Shown: positions 1 through 64,000 of the stretch, piece after piece
Position numbering within the stretch: position 1 is the stretch's first letter
Layout: every line of letters begins with the position of its first letter
Assembly: GCF_022662175.1 (NCBI RefSeq)
Contig: NZ_JAKMCR010000007.1
Span: 32,208-96,207 of the forward strand
Direction of reading: 5' to 3'
Source of the DNA: Aestuariivivens marinum
GTDB taxonomy: Bacteria > Bacteroidota > Bacteroidia > Flavobacteriales > Flavobacteriaceae
Length of the DNA stretch: 64,000 nt
Notes under the pieces: model-generated
The model's database searches: none
What the model was told of the DNA's origin: nothing
The model's input: the letters and a program-made list of their open reading frames with translations, nothing else
Made by a program: the position numbers and the translations under genes

Positions 1-652
1 CATGTTTGGGCCGTTTAAAATATGTGTTGAAAAAACTGTGATTATCAAAAGCAACATAGGCCAAATGATTTTGATCTGCTATGTGTAGAATATCCAATTC
101 AGCATCATATAATTCCACCCACTCCTTTAATAAAGCCATATCTTCAATTGCAAATGGTTCCAAATTGGTAGTTGCAAAAACAATTTTTGACAAACCTGAA
201 AATCTATAACCATCTGGAATAACCAATACAGGAGCTAAACAACGTTGTATAACATGAATTGTGTTACTTCCAAAAATCACTTTCTCTAAACCAGAAGCTC
301 CTTTAGTACCCATTAATACCAAATCTATATTGCGATTTACACTTACTTGATTGATGGCATCGGTAAAATTATCATAATCTACTATGGAGTGAAATTTATG
401 TTTATCATTGGCGTAGGTCTTTTTAACATCTAAAATAATATTGCTTATAGATTTTTTTGCTGCCCCAACAATAGTATTATAAATTGTGGCTGAAGAGGCA
501 ACAACCATCATATCATCAGAAATAAAAGAAGAAGCCTTCTGTACATTCATAAAATAAAAATCACATGCTTGATCTTTAAAAAATCGCATAGCAAAGTGTA
601 TGGCGTTCAATGAGTTTTTCGAAAAATCAGTTGGCAAAAGTATAGATTTCAT
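1..652 (-). CDS. Universal stress protein (UspA family), C-terminus cut by window edge
   Basis: The minus-strand frame opens with ATG at 652 (MKSILLPTDFSKNS) and stays open to the first base of the window, giving about 217 residues with no stop. MxxILLPTDFS is the typical start of a Usp fold, and an internal LVLMGTKGASGLEKVIFGSN resembles the nucleotide-binding G-2x-G-9x-G(S/T) loop of ATP-binding Usp domains at about residues 117-136. A second domain seems to begin near residue 155 (KIVFATTNLEPFAI), so this is probably a two-domain tandem Usp of about 270-280 aa, as is usual in Flavobacteriaceae. Such proteins are cytoplasmic stress and starvation survival factors. The C-terminus is missing only because the window ends. 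The target of the protein cannot be told from the sequence. Confidence 0.85.
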   Translation of the reverse strand, partial: MKSILLPTDFSKNSLNAIHFAMRFFKDQACDFYFMNVQKASSFISDDMMVVASSATIYNTIVGAAKKSISNIILDVKKTYANDKHKFHSIVDYDNFTDAINQVSVNRNIDLVLMGTKGASGLEKVIFGSNTIHVIQRCLAPVLVIPDGYRFSGLSKIVFATTNLEPFAIEDMALLKEWVELYDAELDILHIADQNHLAYVAFDNHSFFNTYFKRPKH

Positions 653-830
653 TGTACCGAAGTATTTTTCATAAATATAGTAATGCTAAACTTTTAAAAA
701 CATGACAATTATCAGTCTGTTTACCTATTTATTTAAATGATTAAAAATTAGTTTAGAATTTTAAAGCATTGTATTTTCGGCACAATAAATGTGATATTAT
801 AAAATATTAACAAAAAAACAAGTCCACAGA

Positions 831-1592
831 ATGCGTTTTACCTTTATTCTTCTTGCCTTATTTTCATTGACCGTAAATGCTCAAAATACAGCCATTGGCA
901 CTAACGAAAAGCTTGTTTATACAGCCTCCTATAACATGTCAGGCATTTTAACAGATATCGCACAGGTAACCATGGAAACCAGTCCGGTAAAAACCTCAAA
1001 AGCCACATTATTAAGGCTAAAATGTACCGCTGCAACTTACAGTAAATGGGATAATTTTTTTAGAATAAGGGATCTCTATGAAAGCTATGTAAATCCAAAA
1101 ACACTCACACCATATTTATATAATAGGGATATTAATGAAGGAAGTTATTATAAGGCCATGAAATACACTTTCAGTCATAAGACAAAAACAGTAAAATCGA
1201 TACAGACCAAAAGAAACAATAACATAGAAAACAAAACCATTTCCATTGGTAATAGTACAAAAGATATAGTCTCTACACTCTATAGCATTAGGTCATTTAA
1301 TTTTGAAAACATGAGTAAAGGAGATCGCCAATCTTTAACTATTATTTTCGACCGTAAAGAAACCAAGGCACAGGTCACTTATTTAGGCAAGGAAACTATT
1401 AACACTGCTATAGGAAAAAAAGAATGTTATAAATTGGCCATTGGATCCAACGAAGCCATATTACAAGGTAACAATAGTAATTTGCTTTGGTTAACTGCAG
1501 ATGTAAACAAAATAATTGTATACGGCAAGTTTAAAATACCTGTGGGGAATGGCGAACTTAAAATAAAATCAGTTTCAGGTTTAATAAATTAA
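831..1592 (+). CDS. DUF3108 domain-containing secreted protein
   Basis: This 253-residue protein starts with a clear Sec signal peptide (MRFTFILLALFSLTVNAQ, cleavage after NAQ), so it is exported to the periplasm. The mature part (ATYSKWDNFFRIRDLYESYV followed by a TLTPYLYNRDINEG segment) matches my recollection of the DUF3108 family, beta-rich periplasmic proteins of unknown function common in Bacteroidota. The ATG at 831 fits the signal peptide. The next gene starts 10 bp after the stop, so the two are probably co-transcribed. No catalytic residues are evident, and the family assignment rests on recognition of the pattern rather than on a search. Confidence 0.75.
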   Translation: MRFTFILLALFSLTVNAQNTAIGTNEKLVYTASYNMSGILTDIAQVTMETSPVKTSKATLLRLKCTAATYSKWDNFFRIRDLYESYVNPKTLTPYLYNRDINEGSYYKAMKYTFSHKTKTVKSIQTKRNNNIENKTISIGNSTKDIVSTLYSIRSFNFENMSKGDRQSLTIIFDRKETKAQVTYLGKETINTAIGKKECYKLAIGSNEAILQGNNSNLLWLTADVNKIIVYGKFKIPVGNGELKIKSVSGLIN

Positions 1593-1602
1593 ACGTAGTC
1601 AT

Positions 1603-1962
1603 ATGAAAAAAACCTTCATTGTTTTAGCTCTTGTCTCGTCAATTCTTGCCACCATATTTGCAGTATTGCCAATTTCTAACTTAGCCATAATCCCTGCCCT
1701 TGCAGCTTTAATATTTGGTTTAGTGGCATTCTATTTATCAAAAAAAACAGGTGACGTAAAAAAAATTATTCAATTTATTTTTTTACTTACAATTGTTGCA
1801 CTTTCCCTAACCATTTTCAAAGCAGTTTTCACAACTACAGAAGTGGCTGACACCAAAACTTTGGACACTAAAGAAACACAATTGAAAGAAGAAGCCATTG
1901 AAGAATTGGAAAACATTGACATAGATGTCGAAGAATTTGAAGATATTGACATAGCACAATAA
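1603..1962 (+). CDS. Small membrane protein with acidic C-terminal tail
   Basis: The product is a 119-residue protein with three predicted transmembrane helices (about residues 5-25, 28-46 and 54-74), followed by a very acidic tail rich in Glu and Asp (EEFEDIDIAQ at the end). I do not recognise a named family. It follows the DUF3108 gene by 10 bp and is probably in the same transcript. The hydrophobic N-terminus could be read as a signal anchor, but the repeated hydrophobic segments favour an integral inner-membrane protein. Confidence 0.6.
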   Translation: MKKTFIVLALVSSILATIFAVLPISNLAIIPALAALIFGLVAFYLSKKTGDVKKIIQFIFLLTIVALSLTIFKAVFTTTEVADTKTLDTKETQLKEEAIEELENIDIDVEEFEDIDIAQ

Positions 1963-2090
1963 GTGATTCCCTCTTTATTGCATATATTTGTTATATCAAA
2001 AAAATATGAAATTAGCATATTGCATTTTTTTTGCCCAGAGAAAATTTTAATTATATATTACTTGGGATAAAACCTATCAAATATGCACAC

Positions 2091-3146
2091 ATGAAGACAC
2101 TTTTTATCCTTTCTCTTTTTTCCCTTTTGGGTACTTGTGCAACCGAAAAATATAGCATAAAAATCAAAAATCTTCAAAACAGCATTACATTGGTAGACAG
2201 CATGAAAGTTATAAAATATGCTAACACTATCACTTCAAAAGAGTTAAAAACCCACCTTTATACTTTTGCCTCCAATAAGTTTGAAGGCCGTGAAGTAGGA
2301 ACTAAAGGACAAAAATTAGCTGCAAGATTCTTAAAGGATTATTATATAAACAAAGGGATTCCTGCGCCATTTGGTAACAACAACTACTATCAATCCATTC
2401 CTGGATCCTATTTTTTAAAAGAAGGCATTAATGCTTCCGAAAATGTCTTGGCTTATATTGAAGGTAATGAAAAACCTAGTGAACAAATTATTATTTCGGC
2501 TCATTTAGATCATCTTGGTGTTGATGAAAGAGGAAATATTAATTATGGAGCAGATGACGATGGTTCGGGTACTGTTGCCATTATGGAAATTGCAGATGCT
2601 TTCCTTAAAGCAAAACAAGAAGGCAATGGTCCCAAAAGAAGTATCCTATTTCTTCATCTTACCGCAGAAGAGATAGGTAAACAAGGTTCTGAATACTACA
2701 CAAGCAATCCGGTGTTTCCTCTTGAAAATGCCATTGCAAATCTTAATATTGACATGATTGGTCGTGTAGATGACCTTCACAAAGATAATAGCAACTATAT
2801 TTATTTAATTGGTGCCGATAGGCTAAGTAAAGAACTGCATTACACTTCCGAAAAAGTAAACGATGCCTACTTCAATATTAATTTAGATTACAGATATAAT
2901 AGCGAAAAAGACAGAAACAATTACTATACAAGATCCGATCATTATAATTTTGCTAAGCATGGTGTTCCTGTAATTTTTTATTTTAATGGTGAACACGATG
3001 ATTACCACAAACACACAGATACACCCGATAAAATAGATTATAATCTATTAAAAAAACGTGCCCAACTCATATTTGCCACTGCATGGCAATTGGCAAACCA
3101 ACCCCACAGATTGACAACTGATGAAAAACATGAGTTGTTAAAATAG
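2091..3146 (+). CDS. M28 family zinc metallopeptidase, first of a tandem pair
   Basis: A 351-residue zinc exopeptidase of MEROPS family M28. Ligand motifs seen in order are SAHLDH (His138), NYGADDDGSGT (Asp near 154-156), TAEEIG (catalytic and ligand Glu193/194), NIDMIGR (Asp221) and, near the C-terminus, DYHKHTDTPDK with the final His. An upstream start at 2031 would put 20 residues before the hydrophobic segment. The ATG at 2091 gives a clean signal sequence (MKTLFILSLFSLLGTC) with a lipoprotein-like Cys16, although Thr at -1 is unusual for a lipobox. A TATATTTG -7 box lies at 1983-1990. The next gene is a close paralogue, so this is a tandem duplication. Exported M28 enzymes are aminopeptidases; the exact substrate is unknown. 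Confidence 0.88.
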   Translation: MKTLFILSLFSLLGTCATEKYSIKIKNLQNSITLVDSMKVIKYANTITSKELKTHLYTFASNKFEGREVGTKGQKLAARFLKDYYINKGIPAPFGNNNYYQSIPGSYFLKEGINASENVLAYIEGNEKPSEQIIISAHLDHLGVDERGNINYGADDDGSGTVAIMEIADAFLKAKQEGNGPKRSILFLHLTAEEIGKQGSEYYTSNPVFPLENAIANLNIDMIGRVDDLHKDNSNYIYLIGADRLSKELHYTSEKVNDAYFNINLDYRYNSEKDRNNYYTRSDHYNFAKHGVPVIFYFNGEHDDYHKHTDTPDKIDYNLLKKRAQLIFATAWQLANQPHRLTTDEKHELLK

Positions 3147-3244
3147 ATAAAAGTCTAACATATATTAGCTTATATTTTTGTATTATAGCACACATTATCG
3201 TCCAATTGGAGTTAAAATTATTTGTCTTGATTTAATAAAAAAGA

Positions 3245-4258
3245 ATGAAAAACATAGTCTTATTTATATGCTACACTTTTTTAACGGTTTCTTGTAGCTC
3301 TTCGCAAGGAAAAAAATGGTCCAACTCAAGTAAAGAAATGGTTACCAAATTTGCAAAGACCATAACTAGTTACGAATTAAAAGAGATGCTTTACATCTAC
3401 GCATCTGATGATTTTGAGGGTAGAAATACTGGAGAACCTGGACAAAAAAAAGCAGTAAACTTTATTAAGGACCACTATGTTGAGAATGGCATTTTATCAC
3501 CAATAGCAATAGACGACTATTTTCAAGAAATACCGTCGTCTTACTTTAATAACCAAGTAAAAGATTCAGAAAACGTGTTGGCTTACATCAAGGGATCTGA
3601 AAAACCAGATGAAGTCATCATCATATCGGCTCATTTAGACCACATAGGCATATCTAAAAGTGGTGAGATAAACAATGGTGCTGATGATGATGGTTCGGGC
3701 ACAGTGGCTATTTTAGAAATTGCTGAAGCTTTTCAAACAGCCGTTAAATCTGGTTATTCACCCAAGCGCTCAATATTATTTTTACATGTAACCGGAGAAG
3801 AGATTGGCTTATATGGTTCACGTTATTATGCCGATATAGACCCTGTTTTCCCTTTGGAAAACACCGTTGCCAATTTAAATATTGATATGATTGGACGTGT
3901 TGACCCCAAGCATGAAGACAAAGGTAATTACCTTTATTTAATTGGTTCGGACAAGTTAAGTAAAGAACTCCATGATCTATCCGAATTGGTAAACAAAACT
4001 TTCTTCAATTTAGAGTTTGATTACACCTATAATGATGATAACGACCCAAATCGTTTCTATTATCGTTCAGATCACTATAATTTTGCCAAAAACAACATTC
4101 CCGTTATTTTTTATTTCAACGGTACACATGCTGATTATCATAAACCCAGTGATACGCCCGATAAAATAAATTATGAATTTTTAGAAACCCGTGCCCGTTT
4201 AATTTTCCATACCGCTTGGGAATTGGCTAATAGAACAAATCGTGTGAAATTGGATTAA
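3245..4258 (+). CDS. M28 family zinc metallopeptidase lipoprotein, second of a tandem pair
   Basis: A 337-residue paralogue of the upstream gene, with the same order of zinc-binding motifs: SAHLDHIG, NNGADDDGSGT, TGEEIG, NIDMIGR and DYHKPSDTPDK. The N-terminus carries a good lipobox (LTVSC, lipidated Cys17), so it should be anchored in the outer or inner membrane facing the periplasm or the surface. A -7-type box TATTTTTG lies at 3173-3180, but there is no clear -33 element, so it may have its own promoter or be read through from its sister gene 98 bp upstream. The two proteins align over their whole length, which marks a local duplication. They most likely differ in substrate preference, which cannot be read from the sequence. 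Confidence 0.88.
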   Translation: MKNIVLFICYTFLTVSCSSSQGKKWSNSSKEMVTKFAKTITSYELKEMLYIYASDDFEGRNTGEPGQKKAVNFIKDHYVENGILSPIAIDDYFQEIPSSYFNNQVKDSENVLAYIKGSEKPDEVIIISAHLDHIGISKSGEINNGADDDGSGTVAILEIAEAFQTAVKSGYSPKRSILFLHVTGEEIGLYGSRYYADIDPVFPLENTVANLNIDMIGRVDPKHEDKGNYLYLIGSDKLSKELHDLSELVNKTFFNLEFDYTYNDDNDPNRFYYRSDHYNFAKNNIPVIFYFNGTHADYHKPSDTPDKINYEFLETRARLIFHTAWELANRTNRVKLD

Positions 4259-4380
4259 GAGTTACTTCTAAAGAAAACATACAATAAGCTTTTTGTTTGA
4301 AAAAATCTTATCTATTGGATGAGAGCTAAGTTTAATTTCAACTCCATTTGTTTACTACGATTAAGCTCAAAATAGTCTAC

Positions 4381-4414
4381 AAAAAAAGTCCCTTGATAAT
4401 ACCAAGAGACTTTG
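4381..4414 (-). terminator. Rho-independent terminator of tRNA-His
   Basis: Read on the minus strand, AGTCTCTTG and CAAGGGACT form a 9-bp stem with one G.T pair around a 7-base loop, followed by a run of seven T. It lies directly behind the 3' end of the minus-strand tRNA-His. Confidence 0.8.
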
Positions 4415-4419
4415 TTAAG

Positions 4420-4494
4420 GGTGGAAGATCGGTCTCGAACCGACGACCTCCTGAACCACAATCAGGCGCTCTAACCAACTGAGCTACAACCACC
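4420..4494 (-). tRNA. tRNA-His (anticodon GTG)
   Basis: The minus strand folds into a full cloverleaf: D arm GCTCAGTTGGTTAGAGC, anticodon loop with GTG, variable loop AGGTC, and a T arm with GTTCGAGAC. The extra 5' G (position -1) opposite discriminator C73 is the identity mark of tRNA-His. CCA is not encoded. In the acceptor stem, pairs 5:68 and 6:67 both read T-T, so the stem has two adjacent mismatches (GTGGTTG against CTTCCAC). Confidence 0.93.
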
Positions 4495-4575
4495 ATGTAA
4501 ATCGCATTATAAATGCGAGTGCAAATGTAATTTATTTCGGTTTGTCTACAAAACCTTTTTTCAAAATTTTAAAAG

Positions 4576-5298
4576 CTATTTTAAATTAAATAAGCTGTCT
4601 ACGGCTACATAGCGCTCTACATTAAACCCTTCGGCATATTCAACTCCAATTAAACGCCCCATATCCCTGGCCCTGTATTTCACACTATCGGTAAAATTTT
4701 TGCTCGAAATTGGTGTTTCAGGTTCAATACTATTTTCATTATAAAATTGTGTTTTATACGCTAAAACCGCTTCCATCTTTTTATCCATGAACCCTGTAAC
4801 ATCTACAACAAAATCAGGCACTAGGTTTTTCCATTGAATGTAGTGATATACCTGTTTAGGACGCCAGGGGTCTTGCCAAACATCATCAACTTCATCTTTG
4901 GTATCAATCTTTAAAAGACCACTTAAAAAACAAGCATCACTAACTAATTTACTGGCTTTACCATGATCTATATGTCGATCATCTACAGCATTACACAACA
5001 CGATTTCTGGCCTGTATTTGCGTATCATTTTAATTAATGCAATTTGGTGGTCCTTATCGTTAACGAAAAAGCCATCGGCAAATTCCATGTTAATACGAAA
5101 AGATACCCCGAGTACCTGCGATGCATGTTCAGATTCTTCTTCCCTAGTCTTAACAGTTCCTCGCGTTCCTAATTCACCACGGGTTAAATCTATGATGCCC
5201 ACCTTCTTGCCATGAGCAATTTCTTTAGCTATAGTAGCACTGCAACCCAGTTCTACATCATCTGGATGTGCACCTATAGCAAGTATATCAACTTTCAT
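4576..5298 (-). CDS. bshB1: Bacillithiol biosynthesis deacetylase BshB1
   Basis: A 240-residue zinc-dependent N-acetyl-hexosamine deacetylase of the PIG-L/LmbE superfamily. The AHPDD motif with GAHPDDVELGC at residues 9-19 and the later DRHIDHGKAS segment supply the zinc ligands and catalytic Asp. It removes acetate from GlcNAc-malate to give GlcN-malate, the second step of bacillithiol synthesis, a low-molecular-weight thiol made by Firmicutes and Bacteroidota. I chose the ATG at 5298 because the family starts directly with MKVDILAIGAHPDD; an in-frame upstream start at 5325 would add nine residues that look unlike the family. It stands alone, next to tRNA-His. Confidence 0.9.
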   Translation of the reverse strand: MKVDILAIGAHPDDVELGCSATIAKEIAHGKKVGIIDLTRGELGTRGTVKTREEESEHASQVLGVSFRINMEFADGFFVNDKDHQIALIKMIRKYRPEIVLCNAVDDRHIDHGKASKLVSDACFLSGLLKIDTKDEVDDVWQDPWRPKQVYHYIQWKNLVPDFVVDVTGFMDKKMEAVLAYKTQFYNENSIEPETPISSKNFTDSVKYRARDMGRLIGVEYAEGFNVERYVAVDSLFNLK

Positions 5299-5594
5299 AT
5301 ATAATTTTGTTATATTTAAGGACACTTGATGCCAATTTAAGAAGAATTTTTATCAAAATTTTATTATGTCTTTACAGATTTTAATTCGTTCCACTTTATA
5401 TTTCCTAAATATATTCAGAAATCTTAAAAAAAGCGATATTACTATTACGTTTTCGTATTTTTATTCAACACAAAAAACCCCAAACACCTAACAATCCTTG
5501 AAAAATGTGGCCTTAAACAAAAGAATGACATTCGTCATAATAATTAAGGGTGTTGGAAAGTAATTTTATCGAATAAAACAAACTACTTTTAGAT

Positions 5595-7436
5595 ATGATT
5601 TATTTAATGCTTACCATATTAGCTATTACCATAGGGCTTTTTGTTTGGGGCAAATTAACACCAGATATTGTAGCTCTCATATCTATGATAAGTTTGTACC
5701 TCACAGGCATATTAGATGCAACAGAAACCCTGAGTGGATTCAGCAATCCCACAGTTATTATGATTGCTGCATTATTTATTATAGGCGAAGGTATTGCGCA
5801 AACGGGTTGGACTGCCATGGCAGGTAAAAAGTTTGTGGATTGGGCGGGAAAAAGTGTACCAAAACTATTGGTAATTGTTACTTTGGGTGCCGGTATCCTA
5901 TCTGGCTTTGTAAGCAACACAGGAACCGTCGCCACATTAATGCCCTTAACTATATCTTCTGCTTGGAGTATTGGCACATTACCCTCAAAAATGTTAATGC
6001 CTGTTGCTTTTGGGTCCAATACAGGTGGATTATTGACCTTAACGGGAACACCTCCTAACATTATTGCCAGTAATGCTTTAGTAGATGCAGGTTTTAAAGG
6101 GTTTTCGTTTTTTGAATTTGGTTTAATTGGTTTACCGCTGTTAATTATCGCAATATTATACTTTAGATATATAGGCTACAAATTATTGCCTAAAAACAAA
6201 ACCAACAACAAGCCTATTAATATTGAAACTACACTGCACAAATGGATTGAAGCTTATAAAATAGACAACGACTATTATAGGCTGCGTATAAGAAGTCTGT
6301 CGCCACTCATTAATACCAAGTTAGAAGACTGGCACATTGAAAAAAACTATAATGTTTCTATAATCCGATTAAAAAGAAGACATCCCAATATTCTAAAGGG
6401 CATCCATAGTTATGAAGAATTCCCTAGTAACGATACAGAACTTATGTATCATGACATTATAACCGTAAAAGGAGATACAGAAGCCATTAATACATTAATG
6501 ATAAAATTCAGGCTAGGACTTTTACCTTTAGAACCTATTACAGATGAACTTAAAAATAACCTCATAAACCAAGAGGTAGGTATGACCGAGGTAATTGTTA
6601 ATCCAAACTCAATCTTAGTTGGAAGACACTACAAATTAGGTGATTATTTTAATCGATATGGCATCCAACTATTGGCCGCTTCAAGGAATAACAAACCTTT
6701 GGAAGACAAAGAAATAACTGTTAAAGCAGGAGATGCTTTTTTATTACGAGGTACCTGGGAAGATATTGAAAACCTAAAAAAACAACACGAAAATCTAGTA
6801 ATTATAGGAAGTCCCGAGGGTATGGCCAAAAATGTTGACAAACTAAATCTTAAATCCTATATAGCAATTAGTGCTCTTTTATTGATGATTGTATTTATGG
6901 TATTTAACATTGTACCAGGTGCTATTGCTGCTTTAATATCTGCGGGTGTTATTTTGTTAACTGGCTGTGTACCTATTACTAAAGCCTACAAAGGCATCAG
7001 TTGGACCAGTGTAGTTATGATTGCTGCTATGATACCTATGGGTATTGCTTTACAAAAAACGGGAACTGCCCAAGTAATAGCCAATGGCTTGGTAAACTAT
7101 TTAGGAGCCATTCACCCAATAGTATTACTGGGTGGTGTTTTTATGTTAACCACAACTTTTAGTCAGGTTATTAATAATTCAGCAACAGCTGTGCTTATGG
7201 CTCCCATAGCCATATTAGCAGCAAGTTCCCTAAATTTATCACCAGAGCCATTTATGATTGCCGTTGCTATAAGTGCTTCAACGGCATTCCTCACTCCAAT
7301 AGGCACCACAACAAACGCAATGGTCATGACTGCTGGAGGATATAAGTTTATGGATTATTTAAAAGTAGGAGCGCCTTTATTGTTCATTTTCTTAATGATA
7401 ACACTAATACTAGTGCCATTAATTTGGCCTTTCTAA
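5595..7436 (+). CDS. SLC13/DASS family permease with two RCK-C (TrkA-C) domains
   Basis: A 613-residue inner-membrane transporter. The membrane part is split in two halves, each with a motif typical of the divalent anion/Na+ symporter family: SNTGTVATLMPL near residue 107 and NNSATAVLMAPIAI near residue 525. Between them, at about residues 215-420, lies a cytoplasmic insert that contains two regulatory C-terminal RCK domains of the TrkA-C type, the layout of the large SLC13-like proteins (relatives include sulfate and silicate or dicarboxylate carriers). Substrate therefore remains open: sulfate, a C4-dicarboxylate or another anion. The gene is followed 39 bp later by pckA, so an operon with a carbon-metabolism gene is possible and would slightly favour dicarboxylates. 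Confidence 0.85.
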   Translation: MIYLMLTILAITIGLFVWGKLTPDIVALISMISLYLTGILDATETLSGFSNPTVIMIAALFIIGEGIAQTGWTAMAGKKFVDWAGKSVPKLLVIVTLGAGILSGFVSNTGTVATLMPLTISSAWSIGTLPSKMLMPVAFGSNTGGLLTLTGTPPNIIASNALVDAGFKGFSFFEFGLIGLPLLIIAILYFRYIGYKLLPKNKTNNKPINIETTLHKWIEAYKIDNDYYRLRIRSLSPLINTKLEDWHIEKNYNVSIIRLKRRHPNILKGIHSYEEFPSNDTELMYHDIITVKGDTEAINTLMIKFRLGLLPLEPITDELKNNLINQEVGMTEVIVNPNSILVGRHYKLGDYFNRYGIQLLAASRNNKPLEDKEITVKAGDAFLLRGTWEDIENLKKQHENLVIIGSPEGMAKNVDKLNLKSYIAISALLLMIVFMVFNIVPGAIAALISAGVILLTGCVPITKAYKGISWTSVVMIAAMIPMGIALQKTGTAQVIANGLVNYLGAIHPIVLLGGVFMLTTTFSQVINNSATAVLMAPIAILAASSLNLSPEPFMIAVAISASTAFLTPIGTTTNAMVMTAGGYKFMDYLKVGAPLLFIFLMITLILVPLIWPF

Positions 7437-7475
7437 ATAAAAAATTATTAATAAGAACCTTAAAATAAACACAAA

Positions 7476-9107
7476 ATGAAAACTTCAGAAACCTTATTTA
7501 AAGACACAAGCTTAGAGCAATATGGTATAACGAATGTTAACGTTAACTGGAATTTAACGCCTGAAGAACTTCAAAAAATAACTGTTGAAAGAGGTATGGG
7601 AAAAGAAACTGCAAATGGAACCCTTGCCATTAATACCGGTAAATTTACAGGACGTTCACCTCAGGATCGCTTCCTTGTAAAAGATGATTATACAGCAGAT
7701 AAAGTATGGTGGGGAAAAACTAACAAAGCCATATCTCCAGAAAACTTTGATAAACTTCAAAATGAAATTACAGCATACCTTTCTGGAAAAGAAATTTATG
7801 CTAGGGATGGTTATGTGTGTGCCGAACCAGAATACAGGACCAATATTAGGACCATAACAGAATACCCTTGGTCTAATATGTTTGTTTACAATATGTTTTT
7901 AAGACCAAGTGCTAAGGAACTTGAAAACTTTAAGGAAGATTGGCTCATTCTTTGTGCACCAGGGTACGAATGTCCAGATCCAAAAGCTTATGGAATACGA
8001 CAAGGTAATTTTTCTATCTTGAACTTCACCAAAAAAATAGCTTTAGTTGGTGGTTCAGCTTACACAGGTGAAATGAAAAAAGGTATTTTCTCTGCTTTAA
8101 ACCTCATATTACCTACCGAAAAGAATGTGCTTCCTATGCACTGCTCGGCTAACGTAGGCAAAAAGGGAGATACTGCTATTTTTTTCGGGCTATCTGGAAC
8201 AGGAAAAACAACTCTTTCAGCAGACCCTGATAGAAAATTGATTGGTGATGACGAACATGGTTGGACGGCAGACAATACCATTTTTAACTTTGAAGGTGGG
8301 TGTTATGCCAAGGTAATTGACCTAACTGAGGAGAAAGAACCAGATATTTTTAGAGCAGTAAAGCCAGGTGCATTGCTTGAAAATATTGTATTTAAGGATA
8401 ATGGAGAGCCAGCTTATGAGGACAGCACCATAACACAAAACACACGTGTAAGTTACCCAATATATCATATTGACAATATTCAGGAAACACTTTATGCTAA
8501 CAATCCGAAAAACATATTTTTCTTAACCTGTGATGCCTTTGGTGTACTCCCCCCTGTTTCTAAATTAACTCCAGGTCAAGCCGCATACCACTTTATTTCT
8601 GGTTATACTGCTAAAGTTGCTGGAACTGAAGCTGGAATTACCGAACCTGTACCATCGTTCTCCGCTTGCTTTGGAGAGCCTTTTATGCCATTACACCCAA
8701 CTGTTTATGGTGAAATGTTAAGTAAAAAAATGCAAGAAGCGGGTGTAAACGTTTGGTTAATTAACACTGGATGGAGTGGTGGCCCTTATGGTGTTGGTTC
8801 TCGTATTAAACTAAAATATACTAGAGCTATGATTACCGCAATACTTAACGGTGATTTAGATGGCGTGGATTATGAGCAAAACTTTATTTTTGGGTTATTT
8901 ATGCCTAAATATTGTCCTGGTGTACCTACCGAAATTTTAGACCCAATGAACACTTGGTTACAAAAAGGTCAATATATTGGTAAGGCTATACAATTAGCTC
9001 ATTCATTCCACCTAAACTTTGAAAAATTTGCACAACAAGCTACAGATCAAATTATTGAAGGTGGACCACTAATTGATGAACACCATCATTTACATGAACA
9101 CTTTTAA
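7476..9107 (+). CDS. pckA: Phosphoenolpyruvate carboxykinase (ATP)
   Basis: A 543-residue enzyme, the normal length for the ATP-dependent family, that converts oxaloacetate and ATP to phosphoenolpyruvate, CO2 and ADP, the entry step of gluconeogenesis. The kinase-1a P-loop is GLSGTGKTTLSAD at about residues 238-250, the metal-binding LIGDDEHGW follows at about 255-263, and the family signature FSACFGEPFMPLHP lies at about 397-410. The N-terminal RSPQDRF loop that binds oxaloacetate is also present (residues 60-66). A strong intrinsic terminator follows at 9126-9155, so it ends its transcription unit. It lies 39 bp behind the SLC13-like transporter. Confidence 0.97.
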   Translation: MKTSETLFKDTSLEQYGITNVNVNWNLTPEELQKITVERGMGKETANGTLAINTGKFTGRSPQDRFLVKDDYTADKVWWGKTNKAISPENFDKLQNEITAYLSGKEIYARDGYVCAEPEYRTNIRTITEYPWSNMFVYNMFLRPSAKELENFKEDWLILCAPGYECPDPKAYGIRQGNFSILNFTKKIALVGGSAYTGEMKKGIFSALNLILPTEKNVLPMHCSANVGKKGDTAIFFGLSGTGKTTLSADPDRKLIGDDEHGWTADNTIFNFEGGCYAKVIDLTEEKEPDIFRAVKPGALLENIVFKDNGEPAYEDSTITQNTRVSYPIYHIDNIQETLYANNPKNIFFLTCDAFGVLPPVSKLTPGQAAYHFISGYTAKVAGTEAGITEPVPSFSACFGEPFMPLHPTVYGEMLSKKMQEAGVNVWLINTGWSGGPYGVGSRIKLKYTRAMITAILNGDLDGVDYEQNFIFGLFMPKYCPGVPTEILDPMNTWLQKGQYIGKAIQLAHSFHLNFEKFAQQATDQIIEGGPLIDEHHHLHEHF

Positions 9108-9125
9108 TAGGTTCTTATTAACCGT

Positions 9126-9155
9126 AAAAGGAGCTCTATAACGAGCTCCTTTTTT
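9126..9155 (+). terminator. Rho-independent terminator of pckA
   Basis: GGAGCTC (9130-9136) pairs perfectly with GAGCTCC (9143-9149) around the loop TATAAC. It is preceded by four A and followed by six T, a classic intrinsic terminator 22 bp behind the pckA stop. Confidence 0.92.
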
Positions 9156-9211
9156 AAATTGTTAAAACTATTTTAGTTTTTAGAACAATAAAAGCTTTCA
9201 ATCCCATAAAT

Positions 9212-9898
9212 TTGAAAACAGTGAAAAAAACCACAATATTACTAGGCGTTTTATTAACTGCATGTTATAGTTATGCACAGATTAATCCCGAAGATAAATG
9301 GGCTACATGGTACGGTTTGGGAGGAAATTATCGGATTTCCGAAAAATCAAGCATTGAAACTTTCACATATTTATGGCATTATGAGTTAAACGACAATTTT
9401 AATTTCTTGTTATTAAATTTTGGATACAACTATCATTTTAATCCAAAACTAACAGGAACAGTTTTTTGGGGATATGCTGATATTGATAGTGAAATGAATA
9501 TGAGTTCTCCTCACAGTTCTGAAATACGTTTAGCCGAACAAGTTGCGTTTAAGCATAAATTGAGTACAATACCCTTAGACCATAGGTTTAGAATTGAGCA
9601 TCGTTTTCTTAGAAAACCTAACTCAAAACAAAACGTGGCTCGCCTTCGCTATCGCTTAGGCACAAAATTTAATTTGAACAAGATTTTATTTGTTCGTATT
9701 CACAATGAAATATTGCTTTCTCCTAAATTAGAAAACTCTTCTGAAAACAGATTTTATTCCGGACTGGGTTTTAACATTTCCAAATCCAATAATATCCAAT
9801 TGGGTTATATGAACAGAAATACCCCAAACAAGGACAATTTACACCGAATACAAATGGCACTCTTTATTAAAATTGATTTTCGAAAAAATAAAAATTAA
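9212..9898 (+). CDS. DUF2490 domain-containing outer-membrane-type beta-barrel protein
   Basis: A 228-residue exported protein with a signal peptide ending in CYSYAQ, followed by alternating aromatic and polar strands (WATWYGLGGNYRISEKSSIE, then YNYHFNPKLTGTVFWGYADI) and a strand-like C-terminus ending in a basic tail. This matches my recollection of DUF2490, a family of small outer-membrane barrels common in Bacteroidota. The start could be TTG at 9212 or GTG at 9221; both lie in front of the signal peptide and I cannot decide between them. It is isolated by the pckA terminator upstream and faces a convergent MATE gene. Confidence 0.75.
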   Translation: MKTVKKTTILLGVLLTACYSYAQINPEDKWATWYGLGGNYRISEKSSIETFTYLWHYELNDNFNFLLLNFGYNYHFNPKLTGTVFWGYADIDSEMNMSSPHSSEIRLAEQVAFKHKLSTIPLDHRFRIEHRFLRKPNSKQNVARLRYRLGTKFNLNKILFVRIHNEILLSPKLENSSENRFYSGLGFNISKSNNIQLGYMNRNTPNKDNLHRIQMALFIKIDFRKNKN

Positions 9899-9941
9899 TC
9901 TACTGGGGATTTATAAATCTTTTAATTTCTATTGTCTGCAA

Positions 9942-11348
9942 TTAAACCACCACCGCCTTCCAATATCCCTTTTTAAACCAAATTATAGCAATAATGGCAA
10001 TCAATACTTCGGCAACTGTAATAGCCCAAAACACACCTGAAGGTCCAAAATCTAAAGTAATAGCCATAACATAGGCAAACGGCAACTGTAATAACCAAAA
10101 GCACACAAAATTAATATAGGTAGGTGTCTTGGTATCTCCTGCCCCATTAAATGCATTTATGACCACCATACCATAGCCATAAAAAATATAGCCTGCAGCT
10201 ATAACCCGTAAGCACAAACTACCGTACTTAACCACATCTGGAGTTGTATTAAACAACACAATAATTTGAGGCGCAAACACCAAATAAACCACAGAAACAA
10301 AACCCATAAAAACAGCACTGTACTTGCCCGTTTTCCATACCGACTGTTCCGCACGATCTGGTTTTTTAGCACCCAAATTTTGCCCAACTAAAGTAGCCGC
10401 TGCATTGCTCATACCCCAAGCAGGCATCATTGTGAACATCATTACACGAATAGCAATTGTATAACCAGCTAATACTTCACTGCCAAACTCACTCATAATG
10501 CGCATTAAAAATACCCAAGATGATGTTCCAATTAAAAACTGCCCTATTCCTCCCAACGACACCTTTATTAAGTTAAACATCACTTTAAACCTCAATACCA
10601 AATCGTTTAATCCAATTTTAATTTTGCTATAGCCTATAAACAAAATAACCAACTGGAAAATCACAGCAGTTCCCCTACCAATGGTTGTTGCTATAGCAGC
10701 TCCTTTCACACCAAATTCAGGAATTGGCCCAAAACCAAAAATTAAAATAGGATCAAGAATAATATTAAGCCCATTTGATAAGACCAAAGTCCACATAGCT
10801 ACCGAGGCATCTCCTGCTCCCCTAAAAATAGCATTGATTAAAAATAATAACATAATGGTTACGTTACCTCCCAATAGCACCTGTGCATAACCATAACCCT
10901 CGGCAATTAAATCTGGTTCACCCCCCATTAACTCCAAAATATGTTTAGGATAAATAATTCCAATAGCACTAATAATCGCAGCAATAAATACGCCTAAAAA
11001 AATAACTTGCACTGCTGCATTTGATGCGCCTTTTAAATCTTTTTCTCCTACCCGTCTAGCTACAACGGCCGTTGCTGCCATGCTTAATCCTATGGCAACA
11101 GCATACACCAAGGTTATTACAGATTCCGTTAAACCTATGGTGGCTACTGCATTCACACTTACTTGGGAAACATATAAAATGTCTACCAAAGCAAAAATGG
11201 ATTCCATGAGCATTTCTAAAATCATGGGAATCGACAACATAAAGACAGCTTTTCTAATACTTCCTGATGTAAATTCCTGTTCTTTACCTGTTACAGCAAT
11301 TTTAAAATATTGAAAAAGTTGTTTTAAAGTGATTTTACCTGATTGCAT
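9942..11348 (-). CDS. MATE family efflux transporter
   Basis: An approximately 468-residue, 12-helix inner-membrane exporter. Two repeats of six helices are visible, each beginning with a segment such as LSIPMILEMLMESIFALVDI and MRIMSEFGSEVLAGYTIAIR. Conserved features include LVGQNLGAKKPDRAE and NAFNGAGDTKTP, both typical of the NorM/DinF-like multidrug and toxic compound extrusion family, which expels drugs in exchange for Na+ or H+. The ATG at 11348 is preferred over 11375 because the upstream nine residues look untranslated; a methionine start further in is unlikely because the domain begins soon after. The drug range is unknown. Confidence 0.9.
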   Translation of the reverse strand: MQSGKITLKQLFQYFKIAVTGKEQEFTSGSIRKAVFMLSIPMILEMLMESIFALVDILYVSQVSVNAVATIGLTESVITLVYAVAIGLSMAATAVVARRVGEKDLKGASNAAVQVIFLGVFIAAIISAIGIIYPKHILELMGGEPDLIAEGYGYAQVLLGGNVTIMLLFLINAIFRGAGDASVAMWTLVLSNGLNIILDPILIFGFGPIPEFGVKGAAIATTIGRGTAVIFQLVILFIGYSKIKIGLNDLVLRFKVMFNLIKVSLGGIGQFLIGTSSWVFLMRIMSEFGSEVLAGYTIAIRVMMFTMMPAWGMSNAAATLVGQNLGAKKPDRAEQSVWKTGKYSAVFMGFVSVVYLVFAPQIIVLFNTTPDVVKYGSLCLRVIAAGYIFYGYGMVVINAFNGAGDTKTPTYINFVCFWLLQLPFAYVMAITLDFGPSGVFWAITVAEVLIAIIAIIWFKKGYWKAVVV

Positions 11349-11593
11349 TCTTAAAAATTGTAAACATATTAACACACCAAACCCTCTACCGTTTAGCTCA
11401 TTTTTTGCTCGAGAGAACCCCGATGCACAACAGAAGTCGACTTAAACAATCATAAGTAACAAATATGGAGAATTAATTTAAATCTTCAAAATACTTTTTT
11501 ACGGTTTCTTGCAATGTGTATCTTCGCATAAAATAATTTCAACCTTTTATAAGTCTTTTCAATAACTTAATAACCAACAATCAGTAATCTAAA

Positions 11594-12253
11594 ATGCTTA
11601 AAGCTGTTATTTTTGATATGGACGGTGTTATTGTCGACAGTGAACAACTACACCGCAAAGCCTATCAACGTATGTTCAAAGACGTGAACATTGATGTTAG
11701 TGATGCTCTCTACGAATCTTACACAGGGCAAGCTACCTTACCTATTTGTAAGCACTTATGCCAACATTTTAACTTAAATGAGCAACCCGAAACTTTAGTT
11801 GCTTTAAAGCGTAAGCACTACAAATATTTGTTCGACAACGATACTAGTTTTAAACTTATTGATGGCGTTTTGGATCTAATCAAGAATTATTACAACAACG
11901 GACTAACATTAGTATTGGGTTCCTCGGCATCGATGCCCAATATTGAACGTATTTTTGAACGTTTTGACTTAGACCGGTACTTTAAAGCAAAATTGAGTGG
12001 TGCCGAGTTAAAGGAATCGAAACCTCATCCCGAAATTTTTATCAAAGCTGCACAATCTTCTGGATTTAACACTAACGAATGTATGGTTATAGAAGATTCA
12101 ACCAACGGTATTAAAGCAGCTAAAGCAGCCCAAATTTTTTGTATTGCTTACGATAGTGAGCACTCAAAAAACCAAGATTATACGGAAGCAGATATTGTCA
12201 TTTCCGATTTTAAGGATATTTATTTTAATACCATTAATACTTTATTGACCTAA
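11594..12253 (+). CDS. HAD superfamily hydrolase, beta-phosphoglucomutase-like
   Basis: A 219-residue cytoplasmic phosphatase or mutase of HAD subfamily IA. Motif I is FDMDGVIVDSE (nucleophile Asp8, general acid Asp10), motif II is LGSSAS at about residue 115, motif III Lys lies in ESKPHPEIF at about 145, and motif IV is IEDSTNGI at about 170. The helical cap between motifs I and II is of the PGM-like C1 type. Relatives include beta-phosphoglucomutase and phosphoglycolate or sugar-phosphate phosphatases; the family signature does not settle the substrate. The last 4 bp overlap the end of the convergent DUF922 gene. Confidence 0.87.
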   Translation: MLKAVIFDMDGVIVDSEQLHRKAYQRMFKDVNIDVSDALYESYTGQATLPICKHLCQHFNLNEQPETLVALKRKHYKYLFDNDTSFKLIDGVLDLIKNYYNNGLTLVLGSSASMPNIERIFERFDLDRYFKAKLSGAELKESKPHPEIFIKAAQSSGFNTNECMVIEDSTNGIKAAKAAQIFCIAYDSEHSKNQDYTEADIVISDFKDIYFNTINTLLT

Positions 12254-13086
12254 TTTGTTTTATATAGGTCGTACTTAGCTAACTCTAATTCAACTATAGC
12301 CTCCCATTTTTCCTGAACTTCCTTTTTATCTCCCCGCTGAGTTTCGTAATCGTACTCTTCCTGACGGTCTTGCCACTGCTTTTTTATATCATGAAATATT
12401 GACATAGCTTTCGAACTATTTTTCATTGAAACATTAGCATCACTAAACGCTTTTCTTAACATTCTAGAATAGATTTCGGTAATATCGAAATGAATTTGTT
12501 CATGTCTTAAAACATAGTCTGATTTTCCTTTTGGTAATACCCAGCTACCATGATTAATAAAAATCGTTCTAACAAAAAGTTTGCCGTCTTTAAAAGGGTT
12601 TATACTACTAGGCTCAAAAATAATAGCAGAATTAGTTACGGCTAATGCCTTTGGAAAGTTTTCAATATTTGGAATTCCCTTAAAATCATCCCATATTAAC
12701 TTCCTGTCGGGAGACCATTCAATTTCTTTCTCATACTTTTTTACTTGACCTACCTTATAAATTTTTGCCCATAACCTATCACAAGTACTCCATTTATCTG
12801 CACGTTTGTGTTTTGTTAATTTAATAAGGTTAGCTCCTACTTTCCTTGCTAAAATTTTTAAATTATGAATATTTTCATAATACGAACAATTATTGGACAA
12901 TCCATTGTCAATAGCTTTTATTTCTCCAATGGGATCTTCGCTTATTCCTTGTTCATCATAAATATCAAGAACAACAACCAACTCATTTTCAGGTAATCCA
13001 GGTAATTTTTTAAAGATATTACTTCGCAATTTTGGTGAGCAAGAGCATACAATTACAAATAATAGAGCAATAAAAAGTAGTTTCAA
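12250..13086 (-). CDS. DUF922-like putative zinc protease, lipoprotein
   Basis: A 278-residue exported protein. The N-terminus MKLLFIALLFVIVCSC ends in a lipobox-like VCSC. The C-terminal half contains KLIWDDFKGIPN at about residues 148-159 and LRHEQIHFDITEIYSRML at about residues 207-224, where HEQIH is an HExxH zinc-protease motif. The pairing of a WDDF segment with HExxH is the pattern I know from DUF922, a group of predicted zinc peptidases. The first 120 residues have no recognisable domain. It lies 10 bp downstream of ccsBA on the same strand and may be co-transcribed with it. Substrate is unknown. Confidence 0.7.
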   Translation of the reverse strand: MKLLFIALLFVIVCSCSPKLRSNIFKKLPGLPENELVVVLDIYDEQGISEDPIGEIKAIDNGLSNNCSYYENIHNLKILARKVGANLIKLTKHKRADKWSTCDRLWAKIYKVGQVKKYEKEIEWSPDRKLIWDDFKGIPNIENFPKALAVTNSAIIFEPSSINPFKDGKLFVRTIFINHGSWVLPKGKSDYVLRHEQIHFDITEIYSRMLRKAFSDANVSMKNSSKAMSIFHDIKKQWQDRQEEYDYETQRGDKKEVQEKWEAIVELELAKYDLYKTN

Positions 13087-13096
13087 ACTTTTATAA

Positions 13097-16000
13097 TTAT
13101 TGTTCTTTGTAATATTTCACGAAACCCTTATAGCTAAAAAACCCTAGCAGCCCCACCAATGTAACTGCGATAGCTATAATTTTAAAACTATCTAATTGCT
13201 GTCCAGACTGGTACGAGTGCAATCCTGCTAAATAAAAGTTCACGCCAAAGTAAGTAAAGATTATAAACGAGATGGCTATAACAGAACATAGGTTAAAAAT
13301 CCAGCGACCTCTAAGCCCAGGAACCAATCTCATATGTATAACAAAGGCATAAATCATGATACTTATAAGCGCCCAAGTTTCCTTTGGGTCCCAACCCCAA
13401 TAGCGTCCCCAACTTTCGTTGGCCCACATACCACCCAAAAAGTTTCCGATGGTTAACATAACCAAGCCAACGGTTAAAGCCATTTCGTTTACTATAGTCA
13501 GCTCTTTGATGTTCAAGTCCATCTTTACCTTATTCTTAGCAGTAGTTAACACCATAAGAAATAAAGACACCACACCTAAAATCATACCCAAAGCAAACGG
13601 ACCATAACTGGCTACAATAATGGCTACATGTATCATAAGCCAATAACTGTTTAAAACAGGCTGTAAGTTTCCAATGTCGGGATCCATCCATTGAAAATGC
13701 GCCACCATTAATAACATAGAGGTTACAAAAGCGGCAGCAGCCATTGTTAAGCTACTTTTTCTTCCAAAAATCAACCCAAACAACATGGTTGCCCAGGCCA
13801 CATATATCATGGACTCGTATGCATTACTCCATGGCGCATGGCCCGATACGTACCAGCGTGTAATTAATCCGGCCAAGTGTAGAACAAACAACCCAACTAT
13901 AATCCATTTTAAAACCTTTACAGTTGCTACTATGTACTTACTTTTATCTTTTAATATTTGAACAATGAGTAAAACAAACATTAAGCTACTGGCATACATG
14001 TACCAGCTAAACAATTTTTTAAAAATATCGTATTTATTGTATAATACTTCAGTATGTATCTTATCGTCATTTAACATAACTTCCGATCCATATTTATGTT
14101 GGGTTTTCTTAAAAGCATCCAACAGTTTTTCTGCTTCTGAAAAATCTCCGGTTTGTTTGGCCTTATTAAGGGTATACAAATAAGCCTGAAAACCATTTTT
14201 TATAAAGTTACCATATAACGAATCCTTAATTTTATGGATTCCCATTTTGTAATCGTGAGAGGTAATCCAGGTATTATTTTCGTCATTGGGAACAGGAAAT
14301 AATCGCAACGACATGCCTTCAATTGCATTATAAAGCAAGTTAACCTTATTATAGGCTTGCTGTATTTCTTTTTGATAACCATTGGGCTTGGTCGTATTAA
14401 AGGCGTCTTCTAAATAGGGCTGCAGCTTAAAGTCTCCCCGTTCTGTAAAGAAATCGGCTAAGGTCACATATTTATCCTCTACACTAGTACCTATTATATG
14501 CCTTATGGTATCGGCCTTTTTCTTTGCCAAATAAATAACCGGTACATTGTACCAGAGCTTTGGACTTTCTTGAATCGATAAAAATACTTGATGGGCATCA
14601 AACCCTCCATAAATGTCATGCTTACTTATTTTTCGAAGCATTTCGGAAGCATAGGTACTCACCGGTTTCATACGTCCGTCATAATCCTGAATTACCAAAT
14701 GGGCAAAACGCTCGGCATGTTCTTTAGGCGTTATGTTCGCTATTAAAATGGAGTCTATCTGTGCCTTTGTGGGTATGTGTTGCCCTTGTGAATGCAAGCC
14801 GTGGTTATCATCCTTATTTTCTTGATGGCCTTGTGAAAATCCATAAACCCCCAAAAACAACAATAAAATTGTAATAAGTTTTGCCTTTTTGGCTTTAGCT
14901 TTTTTAAGCTGTTTCCTTAAATCTGAAAATCTACTGCCTTTTGTAAATAAAATAGCCAATAAGCCCAAATAGAGCATAAAATAACCAATATAGGTAAACA
15001 AGGTACCCCAATAATCATGATTAACAGAAAGAATAGTTCCCTTTTCATCAGGGAAAAAACTAGATTGAAAAAAACGATACCCTCTATGGTTTAAAATATT
15101 GTTCATGTATATTTTATAATCGAAGGTCCCTTCCTTTTTATCAAAAACCGTCACATCGCTGGAATAGGCTGAATTGATATTGGACCCTGGGAATTTATCG
15201 GCTACAAAATCATTTAGCTTAATTGAAAAGGGTAACTTTAAGGTCTTGGCTCCATACTTAAAGGCAAAATCGAGACCTCCCAACTTCATTTGCTTAAAAC
15301 CATTGTCAATACCTTGTCCGCCCAATAAACCAATACGCTTGCTTTCTCCATTAGTGGTTACTTTTAACACCACCCCATCGGTGTCGTTCTTTAGAATTTG
15401 AGATTTTGGAACGACATCGAAAACACCCTTAATAACAGGTTTAGGAAACACCATTTGCATATTACCAATCACATAGCGCGAACGCAAATGTAAGGGCTGC
15501 AAACTATCCTTAACCAATTGTCCTTTGGTCATTGTAGCCATTGTCATGTACTCCCCTTCAAACGGTGAATTAATACTTAATGAGTCGCCTTGGTAAGTTA
15601 TATTTACAGCGCCTTTGGTTGGTTTATTAAGTGCAAAAAGGATATTGTGGATACTGGCTACCTGGCCTACCTTTAAAAAATGGTTGTGTGAACCATTGGC
15701 TCCAGCCTCTACCATTTTAAGATATGCTTCACCATTCTCATCTGGAATAATATCTTCTTCGGCTCCAACAATAAATTTTTCCAGCTCGATGGTTACTGGC
15801 TGTTTATTATACTTTGTATTTATTTTAAAATGGTTATCCAATCGAGGAGAAAAGTCAACTTCACTTTCAATGGGAAGCCTTTGCGGCAAACCATCAATCA
15901 TATAATCTCCATCAATATAAGTTGTTATATATGTTTTTTGTGACAAAAATGTATTTTTCGTTGCCCCTTCCCTAATGGCCATCATACCTTCAAAACCTAT

Positions 16001-16303
16001 ATATCGTGTGATTAATGCACCAAGCAAAATGAATATAAATGCAAAATGCAGGATAAAAGTTGCCCACTTTTCCTTTTTAAATAAACGATACCTAAAAATG
16101 TTCCCTATAAAATTAATCACAAAAAACACCATAATAGCCTCGAACCACCAAGCATTGTATATCAAGCTTCTAGAGTAGGGCGTTGGCGAGGTTTCCTGTC
16201 CGGCATCCATGAAAGTACCTGTAGCCATGGCTGCTGCGAAAACAATAAATAAAATAGCGGTAAGTTTTGTAGAAAAAAGAATTTTAGTGAGTTTTTCTTG
16301 CAT
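13097..16303 (-). CDS. ccsA: Cytochrome c biogenesis protein, fused ResB-CcsA (system II, CcsBA type)
   Basis: A 1068-residue inner-membrane protein that exports haem and attaches it to the CXXCH motifs of apocytochromes c in the periplasm. The N-terminal 470 residues are ResB/Ccs1-like: several helices, then a large periplasmic domain. A long hydrophilic linker rich in His and Gln (residues about 490-760) leads into the CcsA half with eight or so helices. The haem-handling WWD signature is WGWDPKETW at about residue 970, preceded by WANESWGRY. Fusions of the two subunits are known from Bacteroidota and Epsilonproteobacteria. The downstream DUF922 gene lies 10 bp away. The ATG at 16303 gives the amphipathic MQEKLTKILFSTKL start usual in the family. 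Confidence 0.92.
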   Translation of the reverse strand: MQEKLTKILFSTKLTAILFIVFAAAMATGTFMDAGQETSPTPYSRSLIYNAWWFEAIMVFFVINFIGNIFRYRLFKKEKWATFILHFAFIFILLGALITRYIGFEGMMAIREGATKNTFLSQKTYITTYIDGDYMIDGLPQRLPIESEVDFSPRLDNHFKINTKYNKQPVTIELEKFIVGAEEDIIPDENGEAYLKMVEAGANGSHNHFLKVGQVASIHNILFALNKPTKGAVNITYQGDSLSINSPFEGEYMTMATMTKGQLVKDSLQPLHLRSRYVIGNMQMVFPKPVIKGVFDVVPKSQILKNDTDGVVLKVTTNGESKRIGLLGGQGIDNGFKQMKLGGLDFAFKYGAKTLKLPFSIKLNDFVADKFPGSNINSAYSSDVTVFDKKEGTFDYKIYMNNILNHRGYRFFQSSFFPDEKGTILSVNHDYWGTLFTYIGYFMLYLGLLAILFTKGSRFSDLRKQLKKAKAKKAKLITILLLFLGVYGFSQGHQENKDDNHGLHSQGQHIPTKAQIDSILIANITPKEHAERFAHLVIQDYDGRMKPVSTYASEMLRKISKHDIYGGFDAHQVFLSIQESPKLWYNVPVIYLAKKKADTIRHIIGTSVEDKYVTLADFFTERGDFKLQPYLEDAFNTTKPNGYQKEIQQAYNKVNLLYNAIEGMSLRLFPVPNDENNTWITSHDYKMGIHKIKDSLYGNFIKNGFQAYLYTLNKAKQTGDFSEAEKLLDAFKKTQHKYGSEVMLNDDKIHTEVLYNKYDIFKKLFSWYMYASSLMFVLLIVQILKDKSKYIVATVKVLKWIIVGLFVLHLAGLITRWYVSGHAPWSNAYESMIYVAWATMLFGLIFGRKSSLTMAAAAFVTSMLLMVAHFQWMDPDIGNLQPVLNSYWLMIHVAIIVASYGPFALGMILGVVSLFLMVLTTAKNKVKMDLNIKELTIVNEMALTVGLVMLTIGNFLGGMWANESWGRYWGWDPKETWALISIMIYAFVIHMRLVPGLRGRWIFNLCSVIAISFIIFTYFGVNFYLAGLHSYQSGQQLDSFKIIAIAVTLVGLLGFFSYKGFVKYYKEQ

Positions 16304-16521
16304 GATATACCCATTTTAAGGTCGTGCAAATTTACATATTTCAATTTAGTTTAAGATGTTAAAATTAAGTATAGTTAATGATCGTTAGGTAATTGACATT
16401 TTACAACAAATTCTCAAGTTTTTCCTTTTTATAATTTTTGGGTTTATACAAATTCCCATTAAAGCCTTAAAAATCTATTGAAGTACTCTTAAAATAACCT
16501 AATACAAAGAACATATTCTAC

Positions 16522-16911
16522 CTAATTACTTCTGGCTTCAAAAATCTTTAAATATAAAAACGTTGCCATTTTTCTAGCCCTACGTTTGGCATTTTCAGCA
16601 TAGTCACCTTCAAACAATCCATCAATAGTTTGAATCCATAAATTTAACCAAAGCCCAAAATGACGCTCGGTAATAGCATGGCCATGGGCTTTATCAACTT
16701 CAACATGTACCTCTAAAGGATTGCCTAAATATCGTGTTTTTAAAAACAGACTAGATTCCCAAAAGGTGGTGAGATTATCTAAATGAACGTCCCAATCTTT
16801 AATGGTTTCATTAAAAAAAGGCCCTAATTCTTTACTAAGCCTTATTTTTTCATAAAATGATGATACCAATAAATAAACATCCTCTCGTGTTTTTATGTCT
16901 TTCTTTTGCAT
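16522..16911 (-). CDS. Group III truncated haemoglobin
   Basis: A 129-residue globin of the truncated 2-over-2 class. The sequence runs from REDVYLLVSSFYEKI (helices A and B) over FFNETIKDWDVHLDNLTTFW to HVEVDKAHGHAITERHFGLW, where the His before the FGLW helix is the expected proximal haem ligand. Length and the HFGLWLNLW segment fit group III. These proteins bind oxygen, nitric oxide or sulfide, but no single role is established. I chose ATG 16911 (MQKKDIKTRED) because upstream in-frame codons to 17037 overlap the divergent DUF2520 gene and have no globin similarity. The two genes are divergent with an 81-bp gap. Confidence 0.88.
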   Translation of the reverse strand: MQKKDIKTREDVYLLVSSFYEKIRLSKELGPFFNETIKDWDVHLDNLTTFWESSLFLKTRYLGNPLEVHVEVDKAHGHAITERHFGLWLNLWIQTIDGLFEGDYAENAKRRARKMATFLYLKIFEARSN

Positions 16912-16992
16912 AAGCACAAATATAGCCTTAATCTCAATTAATAACCCACATAATCGGTTTTTAAATACCGTATTATTACCTATTTTAGCACC

Positions 16993-17760
16993 ATGATTTC
17001 GGTAATCCTTCTTGGCGCCGGTAATGTCGCCACCCATTTATTCAAGGCTTTAAAAAAAGCTGAAAATATAACTGTTACACAATGGTATAATAGGCGATTT
17101 AAATCCATTAGTATTTATCAGAACACTATTGAAGTTACTGATAACTTAAACGCTTTAAAAGAAGCCGACATCTATATTCTAGCAGTAAGTGATGATGCCA
17201 TTGCCGAATTATCATCCCAACTACCTTTTGAAAATAGGCTGGTACTGCACACATCAGGTAGTGTAAACGTACATGATATGGACAAGAAAAACCGACGTGG
17301 TGTACTATATCCGCTCCAAACCTTTAGCAAAAATGCTGAAATTGACTTTAGCAATGTGCCTATATGTATTGAAACGCTCCATAAACCAGATTACCATACG
17401 GTAAAGCAATTGGCTATTGGCTTAGGCAGTCCAACAAAGAAAGTGAATAGTGACCAACGAAGGGCATTACATATGGCGGCCGTTTTTGTTAATAATTTCA
17501 CCAATCAGTTATACCGTATCGGACATGAAATTACCGAAACCCAGGGTGCTGAATTCGAGCTTTTAAAACCGCTCATTATGGAAACCGCAAAAAAAGTGCA
17601 GACCATCTCGCCCTATATGGCTCAAACGGGGCCTGCAAAACGAGGTGATGAAAACACCATTAAAATACACTTAAATCAGTTGACCAACAAACAGCATCAA
17701 GAGATTTATAAACTGCTAACCTCATCAATCCAACAAACACATGGAAGAAAAAAGCTATAA
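16993..17760 (+). CDS. Rossmann-like and DUF2520 domain-containing protein
   Basis: A 255-residue protein with an N-terminal NAD(P)-binding fold (ILLGAGNVATHLFKAL, residues 5-20) and a C-terminal DUF2520 helical domain (about 130-250, with RRALHMAAVFVNNFTNQLY). The fold resembles pyrroline-5-carboxylate reductase and ketopantoate reductase relatives, but the substrate is not known. It begins a tight + strand run: the next gene, kdsC-like, starts 20 bp before this one ends, so translation is probably coupled. Confidence 0.88.
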   Translation: MISVILLGAGNVATHLFKALKKAENITVTQWYNRRFKSISIYQNTIEVTDNLNALKEADIYILAVSDDAIAELSSQLPFENRLVLHTSGSVNVHDMDKKNRRGVLYPLQTFSKNAEIDFSNVPICIETLHKPDYHTVKQLAIGLGSPTKKVNSDQRRALHMAAVFVNNFTNQLYRIGHEITETQGAEFELLKPLIMETAKKVQTISPYMAQTGPAKRGDENTIKIHLNQLTNKQHQEIYKLLTSSIQQTHGRKKL

Positions 17761-18271
17761 AGAATATTTAGAACACATTACCACCTTCATTTTTGATGTT
17801 GATGGTGTTTTAACTGATGGGTCGGTTATTATAGCCACTAATGGCGATATGCTTAGGACTATGAATATAAAAGATGGTTACGCCATTAAAACTGCTATTA
17901 ATAAAGGCTATAACATTTGCATTATATCAGGTGGAACGAATGAAGGTGTGCGTTTACGCTTAAAAGGCTTAGGCGTTAAAGATATTTATTTGGGCGCCCA
18001 TAACAAAATTGAGCAGCTTAATGACTACTTAAATAAAAATAGTATTAAACGGGAAAATGTGCTGTACATGGGTGATGATGTTCCCGATTATCCAGTTATG
18101 AAAATGATTGGTCTTCCTTGTTGTCCGCAAGATGCAGTACCTGAAATAAAGGCCATTTGCAAATATATTTCACATAAAAAAGGAGGTAAAGGCGCCGCTC
18201 GTGATGTTATTGAACAAGTTATGAAAGTACAAGGTAAATGGAACGGCAATTATGATGCAAAATACGACTAG
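17741..18271 (+). CDS. KdsC-like HAD-IIIA phosphatase (KDO 8-phosphate phosphatase type)
   Basis: A 176-residue cap-less HAD phosphatase. Motif I is FDVDGVLTDGS at about residues 14-24, motif II is IISGG at about 58-62, and motif IV is YMGDDVPDYPVMK at about 107-119. These are the KdsC signatures, for the enzyme that dephosphorylates 3-deoxy-D-manno-octulosonate 8-phosphate in lipopolysaccharide core synthesis. In Bacteroidota some members act on other ulosonates, so the exact substrate is an inference. It overlaps the DUF2520 gene by 20 bp. Confidence 0.85.
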   Translation: MEEKSYKEYLEHITTFIFDVDGVLTDGSVIIATNGDMLRTMNIKDGYAIKTAINKGYNICIISGGTNEGVRLRLKGLGVKDIYLGAHNKIEQLNDYLNKNSIKRENVLYMGDDVPDYPVMKMIGLPCCPQDAVPEIKAICKYISHKKGGKGAARDVIEQVMKVQGKWNGNYDAKYD

Positions 18272-18303
18272 TTTTTAATCACAGTAAACATTAATAAGCT
18301 TAT

Positions 18304-18617
18304 TTGACCCGAAATAAAAGAAGACATAGAACAGGCTTTGGATATATTGGATTTGGCAACAACCATAACGTGTTTAACCAAACCAATAACAAAGCATTTT
18401 CTTCTTTAAAAGACAAGCTAAATAAAGAAACCTATTACCGTTTTCAGCTTCACTTCTCACACCATAAGCTTACCCATGCCGAAAGACAGTTAATTAAAAA
18501 TAAAATAAGAAAATCGGAAAAAAAAAAATACGAAAAGCTTTTATCTTCTTTGGTATCGCTATGCTGATTTTAGGTTATTTTATTAAATTGGCTCTCGATA
18601 ATTTTGTTTCACGATAA
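18304..18617 (+). pseudogene. Small membrane protein with a frameshift at an A11 run
   Basis: The open frame from TTG 18304 stops at 18567 after 87 residues and ends abruptly in SLVSLC. A run of 11 A at 18517-18527 precedes this end. If one more A is read (or the ribosome slips by -1), the protein continues with RKAFIFFGIAMLILGYFIKL, a perfect transmembrane helix, plus LDNFVSR and stops at 18617. A basic soluble N-terminus followed by one C-terminal helix is common among small Flavobacteriaceae proteins, so I take the shifted frame as the natural tail. Causes may be a sequencing or assembly error at a homopolymer, a real mutation, or programmed slippage. It sits between the KdsC-like and UbiA genes on the same strand. 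Confidence 0.6.
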
Positions 18618-18652
18618 TAATTGTTGAACAGGTTATACTAAAACCTAAAACC

Positions 18653-19567
18653 TTGAACTTCTTTAACCTTATTCGTTATAAAAACTTATTAGTGATAGTC
18701 CTAACACAATTACTGGTAAAATATGCAGTTTTAGAACCTTTTGGAGTTAATACCAGCTTAGATATTTTTAGCATTTCTTTATTGATACTTTCTACGGTTT
18801 GTATTGCTGCTGCCGGAAACATTATAAACGACATGTACGATGTGGAAACCGATACTATAAACAAACCAAGTAAGGTTATTATAGGTAAACACATTTCAGA
18901 AAAAGCAGCATTTAATCTGTTTGTTGCGTTAAATCTGGTTGGCGTTTGCATTGGATTTTATATATCCCATCTTCTTGGAAAAAGTGCTTTTTTTTCGGTA
19001 TTTGTCATTATTTCAGCATTGCTTTATGTCTATGCCAATTATTTAAAACGTCTGTTTTTAATAGGCAATATTGTTATCTCCATTTTGGTGGCATTAAGCC
19101 TTTTAATCATAGGCCTATTTGACCTCCTTCCAGGAATCACGCCCGAAAACCAACATATTCAGTTATCCGTTTTTAAAATCATATTCTATTATGCGACATT
19201 TGCCTTCATTATTAACTTAACACGTGAAATGGTAAAAGATATTGAAGATATTGAAGGAGATTCCAAATCGGGCATGCTCACCTTGCCCATTGTTATAGGC
19301 GCGACCAAAGCCAAACGTGTGGTTTTTGCACTAATAGTTATTACCATAATCACCATTTCATATTATGTAATCCATTTACTGTACAAAAACCTTATCGCCT
19401 CAGGTTATTTTTTACTATTCATCATCGGTCCATTGATTTATATTTCTATTAAATCATTAAGTGCATCGACAAAACAGCACTTTCACCATATAAGTACTGT
19501 ACTGAAACTGGTTATGGTTTTTGGATTACTTTCTTTACTTTTATACAAGTATATCCTTTTAAAATAA
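18653..19567 (+). CDS. UbiA family prenyltransferase (geranylgeranylglycerol-phosphate geranylgeranyltransferase type)
   Basis: A 304-residue integral membrane protein with about eight or nine helices. Both Asp-rich motifs of the UbiA superfamily are present: NDMYDVETDTINKP at about residues 62-75 and REMVKDIEDIEGD at about 182-194, which bind Mg2+ and prenyl diphosphate. In Bacteroidota this group is usually annotated as geranylgeranylglycerol-phosphate geranylgeranyltransferase. The acceptor cannot be told from the sequence. The start is TTG 18653, and the stop overlaps the ATG of maf (TAATG), so the two are translationally coupled. Confidence 0.87.
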   Translation: MNFFNLIRYKNLLVIVLTQLLVKYAVLEPFGVNTSLDIFSISLLILSTVCIAAAGNIINDMYDVETDTINKPSKVIIGKHISEKAAFNLFVALNLVGVCIGFYISHLLGKSAFFSVFVIISALLYVYANYLKRLFLIGNIVISILVALSLLIIGLFDLLPGITPENQHIQLSVFKIIFYYATFAFIINLTREMVKDIEDIEGDSKSGMLTLPIVIGATKAKRVVFALIVITIITISYYVIHLLYKNLIASGYFLLFIIGPLIYISIKSLSASTKQHFHHISTVLKLVMVFGLLSLLLYKYILLK

Positions 19568-20160
19568 TGCTTAACGACAACCTAAAAAACCATCATATTA
19601 TATTAGCTTCAGGTTCGCCAAGACGACAGGAATTTTTTAAAAATTTAGGACTCGATGTTGAAATTCGTTTAAAACCTATCGATGAAACCTATCCCGATAG
19701 GTTGGCCCATTTTGAAATCAGTAACTATCTGGCACAATTAAAGGCGATACCGTTTAAAGGTGAATTACAAACCAATGACATCCTAATAACCAGCGATACT
19801 ATTGTTTGGCACAATAACATGGCTTTAGGAAAGCCAAAAGATAAAAACGAAGCTTTCAAAATATTAAAATCATTAAGCAATAAAACCCATGAGGTAATTA
19901 CATCGGTTTGCTTTACTACACCTACTTTTGAAAAAACTGTTCACGACATCACAAAAGTGACCTTTAAAGCATTATCTGATGACGAAATAGACTATTACAT
20001 CGAAACCTGTAAACCTTTTGATAAAGCAGGAGCTTATGGTGTACAGGAATGGATAGGACAAATTGGGGTTACCCAACTGGAAGGTTCTTATTTTAATGTT
20101 ATGGGACTCCCTACCCATCTTGTTTACAAAACCTTAAACGATATTGCATTAGCGTCTTAA
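19567..20160 (+). CDS. maf: Maf-like nucleotide pyrophosphatase
   Basis: A 197-residue house-cleaning pyrophosphatase that hydrolyses non-canonical and some canonical nucleoside triphosphates to monophosphates. The N-terminal ASGSPRRQEFF (residues 14-24) is the Maf signature, followed by SDTIVW (about 75) and KPFDKAGAYGVQEW (about 140-153), which hold the nucleotide-binding and catalytic Lys and Asp. It belongs to the dTTP/UTP pyrophosphatase (YhdE) type by the AYGVQ motif. It shares one base with the upstream UbiA gene stop. Confidence 0.93.
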   Translation: MLNDNLKNHHIILASGSPRRQEFFKNLGLDVEIRLKPIDETYPDRLAHFEISNYLAQLKAIPFKGELQTNDILITSDTIVWHNNMALGKPKDKNEAFKILKSLSNKTHEVITSVCFTTPTFEKTVHDITKVTFKALSDDEIDYYIETCKPFDKAGAYGVQEWIGQIGVTQLEGSYFNVMGLPTHLVYKTLNDIALAS

Positions 20161-20188
20161 GTTTATAACTTTACGAAAAACAAATAAC

Positions 20189-21136
20189 ATGTTAAAAAAC
20201 ATTGGCATAACCAAAATATTATGTTGTAGTACACTCGGCTTAATTACATTATTTACCTCTTGTAAAAAAGCAACTCCAAAAAAGATGCTGGCAAAAAACT
20301 GGGAAACAGAGTTTATCGTTCGTAAAGATTTTAATGGAGGTACATTATCTAAAGCATTCAAGAACTATTGGTATTCCGGCGAAGCAGAAATTTCCTCTTA
20401 CAATCTGGAACAAGCCCGCTATGGTGAAATAAGACAGGGGAAAGCCGTTTTAATCTATGTTACCGAAGATTTCTTAAATAATAAACAAGTGAAAGCCGAA
20501 AGCAGTAACAGCAATAGCATACCCGTTTTAAAATTAAATGCCACTAAAAAATTCAATACGGGCATTTATCCGTATACTGTGATGCAAAGTACCTTTTACC
20601 CTGTATCAAATACCTCTCATGCCCTAAAGGTATCAAGTTCTATGCAAGAATGGTGTGGTCATGTATATACCCAACTCAATAACAGGGATCAATTTGAAGT
20701 GACCTCCCACTCCTATTTTGAAAATGAAGCCGACCAACATTTTAAGATGCATAAAACCATTTTAGAAAATCAACTATGGACACAATTGCGTATCGATCCA
20801 CAATCTCTGCCAATTGGTGACCAACAAATCGTTCCCGCTTTCGAATTTGCTAGGCTACGCCATGTTCCCATTAAAGCTTATAAAGCCAACACAATATTAA
20901 AAAACAATACCTATACTATAAACTATCTCGATTTAAACCGAACACTTAGCATCACTTTTAATCCTATGTTTCCATATGATATTCTGGAATGGAAAGAAAC
21001 ATATAAAAGTGGTTTTGGATCTAATGCAAAAATGTTAACCACAAAAGCAACAAAATTAAAGACCATAAAATCGGCTTATTGGCAAAAAAATAGAAATTTT
21101 GATGAAGTGTTAAGGGATACACTTCTACTGGACTAG
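20189..21136 (+). CDS. Conserved lipoprotein of unknown function
   Basis: A 315-residue exported lipoprotein: MLKNIGITKILCCSTLGLIT leads into a lipobox FTSC. The mature protein contains AFKNYWYSGEAEISSY, QEWCGHVYTQLNNRDQF and a C-terminal PYDILEWKETY. The single Cys of EWCGHVY is notable. I do not recognise a named domain. Related Bacteroidota proteins have at times been labelled septum formation inhibitor Maf, probably because they sit next to maf as here; no pyrophosphatase motif is present, so that name would be wrong. Its gene starts 28 bp behind maf and is probably in the same unit. Confidence 0.75.
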   Translation: MLKNIGITKILCCSTLGLITLFTSCKKATPKKMLAKNWETEFIVRKDFNGGTLSKAFKNYWYSGEAEISSYNLEQARYGEIRQGKAVLIYVTEDFLNNKQVKAESSNSNSIPVLKLNATKKFNTGIYPYTVMQSTFYPVSNTSHALKVSSSMQEWCGHVYTQLNNRDQFEVTSHSYFENEADQHFKMHKTILENQLWTQLRIDPQSLPIGDQQIVPAFEFARLRHVPIKAYKANTILKNNTYTINYLDLNRTLSITFNPMFPYDILEWKETYKSGFGSNAKMLTTKATKLKTIKSAYWQKNRNFDEVLRDTLLLD

Positions 21137-21180
21137 AATCTGTTTATCTTTGTTAATATTTAACTTATTATTCAAAAATA

Positions 21181-21729
21181 ATGTCTTCCGAAGAATTAAC
21201 TCTTTTTGAAACACCAATAGGCAAGCTTATAATAACTGGCATAGTTATTATATCACTTTTAATTATTAGAGCTATAAGCAACTTGGCCATTGCTAAAGTT
21301 GCTCGGAAAAATGGTATCAATGAGGCTCGTATTAGACTTATGCAACGTTATGTAACGGTGGCCTTATTTTTAATTGTCCTCTTGTTAGAAGCCTTAATAT
21401 TTGGTACTGATCTTAATGATTTAGCCCTGGTTTTTTCTTCTGTTTTTGCTGTTTTGGGCGTTGGCTTATTTGCCATTTGGTCCATTTTAAGCAATGTTAC
21501 CTCAGGTATTATTATGTTCTTTAATTTTCCCTATAAAGTGGGCGATAAAATTGAAATACACGACAAGGATTTCCCTATAACAGCGATTATTGAAGATATA
21601 AGGGCCTTTCAAATCCATTTACGACTGGAAAACGGTGATTTAGTTACCTATCCTAACAATTTAATGCTTCAAAAAGCCGTTACGCTACTTAAAAAAGATG
21701 CTATTGAAGATGATGGTGAGGCTGTATAA
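21181..21729 (+). CDS. Small mechanosensitive channel (MscS family)
   Basis: A 182-residue inner-membrane protein with about three helices and the MscS pore plus beta domain: VLGVGLFAIWSILSNVTSGI forms the pore helix at about residues 94-113, and FFNFPYKVGDKIEI, FQIHLRLENGD and VTYPNNLML form the Sm-like beta domain. The family opens under membrane tension and releases solutes in hypo-osmotic shock. It lacks most of the cytoplasmic cage domain of E. coli MscS (286 aa), so it is a minimal form. A -7 box TATCTTTG lies at 21145-21152. corA follows by 36 bp. Confidence 0.85.
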   Translation: MSSEELTLFETPIGKLIITGIVIISLLIIRAISNLAIAKVARKNGINEARIRLMQRYVTVALFLIVLLLEALIFGTDLNDLALVFSSVFAVLGVGLFAIWSILSNVTSGIIMFFNFPYKVGDKIEIHDKDFPITAIIEDIRAFQIHLRLENGDLVTYPNNLMLQKAVTLLKKDAIEDDGEAV

Positions 21730-21765
21730 ATATTTTTTATATTTATAACAGTTTAGATTTTCAAA

Positions 21766-22833
21766 ATGGCAAAAAAGAGAACCCATCTATTTAAAAAGAA
21801 ACTAGGACAAATTCCAGGCAGTATTATTTATACGGGTGAACGGGCCAAGGAAAAACTATTTATTGAAGTTTTTGATTATAACAAGGACCAGTACATTGAA
21901 AAGGAACTTCAAACGGTTGAGGAAAGTTTCGATTTTAAACTTTCAGACTCTACAACCTGGATTAACTTAAACGGGTTAAATCATGTTAGTGCCATTGAAA
22001 CCTTGGGCGAAAATTATAATTTACACCCTTTGGTTTTAGAAGATATTGTAAACATTTCCCAGCGGCCAAAAATTGATGAACATGAAGGTTATCTATTCAT
22101 TGTGGTGAAGATGCTATATTACGATAGCAATGAAAGAATGGTATCTGAACAGGTTAGCTTTGTTCTGGGGAAGCATTATGTTCTTACCTTTCAAGAAGCA
22201 GAAGGCGATGTTTTTGATGGGGTTCGTGATCGTATAAGACAGGCAAAGGGGCGGGTAAGAAACATGCAGGCCGATTACCTGCTTTACATTCTTATGGATG
22301 CTATTGTTGACCACTATTTTAGTGTGATTGAACTCTTGGGCAATAAGATTGAAGATTTGGAATCGGATATTTTTACAGGCAATATCAACGATGATGCTAC
22401 CAAAAACATTCAAAATTTAAAACGGGAAATCCTCAGGGTACGCCGCTCTATTTTTCCACTTCGTGAAGTCATCAACCGTATAGAAAAAAATGAAAACACC
22501 CTCATCCATAAAAAAACCATTACCTACTACAGGGATATTTACGACCATTTAATACAGGTTTCAGAGAACATAGATATTTACCGTGAAATGATTTGGAGCT
22601 TAATGGATATGTACATGACCACGATAAGCAATAAAATGAATGAGGTGATGAAAGTACTTACCATTATGGCCTCTATTTTTATTCCACTCACCTTTATTGC
22701 CGGTATTTATGGTATGAATTTCAATTACATACCCGAACTACAATTTAAATATGGGTATTTTACTGTTTGGGGGGTTATGATTGTGATATTTCTGGCCATG
22801 CTCTATTATTTTAAAAGGAAAAAATGGTTATGA
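21766..22833 (+). CDS. corA: Magnesium/cobalt transporter CorA
   Basis: A 355-residue pentameric divalent-cation channel. The large N-terminal cytoplasmic domain ends in long helices, followed by two C-terminal membrane helices, the first ending in the diagnostic GMN selectivity motif (IYGMNFNYIPEL at about residues 317-328). A basic KRKKWL tail follows the second helix, as in the family. It conducts Mg2+ and often Co2+ or Ni2+ inward. It lies 36 bp behind the MscS gene, and both may be expressed together as osmotic and ionic homeostasis genes. Confidence 0.94.
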   Translation: MAKKRTHLFKKKLGQIPGSIIYTGERAKEKLFIEVFDYNKDQYIEKELQTVEESFDFKLSDSTTWINLNGLNHVSAIETLGENYNLHPLVLEDIVNISQRPKIDEHEGYLFIVVKMLYYDSNERMVSEQVSFVLGKHYVLTFQEAEGDVFDGVRDRIRQAKGRVRNMQADYLLYILMDAIVDHYFSVIELLGNKIEDLESDIFTGNINDDATKNIQNLKREILRVRRSIFPLREVINRIEKNENTLIHKKTITYYRDIYDHLIQVSENIDIYREMIWSLMDMYMTTISNKMNEVMKVLTIMASIFIPLTFIAGIYGMNFNYIPELQFKYGYFTVWGVMIVIFLAMLYYFKRKKWL

Positions 22834-22895
22834 TTTTTAAGTTAAAGAAACATTAAAAGCCTGCTAATCTCTCCATAACTTTGTTATATTTGACT

Positions 22896-25442
22896 ATGAG
22901 CCAATCAAAGAAATTTATGCGAAGAGCCATTTTATTTGCTTTTATCACTGTTTTTTTTCTATCCTACGCACAAGCCCAAAAGCCAAATACACCATCCGCA
23001 ATCGAAATTTATGAATCCCTACAGAAACTCAATTTCCTAGGTTCGGTTTTATATGTAGCTGCACATCCCGATGATGAGAATACCCGTCTTATTTCGTATA
23101 TGTCTAATCATGTAAAAGCCCGCACAGGATATTTATCATTAACGCGTGGCGATGGCGGACAAAATCTTATTGGGCCAGAGTTAAGGGAACTTTTAGGGGT
23201 AATAAGAACCCAGGAATTATTGGCAGCGAGGCGAATAGATGGTGGTGAACAGCTATTCACCAGAGCCAACGATTTTGGCTACTCCAAGCACCCCGACGAA
23301 ACCTTATCGATTTGGAACAAAGACGAAGTGTTAAGCGATGTGATTTTGGCCATTAGAACCTTTAAACCTGATATTATTATCAATCGTTTTGACCATAGAA
23401 CACCAGGCACAACCCATGGCCACCATACCAGTTCCGCCATGCTTAGCATAGAAGCCTTTGAGCTATCGAATGATCCCTCCGTTTATCCAGAAACCTTAAA
23501 AAATGTGGGGACTTGGCAGCCCAAACGCCTATTCTTTAATACGGGATGGTGGTTTTATGGCAGTCAGGAAAATTTTGAAAAAGCCGATAAAAGCAATATG
23601 CTAAGTTTGGATATTGGGGTGTACTATCCATTAAAAGGTCTATCCAATAACGAAGTGGCTGCATTGGCCAGCAGCCAGCACCTTTGTCAAGGTTTTGGAC
23701 GATTGGCACAACGGGGCTCCCAAAATGAATATATTGAATTTTTAAAAGGCGAACCTCTTATTGACAATGTCAATATCTTTAATGGTATAGACACCTCTTG
23801 GAACCGTATTAAAGGAGGAAAAGTCATAGGTGATATACTTTATAAGATTGAAAACAATTTCAATTTTAAAGATCCATCGGTACATATTCCACAATTAATG
23901 AAAGCTTATCAATTAGTACAAAATATTGAGGATACCCATTGGAAAATCTTAAAAACAAAGGAACTAAAGACTATAATTGAAATGTGTGCTGGATTGTATC
24001 TGGAAGTTTCAGCTGAAAATAATTGGGCAACACCAGGTGAAGACATCAAACTGGATATTGAAGTTTTAAACCGAAGCAATCTAGCTATAGAACTCATTAC
24101 TATCAAAAACACGAACGGTTTAAAAATTTCAAAAAATATCAACCTTGAGGAAAATACCAAATATGTGTTTAACGAACCTTTAAAAATAGACAATCACCAA
24201 GAACCAACAAGTCCATATTGGCTTACGGAAAAAGGGTCATTGGGCATGTACAAAGTATCCGATCCAGAATTGATAGGCTTGCCCGAAACACCTAGGATTT
24301 TCAATTTGGATTTTAACCTTTTAATCAACAATATTCCAATTACAATTACCAAACCAGTAATATACCGCTATTCAAAACCCGATAAGGGTGAGCTGTACCG
24401 ACCATTTGAAGTCATTCCTGAAGCTTCGGCAAAAATCACAGAAAAGGTTATTATTTTTGAAAACAATAAGCAACGGGATATATCAGTTGTGGTAAAGGCC
24501 GGACGTGACAATCTAATAGCATCGGTAGAAATAAGCCACCCCAACAATTGGAGTGTATACCCCAAAACACAAAAGGTAAATATTGCCAATAAGGGTGAGG
24601 AGCAAACACTTGTTTTCACCATTGTACCACCAAAAAGTCAAAGCGAAGGCCATATAAGTCCAATAATTCATGTTAACGACAAACAGTACTCCAAAGAACT
24701 TATAGAAATAGACTATAGCCATATTCCATTCCAAACCGTTTTGCTGCCCAGTGAAAGTAAAATAGTTCGGTTGGACATTAAAAAGAAAGGAGAAAACATT
24801 GCCTATATACAAGGGGCTGGTGATATGGTCCCTGAAAGTTTACGACAAATTGGGTATAATGTAAGGATTATAAAACCAGAAGATATTAACCCCGAAACCC
24901 TTAGTTTATTTGATGCCATAGTAATTGGTATTAGAGCCTATAATACCTTGGATATATTACCTTTTAAACAGCAGCAACTGTTCGATTTTGTTGCGCAAGG
25001 AGGTAATATGATTGTTCAATACAATACCAGTTACGGTTTAAACACCGAGCAATTAGCACCCTATAAATTAACGATTTCCAGAGATCGGGTGACCAACGAA
25101 AATGCCGAAGTAAGGTTTTTGGATCCTGATCACGAACTCTTAAATTATCCCAATAAAATTATACAAAAAGACTTTGAAGGCTGGACACAGGAACGCGGTT
25201 TGTATTTTCCCAATGCGTGGCACGATGCCTTTACCCCTATCCTATCTATGAACGATCCTAAAGAAACACCAAAGGATGGTAGTTTACTGGTTGCAAAATA
25301 CGGCAAAGGCTATTATATATATACCGGACTTAGTTTTTTTAGGGAATTCCCGGAAGGTGTTTCCGGGGCTTACCGCTTATTTGCCAATATGCTGTCTATT
25401 GGCAAAAACACTGTAGAACTGGAAGCCAAACTAAACGACTAA
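22896..25442 (+). CDS. Large exported PIG-L/LmbE family deacetylase
   Basis: An approximately 848-residue secreted protein. A signal peptide ending in SYAQAQ is followed by a PIG-L deacetylase domain at about residues 40-290, with the zinc-binding AAHPDDENTR and a later THGHHTSSAM segment. The middle has beta-sandwich-like regions, and the C-terminal 200 residues resemble a glutamine-amidotransferase or ThuA-like flavodoxin fold (YIQGAGDMVPESLRQIGYNV, then GGNMIVQYNTSYG). A TATATTTG -7 box at 22885-22892 sits directly in front of ATG 22896, so ATG 22917, at the signal peptide proper, is an alternative start. The gene is followed by a 36-aa membrane protein and a Na+/solute symporter, a trio that suggests sugar or glycan deacetylation coupled to uptake. 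Confidence 0.85.
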   Translation: MSQSKKFMRRAILFAFITVFFLSYAQAQKPNTPSAIEIYESLQKLNFLGSVLYVAAHPDDENTRLISYMSNHVKARTGYLSLTRGDGGQNLIGPELRELLGVIRTQELLAARRIDGGEQLFTRANDFGYSKHPDETLSIWNKDEVLSDVILAIRTFKPDIIINRFDHRTPGTTHGHHTSSAMLSIEAFELSNDPSVYPETLKNVGTWQPKRLFFNTGWWFYGSQENFEKADKSNMLSLDIGVYYPLKGLSNNEVAALASSQHLCQGFGRLAQRGSQNEYIEFLKGEPLIDNVNIFNGIDTSWNRIKGGKVIGDILYKIENNFNFKDPSVHIPQLMKAYQLVQNIEDTHWKILKTKELKTIIEMCAGLYLEVSAENNWATPGEDIKLDIEVLNRSNLAIELITIKNTNGLKISKNINLEENTKYVFNEPLKIDNHQEPTSPYWLTEKGSLGMYKVSDPELIGLPETPRIFNLDFNLLINNIPITITKPVIYRYSKPDKGELYRPFEVIPEASAKITEKVIIFENNKQRDISVVVKAGRDNLIASVEISHPNNWSVYPKTQKVNIANKGEEQTLVFTIVPPKSQSEGHISPIIHVNDKQYSKELIEIDYSHIPFQTVLLPSESKIVRLDIKKKGENIAYIQGAGDMVPESLRQIGYNVRIIKPEDINPETLSLFDAIVIGIRAYNTLDILPFKQQQLFDFVAQGGNMIVQYNTSYGLNTEQLAPYKLTISRDRVTNENAEVRFLDPDHELLNYPNKIIQKDFEGWTQERGLYFPNAWHDAFTPILSMNDPKETPKDGSLLVAKYGKGYYIYTGLSFFREFPEGVSGAYRLFANMLSIGKNTVELEAKLND

Positions 25443-25444
25443 TT

Positions 25445-25555
25445 ATGAACGATACCAAACCGTCTAATCCGAAATGGCTTAAGCTATATTCCTTGGTTTT
25501 AATAGCCAATGCCATTTACATCGTCATCTTCTATTTCCTAACCAAAGCCTTTTAA
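25445..25555 (+). CDS. 36-residue single-helix membrane protein
   Basis: A short gene from ATG 25445 to TAA 25555 encodes 36 residues: a polar start (MNDTKPSNPKWLK) followed by one helix (LYSLVLIANAIYIVIFYFLT). It begins 3 bp behind the PIG-L stop and ends 3 bp before the ATG of the symporter, and this gap-free fit supports it as a real gene. It may be a small subunit or assembly factor of the symporter, comparable to small proteins paired with larger solute carriers, but this is inference. No family name is known to me. Confidence 0.7.
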   Translation: MNDTKPSNPKWLKLYSLVLIANAIYIVIFYFLTKAF

Positions 25556-25558
25556 CAC

Positions 25559-27274
25559 ATGCATCTACTTAATTGGATAGATTGGACTGTACTTATTATA
25601 ACATTAATAGCTATTGTAACCTACGGTACCTGGCAAACTCGTGGAAGTAAAAATGTAAAGGATTATCTAAGAGGAGGCAATAATTCAAAATGGTGGACTA
25701 TTGGTCTATCGGTAATGGCTACACAAGCAAGCGCAATTACCTTTCTTTCAACGCCGGGACAAGCCTTTTACGATGGCATGGGCTTTGTTCAGTTTTATTT
25801 TGGGCTCCCTATTGCCATGGTCATTATTTGTATGGTGTTTATTCCGTTGTATCACCGATTAAATGTCTATACCGCATACGAGTTTTTAGAAAGCCGATTC
25901 GATTTAAAAACTAGGACCTTAACGGCTCTTTTATTCCTAATACAACGCGGCTTAGCAGCAGGTATTACTATTTTTGCTCCTGCTATTATACTATCGGTAG
26001 TCTTAGGTTGGGACTTACTCACGCTTAATATCATAATAGGCTTATTAGTTATTATTTATACGGTTTCTGGAGGAACACGTGCCGTAAATGTGACCCAAAA
26101 ACATCAAATGGTTGTGATTTTTATAGGCATGCTAGTGGCTTTCTTTATTATTGTTAGCAAACTACCCGAAGGCATAACATTTACCAATGCGCTCAAAATT
26201 GCTGGAGCTAGTGGAAAAATGGAAGTGTTAGATTTTTCGTTTAGCTTAAATAATCGATACACATTTTGGAGCGGTATTATAGGAGGAACCTTTTTAATGC
26301 TATCCTATTTTGGCACAGACCAAAGTCAGGTGCAACGCTATCTATCTGGAAAATCGGTTAGAGAAATGCAATTAGGACTTATTTTTAACGGCTTGTTAAA
26401 AGTACCTATGCAATTCTTTATTTTACTGGTTGGTGTTATGGTGTTTGTGTATTACCAATTTAACCAAGCACCCATCAATTTTAATCCAACAGCCACCGAA
26501 CTCGTTTTAAATTCTGAACATGCCGATGCATATAAAGCCCTTCAAAACGAACAGGATATGCTTCTTAATGACAAAAAAAAGGTAATACATACCCTATTAA
26601 ATTCTGAAAATACTGATCAGGTCCTTTTGAATTTAGAACATATTAATAACATAAACCAAGGGGTAAAAGATGAAGCCAAGCAACTTATCGAACAGGCAGC
26701 CCAAGCACAACAGGTAAAAGTGGAAAGCAACGATAAAGATTATGTCTTTATCCATTTTATACTCAATAACTTGCCAAGAGGGCTCATTGGGTTACTGTTG
26801 GCCGTAATTTTAAGTGCTGCCATGTCCAGCACTTCAAGCGAGTTGAATGCCTTGGGTTCTACCACAACCATAGATTTGTACATCCGCAATACTGGAGCAA
26901 AATCTGAAGCTGAAAAAGTTAAAGCCTCCAAATGGTTTACCCTTGTTTGGGGCTTAATTGCAATAGGTGTAGCCTGCATAGCCAATCTTGCTGAAAACTT
27001 AATACAATTGGTCAATATTATCGGTTCGATCTTTTACGGTAATGTATTGGGTATCTTTTTACTGGCTTTTTTCTTTAAATTTGTTAGGGGCAATGCTGTA
27101 TTTATTGCAGCATTAATTACCCAAGGCATAGTTATTCTACTTTATTTTCTAAACGAGTATGGCATTATTAATTTACCTTATTTATGGCTCAATTTTGTAG
27201 GCTGTATTGTTGTTATTGTTTTAGCTTGTTTGCTACAATCCATTAACCATACCCGAAAAGCAATTTCTGTATAA
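25559..27274 (+). CDS. Sodium:solute symporter (SSS/SLC5 family)
   Basis: A 571-residue inner-membrane Na+-coupled transporter of the SSS family. It begins with the typical first helix DWTVLIITLIAIVTYGTW and the RGGNNSKWWTIGLSVMATQA segment, and has FLSTPGQAFYDGMGFVQFYF, the GGTRAVNVT loop and SAAMSSTSSELNALGST, the conserved Na+-site motif. A cytoplasmic or periplasmic insert at about residues 310-400 (rich in charged and Gln residues) is characteristic of the Bacteroidota members. Solute class is open: sugars, sialic acid and acetate are all known in SSS. It lies in the same unit as the PIG-L deacetylase and the 36-aa protein. Confidence 0.9.
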   Translation: MHLLNWIDWTVLIITLIAIVTYGTWQTRGSKNVKDYLRGGNNSKWWTIGLSVMATQASAITFLSTPGQAFYDGMGFVQFYFGLPIAMVIICMVFIPLYHRLNVYTAYEFLESRFDLKTRTLTALLFLIQRGLAAGITIFAPAIILSVVLGWDLLTLNIIIGLLVIIYTVSGGTRAVNVTQKHQMVVIFIGMLVAFFIIVSKLPEGITFTNALKIAGASGKMEVLDFSFSLNNRYTFWSGIIGGTFLMLSYFGTDQSQVQRYLSGKSVREMQLGLIFNGLLKVPMQFFILLVGVMVFVYYQFNQAPINFNPTATELVLNSEHADAYKALQNEQDMLLNDKKKVIHTLLNSENTDQVLLNLEHINNINQGVKDEAKQLIEQAAQAQQVKVESNDKDYVFIHFILNNLPRGLIGLLLAVILSAAMSSTSSELNALGSTTTIDLYIRNTGAKSEAEKVKASKWFTLVWGLIAIGVACIANLAENLIQLVNIIGSIFYGNVLGIFLLAFFFKFVRGNAVFIAALITQGIVILLYFLNEYGIINLPYLWLNFVGCIVVIVLACLLQSINHTRKAISV

Positions 27275-27360
27275 AGACTTATTACATTTCTAGCTTATTG
27301 ATATGCTGAAACCAGTCCAGTATAAAAAAGTATAGTTTTTAATGCTTTTAGTATGTTTTA

Positions 27361-27392
27361 TTTGTCTTTACGTAAAGTTTGTTTTACTTTTG
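27361..27392 (+). promoter_or_regulatory. Bacteroidota-type promoter
   Basis: TTTG at 27361-27364 is separated by 20 bp from TACTTTTG at 27385-27392, matching the primary sigma consensus TTTG-N19/20-TAnnTTTG. Transcription should start about 7 bases later, in front of ATG 27419, and this settles the start of the next gene. Confidence 0.8.
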
Positions 27393-27418
27393 AGGAATCA
27401 ATTTTAAAACGAACAGTT

Positions 27419-27895
27419 ATGCAAACAAATTATTTATTGCCACATAAGTATAAAAAAGCGGGGTGGTTTTTATTTTCAATCGGAGTAATTACTGGATTAT
27501 TATTTATGATTTTTGAACTTGAACCAGATTTCTTCAAAATCAAGGTAATACAAGCTTTTAATTCTGATACAGACTTTCAAGGGAATAAGGAATCCTTTTT
27601 TTCTATTATTAAAAATAATGTATTTGATGAGATAATTTCAATCTTCATAATAATTGGAGGACTCCTAGTAGGTTTTACCAAAGAAAAAATTGAAGATGAA
27701 TTTATTTATAAGTTACGTAAAGACTCTTTGGTATGGGCAATCATTCTTAACTACTGTATATTGCTATTCACTATAATTTTTATTTATCAAGGGAATTTTC
27801 TAAATATAATGATTTACAACATGTTCACGCCATTACTATTCTTCATCATTCGTTTTAATTTCCTTAAACTAAAATCCAGAAGCGATGAAGAATAA
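27419..27895 (+). CDS. Four-helix membrane protein, partner of an HTH regulator
   Basis: A 158-residue integral membrane protein with about four helices (residues 16-37, 66-88, 100-122 and 127-148). I do not recognise a family name. I use ATG 27419 since the promoter box TACTTTTG ends at 27392, which rules out the upstream start at 27353. Its last 11 bp overlap an XRE-type regulator gene; such membrane-plus-XRE pairs are frequent in bacteria, where the regulator controls the pair. Function is otherwise unknown. Confidence 0.75.
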   Translation: MQTNYLLPHKYKKAGWFLFSIGVITGLLFMIFELEPDFFKIKVIQAFNSDTDFQGNKESFFSIIKNNVFDEIISIFIIIGGLLVGFTKEKIEDEFIYKLRKDSLVWAIILNYCILLFTIIFIYQGNFLNIMIYNMFTPLLFFIIRFNFLKLKSRSDEE

Positions 27896-28085
27896 TCTAA
27901 AAGTTGAACGCGCCATACACAATATGACCCAAGCCGATTTGGCCGAATGTATTGGAGTTAGCAGACAAACCATTAATGCTATGGAAAAGAATAAATATGT
28001 ACCATCGACGGTATTATCATTAAAAATTGCAAAACGCTTTAAAAAACCAGTGGAAACCATTTTCTTTTTAGAAGATGATGATTAA
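27885..28085 (+). CDS. XRE family HTH regulator (small, Cro/CI-like)
   Basis: A 66-residue DNA-binding protein made up of a single helix-turn-helix domain: MTQADLAECIGVSRQTINAM is the HTH (residues about 14-33), followed by EKNKYVPSTVLSLKIAKRF and the VETIFFLEDDD end. The domain layout matches the YgzD/PbsX group of compact regulators, which are often encoded next to a membrane protein. It starts 11 bp before the end of the membrane protein gene, so both are translated from one transcript and autoregulation is likely. A strong hairpin follows at 28093-28116. Confidence 0.9.
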   Translation: MKNNLKVERAIHNMTQADLAECIGVSRQTINAMEKNKYVPSTVLSLKIAKRFKKPVETIFFLEDDD

Positions 28086-28092
28086 ATAAAAA

Positions 28093-28116
28093 GGCGCAAC
28101 TTGTAAAAGTTGCGCC
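28093..28116. terminator. Bidirectional terminator between convergent genes
   Basis: GGCGCAACTT and AAGTTGCGCC form a perfect 10-bp stem around GTAA. The T-rich tail (TTTTTATTT) follows on the minus strand, so it mainly terminates the DUF2911 gene that ends at 28159; on the + strand the tail TAAATATTTT is weaker. Confidence 0.85.
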
Positions 28117-28158
28117 TAAATATTTTCTAATCCTCTATAAATTCAAGAAAACTATATA

Positions 28159-29007
28159 TTACATGGCTCCCCATTCTTTTAAGGAGTCTGTATTCATTTT
28201 AACATAATCTGCATTCCCGGCTTCTTCAGCATATTTAAGTGAAGACTTGGCTGCTGATATAGCTCCAGATTTGTCACCAGCCTTAGCATGAATTAGTGAT
28301 TGTTGTCTTAGTATCCAAAAACGTGGTTGATCTTTGGTCATTTCAACAGCTTTGTCGATCCATTGTTTTGCTTTTTCTATATCCTTACCTTCCTGCAAGT
28401 AATAGAGGGCCGATTGAAAATAATCGTTAGGTCCAGGACCGCTCATTACATTATTTATACTTGCAAGTACAGCAGCATCGGTAGGTACCCCAAACGGTAT
28501 GGCTAAATAGGTCTTTTCCCATATTAAATCGATTGTAGCACTGCTATTGGTAATGTTATTGATATCCAATGTAAACGTTTCCACATTAAACGGAACGGGA
28601 TAAGATTTTACGGTTGCTTTAGCTGCTACATGCTGCTCATCAAATTCATTGGGTGTCCCAGAGTCTTTACCATCGTTATAAAATACAACTTCCCAAGATT
28701 CGGTGTTGGGCACGGTAAAAATAGAATACGATCCTGCTTTTAACGTTTGTCCGTTTATGGTCGCATCGGTACTAAAGGTAATTTTTGTTCTGGCATTGGC
28801 ACCAGTTCGCCATATTTTACCGTAAGGCACCAAATCTCCAAAAACAGTTCTTCCCTTAACACCTGGTCGGGAATATTCTAAAGTCACATCGGTTAACCCA
28901 ACTTTTTGCTCCAATTTGCAAAACGGACTGGGTGCTGGAGTTTGTACCTGAGCATTAACAGAATACATTGTAGAATAGGCGAGAAATAAAAATAGTAGTT
29001 TTTTCAT
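28159..29007 (-). CDS. DUF2911 domain-containing exported protein
   Basis: A 282-residue exported protein: signal peptide MKKLLFLFLAYSTMYSVNAQ, then a DUF2911 domain at about residues 30-190 (PFCKLEQKVGLTDVTLEYSR, GVKGRTVFGDLVPYG, WRTGANARTKITFS), and a C-terminal tail with TPR-like helices (YYLQEGKDIEKAKQWIDKAV). DUF2911 is a Bacteroidota family of unknown function. It is monocistronic and ends in a hairpin shared with the convergent HTH gene. Confidence 0.88.
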   Translation of the reverse strand: MKKLLFLFLAYSTMYSVNAQVQTPAPSPFCKLEQKVGLTDVTLEYSRPGVKGRTVFGDLVPYGKIWRTGANARTKITFSTDATINGQTLKAGSYSIFTVPNTESWEVVFYNDGKDSGTPNEFDEQHVAAKATVKSYPVPFNVETFTLDINNITNSSATIDLIWEKTYLAIPFGVPTDAAVLASINNVMSGPGPNDYFQSALYYLQEGKDIEKAKQWIDKAVEMTKDQPRFWILRQQSLIHAKAGDKSGAISAAKSSLKYAEEAGNADYVKMNTDSLKEWGAM

Positions 29008-29339
29008 TGTAATTTTTGATTTAAATTGGTTTTAAAGTCACTAAATTTAATAATTAAAAAAGGCTTTATTGTTAACAAAAGCTTAAAATAAGGTATTGTG
29101 TCTTTGTGAAAACTAGTCGTTATAAGCAATTATTTGCTCAAGCAATAGCAACTTTTTCTTGGTGCCAATGGCTCCTATTTTAATTACATCAAACCCTATT
29201 ACAAGCAAAACCTTACAATAAACAAAAAACTACTGCTTGTTGTTTATAATTATTTTCTATAACAATATTTATATTTTGTTTAATTTATTGTTTACAACAT
29301 TAAACATTTTTACTATCTTGCCATAAGATATTTCATATT
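29008..29339. other. 332-bp intergenic stretch, divergent promoter region
   Basis: This stretch lies between the divergent DUF2911 and SDR genes. It is very AT-rich (runs such as TTTATATTTT) and holds no open frame with similarity to known proteins. Promoters of both genes must lie here, but no copy of the TTTG-N20-TAnnTTTG consensus is perfect in either direction. No RNA structure stands out. Confidence 0.5.
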
Positions 29340-30767
29340 ATGACTATTCTGGTAACTGGAGCAACAGGCTACATTGGTAAGCGACTTATACCTCTTTTGT
29401 TGTATGAGGGGCATTCTGTTGTGTGTATTGTAAGAGATAGGCTAAGAGCAGACAAAAACTATATTGAGGACGACAATGTTTATGTTATTGAAGCCGATTT
29501 TTTAAGACCGGATTCCCTTGATAATATTCCTAAAAATATTGATGTAGCCTATTACCTAATACATTCCATGTCTAATTCTTCAAGAGATTTTGAATCCCTC
29601 GAAGAACGCTGTGCTAAAAACTTTAAAAACTATATTGAAACTACAAATGTTAAACAAGTTATATACCTGAGCGGCATAACCAATGAGGATAGATTGTCTA
29701 AACATTTGCGCTCAAGAAAAAACGTTGAAGACTGTTTAATATCCAATAAATATGAATTAACCATTTTTAAAGCTGGTATAATAGTAGGCTCAGGGAGTTC
29801 TTCGTTTGAGATTATAAGGGATTTGGTTGAAAAACTCCCTTTCATGATAGCGCCCAAATGGCTAAACACAAAAACACAGCCTATAGCCGTTAGAGATGTA
29901 TTGTCATTTTTGTTCAAAGCCGCAGGTAATAAGGAAGTATATAATAAGACATATGATATTTTTGGACCAGAGATCATTACTTATAAGGACATGCTTTTGC
30001 AGTTTGCAAAAGTTCGTGGATTAAAACGACACATACTTACAGTGCCTTTAATGACACCTAAACTATCTTCTTATTGGTTATACTTTGTTACATCCACATC
30101 ATATAAGTTAGCTACTTCTTTAGTAGATAGTATGGGCATTCAAATTATAGGAAATCGAAGTAACATTAATGAACTCTTAAAAGTCAACCCTATAACATAC
30201 AAAGAAGCTGTAGAATTAGCCTTTGAAAAAATAGAACAAAACAGTATAGTTTCAAGTTGGAAAGATTCTATGGTAAGTAGTGGCAGGCTTAGAAAACGAC
30301 TGCATAAATATGTGAATGTTCCAAAATTTGGATGCTTTAGGGATTATAAAGAGAGGCCTGTTGTCAATGTTGGGCGAACCATTGAAAAAATTTGGAGCAT
30401 CGGTGGTAAAAATGGCTGGTATTATGGAACATTTTTATGGCGTATTAGAGGTTATATTGACAAACTGTTTGGAGGTATTGGACTAAGACGTGGCCGCACA
30501 AATCCAATCGAATTAAATGTAGGCGATTCACTTGATTTCTGGCGCGTAATTTTTGCAGATAAAACACAACAAAAACTACTACTTTATGCTGAAATGCGAT
30601 TACCTGGAGAAGCTTGGTTAGAGTTTAAAATAGAAAATAATGTACTTAAACAAACCGCTACTTTTAGACCCAAAGGCTTAGCAGGCAGACTTTATTGGCT
30701 TAGCGTTCTCCCTTTTCATGGATTTATTTTTAGAGGGATGATAAATAAATTAGCTAAAGCAACATGA
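29340..30767 (+). CDS. SDR-type NAD(P)H-binding protein with C-terminal DUF2867 domain
   Basis: A 475-residue protein. The N-terminal half is an atypical short-chain dehydrogenase with TGATGYIGKRLIPLL (residues 6-20), closest to the NmrA/NAD(P)H-binding group. The C-terminal part (about 310-475), with GGKNGWYYGTFLWRIRG and GLRRGRTNPIELNVGDSLDF, matches my recollection of DUF2867. This fusion is common in Bacteroidota. The reaction is not known. It lies upstream of the FolE and photolyase cluster, on the same strand, and may belong to the light-stress response, but there is a 315-bp gap to the next gene. Confidence 0.82.
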   Translation: MTILVTGATGYIGKRLIPLLLYEGHSVVCIVRDRLRADKNYIEDDNVYVIEADFLRPDSLDNIPKNIDVAYYLIHSMSNSSRDFESLEERCAKNFKNYIETTNVKQVIYLSGITNEDRLSKHLRSRKNVEDCLISNKYELTIFKAGIIVGSGSSSFEIIRDLVEKLPFMIAPKWLNTKTQPIAVRDVLSFLFKAAGNKEVYNKTYDIFGPEIITYKDMLLQFAKVRGLKRHILTVPLMTPKLSSYWLYFVTSTSYKLATSLVDSMGIQIIGNRSNINELLKVNPITYKEAVELAFEKIEQNSIVSSWKDSMVSSGRLRKRLHKYVNVPKFGCFRDYKERPVVNVGRTIEKIWSIGGKNGWYYGTFLWRIRGYIDKLFGGIGLRRGRTNPIELNVGDSLDFWRVIFADKTQQKLLLYAEMRLPGEAWLEFKIENNVLKQTATFRPKGLAGRLYWLSVLPFHGFIFRGMINKLAKAT

Positions 30768-31082
30768 TTTTAAATTTAAACTTTTGCTTAAGCCAGAAAT
30801 CCATATTAGTACTGCATAGAATATATTTTAAAAGCCTTTTTCAAAAAAACAATAACATCACATATTATATACTCTAAATCATGTCTTTTAGCATTAAATA
30901 AATTAGGGCCTGCATTAACTTATAGATAAAATTAAAATTATTTTGTTTAATTATTTTTATTATTTGTTAAACATTTTGTATATTTGAAAAAACACTAAAG
31001 TGCAGTATTAAAGAACTAAAACCTTTTTAGGATATACCTCTAAAATAAGATCAAATCAAAGTTTAGTTTAACGACAATATAG
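30768..31082. promoter_or_regulatory. 315-bp gap upstream of folE with a -7 box
   Basis: No gene is seen. A perfect TATATTTG -7 element lies at 30979-30986, about 100 bp upstream of folE, but no TTTG stands at the optimal distance, so the promoter is weak or dependent on an activator. Light-induced promoters controlled by MerR-like regulators often lack a good -33, which fits the downstream cluster. This last point is inference. Confidence 0.45.
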
Positions 31083-31811
31083 ATGTTGAAATTAAGACAT
31101 TACACTACAAGGGCAATGCAAATTGAAAAGTTAAAAAATAGAACTAACGGACAAAATTTAAACGGATTCACTATTGAGGACATTGGCGACGACCACTTGT
31201 GCACTGGCTTAGAAACACCATTGAAAGTAGAAGCCTTCAAACTAAGTGACTCCGAGAAAAAAGAGCGTATAGCTATCTTATTTGAAGAGATCATGGATGT
31301 TATGGGATTAGACTTAACAGATGATTCTTTAAAAGGAACACCTAAACGCGTTGCTAAGATGTATATTGATGAAATTTTCTCAGGGTTAAATCCTAAAAAC
31401 AAGCCAAACATTGCCTTGTTTGACAACAAGTATCAATACAACCAAATGTTGGTCGAAAAAAATATAACATTCTACTCAAACTGTGAACATCACTTTGTTC
31501 CAATTATTGGTAAAGCCCATGTGGCATACATTTCCTCGGGCAAAGTAATTGGCTTATCTAAGTTGAACAGAATTGTACAATACTATGCTAAACGACCCCA
31601 AGTTCAAGAGCGACTCACAAATCAAATAGCAAACGAATTACAATCGGTCTTAAACACAAAAGATGTTGCGGTCATTATTGATGCAAAACATTTATGTGTG
31701 TCCTCTAGAGGCATAAAAGACAATACCTCTAAGACGGTAACCGCCTATTACGGTGGAAGATTTAATACATCAGAAAAAATTGTAGAACTACAAAATTATC
31801 TAAACAGTTAA
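31083..31811 (+). CDS. folE: GTP cyclohydrolase I
   Basis: A 242-residue enzyme that converts GTP to 7,8-dihydroneopterin triphosphate. The zinc ligands are Cys and His in NCEHHFVPIIG and Cys in HLCVSSRG near residue 210. The substrate-binding RPQVQERLT follows GLSKLNRIVQYYAK. It departs from the usual CMMxRG by having CVSSRG. ATG 31116 is a possible second start and would remove 11 residues. The gene opens a light-stress cluster ending in a photolyase. An obvious inference is that it supplies the pterin used as antenna cofactor of the photolyase, in addition to folate synthesis. Confidence 0.92.
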   Translation: MLKLRHYTTRAMQIEKLKNRTNGQNLNGFTIEDIGDDHLCTGLETPLKVEAFKLSDSEKKERIAILFEEIMDVMGLDLTDDSLKGTPKRVAKMYIDEIFSGLNPKNKPNIALFDNKYQYNQMLVEKNITFYSNCEHHFVPIIGKAHVAYISSGKVIGLSKLNRIVQYYAKRPQVQERLTNQIANELQSVLNTKDVAVIIDAKHLCVSSRGIKDNTSKTVTAYYGGRFNTSEKIVELQNYLNS

Positions 31812-31815
31812 CATT

Positions 31816-32040
31816 ATGGATTTAATTAACAGAGCTCTAGAGTTTGAAAAAAGAAAAATGAAGTCTCTTTCTACTAGCGATAGAATAAAAATATCAAGAG
31901 AGGCTAAAACCCTGATATTAGATTTAAACCAAATCTATAAAGTAAAAAAAGACAATCATATTATGGAAATTATGAAGCGTTTAACCGCAATTAAAAGAAA
32001 GGTTGAAAAACGATTAAATGGAGCTCCTCTTACAGCATAA
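31816..32040 (+). CDS. Small helical protein, copy 1 of a tandem pair
   Basis: A 74-residue charged, all-helical protein (MDLINRALEFEKRKMKSL at the N-terminus, KRLTAIKRKVEKRLNGAP near the C-terminus). It has no recognised family. Its neighbour 150 bp downstream is a close paralogue with the same motif order, so they arose by tandem duplication. It follows folE by 4 bp and is thus in the same operon. Its place in the light-stress cluster is the only clue to function. Confidence 0.7.
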   Translation: MDLINRALEFEKRKMKSLSTSDRIKISREAKTLILDLNQIYKVKKDNHIMEIMKRLTAIKRKVEKRLNGAPLTA

Positions 32041-32189
32041 TTACATAAAAAGACCGGTAATGCGAGTAAATATTAATTTTTACTTAATAAATTGACATAA
32101 AAACAAGTAATCTTCTATATTTTTTTATATTGTAAAACTGTGAAAACAAACGCGCATTATACTTTAAATTATAGATAGATTAGAATTTT

Positions 32190-32405
32190 ATGGAGATTAT
32201 AGATAAAGCATTGGAATTTGAGCAACGCAAACACACATTTAAAACAACAAGCGAGCGTATTGAATCGTCAAGGGAAGTAAAAAGTTTAATACTAAGTTTA
32301 AACGATATCTATAAAGAAAAAAAAGATCCTGAGATTATGGACTTAATGAAACGTTTGACTGTAATTAAACAAAAAATTGAAAAACGGCTTAAGGGCAGGC
32401 CATAA
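32190..32405 (+). CDS. Small helical protein, copy 2 of a tandem pair
   Basis: A 71-residue paralogue of the previous gene. Shared positions include the LEFE and RK near the N-terminus, the SLILSLNDIYKEKKDPEI stretch, and MKRLTVIKQKIEKRLKG at the end. The 149-bp gap before it has an AT-rich region with TATATTG, so an internal promoter is possible. No family is known to me. The SDR gene follows by 21 bp. Confidence 0.7.
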   Translation: MEIIDKALEFEQRKHTFKTTSERIESSREVKSLILSLNDIYKEKKDPEIMDLMKRLTVIKQKIEKRLKGRP

Positions 32406-32426
32406 CAATAAAATGCCCTGAAACCT

Positions 32427-33110
32427 ATGAAAACAATTATAGTAATTGGTGGAAGTAAGGGTATTGGTAAAGCCTTGGTTAAAAAATTACTAACACACAG
32501 CAAGGTTATTAACATTAGCAGAAGTAAACCAAATCTAACCCACAACAATCTAACCCATTATTATTGCAATGTTACCCAAGATGAGCTCCCTGAAATAAAT
32601 CAAGCTGATGGACTCGTATATTGTCCGGGAAACATCAATTTAAAACCTATAACCAGTCTAAACATTAAAGATTTTATTCATGACTTTGAAATTAATGTTC
32701 TAGGTGCAGTTAAATCAATTCAAAAGTACCTGCACGTTCTAAAAAAAGGGCACAATCCTGCTATCGTTCTGTTTAGTTCGGTAGCTACAAAACTAGGAAT
32801 GCCATTCCATACCAGCATAGCTACAGTTAAAGCAGGCATTGAAGGTTTGGTGAAATCATTAGCAGCAGAAATGGCCCCAGTGATCAGGGTTAATGCTATT
32901 GCACCAACAGTTACAAACACACAATTGGCCCAGAAAATTCTTAGAAGCGAAAAAATAATTGAAAACATTACAAATCGGCATCCTTTAAAAAAAATACTGG
33001 AACCCGAAGAAGTGGCTATTTTGGCAGATTTTTTAATCTCAGACAATACTATGTCCTTAACGGGACAGATTTTTCATATGGATTGTGGTTTGGTTACACT
33101 TAAAATTTAA
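32427..33110 (+). CDS. SDR family oxidoreductase of the photolyase cluster
   Basis: A 227-residue classical-fold short-chain dehydrogenase: NAD(P) motif GGSKGIGKALVKKLL (residues 6-20), FSSVATKLGMPFH with the expected catalytic Ser, and a C-terminal LTGQIFHMDCGLVTL. The YxxxK catalytic pair is unusual: Lys is present in TSIATVKAGIEGL, but the Tyr position four before it is Ile. Such members are regularly encoded beside photolyase and FolE genes in Bacteroidota, so this may be a pterin- or cofactor-related reductase, or a non-catalytic relative. It ends 4 bp before the next gene. Confidence 0.82.
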   Translation: MKTIIVIGGSKGIGKALVKKLLTHSKVINISRSKPNLTHNNLTHYYCNVTQDELPEINQADGLVYCPGNINLKPITSLNIKDFIHDFEINVLGAVKSIQKYLHVLKKGHNPAIVLFSSVATKLGMPFHTSIATVKAGIEGLVKSLAAEMAPVIRVNAIAPTVTNTQLAQKILRSEKIIENITNRHPLKKILEPEEVAILADFLISDNTMSLTGQIFHMDCGLVTLKI

Positions 33111-33114
33111 TATC

Positions 33115-33291
33115 ATGTTTAGTTTATTCAAGAAGAAAACAAAAAAGCAAAAACTACAGGCAAAATTCAAAAAGCTCTTAAACGAATGGAATAGATTATA
33201 CCAAAAAGACAAAACAATGAGCGAGATTAAATATGCCCAAGCAAGAATTGTAGCTTTTGAAATTAAGAAACTAAAAATTAATAACAGATGA
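33115..33291 (+). CDS. Lacal_2735 family small protein
   Basis: A 58-residue helical protein from ATG 33115 (MFSLFKKKTKKQKLQAKFKK). This start is chosen because the MFSLFKKK beginning is typical of the Lacal_2735 family; the upstream frame to 33085 overlaps the SDR gene. The family is found in Flavobacteriaceae beside photolyase, SDR and TspO genes; its function is unknown. It overlaps the start of tspO by 4 bp (ATGA). Confidence 0.75.
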   Translation: MFSLFKKKTKKQKLQAKFKKLLNEWNRLYQKDKTMSEIKYAQARIVAFEIKKLKINNR

Positions 33292-33749
33292 AGATTTTAA
33301 AGTATCTCATTTTTTTTCTAGTTATAAACTTTGGAGCTTTGACCATTGGTGGTTGGTTAATGAACAATGGACCACTAACGGCATGGTATCAAAATCTTAA
33401 TCAGGCTCCTTGGACACCTCCTAGCTGGGTCTTTGGGGTTGCATGGACAACCATAATGATCTGTTTTTCTATATATATGGCTTATTTAGCTAAAACAGTT
33501 CTCGATAAAAAATTAGTGGTCTTGTTCACCATACAGTTTATATTAAATGTTGTTTGGAATTATTTTTTCTTTAATCAGCATTTAACAATACTTGGCTTGG
33601 TTTGTTTAATTATACTAACTTTTGTAATTGGCAAATTTTTATTGGATTACAAAAGTGTTTTAAAAATTAAAAGCCTACTTATACTACCCTATTTCATATG
33701 GCTTATTGTAGCAATATCGTTAAACGCGTATATAGTGCTTAAGAATTAA
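33288..33749 (+). CDS. tspO: TspO/MBR family tryptophan-rich sensory protein
   Basis: A 153-residue five-helix membrane protein with the family core APWTPPSWVFGVAWTTI and a WNYFFFNQH segment. TspO proteins bind porphyrins and are involved in light-dependent and oxidative stress responses in bacteria. In this cluster with FolE, SDR, SRPBCC and photolyase, it fits a role in porphyrin photoprotection. Its ATG overlaps the Lacal_2735 gene by 4 bp, so the two are translationally coupled. Confidence 0.92.
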   Translation: MKILKYLIFFLVINFGALTIGGWLMNNGPLTAWYQNLNQAPWTPPSWVFGVAWTTIMICFSIYMAYLAKTVLDKKLVVLFTIQFILNVVWNYFFFNQHLTILGLVCLIILTFVIGKFLLDYKSVLKIKSLLILPYFIWLIVAISLNAYIVLKN

Positions 33750-33755
33750 TTACAA

Positions 33756-34217
33756 ATGAAGATTTATACACTGCACAGAAAACAAAATTTGCCCATTGAT
33801 ATTGATACCGCTTGGGATTTCCTTTCAAACCCCAACAATCTTAAAACCATTACCCCAAACTATATGGGGTTTCATATCTTAACCGGTGCCGACAGACCAA
33901 TGTACGCAGGTCAAATCATTCAGTATATAGTTACCCCTGTTCTGGGTATAAAAACGAAATGGGTAACGGAAATAACCCATGTTGCAAGCAAACAATATTT
34001 TGTGGACGAACAGCGATATGGCCCATATAGCCTATGGCATCATAAACACTTTATTAAAGCAATATCCGGTGGGATTGAAATGGAAGATATTATAGATTAC
34101 AAACTACCTTTTGGCCTTTTAGGGCAATTGGTACATCCACTTTTAGTGAAACCAAAACTTGAGGAAATATTTAATTACAGAACTAAAAAACTAGAAGAAT
34201 TATTTGGTACATTTTAA
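33756..34217 (+). CDS. SRPBCC family protein
   Basis: A 153-residue helix-grip protein of the SRPBCC (START/Bet v1-like) superfamily: it begins MKIYTLHRKQNLPIDIDTAW, then DFLSNPNNLKTITP, and ends in YRTKKLEELFGTF. Members of this group next to photolyases are sometimes called cell division inhibitor-like, but this is only annotation transfer. It binds hydrophobic ligands in principle; ligand unknown. Its stop codon directly precedes the photolyase ATG with no gap. Confidence 0.85.
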   Translation: MKIYTLHRKQNLPIDIDTAWDFLSNPNNLKTITPNYMGFHILTGADRPMYAGQIIQYIVTPVLGIKTKWVTEITHVASKQYFVDEQRYGPYSLWHHKHFIKAISGGIEMEDIIDYKLPFGLLGQLVHPLLVKPKLEEIFNYRTKKLEELFGTF

Positions 34218-35528
34218 ATGGCACAACCTATAAACATATTTTGGTTTCGTCGTGACTTAAGACTAGACGACAACGCTGGATTCTATGAAGCCCTAAAAAG
34301 TGATTGTCCTGTAATGCCCATTTTTATTTTTGATTCTGACATTTTAGAAACCCTGCCACAAGATGATGCGCGCGTTACTTTTATTTTTGAAACCTTACAA
34401 AAAATGCGTGATGTATTACAGAAAGAACACGATAGTTCGATTGCCATTATGCATGGCAAGCCTATCACAGTTTTTAAAGAGCTAGTCAATCAATACACCA
34501 TTTCTACTGTTTACACCAACCATGATTATGAGCCTTATACCAAGAAACGTGACGAAGACATCAAAATATTTTTAAATACCAATAACATAGCTTTAAACAC
34601 CTATAAAGACCAAGTTATTTTTGAGAAAAGTGAGGTAGTAAAAAATGATGGTGATCCTTATGTAGTTTACACGCCTTATATGAAAATCTGGAAAGAGAAA
34701 TTTAACACCTCTTACAACTTAAACATATACCAGACCAACAATTACCTTAAAAACTTAGTTAAAAAACCAGACTTGCCTAATTTAAGCTTATCGGATATCG
34801 GGTTTAAAAAGTCATCACAAAGTATTGCTGATTATAATGTTACCTCTACTTTAATTAAAGACTACCAAAACACCAGAAATTTTCCTGCCAAAAATGCCAC
34901 CTCAAGACTAGGCCCCCATTTGCGATTTGGCACCGTTAGCATTCGTAAAATAATTAAAAAAGCCATTGCAGAACACAATGAAACCTTTTGGAAGGAGCTT
35001 ATTTGGCGTGAATTTTTCATGCAAATCCTTTGGCATTTTCCACATACTGTAAACCAATCGTTTAAGCCAAAATATGATCGGATTGTGTGGCGAAATAACG
35101 AAAAAGAGTTTGAGGCTTGGTGCAAGGGCAAAACAGGCTACCCCCTAGTTGATGCCGGTATGCGACAGCTTAACAAAACAGGATTTATGCATAATCGAGT
35201 GCGCATGGTGACAGGAAGTTTTCTATGCAAACACCTCCTTATCGATTGGCGTTGGGGCGAAGCCTATTTTGCCGAGAAACTTCATGACTATGATATGGCC
35301 AGTAATGTTGGCAACTGGCAATGGGTAGCGGGTTGTGGTGTAGATGCTGCTCCCTATTTTCGGATTTTCAACCCCACCTCACAAATTGAAAAGTTCGATA
35401 AAAACTTAGATTATATTAAACAATGGGTTCCAGATTTCCAAGAACTTACCTACCCTAAGCCCATTGTAGAGCACAAAATGGCCCGTGAACGATGCTTACA
35501 AGCCTATAAATCAGCACTTAATAATTAG
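34218..35528 (+). CDS. phrB: Deoxyribodipyrimidine photolyase (CPD class I)
   Basis: A 436-residue light-driven flavoenzyme that repairs cyclobutane pyrimidine dimers. The N-terminal antenna domain begins IFWFRRDLRLDDNAG; the FAD domain contains RLGPHLRFGTVSIR, ELIWREFFMQILWHFP and the FAD-site MASNVGNWQWVAGCG. The Trp electron chain (equivalents of E. coli W306, W359 and W382) appears as VWRNNEKEF, LIDWRWGE and NWQW, and Asn, not Asp, stands before VGNW, which indicates a photolyase rather than a plant-type cryptochrome. It ends the operon that starts with folE, which could deliver its pterin antenna. Confidence 0.93.
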   Translation: MAQPINIFWFRRDLRLDDNAGFYEALKSDCPVMPIFIFDSDILETLPQDDARVTFIFETLQKMRDVLQKEHDSSIAIMHGKPITVFKELVNQYTISTVYTNHDYEPYTKKRDEDIKIFLNTNNIALNTYKDQVIFEKSEVVKNDGDPYVVYTPYMKIWKEKFNTSYNLNIYQTNNYLKNLVKKPDLPNLSLSDIGFKKSSQSIADYNVTSTLIKDYQNTRNFPAKNATSRLGPHLRFGTVSIRKIIKKAIAEHNETFWKELIWREFFMQILWHFPHTVNQSFKPKYDRIVWRNNEKEFEAWCKGKTGYPLVDAGMRQLNKTGFMHNRVRMVTGSFLCKHLLIDWRWGEAYFAEKLHDYDMASNVGNWQWVAGCGVDAAPYFRIFNPTSQIEKFDKNLDYIKQWVPDFQELTYPKPIVEHKMARERCLQAYKSALNN

Positions 35529-35626
35529 TTGATAATTCTGCAATCCCAAAAAACAATTATTGATGATTTCTTAAATAAACCACATTAAAAATGACAAAAA
35601 TCACATATTGCATTGTTTTTAATTTA

Positions 35627-35634
35627 TAATTTTG
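35627..35634 (+). promoter_or_regulatory. -7 element of the fhs promoter
   Basis: TAATTTTG at 35627-35634 matches TAnnTTTG and lies 28 bp before the fhs ATG. The best -33 candidate (ATTG at 35607-35610) is only 16 bp upstream, less than the optimal 19-20. Confidence 0.45.
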
Positions 35635-35662
35635 AGAATTATTAAATTAAATCCTTTTGTTT

Positions 35663-37330
35663 ATGACCGATTTACAAATCGCCAAAACCGTTACACTTAA
35701 GCATATAAGTTCCATAGCCGAAAAATTCGGCATCCATCCAGAAGCCATTGAAATGTATGGTAAATACAAGGCAAAGTTGCCTTTAAGCGCAATAAACAAG
35801 GAACGGGCGCAGAAAAGCAATCTTATATTGGTTTCGGCAATATCGCCAACACCAGCGGGTGAAGGTAAAACGACCATCTCCATTGGCCTATCGGAAGGTT
35901 TAAATCGGTTAAACAAAAAAACAACCGTAGTTTTAAGGGAGCCCTCACTGGGTCCGGTTTTTGGGATAAAAGGAGGGGCTACTGGTGGTGGTTACTCACA
36001 AGTACTCCCTATGGAAGACATCAATTTGCATTTTACGGGCGACTTTGCCGCTATTGAAAAGGCTCATAATCTTTTAGCTGCCATTATAGACAATAATATC
36101 CAAAGTAAGGCTAATTCTGTACAACTCGACCCAAGGACCATTAGCTGGAAACGGGTGGTCGATTTAAACGACCGTGCACTAAGACGAGTTATTGTGGGCT
36201 TGGGCGGCACTACATCGGGCGTTCCCAGAGAAACAGGTTTCGATATTACAGCTGCTTCAGAAATTATGGCAATACTCTGTTTGGCTGAAAATATTACGGA
36301 TTTAAAACAACGGTTAGGCCATATCTTTATTGGTTACACATACGACAAAACCCCTATCTATGCCAAAGATCTAAAAGCTGAAGGTGCTATGGCAGCTTTG
36401 CTAAAAGATGCCATTAAACCTAATTTAGTACAAACCATTGAAGGTAACCCTGCTATTATTCATGGTGGACCTTTTGCTAATATAGCCCAAGGCACCAATA
36501 CTGTTATAGCTACATTGATGGGGTTATCGCACTCTGAATACACGGTAACCGAAGCTGGTTTTGGATTTGATTTAGGTGCCGAAAAATTCTTCGATATTAA
36601 ATGTCAAAGCGCTGGATTAAAGCCTAAAGCCGTAGTGCTTACCACCACCATTCGTGCTTTAAAGTATCATGGTGGTGCCACACTAAGCACCCTAACAACA
36701 GAAAATACGGAAGCTTTGGTTAAAGGACTTCCAAACCTTGAGAAACACTTAGAAAACATTGTTAAATTTAACGTGGTGCCCGTCATTGCCATTAATAAAT
36801 TTGCTTCAGACACCGATGCTGAAATAGCGATCATTAAAGAGTTTGCTGCTTCAAAGGGCATTGCTGTGGCCTTGGCAGATGTTTGGAGCAAAGGTGGTGA
36901 AGGTGCCCTGGAATTGGCACAAAAAGTTATAGAAGTGGTCGAATCCAATACCTCTAATTTTAAACCTCTCTACCAATGGGAATCCGGTGTTAAAGACAAA
37001 ATAGCAACCATTGCCACCGAGATCTACGGTGCCGAATATGTTGATTACACTTCAAAAGCCAAAGCACAACTTACCAAAATAGGAAACTTAGGTCTGGAAT
37101 ACCTACCTGTATGTATTGCTAAAACACAAAAATCGTTATCGGATAACCCTAAATTATTGGGTAGGCCCAAGGATTTTATCATAACCGTTCGGGAAATTGA
37201 AATCGCTTCAGGAGCTGGCTTTTTAATCCCTATTACTGGAGACATCATGCGTATGCCCGGGTTGCCCGCACATCCTGCTTCCGAAAATATTGACATTAAT
37301 GATGAAGGTGAGATTACGGGGTTGTTTTAA
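35663..37330 (+). CDS. fhs: Formate-tetrahydrofolate ligase
   Basis: A 555-residue enzyme that joins formate to tetrahydrofolate using ATP to make 10-formyl-THF for purine and initiator-tRNA formylation. The ATP-binding P-loop is TPAGEGKTTISIGL at about residues 63-76, followed by LREPSLGPVFGIKGGATGG and AIDNN-type family motifs and the C-terminal ITGDIMRMPGLP. Length equals the family. ATG 35663 is chosen over an in-frame TTG two codons upstream. It is a single gene with its own promoter. Confidence 0.96.
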   Translation: MTDLQIAKTVTLKHISSIAEKFGIHPEAIEMYGKYKAKLPLSAINKERAQKSNLILVSAISPTPAGEGKTTISIGLSEGLNRLNKKTTVVLREPSLGPVFGIKGGATGGGYSQVLPMEDINLHFTGDFAAIEKAHNLLAAIIDNNIQSKANSVQLDPRTISWKRVVDLNDRALRRVIVGLGGTTSGVPRETGFDITAASEIMAILCLAENITDLKQRLGHIFIGYTYDKTPIYAKDLKAEGAMAALLKDAIKPNLVQTIEGNPAIIHGGPFANIAQGTNTVIATLMGLSHSEYTVTEAGFGFDLGAEKFFDIKCQSAGLKPKAVVLTTTIRALKYHGGATLSTLTTENTEALVKGLPNLEKHLENIVKFNVVPVIAINKFASDTDAEIAIIKEFAASKGIAVALADVWSKGGEGALELAQKVIEVVESNTSNFKPLYQWESGVKDKIATIATEIYGAEYVDYTSKAKAQLTKIGNLGLEYLPVCIAKTQKSLSDNPKLLGRPKDFIITVREIEIASGAGFLIPITGDIMRMPGLPAHPASENIDINDEGEITGLF

Positions 37331-37371
37331 GTTTAGGAGTCTAAGATTATGTGTTAATCTCAACAAATATA

Positions 37372-37710
37372 TTACTTTCTCCTGATCATATAAGAGTTAA
37401 AGGACTTTGTAGCATTTGATTGTTGCTGCCAAAAAAGAAGAGGAATAACAAAACTTACTGTAGCAATTCCTCCATAGAATAACCATAAGAAAATGGCAGA
37501 AAAAATTCCAATAACAATCCCTATTAAAATAATGGTGTTATTGGTTACAGCCCGAACCTCATTGACATGCTTTTTTTCCATTTTACCACAGTTTTGGCAA
37601 TTAACTTTAAACTCATCCCCCCTTTGCATTTGTAAATCTGGTCTTGTTGGTGCTTTGGATTTTATTTTAATTTCTTTTTTACAAGATGAACAATAGGCTA
37701 CTAATTTCAT
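37372..37710 (-). CDS. Small membrane protein with N-terminal zinc ribbon
   Basis: A 112-residue protein with a zinc ribbon of the form CSSC (residues 7-10) and CQNC (about 38-41), followed by two helices at about residues 59-80 and 82-99. The ribbon could bind nucleic acid or only stabilise the fold. I know no family name. It follows the next minus-strand gene by 1 bp and forms a two-gene unit with it. Confidence 0.7.
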   Translation of the reverse strand: MKLVAYCSSCKKEIKIKSKAPTRPDLQMQRGDEFKVNCQNCGKMEKKHVNEVRAVTNNTIILIGIVIGIFSAIFLWLFYGGIATVSFVIPLLFWQQQSNATKSFNSYMIRRK

Positions 37711-37711
37711 A

Positions 37712-38278
37712 TTAAATCCTATTAATTTTAAACATCGTTTTAATTCCTAATACCAACAAAACTCCAATCAAACCTACAAAATAAACACTTGTTGAAATAC
37801 TCTTTAACATTGAGGCCATCATCGTTAAATTCACTTCAAGTAGTGTTAAATCGGGGTAGGTATTCAACAATGTAATAATTCCAAAATTCTCCAAATAATC
37901 TGCAATACCAGCTATTATTGGTAATACACACAAAAAAACAAATGGTTCTTTAAGTATATTTAATTTTTTAAGAAAATACCCAATAACCAAACAGTAAGTT
38001 AAACCAAATAGGAAAGGATAAACCATATCTACAGGAATTTGATTAGTGAGATATATGTGACGTCCCTCTACACTCAAAGTATTGAACAAATCGACGACAT
38101 GATCGTAGTCGTATCCCATAGGCATCATATCTAATAACTTCATGCCATTAGCATAAGCCATAGTTTTAGGAATGGTTACAAACAACATAAAGCCATAAAC
38201 CACATTGGTTATAACGAAAAGCACCAACACTTTCTTTCCTTGTACATTACTGGCAATGTATTTAATAAGTCGCTGCAT
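37712..38278 (-). CDS. Five-helix membrane protein of unknown function
   Basis: A 188-residue integral membrane protein with about five helices (residues 16-38, 75-98, 112-130, 148-165 and 168-183). Between the first two helices lies a polar loop with LLDMMPMGYDYDHVVDLFNT. I do not recognise the family. It starts a unit with the zinc-ribbon protein. No regulatory site is obvious beyond an AT-rich upstream region. Confidence 0.7.
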   Translation of the reverse strand: MQRLIKYIASNVQGKKVLVLFVITNVVYGFMLFVTIPKTMAYANGMKLLDMMPMGYDYDHVVDLFNTLSVEGRHIYLTNQIPVDMVYPFLFGLTYCLVIGYFLKKLNILKEPFVFLCVLPIIAGIADYLENFGIITLLNTYPDLTLLEVNLTMMASMLKSISTSVYFVGLIGVLLVLGIKTMFKINRI

Positions 38279-38480
38279 TTAGGCCATTTTTTATACTTTG
38301 TTAAAAGTATAAAAAGTTTCTTTAGCTTAGTAATTAAGCTTTTAAATGAAATTGGATAACATTTAATAACTTCTAAAAAGCCTTTACAAGTATTTAAAAA
38401 TTTTGCAACACAAACTCCCTAAACTGGTTCTTGCAGAAAAAACCAGAGTTTATATAATAAATTATAAATAATTAGGAAAG

Positions 38481-39791
38481 CTATTCCACCCGCTCAATAT
38501 ACGCCCCAATAGCCCTTAGGCGTTCATCTATGCGTTCGTAACCTCGATCTATCTGCTCAATATTTTGAATAATGGATGTCCCTTTAGCAGATAAAGCCGC
38601 AATAAGTAAGGATATCCCGGCGCGAATATCGGGAGACGTCATGGTCATGGCCTTTAAAGTCGATTTAAAATCATGGCCAATAACGGTGGCTCGGTGCGGG
38701 TCACATAGAATGATTTTAGCACCCATATCAATCAATTTATCTACAAAAAACAAACGGCTTTCAAACATTTTTTGGTGTATTAAAACACTACCCCTAGCTT
38801 GAGTAGCCACCACTAAAACAATACTTAATAAATCGGGAGTAAAACCAGGCCAAGGTGCATCGGCAATAGTTAAAATAGAGCCATCTATAAAACTTTGTAT
38901 TTCATAACCATCTGTGTGCGCAGGAATATGGATATTATCGCCTTGCTTTTCAACGGTAATGCCCAATTTTCTAAATACATTGGGAATTAAGCCCAAATCG
39001 TCCCAGCTTACATTGGTAATGGTCAATTCACTTTTGGTCATCGCTGCCAAACCTATCCAGCTACCTATTTCAATCATATCTGGCAACATGGTATGATCTG
39101 TACCTCCTAACGTTTCAACACCATCAATAACTAACATATTGGAACCTACACCACTAATCCTTGCTCCCATTCTATTGAGCATCTTGCATAACTGTTGCAA
39201 ATACGGTTCGCAAGCGGCATTGTAAATGGTCGTGCGTCCTTCGGCAAGTACGGCAGCCATAACAATATTGGCAGTACCAGTAACAGATGCTTCCTCTAGC
39301 AGCATGTAGGTCCCTTTTAGCTTCTTGGCTTCAACGCCATAAAATTGTTCCTCACGGCTATAGCCAAACTTAGCGCCCAGTTTTATTAAGCCTTCAAAAT
39401 GGGTATCCAACCTACGGCGTCCAATTTTATCGCCACCCGGCTTAGGAATATAACCTTTACCAAAGCGGGCCAATAAAGGACCAACAATCATAATAGAGCC
39501 TCTTAGCCCCCTGCCATCTTCCTTAAAGGCATCAGACTCCAAATAGTTTAAATCAAGGGCATCGGCCTGAAAGCTGTAACTACCCCTAGACAATTTTTCA
39601 GTTTTAACGCCAAGTTTCTTTAAGAGACCAATAAGTTTATTTACATCAACAATATCAGGTATGTTATTAATGGTAACCTTTTCTGGTGTTAACAATACAG
39701 CACACAAAATCTGTAAGGCTTCATTTTTTGCGCCTTGAGGCTGAATGCTACCTTTTAATTGGTGCCCTCCTTCAATTTTGAATATTCCCAT
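38481..39791 (-). CDS. murA: UDP-N-acetylglucosamine 1-carboxyvinyltransferase, Asp variant
   Basis: A 436-residue enzyme that transfers enolpyruvate from PEP to UDP-GlcNAc, the first committed step of peptidoglycan synthesis. Family motifs are IQPQGAKNEALQ at about residues 16-27, RGSIMIVGPLLARFG and TDGYEIQSFIDGS. At the catalytic loop the sequence reads PKPGGDKIGRR: the Cys of E. coli MurA (Cys115, in GGCAIG) is replaced by Asp. This substitution retains activity and is known to give insensitivity to fosfomycin in mycobacteria and Chlamydia. DUF4290 follows upstream on the same strand 5 bp away, so the two are in one operon. Confidence 0.95.
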   Translation of the reverse strand: MGIFKIEGGHQLKGSIQPQGAKNEALQILCAVLLTPEKVTINNIPDIVDVNKLIGLLKKLGVKTEKLSRGSYSFQADALDLNYLESDAFKEDGRGLRGSIMIVGPLLARFGKGYIPKPGGDKIGRRRLDTHFEGLIKLGAKFGYSREEQFYGVEAKKLKGTYMLLEEASVTGTANIVMAAVLAEGRTTIYNAACEPYLQQLCKMLNRMGARISGVGSNMLVIDGVETLGGTDHTMLPDMIEIGSWIGLAAMTKSELTITNVSWDDLGLIPNVFRKLGITVEKQGDNIHIPAHTDGYEIQSFIDGSILTIADAPWPGFTPDLLSIVLVVATQARGSVLIHQKMFESRLFFVDKLIDMGAKIILCDPHRATVIGHDFKSTLKAMTMTSPDIRAGISLLIAALSAKGTSIIQNIEQIDRGYERIDERLRAIGAYIERVE

Positions 39792-39796
39792 AAATA

Positions 39797-40432
39797 CTAG
39801 TAGCGTTTTCTTTGGCGGTTGGTATTTTTCTTGTGTCCTTTTTTACTAGAATATTTATTTTTAGACCGCATTAAACTTGATGCATCAGATAAGTCTTCAT
39901 CAGAATTTTTCAAATTTATCTTACCCCCAGAAAGCTCGTATAAATGGTCATAAATCACATCGTCCTCAACCGTGTCTTTGTTCCAGTTTAAAAAACACTT
40001 TTTCATATGGTTGGCTATGGTATAGATTAAAGCCTCCTTAAGGTCGCCTTCCTCCCAGGTATTAGCAACATCTATCATGGTTTTGATATTGTTACCATAA
40101 AATCGGTATTTAGGGTGGTTTTGTGGGTATTTTAAGGGCTCTGGACGTTCTTCAAAAAGCTCTTTAGTGGGTTTGGAAAAAGGAGAATCTGCATCCAATT
40201 CAAAATCGGACATGATAAATAATTGATCCCAAAGCTTATGCTGAAAATCTGGAACATCGCGCAAATGTGGTTGCAAATTGCCCATAACCGCTATAATGGC
40301 TTTGGCCAATTTATTGCGTTCTTCCCTAGTTTCCCTTGATTTGGCGTAGTTTATCATTTTTTGAATATGGCGCCCATATTCAGGAATAATTAAATGTTCA
40401 CGCTCTGTGTTGTATTCTAAATCGTCTATCAA
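39797..40432 (-). CDS. DUF4290 domain-containing protein
   Basis: A 211-residue cytoplasmic protein that begins MIDDLEYNTEREHLIIPEYG and contains MINYAKSRETREERNKLAKA and DVPDFQHKLWDQLFIMSDF, which match DUF4290, a Bacteroidota family found directly upstream of murA. The tail is basic and low-complexity (KGHKKNTNRQRKRY), suggesting nucleic acid binding. Function is not known. The murA gene starts 5 bp downstream, so a role in envelope growth is conceivable by position only. Confidence 0.85.
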   Translation of the reverse strand: MIDDLEYNTEREHLIIPEYGRHIQKMINYAKSRETREERNKLAKAIIAVMGNLQPHLRDVPDFQHKLWDQLFIMSDFELDADSPFSKPTKELFEERPEPLKYPQNHPKYRFYGNNIKTMIDVANTWEEGDLKEALIYTIANHMKKCFLNWNKDTVEDDVIYDHLYELSGGKINLKNSDEDLSDASSLMRSKNKYSSKKGHKKNTNRQRKRY

Positions 40433-40500
40433 AATTTAAATGTGTAGAATTATTATTTTTTGCATGTAGTTGTTATGCCTGTGCAAAATACAAAAAAAAT

Positions 40501-40794
40501 CTAAAGGCTTATAACGCCTTCTACTTTTTCTGCCACTTCTTTATATTTGTCTATTACCGCATTGGGGTTTCGCATTAATATATTAATGGAAACACTGGTA
40601 TATTTGCCATTTTTAGATTCTATGGTATTAATTACCGCTCCCATATTATCGAAAATAACTTCTATTTCTGCTATTTTTTGAGCATCAGACTTTACAATGA
40701 ATTTATATAAATATTCTGCCGGCCAACTTGTGGTTTCATAGAGCCGTGCCTTTAGTTTTTCGTAAAATGCTTCAGAATTAGAATCGTTGTCCAT
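40501..40794 (-). CDS. DUF493 family protein (YbeD-like)
   Basis: A 97-residue protein of ferredoxin-like fold. EAFYEKLKARLYETTSWPAE, YLYKFIVKSDAQKIAEIEVI and the SKNGKYTSVSINI segment match DUF493. E. coli YbeD is a small protein of unclear role near lipoate synthesis genes. I use ATG 40794 (MDNDSNSEAF); the alternative upstream start at 40815 adds seven residues. It is transcribed away from the AAA ATPase gene. Confidence 0.8.
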   Translation of the reverse strand: MDNDSNSEAFYEKLKARLYETTSWPAEYLYKFIVKSDAQKIAEIEVIFDNMGAVINTIESKNGKYTSVSINILMRNPNAVIDKYKEVAEKVEGVISL

Positions 40795-40885
40795 ACGTTT
40801 TGTTATAAGCTGCAAAAGTACATGAATTTTTCAATTTTTTTTATATTGGTTAAATTACGATTTTTACACCCAAAACCCTGCCCAT

Positions 40886-41425
40886 TTGGACACTAAAAAA
40901 ATTATTATTACAGGAGGCCCCGGAACCGGAAAATCCACCATCATAAACGAATTGATAAAACGTGGGTATGCTTGCTTGCAGGAAATCTCAAGGCAGGTTA
41001 CATTGCAAGCCCAAAATAATGGCATAGATCAATTGTTCTTAACAAACCCCTTATTGTTTAGCGAATTACTGCTTAAGGGCAGGCAGCAGCAATATATTGA
41101 ATCTAAAAACTTAGAAACCGACATTGTTTTTTTTGATAGGGGCATCCCAGATGTTTTGGCCTATATGGATTTTATTGGTGATGTCTACCCCGAATCTTTT
41201 ATACACCTTTGTAAAGCATCGCCATACGATACCGTTTTTATTTTAAAGCCCTGGGAAGACATCTATACAAGCGATAACGAACGTTATGAAAGCTTTGAGC
41301 AGGCCTTGCAGATCCACGATCATTTGGTTAACACTTATAAAAATTATAATTACACCTTAATTGATGTCCCTTTTGATACAGTAGAAAACCGAACCGATTT
41401 TATTTTAAATGTCGTAAATATGTAA
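40886..41425 (+). CDS. AAA-type ATP-binding protein
   Basis: A 179-residue P-loop protein: Walker A GGPGTGKST at residues 9-17, Walker B-like TDIVFFDRGIPDV at about residues 76-88. The pattern resembles NadR-like and other small nucleoside kinase ATPases (AAA_28). Start is TTG at 40886 since no ATG in frame precedes the P-loop. The recQ gene starts 1 bp after its stop, so co-expression is likely. Confidence 0.8.
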   Translation: MDTKKIIITGGPGTGKSTIINELIKRGYACLQEISRQVTLQAQNNGIDQLFLTNPLLFSELLLKGRQQQYIESKNLETDIVFFDRGIPDVLAYMDFIGDVYPESFIHLCKASPYDTVFILKPWEDIYTSDNERYESFEQALQIHDHLVNTYKNYNYTLIDVPFDTVENRTDFILNVVNM

Positions 41426-41426
41426 T

Positions 41427-43331
41427 ATGGAACACCCCATAAACATATTGGAACGCTATTGGAACTTCACGGCATTTAAACCGCAGCAGGAAGTCGTTAT
41501 ACAGTCGGTTATTGCAGGTGAGGATACCTTTGCGCTGCTACCAACAGGGGGTGGAAAATCGTTGTGCTATCAAATTCCTGCTTTGGCCAAGGAAGGGATC
41601 TGTATTGTTATATCGCCTTTAATTGCCTTGATGAAGGACCAGGTTAAAGCACTTACCCATAAAGGCATTAAAGCTATGGCATTAACCAGTGGCATTTCAT
41701 ATAGCGAATTGGACACACTTTTGGACAATTGTATTTATGGCAATTACAAATTTTTATACCTCTCGCCAGAACGTTTACAACAGGAATTGGTACAGGATCG
41801 TATAAAACAAATGCATGTGAACCTAATCGCTGTTGATGAAGCCCATTGCATTTCACAATGGGGTAACGATTTTAGACCCGCCTATAAAAACATTAAATTA
41901 TTACGCCAGTTACAGCCCTCGGTAAATGTTTTAGCCCTTACCGCTTCGGCTAAACCCAATGTGGTTGAGGATATCGTAAAGGAACTAGATTTTATTCAAC
42001 CTAAAATTTTTAAGCAATCTTTTTTTAGGTCCAATTTAGCCTACATGGTTTTTCATGAAGATGATAAATACTTCAAATTAGAAACTATTTTAAAAAAATA
42101 TACGGCCCCCTCAATCATATATGTTAGAAACAGAAAGCTGAGTATGGAAGTGAGTGCTTTTTTAGAGTCGAAAAACATTACCTCAACATACTATCACGGC
42201 GGATTAGCTAACGAAGAAAAAGACAAACACATGAACCATTGGCTCCATAATACCAAACAGGTAATGGTTGCCACCAATGCTTTTGGAATGGGCATAGACA
42301 AACCCGACGTTAAGACCGTTATCCACATTAATCTTCCGGAAAGCATAGAAAGCTATTTTCAGGAGGCCGGGCGGGCCGGACGTAATGGAAACAAGGCCTT
42401 CTGTATTATTTTAAAGAACAACAGTGATGAAGTGTTAGTGAAGAATCAGTTTTTAAATGTGTTGCCAACGGTTGATTTTGTTAAACAGGCGTATAGAAAA
42501 CTGTGCAGCTATTTTCAAATATCCTATGGCGAAGGGGCGTACAGCACTTTCGATTTCAATTTTAACACCTTTTGCAAAACCTACAATTTTAGTTCTATTT
42601 TATGCTACAACGCACTATTGTTACTGGACAGGAACAGTGTGATTAGCCTAACCAAAAGCTTCAACAATAAGGTGTCCCTACAATTTACAGTGCCTAATCA
42701 TGTACTTTTTAAATATTTGGAAACCCATCATGATATTGATGTTATTGTTAAGGCCACTTTACGTATATATGGTGGTATTTTTGATCACCCCACTAAAATA
42801 AATACCTTAAAAATTGCCGACAAGGCTTCGGTAACAGAGCAGCGTATAATCAATGTATTGCAACAGCTGGAAAAAGATGAAATTATTTCCCTTAATTTGG
42901 CAAAAACCGATGCGCAGATTACCTTTATAGAACCTCGTGAAGACGACAAGACCATTAACCGTATTGCTCCAATTATTGAACAGCAAAACCATTTGAAACA
43001 ACTACAAATAAAAGCTGTATTGGATTATGTCAACAACGATTCTGTTTGTAAAAGTATACAATTGCTTGGTTATTTTGGGGAAACCAATCTAAAACCTTGT
43101 GGTATATGCTCGGTATGTATCAATAAAAAAAAGGCTGAGGACCCAACAGATTTAATAGCCTTAAGAAAAAGCATCATCGAATTACTGGAAAATGGCGAAC
43201 GGTCTTCAAGAGCTATAATTACCTGTTTGAACGCTCCCGAATCGCACACTATTGAAATATTAAAACAATTGTTGGAACACAACATTATAAGCATTACAGA
43301 AACAAACACATATAAATTATGTCATTTATGA
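41427..43331 (+). CDS. recQ: RecQ family ATP-dependent DNA helicase
   Basis: A 634-residue 3'-5' helicase. Motif I is PTGGGKSLCYQIPA (residues about 37-50), II is VDEAHCISQWG (about 137-147), VI is QEAGRAGRNG (about 312-321), and the RecQ-specific zinc-binding domain CGICSVC lies at about 552-558. A C-terminal winged-helix-like portion follows. It acts in recombination repair and restart of stalled forks. It overlaps the fmt start by ATGA, so translation is coupled. The length is typical for the Bacteroidota short RecQ (E. coli 609). Confidence 0.92.
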   Translation: MEHPINILERYWNFTAFKPQQEVVIQSVIAGEDTFALLPTGGGKSLCYQIPALAKEGICIVISPLIALMKDQVKALTHKGIKAMALTSGISYSELDTLLDNCIYGNYKFLYLSPERLQQELVQDRIKQMHVNLIAVDEAHCISQWGNDFRPAYKNIKLLRQLQPSVNVLALTASAKPNVVEDIVKELDFIQPKIFKQSFFRSNLAYMVFHEDDKYFKLETILKKYTAPSIIYVRNRKLSMEVSAFLESKNITSTYYHGGLANEEKDKHMNHWLHNTKQVMVATNAFGMGIDKPDVKTVIHINLPESIESYFQEAGRAGRNGNKAFCIILKNNSDEVLVKNQFLNVLPTVDFVKQAYRKLCSYFQISYGEGAYSTFDFNFNTFCKTYNFSSILCYNALLLLDRNSVISLTKSFNNKVSLQFTVPNHVLFKYLETHHDIDVIVKATLRIYGGIFDHPTKINTLKIADKASVTEQRIINVLQQLEKDEIISLNLAKTDAQITFIEPREDDKTINRIAPIIEQQNHLKQLQIKAVLDYVNNDSVCKSIQLLGYFGETNLKPCGICSVCINKKKAEDPTDLIALRKSIIELLENGERSSRAIITCLNAPESHTIEILKQLLEHNIISITETNTYKLCHL

Positions 43332-44275
43332 GGGATTTAAGAATTGTATTTATGGGCACGCCCGATTTTGCGGTACATACTTTAAAAGCATTGGTTGAAC
43401 ACGGTTATAATATCGTTGGTGTGATTACCGCACCCGACAGGCCTGCTGGGCGTGGGCGTAAGCTTAACGAAAGTGCCGTTAAAGTATATGCCAAATCCCA
43501 GAACTTAAACATCTTGCAACCTACCAACTTAAAGGATAACGGTTTTTTAAACGATTTAAGGGCCCTGGATGCCAATCTACAAATTGTGGTAGCCTTTAGG
43601 ATGTTACCCAAAGAGGTGTGGCAAATGCCCAAGTATGGCACTTTTAATTTACATGCGTCCTTATTACCCAATTATAGAGGAGCAGCCCCCATTAACTGGG
43701 CCATTATTAACGGTGAAACCAAAACGGGGGTATCAACCTTCTTTATTGACGAGAAAATAGATACCGGAGCAATGATCCTTCAAGAAGCAATAGATATAGG
43801 TCCAGACGAAAATGCGGGAAGCCTGCACGACAGGCTCATGCACAAAGGCAGTGAACTTGTTTTAAAAACCATAACCCAAATTAAAAACAATGAGGTAACT
43901 GCTACTCCTCAAATTGAAACTAATAACCTTAAAACTGCCTATAAGCTCAATAGGGATAACTCTAAAATAGATTGGACGGCACCAATGCAAGATATTCACA
44001 ATAAAATTAGAGGGTTGAGCCCCTACCCTGCTGCCTGGTGTGTTTTAATTAACGGTGAAGATGCATTGGACGTTAAAATTTATGAGAGCAAAAAAGAGAT
44101 AGCCGAACATGCATTTGAAGTAGGCCATATCATTATCTCAAATAAAACCTTAAAGGTAGCTGTAAGGAATGGGTATATTTATATAGAAAAAATGAAGCTG
44201 CCAGGTAAGAAGTTAATGGATGTAAAATCCTTATTGAACGGTTATCAATTTCATGACCATGCCAAAATGCGCTAA
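43328..44275 (+). CDS. fmt: Methionyl-tRNA formyltransferase
   Basis: An approximately 315-residue enzyme that formylates Met-tRNA(fMet) with 10-formyl-THF. The signatures VFMGTPDFAV, HASLLPNYRGAAPINWAI and GETKTGVSTFFIDEKIDTG mark the catalytic core (about residues 10-180), and the C-terminal beta domain with KLPGKKLM follows. ATG 43328, overlapping the recQ stop as ATGA, is preferred to ATG 43319. Confidence 0.95.
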   Translation: MRDLRIVFMGTPDFAVHTLKALVEHGYNIVGVITAPDRPAGRGRKLNESAVKVYAKSQNLNILQPTNLKDNGFLNDLRALDANLQIVVAFRMLPKEVWQMPKYGTFNLHASLLPNYRGAAPINWAIINGETKTGVSTFFIDEKIDTGAMILQEAIDIGPDENAGSLHDRLMHKGSELVLKTITQIKNNEVTATPQIETNNLKTAYKLNRDNSKIDWTAPMQDIHNKIRGLSPYPAAWCVLINGEDALDVKIYESKKEIAEHAFEVGHIIISNKTLKVAVRNGYIYIEKMKLPGKKLMDVKSLLNGYQFHDHAKMR

Positions 44276-44379
44276 ACCCTTACTAATACTAGCATTAACA
44301 AAACACCGATAAAACAGAGCTCCTTTATTAACAAATAACCCAAGTTATTAACAATACTATGCATTTCCCTTGCTATTCC

Positions 44380-44409
44380 TTGCATGATTGCATAATCCGT
44401 ATAAATTTG
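44380..44409 (+). promoter_or_regulatory. Promoter of the HU gene
   Basis: TTG at 44380-44382 is 19 bp upstream of TAAATTTG at 44402-44409, matching the Bacteroidota consensus. The start codon follows 56 bp later, so there is a short untranslated leader. Confidence 0.7.
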
Positions 44410-44465
44410 TAGAGGATTTAACAAAAATGTTTAACCAATTTTATTAATAATTTAAATTTTATATT

Positions 44466-44738
44466 ATGAACAAAACAGATTTAATCGATGCAATGGCAGA
44501 ACACGCAGGAATTACAAAAGCAGCTGCTAAAAAAGCTTTAGAATGTGCGCTTATAGAAATTGAAGGTGCTTTACAAAAAGGAAACCGCGTTTCTTTAGTT
44601 GGATTTGGTTCTTGGTCAGTTTCTAAAAGATCTGCAAGAGAAGGTAGAAACCCTCAAACTGGAGCTACTATCAAAATTAAGGCAAAAAATGTTGTAAAGT
44701 TTAAAGCTGGTTCAGATTTATCAAACGCAGTAAACTAA
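44466..44738 (+). CDS. hup: HU family DNA-binding protein
   Basis: A 90-residue histone-like protein. MNKTDLIDAMAEHAGITKAA is the dimerisation helix and SLVGFGSWSVSKRSAREGRN starts the two-stranded DNA-binding arm, which ends GATIKIKAKNVVKFKAGSDL. The Pro at the arm tip is present in GRNPQTG. HU bends DNA and shapes the nucleoid. It has its own promoter and a strong terminator at 44759-44791. Confidence 0.96.
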   Translation: MNKTDLIDAMAEHAGITKAAAKKALECALIEIEGALQKGNRVSLVGFGSWSVSKRSAREGRNPQTGATIKIKAKNVVKFKAGSDLSNAVN

Positions 44739-44758
44739 TTTTACATCATAAATTTTCA

Positions 44759-44791
44759 TAAAAGCCTTCAAAAAATTGAAGGCTTTTTTTA
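44759..44791 (+). terminator. Rho-independent terminator of the HU gene
   Basis: AAAGCCTTCA pairs with TTGAAGGCTTT, followed by a run of T. It lies about 20 bp behind the stop. Confidence 0.9.
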
Positions 44792-44860
44792 TTTAACACC
44801 CCTTTAGAGTTGCAATTTTAAGATTTATATATTAGATTTAAAGGAAAATTCCTCAAAAGC

Positions 44861-45421
44861 ATGATAACTCTTAAACCAAAAAAAGGTGATTTATTAATCG
44901 CTGAACCTGCAATAATTGGTGATGTATCATTTAACCGCTCCATTGTTCTATTGGCAGACCATAACCATGAAGGTTCTATTGGTTTTATATTAAACAAGCC
45001 CTTAGAATATACCATTAACGATCTCGTTCCAGAAGTAGAGGCCCACTTTAAAGTGTATAATGGAGGCCCTGTAGAACAGGATAACTTATACTTTATACAT
45101 AAAGTTCCAGATTTAATCCCTGATAGCATCGAAATCTCGCTTGGCATTTATTGGGGAGGTGATTTTAACAAAGTTGCAGAACTCATTACCAACAATACCA
45201 TTAAGGAAAATGACATACGTTTCTTTTTGGGGTATTCGGGCTGGGATGCCAATCAATTAGATGAAGAACTTAAGGGAAGCTCATGGGTTGTTTCAGAAAA
45301 CATTTACAAAAAAGACATTATTGAAAAGGATTACCAAACCTTTTGGAAGGAAAAAATGCTCGAATTGGGTGGCGAGTACATTATTTGGTCCAATGCACCA
45401 GAAAACCCTAATTATAACTAG
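44861..45421 (+). CDS. YqgE/AlgH family protein
   Basis: A 186-residue cytoplasmic protein with the family motifs GDLLIAEPAIIGDVSFNRSI at about residues 8-27 and LNKPLEYTINDLVPEV, followed by GGPVEQDNLYFIH. AlgH/YqgE proteins are widely conserved but of unclear function (linked to alginate regulation in Pseudomonas). It is complete. It converges with the class IV aminotransferase, and the last 4 bp overlap. Confidence 0.92.
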   Translation: MITLKPKKGDLLIAEPAIIGDVSFNRSIVLLADHNHEGSIGFILNKPLEYTINDLVPEVEAHFKVYNGGPVEQDNLYFIHKVPDLIPDSIEISLGIYWGGDFNKVAELITNNTIKENDIRFFLGYSGWDANQLDEELKGSSWVVSENIYKKDIIEKDYQTFWKEKMLELGGEYIIWSNAPENPNYN

Positions 45422-46260
45422 CCCAATCTTATACTTACATTTAATTTTTCTAGCAGGTCTTTGGATACTTCCTGTTTAAATAGCTTCTTTCTATATTTCG
45501 TTACCGGTTGAATACCAACAATAACATTGCTTATAAAAATTTCATCCGCCTTTTGAAGTTCAAAAGGTGATATAGAGGCTTCGTCCAATGTGTAATCGGG
45601 GATCGTTTTAATCAGTTCTATGATTTGCTTTCGCATAATCCCTTTTAGGCAACCATCTTCTATTGGTGGTGTTTTTATAACATTGCCATTAACCAAAAAT
45701 ACATTGCCATTTAAGGCCTCAACCACTTGCTTGTTAGTATTTAAAAGCAAACAGTTGTCGAGCTTGTTTTCATTGGCAAAAATACTTCCAACCACATTTA
45801 AGGCCTTATTATTTGTTTTAAGGGCAGACAACAAGCTTGGCGACACATAATAATCCTTAAACAAGTCCACCTCATAATCATCACTATTTAACAAATAAAA
45901 ATCTAACTCCAAAGGTTTTACCGAAATAACGAACTCCACGTCATTGGTATGTGGCAAATACAGCCCTGCACCAATACGATGTACCGTTAATTTTACCCTA
46001 GCAGATTGTTTTAACAGCTTATTGGATTCTAATGTCCTTAAAATTTGTGCCTCTAAAAATTCCAAGGTAAAATTCATTGGAATTTCCATACGCATAATGC
46101 GCATAGAGGCCATTAAACGAAAATAGTGATCTTCCCAAAACAGCAATTTACCATGAACGGACCTTACCGTTTCAAAAAGGGCATCGCCATAGGCATACCC
46201 CCTATTATTTAACGGTAAAAAGGCTTCGTTTTCTACTATATTTCCATTAAAATTAACCAT
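45418..46260 (-). CDS. PLP-dependent aminotransferase class IV
   Basis: A 280-residue enzyme of fold type IV. YGDALFETVRSVHGKLLFWE with an R and the later KTNNKALNVVGSIFA, where Lys is the predicted PLP Schiff base (about residue 146), identify the family. Members include branched-chain aminotransferases, D-alanine aminotransferase and 4-amino-4-deoxychorismate lyase (PabC). The short length and lack of the BCAT extension favour a PabC-like enzyme, but the substrate is not decided. The ATG at 46260 (MVNFNGNIV) fits family starts; an upstream in-frame start at 46299 would add 13 residues. Confidence 0.85.
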   Translation of the reverse strand: MVNFNGNIVENEAFLPLNNRGYAYGDALFETVRSVHGKLLFWEDHYFRLMASMRIMRMEIPMNFTLEFLEAQILRTLESNKLLKQSARVKLTVHRIGAGLYLPHTNDVEFVISVKPLELDFYLLNSDDYEVDLFKDYYVSPSLLSALKTNNKALNVVGSIFANENKLDNCLLLNTNKQVVEALNGNVFLVNGNVIKTPPIEDGCLKGIMRKQIIELIKTIPDYTLDEASISPFELQKADEIFISNVIVGIQPVTKYRKKLFKQEVSKDLLEKLNVSIRLG

Positions 46261-46324
46261 AAAAAAATCCGCTATTTGTATTATTGAAATAGCGGACAAA
46301 TATACTATTAAAATACGTTTTACA

Positions 46325-46717
46325 CTAGGTTGAACCCAGTACTTGTTTTAAATCGGAAATTTGGTTATCCCAAAGCATTTTAGCTTCATCTAGTTCGTCT
46401 TCCTCAGCAAAATCGGTAACTATTAAGGAAACATCTTTAGTAATTTCATCCACTTGTATACGAATTTCGAAATAGTAACTCAAATCATCCTCTTCATCTG
46501 CCAACCATCTAAACTTAACCCGTTCGCCACTTTTCTTGCTCAATAATTTAGCTTTTTCTTCGCTATCGTCCCAAATAAAGGCAAAGATCTCGCCCCTGGA
46601 ATTTACATTATCTGAAAACCATTCTGATAGCCCAGAAGGTGTAGAAATATATTGGTACAACAATTGGGGCGAGGCGTGAATAGGAAACTCAATTTCAAAC
46701 TTAATTTTATCGTCCAT
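46325..46717 (-). CDS. START-like domain protein (SRPBCC superfamily)
   Basis: A 130-residue protein: it begins with DKIKFEIEFPIHASPQLLYQ and YISTPSGLSEWFSDNVN, typical of AHSA1/START-like helix-grip folds, and has a C-terminal amphipathic helix (EDELDEAKMLWDNQISDLKQ). The ligand is unknown. It is immediately upstream of the class IV aminotransferase on the same strand with a 64-bp gap. Confidence 0.8.
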   Translation of the reverse strand: MDDKIKFEIEFPIHASPQLLYQYISTPSGLSEWFSDNVNSRGEIFAFIWDDSEEKAKLLSKKSGERVKFRWLADEEDDLSYYFEIRIQVDEITKDVSLIVTDFAEEDELDEAKMLWDNQISDLKQVLGST

Positions 46718-46849
46718 AAATAACTGTAAATTTTGTGATGCTCAATATATACATTAATTAATAAGTTTTACAAAATTTTTTGATAATATTTTCTACAAGT
46801 TCTGTTTGTATGCAATTATTTTGTTTTTATATTTGCAGCCTTAAAATAC

Positions 46850-46923
46850 GGCGAGGTAGCTCAGGTGGTTAGAGCGTCGGATTCATAACCCGGAGGTCTC
46901 GAGTTCAAATCTCGATCTCGCTA
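46850..46923 (+). tRNA. tRNA-Met (anticodon CAT)
   Basis: A full cloverleaf on the + strand: acceptor GGCGAGG with TCTCGCT, D arm GCTCAGGTGGTTAGAGC, anticodon loop TTCATAA, T arm TCGAGTTCAAATCTCGA, discriminator A. CCA is not encoded. As the CAT anticodon also occurs in initiator and lysidine-modified tRNA-Ile, elongator Met is an inference. Its 3' part is repeated at 47071, 55013 and 55177, marking it as an integration site for mobile elements. Confidence 0.9.
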
Positions 46924-47089
46924 CAGCAGAAAAGGCCAGCACGATAGTGCCAGGCCTTTTTGTTTTTGGGAGCTAAAGCTTGCTTTGCAGCGACCTAAAA
47001 CAAAAAGAGCGATAAACGCTTCAGCGTTCAGGTCTTTTCTATTGTCACGGCCCCCCAACGCAGATTCTGTAAATCTCGATCTCGCTACA
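46875..47089. repeat. 215-bp direct repeat, left copy, beginning in tRNA-Met
   Basis: This segment, which starts at the anticodon arm of tRNA-Met and ends in a second copy of the tRNA tail, recurs almost unchanged at 54981-55195, exactly 8106 bp further on. It contains a 19-bp core (AAATCTCGATCTCGCTACA) at 46907-46925 and again at 47071-47089. The core is the 3' end of the tRNA, the typical attB of tyrosine integrases. Differences between the two copies are only a few substitutions. Confidence 0.92.
46930..46961 (+). terminator. Rho-independent terminator of tRNA-Met
   Basis: GGCC then A then GCAC pair with GTGC then CA then GGCC around the loop GATA, with flanking A and T runs. It lies directly behind the tRNA and is included in the 215-bp repeat. 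Confidence 0.85.
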
Positions 47090-47141
47090 ATTCTTAAATC
47101 ACCCAAAACAAACAGTTTAGTTCACTCTAAACCGTTTTTTT
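46962..47141. other. Remainder of the left repeat and a terminator-like hairpin
   Basis: No coding capacity. It holds the rest of the repeated segment (a small hairpin AACGCT-TCAGCGTT and the second att core to 47089) and, at about 47109-47141, AAACAGTTTAG and CTAAACCGTTT followed by seven T: a second terminator-like hairpin with one mismatch. Confidence 0.6.
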
Positions 47142-47357
47142 ATGCTAACATTAAAAGAGTTTCTTACATTTAAACACGGAAATGAACAAGATTTGGGACA
47201 AAATTCAGAACACAAAAAAGTTTTTTCCGCTCCTAAAATTTACACCGCCAAAGGAGACTTATCAAAACGATAATATGTATATTTTTCCTTCAGGAATCCT
47301 GAAACAAGCAGACTGACCAGAATGAAAAACATTTATGGCAAGATCAATAGTTATTAG
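47142..47357 (+). pseudogene. Fossil N-terminus of a tyrosine integrase
   Basis: From ATG 47142, 43 codons end in PKIYTAKGDLSKR and a stop (47271-47273). In the same frame it continues YVYFSFRNPETSRLTRMKNI and YGKINSY before a second stop (47355). Flavobacterial phage-type integrases start with the motif PxIYTAxGDLSKRWYVYxSFRNPxT followed by MKNIYG, so the TAA stands exactly in place of the Trp codon, and the rest of the gene is missing. It lies 53 bp behind the att core, the normal place of the integrase of a tRNA island. It shows that the island was once mobile. Confidence 0.72.
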
Positions 47358-47387
47358 CAAATTTATTTAGGTTAAATATTCCTTACT

Positions 47388-47576
47388 TTATTTTCGCTCC
47401 CAATCGGTAACGGGTTTCATAAAATGAATCCAGATCATAGCAATAATTGGCATTAAAAAACCAAAAAGCCCCCAACCACCCTGACCTCTATTTAATTCCT
47501 TAGCTTTATTTACACAAACAATAATACCTACAACTCTTATAACAAGTTGTATAATGGCAAAAGCACCATCTTCCAT
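47388..47576 (-). CDS. Small two-helix membrane protein
   Basis: A 62-residue protein with helices at about residues 6-24 and 35-53 linked by a loop (KAKELNRGQGGWG), and a short basic end. No family is known to me. It ends a tight minus-strand unit with the J-domain-like gene (4-bp gap). The organisation suggests a joint role with the two upstream island genes. Confidence 0.65.
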   Translation of the reverse strand: MEDGAFAIIQLVIRVVGIIVCVNKAKELNRGQGGWGLFGFLMPIIAMIWIHFMKPVTDWERK

Positions 47577-47580
47577 TTTA

Positions 47581-48015
47581 TTAGTCTTTAAAATTAATAT
47601 TCAAGCTTTCTTGGGCCTGATTCTTTAATTCCTGTAATCGCCCATAATTTCTTTTGTTTTTTGTTATTTCTTGAAATAGCTCTTCTGAGATTTGATGTTT
47701 TTCAGAACCTATAAATTTATCAGGGTGACAAGCTCTACTCAACACCTTGTATAAATCCCGTGCTCCATTAATACTATTCATAAGATTATCCATGTCAATT
47801 TGAGTGGTTGGTTTTCCTTTTATGTCTCTTTTAGATATTTCACTTAATGGTAACTTTGATTGCTTTTTTTTAAGCCTAAAAATCAAAACTATGATGAAGG
47901 TTAATTCCAATAGAGCAATCCAAAACCATAGCGAATAAGATCCATTTGTCGTGTTGGTTAATGTATCTCCAATTTGGGATACTTCTTCTATTACCAAACT
48001 ATCTCTTATTTGCAT
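47581..48015 (-). CDS. Membrane-anchored protein with a J-domain-like HPD motif
   Basis: A 144-residue protein: a short N-terminus, one transmembrane helix at about 29-48 (LWFWIALLELTFIIVLIF), then a charged region and, at about residues 88-110, LYKVLSRACHPDKFIGSE. HPD preceded by a helix and followed by basic residues is the hallmark of DnaJ-type J-domains that stimulate Hsp70 ATPase. The domain is short and diverged, so a true co-chaperone role is an inference. Being membrane-bound and located on an island is unusual for a J-domain protein. The gene ends 10 bp after the next upstream gene. Confidence 0.6.
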   Translation of the reverse strand: MQIRDSLVIEEVSQIGDTLTNTTNGSYSLWFWIALLELTFIIVLIFRLKKKQSKLPLSEISKRDIKGKPTTQIDMDNLMNSINGARDLYKVLSRACHPDKFIGSEKHQISEELFQEITKNKRNYGRLQELKNQAQESLNINFKD

Positions 48016-48025
48016 AATGTTTTGT

Positions 48026-48421
48026 TTAATCTATAAAACCACCAATATTAGCATGATCCTGTAGTTTCCATTTCAAACCTAAAAATCCTCTATTAGAATG
48101 CACTTCTAAAGTATCCCAACCTAACGATATCATCCTTCTTATCAACTCCTCGTTATCTAATATTACACGCCCAATTTCTATTAACTCCAACCTTTCCAAT
48201 GTGCGCCCTGACAAGGCTTTGATTCTAAAACCACCACCCATCCATTTAGAAAACGCATGTCGATAGGCACTTTCACCACGTGTAATTTTAGCTTCTAAAA
48301 GTGTTGGCGCTACACCAGTTATAAAAGAATGCTTTGCTGCCCTGTTAAAATTCTTAATTAATCGATATCTTTCTGCCAATTCTCCAAACCAGTCAGCAAT
48401 TTCAATTATTTTATACCACAT
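48026..48421 (-). CDS. Hypothetical island protein, 131 aa
   Basis: A soluble, mixed alpha/beta protein without recognised domain. The N-terminal half is helical and basic; residues 55-70 read YRHAFSKWMGGGFRIK and 90-110 contain LIRRMISLGWDTLEVHSNRG. It sits between the lipoprotein and the J-domain-like gene on the minus strand with a 43-bp and a 10-bp gap, so it is in the same transcript. Function is unknown. Confidence 0.6.
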   Translation of the reverse strand: MWYKIIEIADWFGELAERYRLIKNFNRAAKHSFITGVAPTLLEAKITRGESAYRHAFSKWMGGGFRIKALSGRTLERLELIEIGRVILDNEELIRRMISLGWDTLEVHSNRGFLGLKWKLQDHANIGGFID

Positions 48422-48464
48422 ATCAATTAATATATTCTTTTAAAATTAACATGATGATAACAAC

Positions 48465-49178
48465 TTATTTTCTCATTTCAGCTACGAGTTTTTTAGTCGC
48501 ATTCCCTATAAATTCTTCTAGAACATTCCGTTCCACTCCTTCATAAGCTTGAATCCCTTTCTTTTTCAAGAGCTTCATTTCCTTGGCGTAATCCTTAGCA
48601 GACTTAGATATCACACAACCATCAACGCAAGGGGTAAAATTAAACCTATAAACCCCGGCAAATTCGTTAGAATTTATAAGTACAATTTTAAATTCAACGG
48701 ATGCTCCATATTCTCGACGCTTGCGATATTTATCGACTTTTTCATTATCATTTTTATCGTAATATTTATTGGTCTCATACAATACTTTTGGATCTAATTT
48801 TGTAAGTTCAATTATTAAATCGGTATCTGACTTTTCCTTTAATTTTTGATAATCAATATTGTTATCGTCGTTACCTATAATTTGATTGAAAAGCTGTCTG
48901 TCTCGAACCACAAATCCACTAGCTAACAATTGATTTTCAATAGCATTATACAAATAGTCGTAATCTTCTTTCGGGGCTTTTTTATTTTCGGTTTCAGTTA
49001 CCGCAAAAGAGGTTTGTGGTATTCTCAAAACTACCTTTGGGTTTTTACTAGTAGTCAAAAATGACTTCAGTGTTTCGGTTTTTACAATATCATCTGGTTT
49101 TTGTGAAAACTTTAGAATTTTAGTTGAATAGCAACCTGTAACTAAAGGAATGGCTAATAGGATTAATAGTTTTTTCAT
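48465..49178 (-). CDS. Lipoprotein of the island operon
   Basis: A 237-residue protein with an N-terminal lipobox (MKKLLILLAIPLVTGC, Cys16). The mature part has alternating strands and helices and ends in VERNVLEEFIGNATKKLVAE, which looks like a coiled amphipathic helix. A region with KYYDKNDNEKVDKYRKRREY is strongly charged. No domain is known to me. It is the first gene of the minus-strand unit 49178-47388, which may work as a membrane complex with the J-domain-like protein. Confidence 0.65.
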   Translation of the reverse strand: MKKLLILLAIPLVTGCYSTKILKFSQKPDDIVKTETLKSFLTTSKNPKVVLRIPQTSFAVTETENKKAPKEDYDYLYNAIENQLLASGFVVRDRQLFNQIIGNDDNNIDYQKLKEKSDTDLIIELTKLDPKVLYETNKYYDKNDNEKVDKYRKRREYGASVEFKIVLINSNEFAGVYRFNFTPCVDGCVISKSAKDYAKEMKLLKKKGIQAYEGVERNVLEEFIGNATKKLVAEMRK

Positions 49179-49251
49179 GAGTAATAATTCTTTTTAATTC
49201 ATTATCAAACCTATGCCAATTGAATAAAAAGTCCTTACGGCTTTCCGCATA

Positions 49252-49290
49252 CAAAAAAAACTCTGCATCCATATAAGAATGCAGAGTTTA
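49252..49290 (-). terminator. Terminator of the histidine kinase/response regulator operon
   Basis: On the minus strand ACTCTGCAT pairs with ATGCAGAGT and is followed by eight T. It stands behind the response regulator (ends 49384) and in front of the lipoprotein promoter. Confidence 0.8.
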
Positions 49291-49383
49291 TAAAATTCTC
49301 CCTTAAAAGAATTAATTAATAGCATTACAATATTAAATCAAATGTTATTAACTTCATTACGGGTTTCCGGAATTACCTTAAAA

Positions 49384-50049
49384 TTATATAAGTCCTATAT
49401 CTTTACCTATGGCAACCAAATGAATCGTATTGTTTGCAGAGAATTGTATTTTAAGTTTATTGAGTCGTTTCTCAATAGAACTTAAGCTGCATGGAGAAAT
49501 TTTTTTTTGTTTAAAATCTAGACTAATCTCTTCTTGCGATTTTCCTAAGGCAAGATTACGAAGTAACAAAATATCAAAATCATCAATATCCAAAGTCGTT
49601 TTATTGGTAAGAGCCTGTGATACTTGTTGGGAAGTAAAAACCCTATCTTCATAGACTTCTTTAACTGCTTTTGACAATTCTTCCAGACCCTTTCTACCCT
49701 TACAGACATATGCATTGACATTGTACTGACTTATTAACCGCCTTACTTTTTGAAGCCGGTCTTCAATAGAATACACAATAATTTTAAGGTTAGGGATTTC
49801 CTTTCTTAAAACTTTAATTAAATCTTCTCCAGAAGGGTATTTTTGAGTTCTGTGATCTTCTTTAAAAGATAAGTCCGTAATTAACAAATCATAAGGATCT
49901 TTATCTAAAATTCCCTTTTTTATTCTTAGATAAGCATCATCGCAGTACTCCACACGTTCAACATTATTGAGCCCTAATGTTTTTGCTATAGTTAATACAC
50001 CTAAATTGATGCTTCCAAGATCATCCGCAACTAACACTTTTTTGAACAT
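49384..50049 (-). CDS. Response regulator with receiver and HTH domains
   Basis: A 221-residue regulator. The receiver domain (residues about 1-125) has VLVADD at 5-10, the phospho-accepting Asp in LLITDLSFKED at about 58, and a Lys in VCKGRKG at about 118. The C-terminal part (155-220), with FDILLLRNLALGKSQEEISL and SSIEKRLNKLKIQF, is a LuxR-like HTH with one helix altered. The start is 2 bp behind the kinase stop, so the two are translated together. The target is unknown. Confidence 0.88.
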   Translation of the reverse strand: MFKKVLVADDLGSINLGVLTIAKTLGLNNVERVEYCDDAYLRIKKGILDKDPYDLLITDLSFKEDHRTQKYPSGEDLIKVLRKEIPNLKIIVYSIEDRLQKVRRLISQYNVNAYVCKGRKGLEELSKAVKEVYEDRVFTSQQVSQALTNKTTLDIDDFDILLLRNLALGKSQEEISLDFKQKKISPCSLSSIEKRLNKLKIQFSANNTIHLVAIGKDIGLI

Positions 50050-50051
50050 AA

Positions 50052-51713
50052 CTACAATGTAATTTTTGCTTTAAACCCGTTTTCAGGTTCAGACTCAAAA
50101 GTAATAGTTCCATTTACGTCCTGAATACGGTTTTCCGTATTTCGAAGACCGTTTTGCTTTTTAAAATCACATCCAATTCCATTATCACTATAAGTAACCA
50201 TTAAACCCCCTTGTATTTTTTCAAATGAAATAACTACAAAAGATGCCATACTGTGCTTCTTCATATTGGTCATTAACTCTTGAAGCACCCTATACAAAGC
50301 CATTTTCTTTAAATTAGATGTTGATGTCCAATTTATGGTTTTCAAATTTTTAGTAAGTACTTGTACTTTATCATTATTATAGTCCTGAAATAAATTGGTT
50401 AAGACCATTCCAAAATCTTCATCTAGGTTAATTGATTCATTTTCTTTTGATATATCCCTAGTTTTATTGTAGATATGCTCTAAGTCATCAAGAAAATCTT
50501 CTTCATGTCTAACATCACTTTGAAGTTTGGACATGACTTGATAAACATCGTTAGCCACTTCATCATGAATTTTTTTTGAGATTCTCTTTTCAGTCTTATA
50601 TACCTGAAAAAGCCGATCCCTTTTATGCTTCGTCTTTAAAAAGAAATACAAAAACACCAAAAGCAACAATAATGTAAGTCCGGTAAAGAAATATAAAAGG
50701 GAAAGTCGTTTTTGTTTTTCTACTTCAATCTGGCTTTCTTTAAACTTCTTTTCAGTTTCATTAATATTATATTTAATAGCTGCATAGTTATTTTCTTTAG
50801 CAAGTCTATCAGACTCTATAGAAGAACTAATATCTATGTAGTCTTTAAATTCACGGCTGTCCTCCTGTTCCAATGCCAATTTTATAGCCTCCAATTTGTA
50901 CACCGAACTATTAATAGCATCAGATAAATTTTTTACTTTACTAACATATGTTTGTGCGTTCAATTTATCATCTACACTAATATAATAAAGAGCTAAGTGC
51001 CTATAACTTGAAAATAGACCAATTAAGTCTTTCGACTTTTCTCTCATACCAAGCGCCATTTCTATATTTTGTAAACCATTTGTGTCACCGATCATTAACT
51101 GATAATACCCTAGGTTATCAAAATAATTAGCCTTTATATTAGAATCTTCAACGGTCAGCACCTTTGAATAATATGGAGTGAGCTGGTCAATGGCATTTTG
51201 AAAATGATTCTGATCGGCTTCCAAATTCGCCATATTAGTGATAATGGCTATTTTGTCAATTAGAGTGTTATCTAACTCTAACGCTTTTTTATAGAAAAAC
51301 ATGGCGTTATCATAATCCTTAATTTTTCTATAAAGCATGCCCAATTGATTATTTAGTCGTTTTTTGGGTTCTGTAGCACTAATATCATCAAGCCTACTTA
51401 AAAGATTTAAGGCTTTAATAGTAGTAGCTTCACTTTCATAATAAAGCCCCAGTTTAAATTGTCCATACGAAATTAGTTCCAAGTTATAGGCAGCACTGGC
51501 ATAATCATTATTAATAAGAGCAGTTTTTGAAGCCTTTTCAAAAAAATCAAACGCCCTAGCAGTTATCGATACATCTTTTATCTCTCTGATGGATTGGTAA
51601 TAGATTGTAGTACTATCTTGAATATTCTGTGTAATTGATGCCTGAATCTTACTAAAGAAACCATTAATTAACAAAAGTGATAAAAAAAGGAATGAAATTC
51701 GCAATGTTTTCAT
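50052..51713 (-). CDS. TPR-containing sensor histidine kinase
   Basis: A 553-residue membrane-bound kinase. It begins with an export signal (MKTLRISFLFLSLLLINGFF), then periplasmic TPR repeats at about residues 50-300 (AMFFYKKALELDNTLIDKIA and neighbours), a transmembrane helix at about 340-361, and a HisKA_3-type dimerisation region with HDEVANDVYQVMSKLQ (His about 385). The ATPase domain follows (ELMTNMKKHSMASFVVI, DNGIGCDFKKQNGLRNTENR). These NarL-type pairs with TPR sensors are typical for Bacteroidota. The response regulator is next in the operon. Confidence 0.9.
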   Translation of the reverse strand: MKTLRISFLFLSLLLINGFFSKIQASITQNIQDSTTIYYQSIREIKDVSITARAFDFFEKASKTALINNDYASAAYNLELISYGQFKLGLYYESEATTIKALNLLSRLDDISATEPKKRLNNQLGMLYRKIKDYDNAMFFYKKALELDNTLIDKIAIITNMANLEADQNHFQNAIDQLTPYYSKVLTVEDSNIKANYFDNLGYYQLMIGDTNGLQNIEMALGMREKSKDLIGLFSSYRHLALYYISVDDKLNAQTYVSKVKNLSDAINSSVYKLEAIKLALEQEDSREFKDYIDISSSIESDRLAKENNYAAIKYNINETEKKFKESQIEVEKQKRLSLLYFFTGLTLLLLLVFLYFFLKTKHKRDRLFQVYKTEKRISKKIHDEVANDVYQVMSKLQSDVRHEEDFLDDLEHIYNKTRDISKENESINLDEDFGMVLTNLFQDYNNDKVQVLTKNLKTINWTSTSNLKKMALYRVLQELMTNMKKHSMASFVVISFEKIQGGLMVTYSDNGIGCDFKKQNGLRNTENRIQDVNGTITFESEPENGFKAKITL

Positions 51714-51754
51714 TCCTCTAAAATAGTAACTATTTTTTGTTTCTATGGATCTTT

Positions 51755-51922
51755 TTATCCACCTCCGCTAGGTGGTGGCGGTGGAGGAATTGGACTGTCA
51801 TCTCCACAACAAGCTACCTCTTCTGGTCCGGTTAAACTATCTCCAGACACGCTGTTTGGAGTGCAAGAAAACACTGCCATATTAAGGAATGTTAAAAGCA
51901 TTATTACATTTATTTTTTTCAT
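51755..51922 (-). CDS. 55-residue proline-rich lipoprotein
   Basis: From ATG 51922 to TAA 51755. The N-terminus MKKINVIMLLTFLNMAVFSC ends in a lipobox-like FSC (Cys20), followed by TPNSVSGDSLTGPEEVACCG and a tail of six prolines and three glycines (PPPPPPSGGG). Two adjacent Cys (CC) could form a disulfide or bind metal. It lies 41 bp upstream of the histidine kinase on the same strand, so it is probably co-transcribed. A signalling or sensing partner of the TPR domain is a guess. The protein is too short for most gene finders. Confidence 0.6.
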   Translation of the reverse strand: MKKINVIMLLTFLNMAVFSCTPNSVSGDSLTGPEEVACCGDDSPIPPPPPPSGGG

Positions 51923-51949
51923 CTTTAACGATTTTAAAATTGAACAATA

Positions 51950-52137
51950 GTGTTGCTCTCCGACCTGATCGGATTATTGAGGTTGGCAACACGAAAACAT
52001 GGAAGAGACGTCTCTCTTCATTGGGAAGTAATGGAGCGCATAAGTAAAGTGTATTAGCACTTCCCTGAGAATACTACTCTACTTAGCTACTCCTGTTTGA
52101 TTAATCTTCGCACGCCCTGCGAGTCGGGCAATTAATC
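51950..52137 (-). ncRNA. Four-hairpin structured leader or small RNA
   Basis: Four successive inverted repeats with no coding potential: GTGTTGC/GCAACAC (51950-51992, enclosing CCGA/TCGG), GAAGAGA/TCTCTTC (52002-52019, loop CGTC), GGGAAGT/ACTTCCC (52023-52065), and GATTAAT/ATTAATC (52099-52137, enclosing GCACGCC and GGGC). The stretch is more GC-rich than its surroundings. Its minus-strand end is 28 bases before the 55-aa lipoprotein start, so it fits a 5' leader of the lipoprotein/kinase operon. Strand is a deduction from position; the structure as such does not tell. Confidence 0.45.
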
Positions 52138-52257
52138 GATATAAATAAAAAAAATATGGTTTGGAACTATTGGAAAAATCTTGGAAGTTACTTGGAAATA
52201 ATGGGGAAATGGATTTTCATTTAATTTCTTTAATTTTAATCCCAAACACTGGCCGTT
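52138..52257. other. AT-rich spacer without gene
   Basis: This is the rest of the 335-bp gap between the minus-strand lipoprotein and the + strand gene at 52258. It is AT-rich, with no clear promoter motif. It must hold divergent promoters. Confidence 0.4.
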
Positions 52258-52935
52258 ATGCACAAAAAACTGATCATTGATGCTTTTGAAAAAACCAAAA
52301 ATGATTTAATACAGGAGGGAATAAATAAACCTTCTAAAGTTTCTATTTCTGAAAGGCTATCAGATTATATTTCTGAACACACTTTGACCCAATTAGGAGA
52401 GCGACGTTTTAGAGATTATTATGACGAAGCGATATCCATTAATGAAAAAGAAGGGGTAGATATAAAAATTCAGCAATATGAGGTTGTAACAGGATTAGCG
52501 CAATTTTTGGGATATCCCAGCTATACAGATTACATATCTAGACAAAAGAAAAAGAATTATAAAGTCTTCTTTTATTTAACCGGAGTTTTAGTTTTGGTAA
52601 TTATTCTTCTAGCTATTTTAAATTCAGATTCTACCTGCTGGATGGAATGGAAAGAAGATCATTATGAAAAGGCGGATTTTGATGCCGATAAACTGAGCCA
52701 GGGAACCTTAAAGGTTTGTAAAGAAGATAGACTTCAAAATTTCAGAAAAATTGAAACTCCAAATTGTGACACACCCTATTTTAAAGGTGATGGGGCTGTA
52801 AATATTTGGTATGGAAAAAACTTAAAAGGAGAAATTGAAGTTTTTACTTCTTTGGGACTACACCCGGAAACAGGAAAGACATTAAAACCCATTACTAAAT
52901 ATATTATTACGAAATATTTGTGTGAAGAATTTTAG
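52258..52935 (+). CDS. Membrane-anchored protein of unknown function
   Basis: A 225-residue protein. The N-terminal cytoplasmic part has AFEKTKNDLIQEGINKPSKV and LAQFLGYPSYTDYISRQKKK (helical, possibly DNA- or protein-binding), then one helix at about 103-121 (VFFYLTGVLVLVIILLAIL), and an extracytoplasmic region with FTSLGLHPETGKTLKPITKY and KYLCEEF at the end. This ending is seen in other Flavobacteriaceae proteins without a named role. The last 24 bp belong to the direct repeat that flanks the fic gene. Confidence 0.65.
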   Translation: MHKKLIIDAFEKTKNDLIQEGINKPSKVSISERLSDYISEHTLTQLGERRFRDYYDEAISINEKEGVDIKIQQYEVVTGLAQFLGYPSYTDYISRQKKKNYKVFFYLTGVLVLVIILLAILNSDSTCWMEWKEDHYEKADFDADKLSQGTLKVCKEDRLQNFRKIETPNCDTPYFKGDGAVNIWYGKNLKGEIEVFTSLGLHPETGKTLKPITKYIITKYLCEEF

Positions 52936-53039
52936 CCCATTTGAACAAATCAGATTATGATATCTTCCATATAAAGTGTATATTTCAAATAAATAATTAT
53001 TATAACAATAGTGAACACAAAACTGAACACGTTTTGGAA
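52912..53039. repeat. Direct repeat, left copy, flanking fic
   Basis: A 128-bp segment that starts in the final codons of the preceding gene and recurs as a 126-bp copy at 54786-54911. Both share a start AAATATTTGTGTGAAGAATT, an AT-rich middle, and an end with AACACAAAACTGAACACGTT. The repeats bracket the fic gene, as expected for insertion by recombination or duplication of a gene with its flanks. Confidence 0.85.
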
Positions 53040-53071
53040 ACTTTGTTCTAATATGGCTTCAGATTGCTTGG

Positions 53072-54613
53072 TCATTCAGTATCTAAAAAAATTTCTTGAT
53101 AAGTTTCTTCTATGGTTTTAACCTCATTGTCATTCAATTCTGAAAATTCTTTTTTCAAGGCACGTTTTGATAGTGTACCATTATTCTGTTCTAAGAACCG
53201 CACTAATATGGCAACCATTTTGTCTGGCATTTCAAATTCATCATCAATGAAGCGCTTAAACTCATCATATTTCAATAAATAGTTTACTTCCTGTGGAATA
53301 ACACGGTTTAAGGTGTCATCAACACAATCATATAAGAACTCAGCTTGTTTGGTTGCATCGAAATAACGATAAAAATCTATTGTGTCATTCAGTACTTCCA
53401 CATTATGGCTTTCAGTTTCTTTCCATTCAATAAGATCTAGTAAAGGATGCGAATAACTTTCTAAGGTAATTCTATAATCGTCAATATGGTCTAGAATAGA
53501 TGCTGATACCGGAAAAATGACGCCTTGTTTTGTAAATTCCTTTTTAGCTAAAATATGATGTATGAGGTATCGATGTAATCTGCCATTACCATCTTCAAAA
53601 GGATGTATGAAAACAAATCCAAAAGCAATGGATGCCGATGCTAAAACTGCATCATAAGAATCATCTTGTATTATGCTATTGGTATAGACCAGGCCATTTA
53701 AAAGCGATTCTAAATCCTCACTCTTTGCCGATATGTGTTCCGGAATTGGCGCACCTGTACTTCTATCATGTTCACCAACAAAACCTCCTTCATTTCTCAA
53801 TCCTAATTTTACAAACCTTGCGTTTTCAATTACAATTTGTTGTAACCGCTCGAGTTCTGCTATACTTAATGGTTTGCTGCCAGCTTGCCCAATGGCTTTC
53901 CCCCAACGCATAGCTCTATTGGTTCCAGGATTTTCTTGTTCTATTGTAAATGATGCTTTTGAATCTTTTAACAATAAAAATGAAGAAGCTCGTTGCAATA
54001 CATCTGCATGTATACTATTTAAATACTCATTTTTTTGCTCTGACAGGTTTGCGTTTATATACCTGTCTAATTTTTCTGTTCTAAATATAAGCGGACAAAA
54101 TTCTTTTGTTCCTGGAAGATTATTTATAATTCTATGACGAGAGGATTTTATACCTGTAATGGCGTATTGTAATTTATCATCTAACAGTGATACATAATTA
54201 CCAGTGCTTAAATCTGGAATATCCAGTTGCTCTTCTAATAACCACTCATATAAAAACCAAAGCTTTCTGCTGTATTGGCCAAGCATCTCGGATGTTATTA
54301 TTTCAGTTATCTGCGTTTTATCAACGGTAACAAATAGCTGTTTTAAGACTAATAGATTTACACCCTCATATTTTAAGGCAAATACAAGTTGTTTGTATAA
54401 GCTGTTTTCTGGTTTATGCCTTGGTGTAAACACCTGCCAATGCGTAGTTGTATAACGACGCTTTTTGGAACTTATCAGAGATAATGTTTCAGGTAAAGGC
54501 ACTTGTAGTGTATGCGCTTCAATTATGGCACCATAGCCTACTAATGTACCTTCTTCCGGTGCTTGCCTTCCGTGAAAAACAGTTATTTTAAGTGAATAAT
54601 CTTTATTATCCAT
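53072..54613 (-). CDS. fic: Fic family protein
   Basis: A 513-residue protein with a Fic domain at about residues 200-370: the active-site motif is HPFEDGNGRLHRYL (His about 354), fully intact, which transfers AMP from ATP to a target side chain in many Fic enzymes. DRSTGAPIPEHISAK is the upstream flap region. The N-terminal part resembles a Fic/DUF4172-like domain and the C-terminus has a winged-helix-like end (GTLSKRALKKEFSELNDNEV). ATG 54613 is chosen because codons upstream to 54679 are made of repeated units. Inhibitory-helix status is unclear. Fic proteins act in toxin-antitoxin or stress roles; there is no separate antitoxin gene nearby. Confidence 0.88.
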   Translation of the reverse strand: MDNKDYSLKITVFHGRQAPEEGTLVGYGAIIEAHTLQVPLPETLSLISSKKRRYTTTHWQVFTPRHKPENSLYKQLVFALKYEGVNLLVLKQLFVTVDKTQITEIITSEMLGQYSRKLWFLYEWLLEEQLDIPDLSTGNYVSLLDDKLQYAITGIKSSRHRIINNLPGTKEFCPLIFRTEKLDRYINANLSEQKNEYLNSIHADVLQRASSFLLLKDSKASFTIEQENPGTNRAMRWGKAIGQAGSKPLSIAELERLQQIVIENARFVKLGLRNEGGFVGEHDRSTGAPIPEHISAKSEDLESLLNGLVYTNSIIQDDSYDAVLASASIAFGFVFIHPFEDGNGRLHRYLIHHILAKKEFTKQGVIFPVSASILDHIDDYRITLESYSHPLLDLIEWKETESHNVEVLNDTIDFYRYFDATKQAEFLYDCVDDTLNRVIPQEVNYLLKYDEFKRFIDDEFEMPDKMVAILVRFLEQNNGTLSKRALKKEFSELNDNEVKTIEETYQEIFLDTE

Positions 54614-54620
54614 GGTTGAT

Positions 54621-54712
54621 GGTGAAAAATGTTTATTTCCAAATATAGGTGAAAAACATTTATAATTGGTGAAAAACATTTGTTTTTTAAACTATTTAGT
54701 GAAAAACATTTA
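54621..54712 (-). promoter_or_regulatory. Four operator-like direct repeats upstream of fic
   Basis: GGTGAAAAATGTTTA at 54621, GGTGAAAAACATTTA at 54648, GGTGAAAAACATTTG at 54668 and AGTGAAAAACATTTA at 54698 are four near-identical 13- to 15-bp units in the same orientation at spacings of 27, 20 and 30 bp, directly in front of the fic start. Such arrays are typical for binding of a repressor; autoregulation by the winged-helix tail of Fic is one possibility. Confidence 0.6.
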
Positions 54713-54785
54713 TTTTAAACAAGTATTTGCTGTAACAGTCCATTTTTTAAGTTTTGAGTTAATAAATCTGTTTTCCATTATATTC

Positions 54786-54911
54786 AAATATTTGTGTGAA
54801 GAATTTTAGGCAATCTGAACAAATCAAATTATGATATCTTCAATATAAAATGTATATTTAAAATAATTAATGAATAACAACAGTGAACACAAAACTGAAC
54901 ACGTTTTGGAA
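54786..54911. repeat. Direct repeat, right copy, flanking fic
   Basis: A 126-bp copy of 52912-53039 with a few substitutions and gaps. It again contains the last codons of the 52258 gene, here without the gene in front of them. This means the fic segment (53040-54785) was inserted or duplicated next to that gene. Confidence 0.85.
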
Positions 54912-54980
54912 CACGATTTAGAATATCTAAATTTTTAATATACTGATTTTCAGTATTTTAAAATTTCATGAATCTACAAA
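54912..54980. other. Spacer before the right tRNA-tail repeat
   Basis: A 69-bp AT-rich stretch with no gene and no clear motif. It connects the fic repeat with the right copy of the tRNA-derived repeat. Confidence 0.4.
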
Positions 54981-55195
54981 CGTCAAATTCATAACCCGGA
55001 GGCCTCGAGTTCAAATCTCGATCTCGCTACAGCAGAAAAGGCCGGCACGATAGTGCCAGGCCTTTTTGTTTTTGGGAGCTAAAGCTTGCTTTGCTGCGAC
55101 CTGAAACAAAAAGAGCGATAAACGCTTCAGCGTTCAGGTCTTTTCTATTGTCACGCCCCCCCAACGCAGATTCTGTAAATCTCGATCTCGCTACA
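54981..55195. repeat. 215-bp direct repeat, right copy (attR side)
   Basis: Near-identical to 46875-47089, including the anticodon-arm half of tRNA-Met, the tRNA terminator hairpin (GGCC to GGCC at about 55040-55065) and the two 19-bp tail cores (55013-55031, 55177-55195). It has no upstream half of a tRNA, so it is not functional as tRNA. It marks the right end of the island. Confidence 0.92.
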
Positions 55196-55310
55196 GCAGC
55201 AAAAGTTCAATACAAAGCACTGGATGTTTTAAGATTAACACTACATATAATTTTTTGGCTTTTAAGAAAAAGAATCTATAAAACCAATTCAAGATTAGGT
55301 TTTAGCATCT

Positions 55311-55700
55311 TTATAAAGTTGCGTCCATATAATCCTGCCACTGTATCAAAACATACTTTTCGGCACTGTGTTCCCTCACCTTTAAAAACCCAAATTCATA
55401 GATAAAAAGGTAAACGTCTCCCTTTTGGTTCTTCCAATAATGGGTGAAAAACCTTGGATTAAATCCCTGTTGTAAAAGCACATTGGCCCTAACGGTAGCC
55501 TTACCTGCCTTATTAAAACGCTTTAGAATACGCCGGCTAAGCCTTAACTGGTTATCTACCTTATTATAAAACCTAGGGGCTTCGTCCAAAGACTTTCTAT
55601 AGTGATAAGAACTTTTACAGTGTAGGTCACAGAACCTTTTATCTGATCTACCGGTATTCAATTCCTTATTACAGGCCAAACAAACTCTTTTTTCCTTCAT
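55311..55700 (-). CDS. Zinc-finger-like protein beside the recombinase
   Basis: A 129-residue protein. The N-terminus has CLACNKELNTGRSDKRFCDL followed by HCKSSYHYRK, a treble-clef-like set of four Cys plus His that binds zinc. The rest, with RFNKAGKATVRANVLLQQGF and a C-terminal FLKVREHSAEKYVLIQWQDY, matches proteins frequent in Flavobacteriaceae without known function. It is divergent to the recombinase gene with an 87-bp gap. DNA binding is a plausible role; regulation of the recombinase is a guess. Confidence 0.7.
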   Translation of the reverse strand: MKEKRVCLACNKELNTGRSDKRFCDLHCKSSYHYRKSLDEAPRFYNKVDNQLRLSRRILKRFNKAGKATVRANVLLQQGFNPRFFTHYWKNQKGDVYLFIYEFGFLKVREHSAEKYVLIQWQDYMDATL

Positions 55701-55787
55701 AATACAAATTTATTCGAATGTTACACGAATACTATTCGCATAAGATACGACTAAATGATTATTTATATCTATTTTTAAATAAAAATC

Positions 55788-56918
55788 ATGAAATTTAAAC
55801 AACATATTACTTTAAAGCATCTTTTAGTTGATAATACAAAGTGTATAGGCTTACAGTTTTATGCTAATAATGCTTTAAACATTCTGGTAAAGGAACTTGA
55901 TAATGTTCTTTGGAGCGATGAATTTAACATGTATTATTTACCGAACAGTAAACATAATTTAGACAGTATTTATAATTTATTCAGAGGAGTAGCATGGATA
56001 GACTCTCAATACTTCTTCCAATACACCAGATCTAAACAACTGTCAGAAACCTTTGATGTGTCATGGTTTCGCAAAAGAAAACGAAATTCTAACTTCAGGT
56101 TTTGTCCTGAAAGTTATCTTCAAAAATTAGAACTAAAAAAGTATTCTAACAATACGGTTAAATCTTACGTAAAATGTTTTGAAGACTTCATTAATCATTA
56201 CCATGATAAAACCATTGATAATCTAAACGAAAAAGATATAAGGGCATATCTTCAGTTTTTAATTCAAACTAACCGCTCAAAATCTTATATAAATCAATCT
56301 ATTAATAGTATAAAGTTTTACTACGAAATTGTGCTTGGAATGCCCAATAGGTTTTACAATATTGAGCGACCAAGAAAAGATAAAAAGCTTCCGTTTGTAT
56401 TAGCTAAGGACGAGGTTATTCAGCTTATTGAAAACACTAATAATCTCAAACATCGTTGCATTGTTAGTTTATTATACTCAGCTGGCTTAAGAAGAAGTGA
56501 ACTACTAAACCTTAAGATATCAGATATTGACAGTTCTAGAATGCTAATTAGAGTACAAGAAGCCAAAGGGAATAAAGATCGTTACTCACTCCTGTCAAAT
56601 ACAGCATTAAAGGACTTACGAGCTTATTATAAAAAATGGAAACCTAAAGTTTATCTATTTGAAAGTCCAAACGGTGGAAAATACAGCCCAAATAGTGTTG
56701 CAAAAATAGTTTCCAATACGGCAGCAAAAGTTGGGATTAACAAACCTGTTACGCCTCACACTCTAAGGCATAGTTTTGCTACGCATCTGCTTGAAAACGG
56801 CACAGATTTAAGGTACATTCAACTTCTTTTAGGACATAGTTCTACTAAAACAACAGAGATATACACCCATGTTGCAAAGAGTAGTTTTAATTCTATTAAA
56901 AATCCTTTAGATTTGTAA
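55788..56918 (+). CDS. Tyrosine recombinase at the head of the cassette array
   Basis: A 376-residue site-specific recombinase. The catalytic set is complete: Arg235 (GLRRSELL), Lys260 (QEAKGNKDR), His324 and Arg327 (PHTLRHSFATHLL), His350 (LLGHSS) and Tyr359 (EIYTHV). A core-binding domain spans about residues 108-190, and an extra N-terminal domain (1-100) begins with IGLQFYANNALNILVKEL. It ends in NPLDL like many Bacteroidota enzymes. From Lys to His it has 64 residues, close to E. coli XerD (72) and far from IntI1 (106), so the IntI-specific insertion is missing. It lies directly upstream of the cassette array in the same direction. It is probably the cassette integrase. Confidence 0.9.
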   Translation: MKFKQHITLKHLLVDNTKCIGLQFYANNALNILVKELDNVLWSDEFNMYYLPNSKHNLDSIYNLFRGVAWIDSQYFFQYTRSKQLSETFDVSWFRKRKRNSNFRFCPESYLQKLELKKYSNNTVKSYVKCFEDFINHYHDKTIDNLNEKDIRAYLQFLIQTNRSKSYINQSINSIKFYYEIVLGMPNRFYNIERPRKDKKLPFVLAKDEVIQLIENTNNLKHRCIVSLLYSAGLRRSELLNLKISDIDSSRMLIRVQEAKGNKDRYSLLSNTALKDLRAYYKKWKPKVYLFESPNGGKYSPNSVAKIVSNTAAKVGINKPVTPHTLRHSFATHLLENGTDLRYIQLLLGHSSTKTTEIYTHVAKSSFNSIKNPLDL

Positions 56919-56927
56919 GTATTTATG

Positions 56928-56935
56928 TATATTTG
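56928..56935 (+). promoter_or_regulatory. Candidate cassette promoter (-7 box)
   Basis: TATATTTG, a perfect match to TAnnTTTG, stands 10 bp behind the recombinase stop and 46 bp before the first cassette edge, directed into the array. The -33 element is imperfect (TTTA at 18 bp). Position and direction are those of the Pc promoter of integrons. Confidence 0.5.
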
Positions 56936-56947
56936 AGTATATATATA

Positions 56948-56991
56948 GTAGGCATATATACACCAGTAAACATATTCCTACGTTGTGGGTA
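56948..56991 (+). other. attI-like insertion site
   Basis: The junction reads CCTACGTTGTGGGTA. GTAGG (56948-56952) and CCTAC (56977-56981) form a short inverted repeat, and upstream GTATATATA and CATATATAC are another. Left of GTT there is no long palindrome like those between cassettes, as expected for attI compared with attC. The crossover lies at G56982/T56983 if it follows the cassette rule. Confidence 0.55.
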
Positions 56992-57007
56992 ATTTGAGAA
57001 AACCGAA

Positions 57008-57388
57008 ATGAACGAATCAAAAAGACTGAATTTCTTAAAATCTTATCTCAAACTATACGGAGTTGAGAAAATTGAATTGATAAACGAAACGGCTGACTCA
57101 ATAAGCGGAATTGCAATCTATGATGAAAATGACCCAGAAGAAAAGCAGGAATTTATTTGGCATAAATCAGAAATGGAAATTCCTTCACCTGAATTAAACA
57201 TTCTGATTGAAAAAATTGTGGTGGAAAAATGGCATAACGGAGACAAAATTTCTGAACATATTGAGGAATTGGAATTTGAGGAATTTGACAACTCGATTAA
57301 AGAAAAAATCTTGACCGAATTGTTTGACGTCCGAATTAGAATGGTTGATGATGGAGAGGAAACGGACTCATATTGGGTGCATTACTAA
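57008..57388 (+). CDS. Cassette 1 protein, unknown
   Basis: A 126-residue acidic soluble protein (MNESKRLNFLKSYLKLYGVE start; FDVRIRMVDDGEETDSYWVH end). No family is known to me. It starts 26 bp behind the first cassette edge and ends 31 bp before the first attC-like site, so the cassette carries little but this gene. As it is first behind the candidate promoter, it should be the best expressed. Confidence 0.65.
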   Translation: MNESKRLNFLKSYLKLYGVEKIELINETADSISGIAIYDENDPEEKQEFIWHKSEMEIPSPELNILIEKIVVEKWHNGDKISEHIEELEFEEFDNSIKEKILTELFDVRIRMVDDGEETDSYWVHY

Positions 57389-57418
57389 TTGAAAAGCTGA
57401 ATATGAAAAATAAAAAAC

Positions 57419-57548
57419 TACCCACAACACCGTATATAATTTATTGCTAGTTCTAGCCTACTTACGAAAATCCTCGCGGATTTTCTATTCGGTTTTTATT
57501 TGCTAAATTACGTGCCAAACCACGCAACAAACCATATACAAACACGTT
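57419..57548 (+). repeat. attC-like site 1
   Basis: Left arm TACCCACAAC is the exact complement of the cassette 1 start GTTGTGGGTA at 56982; spacer ACC; GTATATAATTTATTGC pairs with the right arm GCAACAAACCATATAC with three G.T pairs on the bottom strand; between them GAAAATCC/GGATTTTC forms a terminal hairpin. Right spacer AAACAC, then GTT of the next cassette. 130 bp. Confidence 0.85.
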
Positions 57549-57574
57549 GTACCACATTACAGAATCGAAAATTA

Positions 57575-58591
57575 ATGGGAATATTTAACAGGAAAAAGAA
57601 ATGGGGAAATTTTAGTGGAAACATAAATATTCATTCTGACCTCAAAAAATCTGATATCCCGAAAATCATAGCGGAAAAGAATATTCACTCATTACAACTA
57701 TTCCAATTTCCAAATCCGAAAAGGCAAACGTGGGAAACCCTTAATGAATTCTTCAGTAAGTATCCAGATATTGGATTAAGAGTTCTTTGGTATGAATGCC
57801 AAGATTTATCCTTTTATAAACTCATTCCGAATATTAGAAAATTTACAATAGCCACTTACAATATAAAAGACTATTCCATACTAAAAACGAATACAAAACT
57901 TAAACACTTTGGAATTGAGGAAACTAAATCCAAAGCTGTTGATATATCATTCATAAAAGAGTTTACGGAATTAGAATCATTATATGTTGACGGAATGAAA
58001 AAAGGATTAGAGAACGTTAAACATTTATCGAATCTAGAAATTTTGACGTTTCGTGGTGTGAAATTGGATAACCTCGACTTTTTGAACGAATTGACCCAAC
58101 TTCAAGAATTAAACTTACTTTATGGCAGTTATAAAGACCTAAATGCAGTTTCAATACTAAATGGCTTAAAAGAATTAGAATTAAGCCGAGTAAGACAAAT
58201 ACCTGACTACCATTTTTTGAGAAACCTTGTGAATCTTGAGAAACTTTGCTTTGAGGGTATGTCCGAAATGTCAATTTTACCAGATTTAAGTGGACTAAAA
58301 TCATTAAAAAGAATCCAAGTTGATAACAACAGTAGACTTAACGATATTTCTTCAATATCGCAAATTCCCAATCTTGAAGAATTTTTATTGTTTTTCCCCG
58401 AAAATTTTAAAGCTTCAGTAAGAAAAAAATTAACTGAACAAGCATATCAAATTGTAATGGAATCCAAAACGATTAAGTCAACAAGTATATGGCTTCGAGT
58501 TAATAACGAGCAGAGAGAAAATTTAAGAAAAAAAGGTGTCGAATTTTGGAATTATAGCAAAGAAGCTGAAGATTTAGTATCAAAAAAATAA
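57575..58591 (+). CDS. Cassette 2: leucine-rich-repeat-like protein
   Basis: A 338-residue protein beginning MGIFNRKKKWGNFSGN. The middle (about residues 90-280) has repeated units of 20-24 residues with Leu at fixed positions (HLSNLEILTFRGVKLDNLDF, ELTQLQELNLLYGSYKDLNA, GLKELELSRVRQIPDYHFLR), the pattern of bacterial leucine-rich repeats. ATG 57575 is used as the frame upstream runs into the preceding site. It has no signal peptide, so it is cytoplasmic. Partner unknown. Confidence 0.78.
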   Translation: MGIFNRKKKWGNFSGNINIHSDLKKSDIPKIIAEKNIHSLQLFQFPNPKRQTWETLNEFFSKYPDIGLRVLWYECQDLSFYKLIPNIRKFTIATYNIKDYSILKTNTKLKHFGIEETKSKAVDISFIKEFTELESLYVDGMKKGLENVKHLSNLEILTFRGVKLDNLDFLNELTQLQELNLLYGSYKDLNAVSILNGLKELELSRVRQIPDYHFLRNLVNLEKLCFEGMSEMSILPDLSGLKSLKRIQVDNNSRLNDISSISQIPNLEEFLLFFPENFKASVRKKLTEQAYQIVMESKTIKSTSIWLRVNNEQRENLRKKGVEFWNYSKEAEDLVSKK

Positions 58592-58592
58592 C

Positions 58593-58722
58593 GTGGTACA
58601 ACACCGTGTATAATTAATGGCTAGTCCTTGCCTACTTACGAAAATCCTCGCGGATTTTCTATTTGGTATGTATTTGCTAAATTAGTTGCTTAAACACGCC
58701 ACTAATCATACACAAACACGTT
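58593..58722 (+). repeat. attC-like site 2
   Basis: Left arm GTGGTACAAC equals the reverse complement of the cassette 2 start at 57546 over 10 bases. Stem GTGTATAATTAATGGC with GCCACTAATCATACAC (two G.T on the bottom strand); inner hairpin GAAAATCC/GGATTTTC as in site 1. It begins only 1 bp behind the stop of the LRR gene. 130 bp. Confidence 0.85.
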
Positions 58723-58738
58723 AGGGGTAATTAGATAA

Positions 58739-60172
58739 ATGAAAATACTAAAACTACTTTTAAAAATTGTATTCGCTCTAATCGGAGCGCTTATCCTAAT
58801 TGTAGTCATTGCCCTTTGGGTTGATTCGGCACGATCTAACTATTTGAATATTGATAAGAGCGAAACGACATCAGTGAATTCATACATAATTTCTAATGTC
58901 AATGTCATCCCAATGAATATAGACACTGTTTTAATGAATAAGATGGTCTATATAAAGGAGGGAAGAATTGAAAAAATAGCAGACTTAATTGAGGTAAGTG
59001 AAATTCAAATTTTTGACGGAGAGAACAAATATCTAACACCAGGTCTTATAGACATGCATGTTCATGTTTGGGATAGATATGAATTAGGTCTTTATCTATC
59101 AAATGGTGTTACGGCAGTTCGAAACCTTTGGGGCATACCTATGCATTTGAGAATTAAAGAAGACATAGTTGAAGACAATATTTTTTCACCAACGTTTTTT
59201 ACATCAGGACCAAAACTTACTGGTCGAGAATTCATAGGCGATGATAATTTGAACCTTACAAATCCTAGTGAGGCTAAAGAAAAGGTGATTTCATATAAAG
59301 CGAGAGGCTACGACTTTATTAAAACCTACTATGGAATAGATAAAGACATTTTCGATGCCGTAATTGAACAATCTCAAAGATCTGAAATTGATATCGTTGC
59401 TCACCCTTCTCAAAAGGTATCGTTTTCATATCATTTGAAACCACAAATCAAATCTATTGAACATGCCGAAGAAATTGTACAGCAGGCCTTAAAATACGAT
59501 ATAGACTCCATCAAACTTCAACCTATTATTGAGTCTATTTCAAAGTCTGAACACACAAGTTATTGCCCAACAATTACTGGATTTAACAATATCTATCAAA
59601 TGATGATTAATGACTCTATTTTAAGCTCCGAGTCAATAAATTATATGAATCCCCTTATCAGAAAAGTAGATAGTAAAAATCAATTTAAACGTTGGTCCAA
59701 CGCTATAAAAAATGATTCATCTGAAGTCAGTAGAATAAAAAATCAGCATGATTTCCATATCATGATCGTACAAAAACTTTATGAGGCGGGTGTCAATATT
59801 ATTTGTGGCACTGATGCAGGCATAGGTGTTACCCTTCCAGGTTTTTCAATTCATAAGGAACTGGCCTTTTATAAAAAGGCTGGCCTTTCGAATTATGAAG
59901 TTTTGAAAACTGCTACCGTAAATGCTTCTCAAACGCATTCTATTATGAACCAACTTGGAACTATTGAAGAAGGCAAAATTGCTAACTTATTATTAGTGGA
60001 TGAGAACCCACTTATTAAGCTGTCATCACTAGAGAATCCGACTTGTGTTTTTATACAGGGGCGAAAATTGAACAGGGAGACTCTGGATTCTTATAATGAA
60101 AGGGCAAAGAACCGTAAGAATCTAATGGCTTCTGCTATTAGTTATTTAGAAAACTTAATAATTGAAAAATAA
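58739..60172 (+). CDS. Cassette 3: amidohydrolase family protein
   Basis: A 477-residue protein. A hydrophobic N-terminus (LLKIVFALIGALILIVVIAL) anchors it in the membrane; the rest is an amidohydrolase TIM barrel with LTPGLIDMHVHVWD (metal-binding HxH, about residue 105), a metal His in IVAHPSQK (about 222), EHAEEI, and CGTDAGIGVTLPG (catalytic Asp about 357). It resembles imidazolonepropionase- and prolidase-like amidohydrolases. Starts 19 bp behind the cassette edge; stops 2 bp before the next site. The substrate is unknown. Confidence 0.85.
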   Translation: MKILKLLLKIVFALIGALILIVVIALWVDSARSNYLNIDKSETTSVNSYIISNVNVIPMNIDTVLMNKMVYIKEGRIEKIADLIEVSEIQIFDGENKYLTPGLIDMHVHVWDRYELGLYLSNGVTAVRNLWGIPMHLRIKEDIVEDNIFSPTFFTSGPKLTGREFIGDDNLNLTNPSEAKEKVISYKARGYDFIKTYYGIDKDIFDAVIEQSQRSEIDIVAHPSQKVSFSYHLKPQIKSIEHAEEIVQQALKYDIDSIKLQPIIESISKSEHTSYCPTITGFNNIYQMMINDSILSSESINYMNPLIRKVDSKNQFKRWSNAIKNDSSEVSRIKNQHDFHIMIVQKLYEAGVNIICGTDAGIGVTLPGFSIHKELAFYKKAGLSNYEVLKTATVNASQTHSIMNQLGTIEEGKIANLLLVDENPLIKLSSLENPTCVFIQGRKLNRETLDSYNERAKNRKNLMASAISYLENLIIEK

Positions 60173-60174
60173 AC

Positions 60175-60241
60175 TACCCCTAACAATGTATATAAAATCA
60201 TAGCTTCCATTCGGTCGCTACGCTTCATATACCCAACCGTT
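60175..60241 (+). repeat. attC-like site 3 (short form)
   Basis: Left arm TACCCCTAAC complements the cassette 3 start GTTAGGGGTA over 10 bases. Spacer AAT, then GTATATAAAATCATAGC pairs with GCTACGCTTCATATAC with three G.T on the bottom strand and one bulged base, around a 12-base loop. At 67 bp it lacks the outer hairpin region found in the other sites. Confidence 0.8.
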
Positions 60242-60258
60242 GTGCACAAGCTGAAAAA

Positions 60259-60663
60259 ATGAGCGAAGTTAAAATTGAAGTTTATTACAAAAAAGAGAAA
60301 GTAACAACTACTCTTTATGTTGAGCAATTATCGGAAAACAAATTTCGGATGACTGACAATGACTTCTGCAATCCTAAACTGACATTGGGAACGGAATTTG
60401 AGACGAAAATTAATGACCAGAATAAACACGAAATAACTAAAATCACAAAAGAGTCGGAATACATTACTCGCAGATTCGGATTGACACCAAATCATAAAGA
60501 ATCTGACTATAGAATGTTGGGAGATGAATTAACAAAAAGAGGTGGATTTTGGCAAGTTGACCTTGGTAGTATTGCAACCATTAACATTCCAAAAGATTTT
60601 GAATTTGATGTTGACCAAGTTATTAAAGAATTGGATTTAAAATTGGTGGAAATAACAGAATAA
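60259..60663 (+). CDS. Cassette 4, first gene: hypothetical protein
   Basis: A 134-residue beta-rich soluble protein (MSEVKIEVYYKKEKVTTTLY start, VDQVIKELDLKLVEITE end). It resembles small proteins with DUF4265-like features but I cannot name the family with confidence. It is followed after 1 bp by a CDI immunity-like gene, so both share one cassette and probably one function. Confidence 0.6.
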   Translation: MSEVKIEVYYKKEKVTTTLYVEQLSENKFRMTDNDFCNPKLTLGTEFETKINDQNKHEITKITKESEYITRRFGLTPNHKESDYRMLGDELTKRGGFWQVDLGSIATINIPKDFEFDVDQVIKELDLKLVEITE

Positions 60664-60664
60664 A

Positions 60665-61126
60665 ATGCTATCAAAATCTATTGAGCAACTTGAAAACGAT
60701 TATTGGAAAGACGACATTGAGTTTCCATCAAATCTTGTGGTTAATTGCCATAAATACAGAAAAATTCCAATTAAGGACTTAACAATTGAGCAATTAAGAG
60801 TTTTGATTTCACAAAAAATCGGAATTGAATATCTGGCTGAACTTGCAATCAAAAAGCTTGAATTAAATATTTTGGCGGAAGGCGACCTTTATGAGGGCGA
60901 TTTGTTACAGGCAGTGTTGAGCTTACCGACTGAATTTTGGAATGAAAAGCAAACTGAATTTCTGACTTTACAAAACTTGGTGGAACAGAATTCTGAACTG
61001 ATAAAAACTGAACTCGGAGAAAAGAAATTTGACCGAATAAATGAAAAAATAAAAGCCAGTGCACAACAATGTATAACCGCAATTACGGTGGATTCGACTA
61101 CGTCCGAATCCACTCGGAATTGCTAA
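60665..61126 (+). CDS. Cassette 4, second gene: CDI immunity-like protein
   Basis: A 153-residue protein that begins MLSKSIEQLENDYWKDDIEF and contains KIPIKDLTIEQLRVLISQKI, GIEYLAELAIKKLELNILAE and GDLYEGDLLQAVLSLP: the pattern known from contact-dependent growth inhibition immunity proteins (CdiI-type, PF18593 as I recall). No CDI toxin is in view, so it may be an orphan shield. The last 22 codons (from SAQQCITAI) lie in the attC-like site and the stop is inside it. Confidence 0.72.
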   Translation: MLSKSIEQLENDYWKDDIEFPSNLVVNCHKYRKIPIKDLTIEQLRVLISQKIGIEYLAELAIKKLELNILAEGDLYEGDLLQAVLSLPTEFWNEKQTEFLTLQNLVEQNSELIKTELGEKKFDRINEKIKASAQQCITAITVDSTTSESTRNC

Positions 61127-61189
61127 CGTTAGTGCTTAACCGAAAAACATTAACTTTAAAACCGTAACTGACGGTTATACGAGACCGTT
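61059..61189 (+). repeat. attC-like site 4
   Basis: Left arm GTGCACAAC is complementary to the cassette 4 start GTTGTGCAC (60239) over 9 bases. Stem GTATAACCGCAATTACGG with CCGTAACTGACGGTTATAC: one G.T on the bottom strand and one extra base. The inner hairpin is GGATTCG/CGAATCC. Close to site 7 in sequence. 131 bp; overlaps the end of the CDI immunity-like gene. Confidence 0.85.
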
Positions 61190-61210
61190 ACCCATAAGCT
61201 AAACTGACCA

Positions 61211-62005
61211 TTGAGAATACTGCTTCACATCATAATCATCGTTCTTTTAACAGTTGTTACCCAAATCGGTGGAATTATTTATTTAATTGCTGTTTTATTA
61301 ATAAAACGGACAGCAACAAAAAGACATCTGAAACGAATTGGGATTTTTGCAGGACTCTATTTATTCACTACTTTTTTGATTATCCCAAACATTGCACCAA
61401 TTTTCGGACGTGAAAAAATTAAAGAAACTGAATTTTTAAAAGCACATTCTGTCTTTTACAAACTTGCAAATCGAAATTATGTCCGACCAGAATTAAACAA
61501 ATCTCTAACTCAAATCGCATCCGAATTTGAGAATCGGAATAGCGGAATAAAAATGATCCATCTCGATGCGAACTTTCCATTCATAAACGGATTTCCTCTT
61601 CTGCCCCATTTAAGCCACAACGACGGAAAAAAAGTTGACGTTTCCCTAATTTACCAAGAGCCAAACGGACAACTGACCAATAAAAAACCATCAATAAGCG
61701 GATATGGAGTTTACGAAAAACCAACCGCAAACGAATATGACCAAAATGCAGATTGTAAACAACGTGGGAATTGGCAATATGATTTCCCGAAGTATTTGAC
61801 TTTAGGGACTATCAATAAAGAAATTGACTTTTCCGAAAAGGGAACTCGTGAATTAGCGAATTTGATTTTACGTCAAAACAGCATCGGAAAATTATTTATT
61901 GAACCACATTTAAAAAAACGACTGAATTTAACAAACGGAAAAGTAAGGTTTCACGGTTGTCAAGCTGTTCGACACGATGACCATATTCATTTCCAATTAA
62001 AATAA
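61211..62005 (+). CDS. Cassette 5: LAS-type zinc metallopeptidase, membrane-bound
   Basis: A 264-residue protein. Two N-terminal helices (LLHIIIIVLLTVVTQIGGII and IGIFAGLYLFTTFLIIPNIA) precede a periplasmic domain with PLLPHLSHNDGKKVDVSLIY, the HxxxxxxD zinc motif of the LAS family, and the final HxH in VRHDDHIHFQLK. LAS enzymes (M15/M74) cut peptidoglycan cross-links or D-Ala-D-Ala. The start is TTG at 61211, 24 bp behind the edge. The target could be cell wall; the exact bond is not known. Confidence 0.75.
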   Translation: MRILLHIIIIVLLTVVTQIGGIIYLIAVLLIKRTATKRHLKRIGIFAGLYLFTTFLIIPNIAPIFGREKIKETEFLKAHSVFYKLANRNYVRPELNKSLTQIASEFENRNSGIKMIHLDANFPFINGFPLLPHLSHNDGKKVDVSLIYQEPNGQLTNKKPSISGYGVYEKPTANEYDQNADCKQRGNWQYDFPKYLTLGTINKEIDFSEKGTRELANLILRQNSIGKLFIEPHLKKRLNLTNGKVRFHGCQAVRHDDHIHFQLK

Positions 62006-62011
62006 AAAGCC

Positions 62012-62142
62012 TATGGGTAACAACGGCTATAGTTCATTGCTTCTGACTTTCCTCTCGGAAAGTCCTCGCAAATTTGCTATCTTCGGTTTACGGCGGAAAA
62101 TCCTCGCGGATTTTCACGCAACGAAACCATAGCCAAACCGTT
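62012..62142 (+). repeat. attC-like site 5
   Basis: Left arm TATGGGTAAC complements the cassette 5 start GTTACCCATA over 10 bases. Stem GGCTATAGTTCATTGC with GCAACGAAACCATAGCC: two G.T on the bottom strand, one extra base. The top has two hairpins: GACTTTCC/GGAAAGTC and GGAAAATCC/GGATTTTC. 131 bp. Confidence 0.85.
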
Positions 62143-62151
62143 ACCACACAT

Positions 62152-63039
62152 TTGAGAAAAACATTGAGAACGACAATAATATTACTTCTGATTTTAGTTT
62201 CGAGCCTTTCATTTGGACAAGGAAATGGACTATATAAATTCCAATCCGAAAATGGCAAATACGGATTTATGGACAAAAACGGAAAAATTAAAGTAAAAGC
62301 GGAATATCTTAATGTTGGAGATTTCAGCGAAGGGCTTTGCTACGTTTCCAAAGAAGTTATAAAAAAAGGTTACAAATGGATTTTTATCGACACTTTAGGA
62401 AATAAAGTTTTCGACATTAAAGATAATTTTCCAGAAACAGAATTTAGCGAAGGATTTGCTCGAATTTCAAGCTTTGAAGAACAATGGTTTGTTAATAGAA
62501 AGGGATTAAATGTATTTGAAAAAACTTGGAAAGATGGACACGGAGAATTTCAAAACGGAATTGCATATGTAAGTGACAAAGAATTCTCTGATTTTTATCC
62601 AATAAATACAAAAGGAGAAAGAATCGGAACAAAAACTTTTTCAAGAGTAGAGATTTACAACTCAAGAAAAAAAGACAGAATGGGAACACAAGATAAACCA
62701 GAATATAAATCTGATAGTTATGTTCCATTTCAAGAAAATGAATTTTGGGGTTTCAAAGACAGGTTAGGCAATGTCGTAATTAAGCCAAAGTTTTATAAAG
62801 TAGATAAATTTAAAAATGGAGTTTGTGGTGTTAGAGTAAATAAGCGTGATTTTGAAATTGCAAATGACTATTTTCTTGATGCTATCATAAATGAGAGTGG
62901 AGTAATTCTCAATGAAATAGAAATGCATTGCTATTTGGGATTTCAAGGAGAGTTAATTGAGTTTTATGGAGCACCTCATTTCGGTGGTGGAGTTCACTAT
63001 CTGAATAAAAAAGGAGAAAAAATAAAACCAACCGAATAA
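62152..63039 (+). CDS. Cassette 6: secreted WG-repeat protein
   Basis: A 295-residue exported protein: signal peptide LRTTIILLLILVSSLSFGQG, then WG (tryptophan-glycine type) repeats of about 30 residues such as YKFQSENGKYGFMDKNGKIK and FQENEFWGFKDRLGNVVIKP. WG repeats are beta-hairpin units of unclear ligand, common in Bacteroidota secreted proteins. The start must be inside the cassette; TTG 62152 or TTG 62164 both fit, and the longer frame from 62074 runs through the preceding site. Confidence 0.78.
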   Translation: MRKTLRTTIILLLILVSSLSFGQGNGLYKFQSENGKYGFMDKNGKIKVKAEYLNVGDFSEGLCYVSKEVIKKGYKWIFIDTLGNKVFDIKDNFPETEFSEGFARISSFEEQWFVNRKGLNVFEKTWKDGHGEFQNGIAYVSDKEFSDFYPINTKGERIGTKTFSRVEIYNSRKKDRMGTQDKPEYKSDSYVPFQENEFWGFKDRLGNVVIKPKFYKVDKFKNGVCGVRVNKRDFEIANDYFLDAIINESGVILNEIEMHCYLGFQGELIEFYGAPHFGGGVHYLNKKGEKIKPTE

Positions 63040-63046
63040 AAAAAAC

Positions 63047-63174
63047 GTGTGGTAACAACGTGTATAGCCCATTGCGGCTGAATTCCTAATCGGAATTCAT
63101 TGCAATTTGCTATCTTTCGGTTACGGCGGAAAATCATAGCTGATTTTCCGCAACGAGCCATACACAAACACGTT
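63047..63174 (+). repeat. attC-like site 6
   Basis: Left arm GTGTGGTAAC complements the cassette 6 start GTTACCACAC (62140) over 10 bases. Stem GTGTATAGCCCATTGCGG with CCGCAACGAGCCATACAC: three G.T pairs on the bottom strand. Inner hairpins GAATTCC/GGAATTC and GGAAAATCA/TGATTTTCC. 128 bp. Confidence 0.85.
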
Positions 63175-63183
63175 GCCAACAAT

Positions 63184-63459
63184 ATGAAAAAAGTTCTCGA
63201 TAGCCGAAAATACAACCTAATCGGAATTTTAGTAGGAACAATAATTGCGTGGATTATTGCAATGCGGACTGACTTGCCAGCGAGTTCAAATCACGGCGGA
63301 TTTATTCCCTTAATTTATCCACCTTTCATCGGAATTTTGACTGTTATCGTCTATTTGATCAGCAGATTGATAACGAAAAAATATAATTGGATAATAAGCA
63401 TAATCGGAATAGTTTACATTCTACATTTCGCAATTGATTTTAATTTAAGTTATGCTTAA
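63184..63459 (+). CDS. Cassette 7, first gene: three-helix membrane protein
   Basis: A 91-residue membrane protein from ATG 63184 (MKKVLDSRKYNLIGILVGT). Helices at about residues 11-27, 43-61 and 69-85. The upstream frame to 63100 is ignored since it lies in site 6. It ends 8 bp inside the next gene, so translation is coupled. No known family. Confidence 0.65.
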   Translation: MKKVLDSRKYNLIGILVGTIIAWIIAMRTDLPASSNHGGFIPLIYPPFIGILTVIVYLISRLITKKYNWIISIIGIVYILHFAIDFNLSYA

Positions 63460-63727
63460 AAAAATAACCAAATGGACTTTTCTAAAAGGCTATTTATTAG
63501 TCTATCTGACTTGTTGTTTGATTTTTACAATCATCAAATGGAAAACACTCTCATACGAAGAAAGTTGGGGAGTTGTTTATATGGTTGGACTAATCGGACT
63601 TGGACTTTTTGGATTGGTAATTGACTTTATTTTGACTTTAATAATCAAGAATAAAAAAATACTCAACGGAATTGGAATTTTAATAGCAATCGGATTTTCA
63701 ATAATGTTGATAATGGAATTTAAATAA
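63452..63727 (+). CDS. Cassette 7, second gene: three-helix membrane protein
   Basis: A 91-residue membrane protein (MLKKITKWTFLKGYLLVYLT start), helices at about 11-28, 40-63 and 70-89. It overlaps the first gene by 8 bp. Size and layout equal those of its neighbour, so the two may form a small complex. Both are unnamed. The stop is 21 bp before site 7. Confidence 0.65.
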   Translation: MLKKITKWTFLKGYLLVYLTCCLIFTIIKWKTLSYEESWGVVYMVGLIGLGLFGLVIDFILTLIIKNKKILNGIGILIAIGFSIMLIMEFK

Positions 63728-63748
63728 TGACTGAATTAATAAAAATAC

Positions 63749-63880
63749 TGTTGGCAACAATGTATAACCGCAATTACGGCGGATTCGACTACGTCCGAAT
63801 CCACTCGGAATTGCTAACGTCAGTTCTTAACCGAAAAATAGTAACTTTAATCCCGTAACTGACGGTTATACGAGACCGTT
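63749..63880 (+). repeat. attC-like site 7
   Basis: Left arm TGTTGGCAAC complements the cassette 7 start GTTGCCAACA (63172) over 10 bases. Stem GTATAACCGCAATTACGG with the same partner and G.T pattern as site 4; inner hairpin GGATTCG/CGAATCC. 132 bp, nearly identical to site 4 in the middle but with different end arms. Confidence 0.85.
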
Positions 63881-63910
63881 AGCGGTTATTAAAAGAACAC
63901 CAATTAGAGA

Positions 63911-64000
63911 ATGAGTTTAAAAGGTCAAACAGTGCGCATTATAGTTAGTGAGCCTTGGGATTGGGAAGAAAATCTATTTGGAACAATTCTATCCGACCGT
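63911..64000 (+). CDS. Cassette 8 gene, cut by window edge
   Basis: ATG 63911, 33 bp behind the cassette edge at 63878, opens a frame of 30 codons (MSLKGQTVRIIVSEPWDWEE) to the end of the window. No family can be told. It shows that the array continues. Confidence 0.55.
   Translation, partial: MSLKGQTVRIIVSEPWDWEENLFGTILSDR

What the first reader, a model, noticed from the sequence alone, without database searches (positions are those of the whole stretch)
55788..64000. Integron-like cassette array driven by a non-IntI recombinase in Flavobacteriaceae
Seen: a tyrosine recombinase, a promoter-like box, an attI-like junction and eight head-to-tail cassettes with start codons 12-33 bp from the left edge and hairpin-forming sites at the right edge, all in one direction. 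Known: this is the layout of integrons, which are defined by IntI and attC; typical IntI is divergent to the array and carries a specific insertion. Inference: a functionally parallel, possibly undescribed gene-capture system in Bacteroidota.
Basis: partly seen in the sequence, partly recalled or inferred. Interest (0 to 1): 0.97.

Follow-up and report, generated by a model that had tools for sequence, protein, structure and literature searches.

The report
Second kind of integron in Bacteroidota
This Flavobacteriaceae-type genome carries rows of gene cassettes with ends predicted to fold into hairpins, beside a Xer-like recombinase that lacks the hallmark insert of integron integrases; the row is likely a gene-capture device that works like an integron, and such end sites occur in many Bacteroidota, some genomes holding over a hundred.

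Summary
A 376-aa tyrosine recombinase (55788-56918) is followed by an attI-like junction and seven complete cassettes plus a truncated eighth, where the contig ends. In 7 of 7 cassettes the first 9-10 nt are the reverse complement of the left edge of the cassette's own end site, as in integron cassettes. Fifty-eight related sites share one hairpin by covariation, 93.8% of cells paired; the bottom strand is predicted to fold better in 88 of 91. Near-identical copies within two genomes end at cassette edges. In the window's own genome contigs diverge at predicted crossovers. The stretches fetched from six congeners share few cassettes. A model of the site matches in 172 of 395 genomes of the phylum; two of six genomes searched closely have 106 and 136 matches. 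The recombinase is not IntI: the IntI insert is absent (58 residues where 13 of 13 IntI have 100), it scores below the IntI cut-off and sits in another clade. Inferred: it moves cassettes through a folded bottom strand, like an integron with a separately recruited enzyme. No recombination was observed. The paper searches found no description.

The parts
55788..56918 (+). Tyrosine recombinase, 376 aa: about 105-aa N-terminal extension without a Pfam match, SAM-like domain, catalytic domain; no IntI insert
56928..56935 (+). TATATTTG, promoter-like (TAnnTTTG) box reading into the array
   Evidence: -7 box identity recalled
56948..56991 (+). attI-like junction with the crossover GTT at 56982; imperfect inverted repeat GTAGG..CCTAC just 5' of it
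   Evidence: The repeat was seen by eye; the window's best palindrome (score 9, elsewhere in the stretch) is no better than the control 95th percentile
56982..57545 (+). Cassette 1 (ORF 57008-57388, unknown)
57416..57555 (+). Site S1, attC-like hairpin
57546..58719 (+). Cassette 2 (ORF 57575-58591, LRR protein)
58590..58729 (+). Site S2
58720..60238 (+). Cassette 3 (ORF 58739-60172, amidohydrolase)
60172..60248 (+). Site S3, short class (55 nt between AAC and GTT); not in the 58-site alignment
60239..61186 (+). Cassette 4 (ORFs 60259-60663 and 60665-61126, the latter CdiI_3 immunity protein)
61055..61196 (+). Site S4
61187..62139 (+). Cassette 5 (ORF 61211-62005, no family match)
62009..62149 (+). 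Site S5
62140..63171 (+). Cassette 6 (ORF 62152-63039, WG-repeat protein)
63044..63181 (+). Site S6
63172..63877 (+). Cassette 7 (ORFs 63184-63459 and 63452-63727, no family match)
63746..63887 (+). Site S7
63878..64000 (+). Cassette 8, cut by the contig end; the last 127 nt of the contig equal the last 127 nt of contig C3, where they follow a different site

Best explanation
The window holds a recombinase gene, an attI-like junction and seven whole gene cassettes, and this is likely an integron-like gene-capture system in which the Xer-like recombinase, not an IntI, is predicted to cut and join cassettes at G/TT. Shown by sequence: each cassette starts with GTTR, a tag and A, and ends with a site whose left edge is complementary to that same tag; sites share a covarying hairpin; fixed A.C mismatches on the top strand are G.T wobbles on the bottom strand; cassette copies and contig breaks fall at the cassette edges. 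Inferred: the cassette's bottom strand folds in single-stranded DNA, the recombinase reads the hairpin rather than a sequence, a circle is excised or is joined at the attI next to the recombinase gene, and the TAnnTTTG box there expresses the newest genes. The N-terminal extension may bind the attI region (speculative).
For: Own-edge complementarity in 7 of 7 window cassettes. In 240 cassettes picked on tag positions 1-7 alone, the unpicked positions 8 and 9 match their own site in 98% and 97%, 10 in 77%, 11 in 0%, and 12-14 in 85-97%; against the next cassette's start the match at positions 5-9 is 23-51% (75 cases). A stands at position 11 in 269 of 270 cassettes. Covariation score 0.492 against 0.146 shuffled, slid versions at most 48.3% paired, one pair G.T in 57 of 58. 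Bottom strand folds better in 88 of 91, control 101 of 200. Recombinase upstream and co-oriented for 47 of 47 sites in 12 of 80 loci. First start after the recombinase linked 10 of 10 nt to its own site in 19 of 32 loci, against 4 of 500 control stretches. Of 73 non-adjacent whole-cassette copy pairs at 95% or more, 72 end within 29 nt of the right edge and 60 start within 30 nt of the left; one pair in clusters about 500 kb apart is 100% identical. Contigs C3 and C9 share 127 nt up to GTT and then differ; C11 and C3 share 127 nt beginning 4 nt before GTT. Few cassettes shared among six congeners. Catalytic R, K, H, R, H, Y kept in 69-70 of 70 aligned recombinases.
Against: No recombination event, circle or strain pair was seen; one genome per species was available. 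Homologous recombination between similar sites could also duplicate cassettes. The 73 copy pairs come from two genomes (G017 61, G281 12) and 12 cassette tags only, and 13 of them extend over 30 nt past the left edge. First starts linked 9 of 10 (9 more loci) are hardly above chance: 68 of 500 controls reach 9 or 10. Some clusters lie far from any array-type recombinase and G324 showed none. G064 has such sites about 4 kb from a canonical IntI. Folding energies are predictions.
Confidence: 0.83

Rival explanations
1. It is an ordinary integron whose IntI merely lost the insert, so the enzyme is a derived IntI.
For: Sites work out like attC: canonical IntI arrays also show 9-10 nt own-edge complementarity. 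Best solved-structure fold match is IntI4, 2A3V. NCBI names the family 'tyrosine recombinase/integron integrase'.
Against: Insert absent: 39 of 43 rows labelled array-type have 58-59 residues there, one 53, three 62, against 100 in 13 of 13 IntI. IntI is one clade, 100/99; 40 of the 43 array-type rows form another, 97/95, with one long-branched row among them. In a wider quick tree IntI groups with insert-free Firmicutes and Spirochaetes proteins (83) and array-type with other insert-free ones (90).
Confidence: 0.12
2. The recombinase acts on double-stranded sites like Xer on dif, and the hairpin is a by-product of inverted core sites.
For: Closest solved relatives include XerA and XerD; the attI stretch is palindromic in part of the clade.
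Against: L stem of 16 pairs conserved with compensatory changes and one-strand wobbles; bottom strand favoured in 88 of 91.
Confidence: 0.1
3. The cassettes are moved in trans by canonical IntI elsewhere (CALIN-like) and the neighbouring recombinase is a bystander.
For: 105 of 395 sampled genomes of the phylum have IntI over cut-off; G064 has this site type near IntI.
Against: Of the 107 genomes listed with IntI matches none is in the window's family or order and one (G095) is in its class. The model finds its sites in 2 of 21 IntI regions at E 0.1, only L368 strongly. Position link to the array-type recombinase.
Confidence: 0.05
4. Static repeats (regulatory or REP-like hairpins) between genes, not mobile.
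For: Hairpins could stop transcription (general knowledge; not tested).
Against: Edge-to-own-site complementarity, cassette-length copies, turnover.
Confidence: 0.02

Closest known systems
Integrons (IntI, attI, attC), including superintegrons
   Same: Tandem one-direction cassettes, attI-like entry point next to the recombinase, hairpin sites with R and L stems, own-edge complementarity, predicted bottom-strand preference, clusters of tens of sites (over 100 in some genomes)
   Different: Recombinase lacks the IntI insert and lies in another clade; long forms have an N-terminal extension and are co-oriented with the array; fixed A at tag position 11 facing a mismatch (0% match in 240, against 67% in 33 cassettes of IntI regions, 3 of which, in L368, are probably of the new type); a palindrome before the junction in part of the clade
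XerA / XerCD chromosome dimer recombinases
   Same: Core-binding and catalytic domains, no IntI insert, NF040815 over cut-off
   Different: Below XerC and XerD cut-offs; stands beside cassette arrays, not a lone dif site
CALIN (attC clusters without integrase)
   Same: Clusters far from a recombinase in some genomes
   Different: The window and many checked loci have the recombinase at the array head
Bacteroidetes integrons of PMC9024848 (passages read)
   Same: Same phylum
   Different: The passages report In0 only in the earlier study and one complete integron, in Salinibacter ruber; these arrays are not mentioned there

Membership tests
Integron | Integrase with the IntI-specific insert (patch) | tested here: not met
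   58 residues between K-box and HxLRH against 100 in 13 of 13 IntI
Integron | Integrase over the IntI model cut-off (TIGR02249, 265 bits) | tested here: not met
   209.5 bits
Integron | attC-type site: inverted R and L boxes, bottom strand predicted to fold | tested here: met
Integron | Cassette start complementary to its own site's left edge | tested here: met
Integron | attI next to the integrase gene | tested here: met
   By layout and linked first cassette, 10 of 10 nt in 19 of 32 loci against 4 of 500 controls; not by activity
Integron | Integrase divergent from the array (typical) | tested here: not met
   Co-oriented in the window and for 47 of 47 sites; divergent with five short recombinases checked
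Integron | Recognised by the published IntegronFinder attC model | not tested
   Program not available; Rfam gave no match at E 1
Integron | Integrase-dependent excision and insertion | not testable with these tools
   needs an assay
XerC/XerD | Over TIGR02224 / TIGR02225 cut-offs | tested here: not met
   202 of 335.15 and 209.9 of 329.6 bits
XerA-type (NF040815) | Over cut-off 220 bits | tested here: met
   242.6 bits

The most novel reading that the evidence does not exclude
A second, independently recruited integron: a XerA-like recombinase without the IntI insert drives folded-single-strand cassette capture across Bacteroidota, with superintegron-sized arrays and with strand choice written in fixed G.T wobbles; it once carried genes that later reached other phyla, tet(X3) among them.
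Probability: 0.5. Interest if true: 0.95.

Novelty: new variant of a known kind. Interest (0 to 1): 0.92.

Why it matters
The papers seen treat the IntI insert as needed for integron recombination (PMC9668308, PMC8138268, passages) and report few complete integrons in Bacteroidetes (PMC9024848, passages). If this system works, many Bacteroidota carry a cassette pool that surveys keyed to IntI would pass over, the insert is not needed for folded-site recombination, and the origin of integrons from Xer-like enzymes becomes testable with a natural insert-free relative. It would also offer a mechanism for the 'XerD' next to tet(X) genes, whose role PMC7473080 (passages) leaves open.

Tried and rejected
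A chain finder with loose rules gave long chance chains and was dropped for the strict one. I first took the 10-nt tag as a difference from canonical attC; one search showed that cassettes of IntI regions have it too, so only the fixed mismatch at position 11 was kept. The strict finder requires 9 of 10 tag matches, so its match rates at positions 1-10 are partly by selection; the unselected positions are quoted instead. A regular expression for the insert length failed and was replaced by an alignment. Cross-genus cassette sharing is weak: 2 pairs over 75% among 270 cassettes in 21 genomes, so mobility rests on within-genome copies and congener turnover. Viral contigs: 80 loci returned, best 49% identical over some 260 residues, higher only in short pieces; they were not searched for sites. 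Rfam and PADLOC gave nothing. The 298-aa recombinases of G253 fall outside the clade and were not pursued. Rows such as L133 (start 3 nt after the match end) and L140 are probably chance picks; they are among the 28 of 32.
Full report
What is there. The window is G000:C11:32208-96207 and ends where the contig ends. After a 376-aa tyrosine recombinase (55788-56918) comes a 63-nt stretch and then GTT at 56982, followed by crossovers at 57546, 58720, 60239, 61187, 62140, 63172 and 63878. Every one of the seven complete cassettes begins with GTTR plus a tag, and the left edge of its own end site is the reverse complement of that start over 9-10 contiguous nt. This is what an excised circle would need to rebuild a full hairpin. 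In the stretches fetched, the same genome has 27 strict cassettes: 7 here, 7 on C2, 5 on C3 and 8 on C9.

The site. On 91 cassettes from 13 loci, found with a rule of at least 9 of 10 tag matches, the match with the cassette's own site edge is 80-97% at the unselected positions 12-14 and 0% at 11. On 240 cassettes in chains of three or more picked on positions 1-7 alone, positions 8-10 match in 98, 97 and 77% and 11 in 0%. With the next cassette's start the match is 60% at position 4 and 23-51% at 5-9 (75 cases). Position 11 is A in 269 of 270 cassettes and faces C in 242 of 270: an A.C mismatch on the top strand, a T.G wobble on the bottom. In 58 aligned sites (58 of the 79 of the main length class listed) a 4-pair R stem and a 16-pair L stem are 93.8% paired against 73.9% shuffled, 203 cells have changes on both sides against 63.8, and slid versions reach 48.3% at most. 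One L-stem pair is G.T in 57 of 58 and another in 46 of 58 on the bottom strand. The bottom strand folds better in 88 of 91 circle-form sites and 90 of 91 arm models, against 101 of 200 random stretches. Strand choice thus seems to be written in wobbles; that recombination uses the strand is inferred.

The recombinase. Catalytic residues are intact. Between the K-box and HxLRH it has 58 residues; of 43 rows labelled array-type 39 have 58-59, one 53 and three near-identical G253 copies 62; 13 Xer rows have 62-66 and all 13 IntI have 100. It reaches 209.5 bits with the IntI model (cut-off 265) and 242.6 with NF040815 (cut-off 220). IntI is one clade (100/99); 40 of the 43 array-type rows plus one long-branched row form another (97/95), and the three G253 copies lie on the IntI side (92/80). 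A wider quick tree of 50 rows puts insert-free outsiders next to each of the two, with SH-aLRT 83 and 90 only, so independent recruitment is likely, not settled. The label array-type means found by similarity; adjacency to an array was checked for a subset. The AlphaFold model has mean pLDDT 81.7 and pTM 0.51; the nearest solved folds are IntI4 and XerA; the first about 105 residues have no convincing Pfam match.

Layout. Many of the other 68 are distant relatives outside Bacteroidota, and many contigs end soon after the recombinase. The 12 include Winogradskyella, Seonamhaeicola, Aequorivita, Algibacter, Mesonia, Flavobacterium, Arundinibacter and Aquiflexum. The first start after the recombinase is linked to its own site over 10 of 10 nt in 19 of 32 loci and over 9 in 9 more; in 500 control stretches 4 reach 10 and 64 reach 9, so the first number is telling and the second is not. 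In 11 of the 28 linked loci a near-perfect 24-nt palindrome (10-12 of 12 matches; control 95th percentile 9) is centred 16-19 nt 5' of the crossover; the window's own best score is 9 and lies elsewhere. A TAnnTTTG box lies 5' in 13 of 24 loci against 5.7% of controls, 8 of 24 when those only inside the recombinase gene are left out. Short recombinases (open frames of 282-319 aa, no extension) lie divergent from their arrays in G004, G104, G096 and two flavobacterial plasmids; the first three fall in the array-type clade, the plasmid ones were not put in a tree and score 232 bits with the window's protein against 117 with IntI1.

Mobility. Within genomes, 107 same-register cassette pairs over 80% identity were found, 101 of them not adjacent; one pair in two clusters of G017 about 500 kb apart is 100% identical over the 975-bp cassette. 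Of 73 non-adjacent whole-cassette pairs at 95% or more (61 in G017, 12 in G281, 12 cassette tags in all), 72 end within 29 nt of the cassette edge and 60 start within 30 nt of it; 13 extend further left. Six congeners, G017 among them, show 102, 28, 44, 72, 18 and 7 sites at E 1e-6. Among 149 cassettes found in the stretches fetched from them (91 in G017, 42 in G452, 16 in the other four) there are 3 shared families, and neighbours differ in 8 of 8 comparisons. In the window's genome the last 127 nt of C11 equal the last 127 nt of C3, beginning 4 nt before GTT, and the first 127 nt of C3 and C9 are identical up to GTT and then differ. So the same cassette edge stands in two contexts, as a duplicated block or an excised circle would give.

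Range. The covariance model built on the bottom strand matches in 172 of 395 sampled genomes of the phylum, 99 of 171 genera (at most 8 candidates scored per genome, stricter filters). By my count of that listing, 33 of 41 genomes of the window's family have a match, the window's own included. In six one-contig genomes it finds 106, 22, 38, 136, 34 and 20; in G017 the listed sites form two one-strand clusters of about 46 and 63 kb, the second ending next to a recombinase. Canonical IntI is over cut-off in 105 of the same 395 genomes; the 107 listed with any match include none of the window's family or order and one of its class. In 21 IntI regions the model finds sites strongly in one, L368, and weakly in L361. 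Thirty-three cassettes from five of these regions share the 9-10 nt tag but not the fixed mismatch (three of them, in L368, look like the new type).

Content. Of 27 ORFs of the own genome's cassettes, each Pfam family found matches one member, among them two immunity-type proteins, hydrolases, TPR, LRR and WG repeats and an EcoRV-like endonuclease; PADLOC gives none. Varied, mostly unknown cargo is usual for integrons (general knowledge).

Novelty. Searches of the held library (no preprints, few subscription journals; listings seen, at most 20 papers each) showed no description of such arrays. PMC9024848 (passages) reports one complete integron in Bacteroidetes proper, in Salinibacter. PMC8138268 (passages) notes that the insert is not fully conserved in its integron-like subgroup, so insert-free relatives were known as proteins. 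PMC9668308 and PMC8618304 (passages) list Bacteroidota among phyla with integrons, and PMC9668308 treats the IntI-specific domain as defining. The filing is therefore: works like an integron, is not a member by the IntI criterion, a new variant of a known kind.

Noticed in passing
L063 (FJ012881) 5052-7180; L062: A C-terminal recombinase piece (TnpF, 53.6% identical over residues 143-376) lies directly before tet(X3) on plasmids. A palindrome plus GTTR start resembling attI lies between them, and a cut-off half-site of the G055 type follows tet(X3) (alignment score 56; 200 shuffles at most 32; 1517 tiles of five loci at most 29). The record shows no intact cassette. tet(X3) may once have been a cassette of this system.
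   Followed up: partly
L066 (NZ_CP041688), L065 (NZ_CP092416): Plasmid-borne versions: Chryseobacterium plasmid with recombinase and four downstream sites; Flagellimonas plasmid with a dihydrofolate-reductase-family cassette (tag link 9 of 10) beside a divergent short recombinase, near ermF.
   Followed up: partly
270 cassettes: Site lengths fall in classes about 64 nt apart: 227 at 114-124, 31 at 174-190 and 12 at 100 or less, four of these at 51-56. The cause is unknown.
   Followed up: no
G253:C1 1241725, 2683880, 2688108, 2933389; G160: Several 298-305 aa tyrosine recombinases, some within the array regions; three near-identical G253 copies put in the tree fall outside the array clade.
   Followed up: no
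L368 (G064): Array-type sites about 4 kb from a canonical IntI, with no array-type recombinase found in the fetched stretches.
   Followed up: partly
G324, L165: Sites without any recombinase match at E 1e-30 in the genome: a CALIN-like case.
   Followed up: no
window 60665-61126 and another own cassette: CdiI_3 and T6SS Tdi1-type immunity proteins as cassette cargo; toxin partners were not looked for.
   Followed up: no
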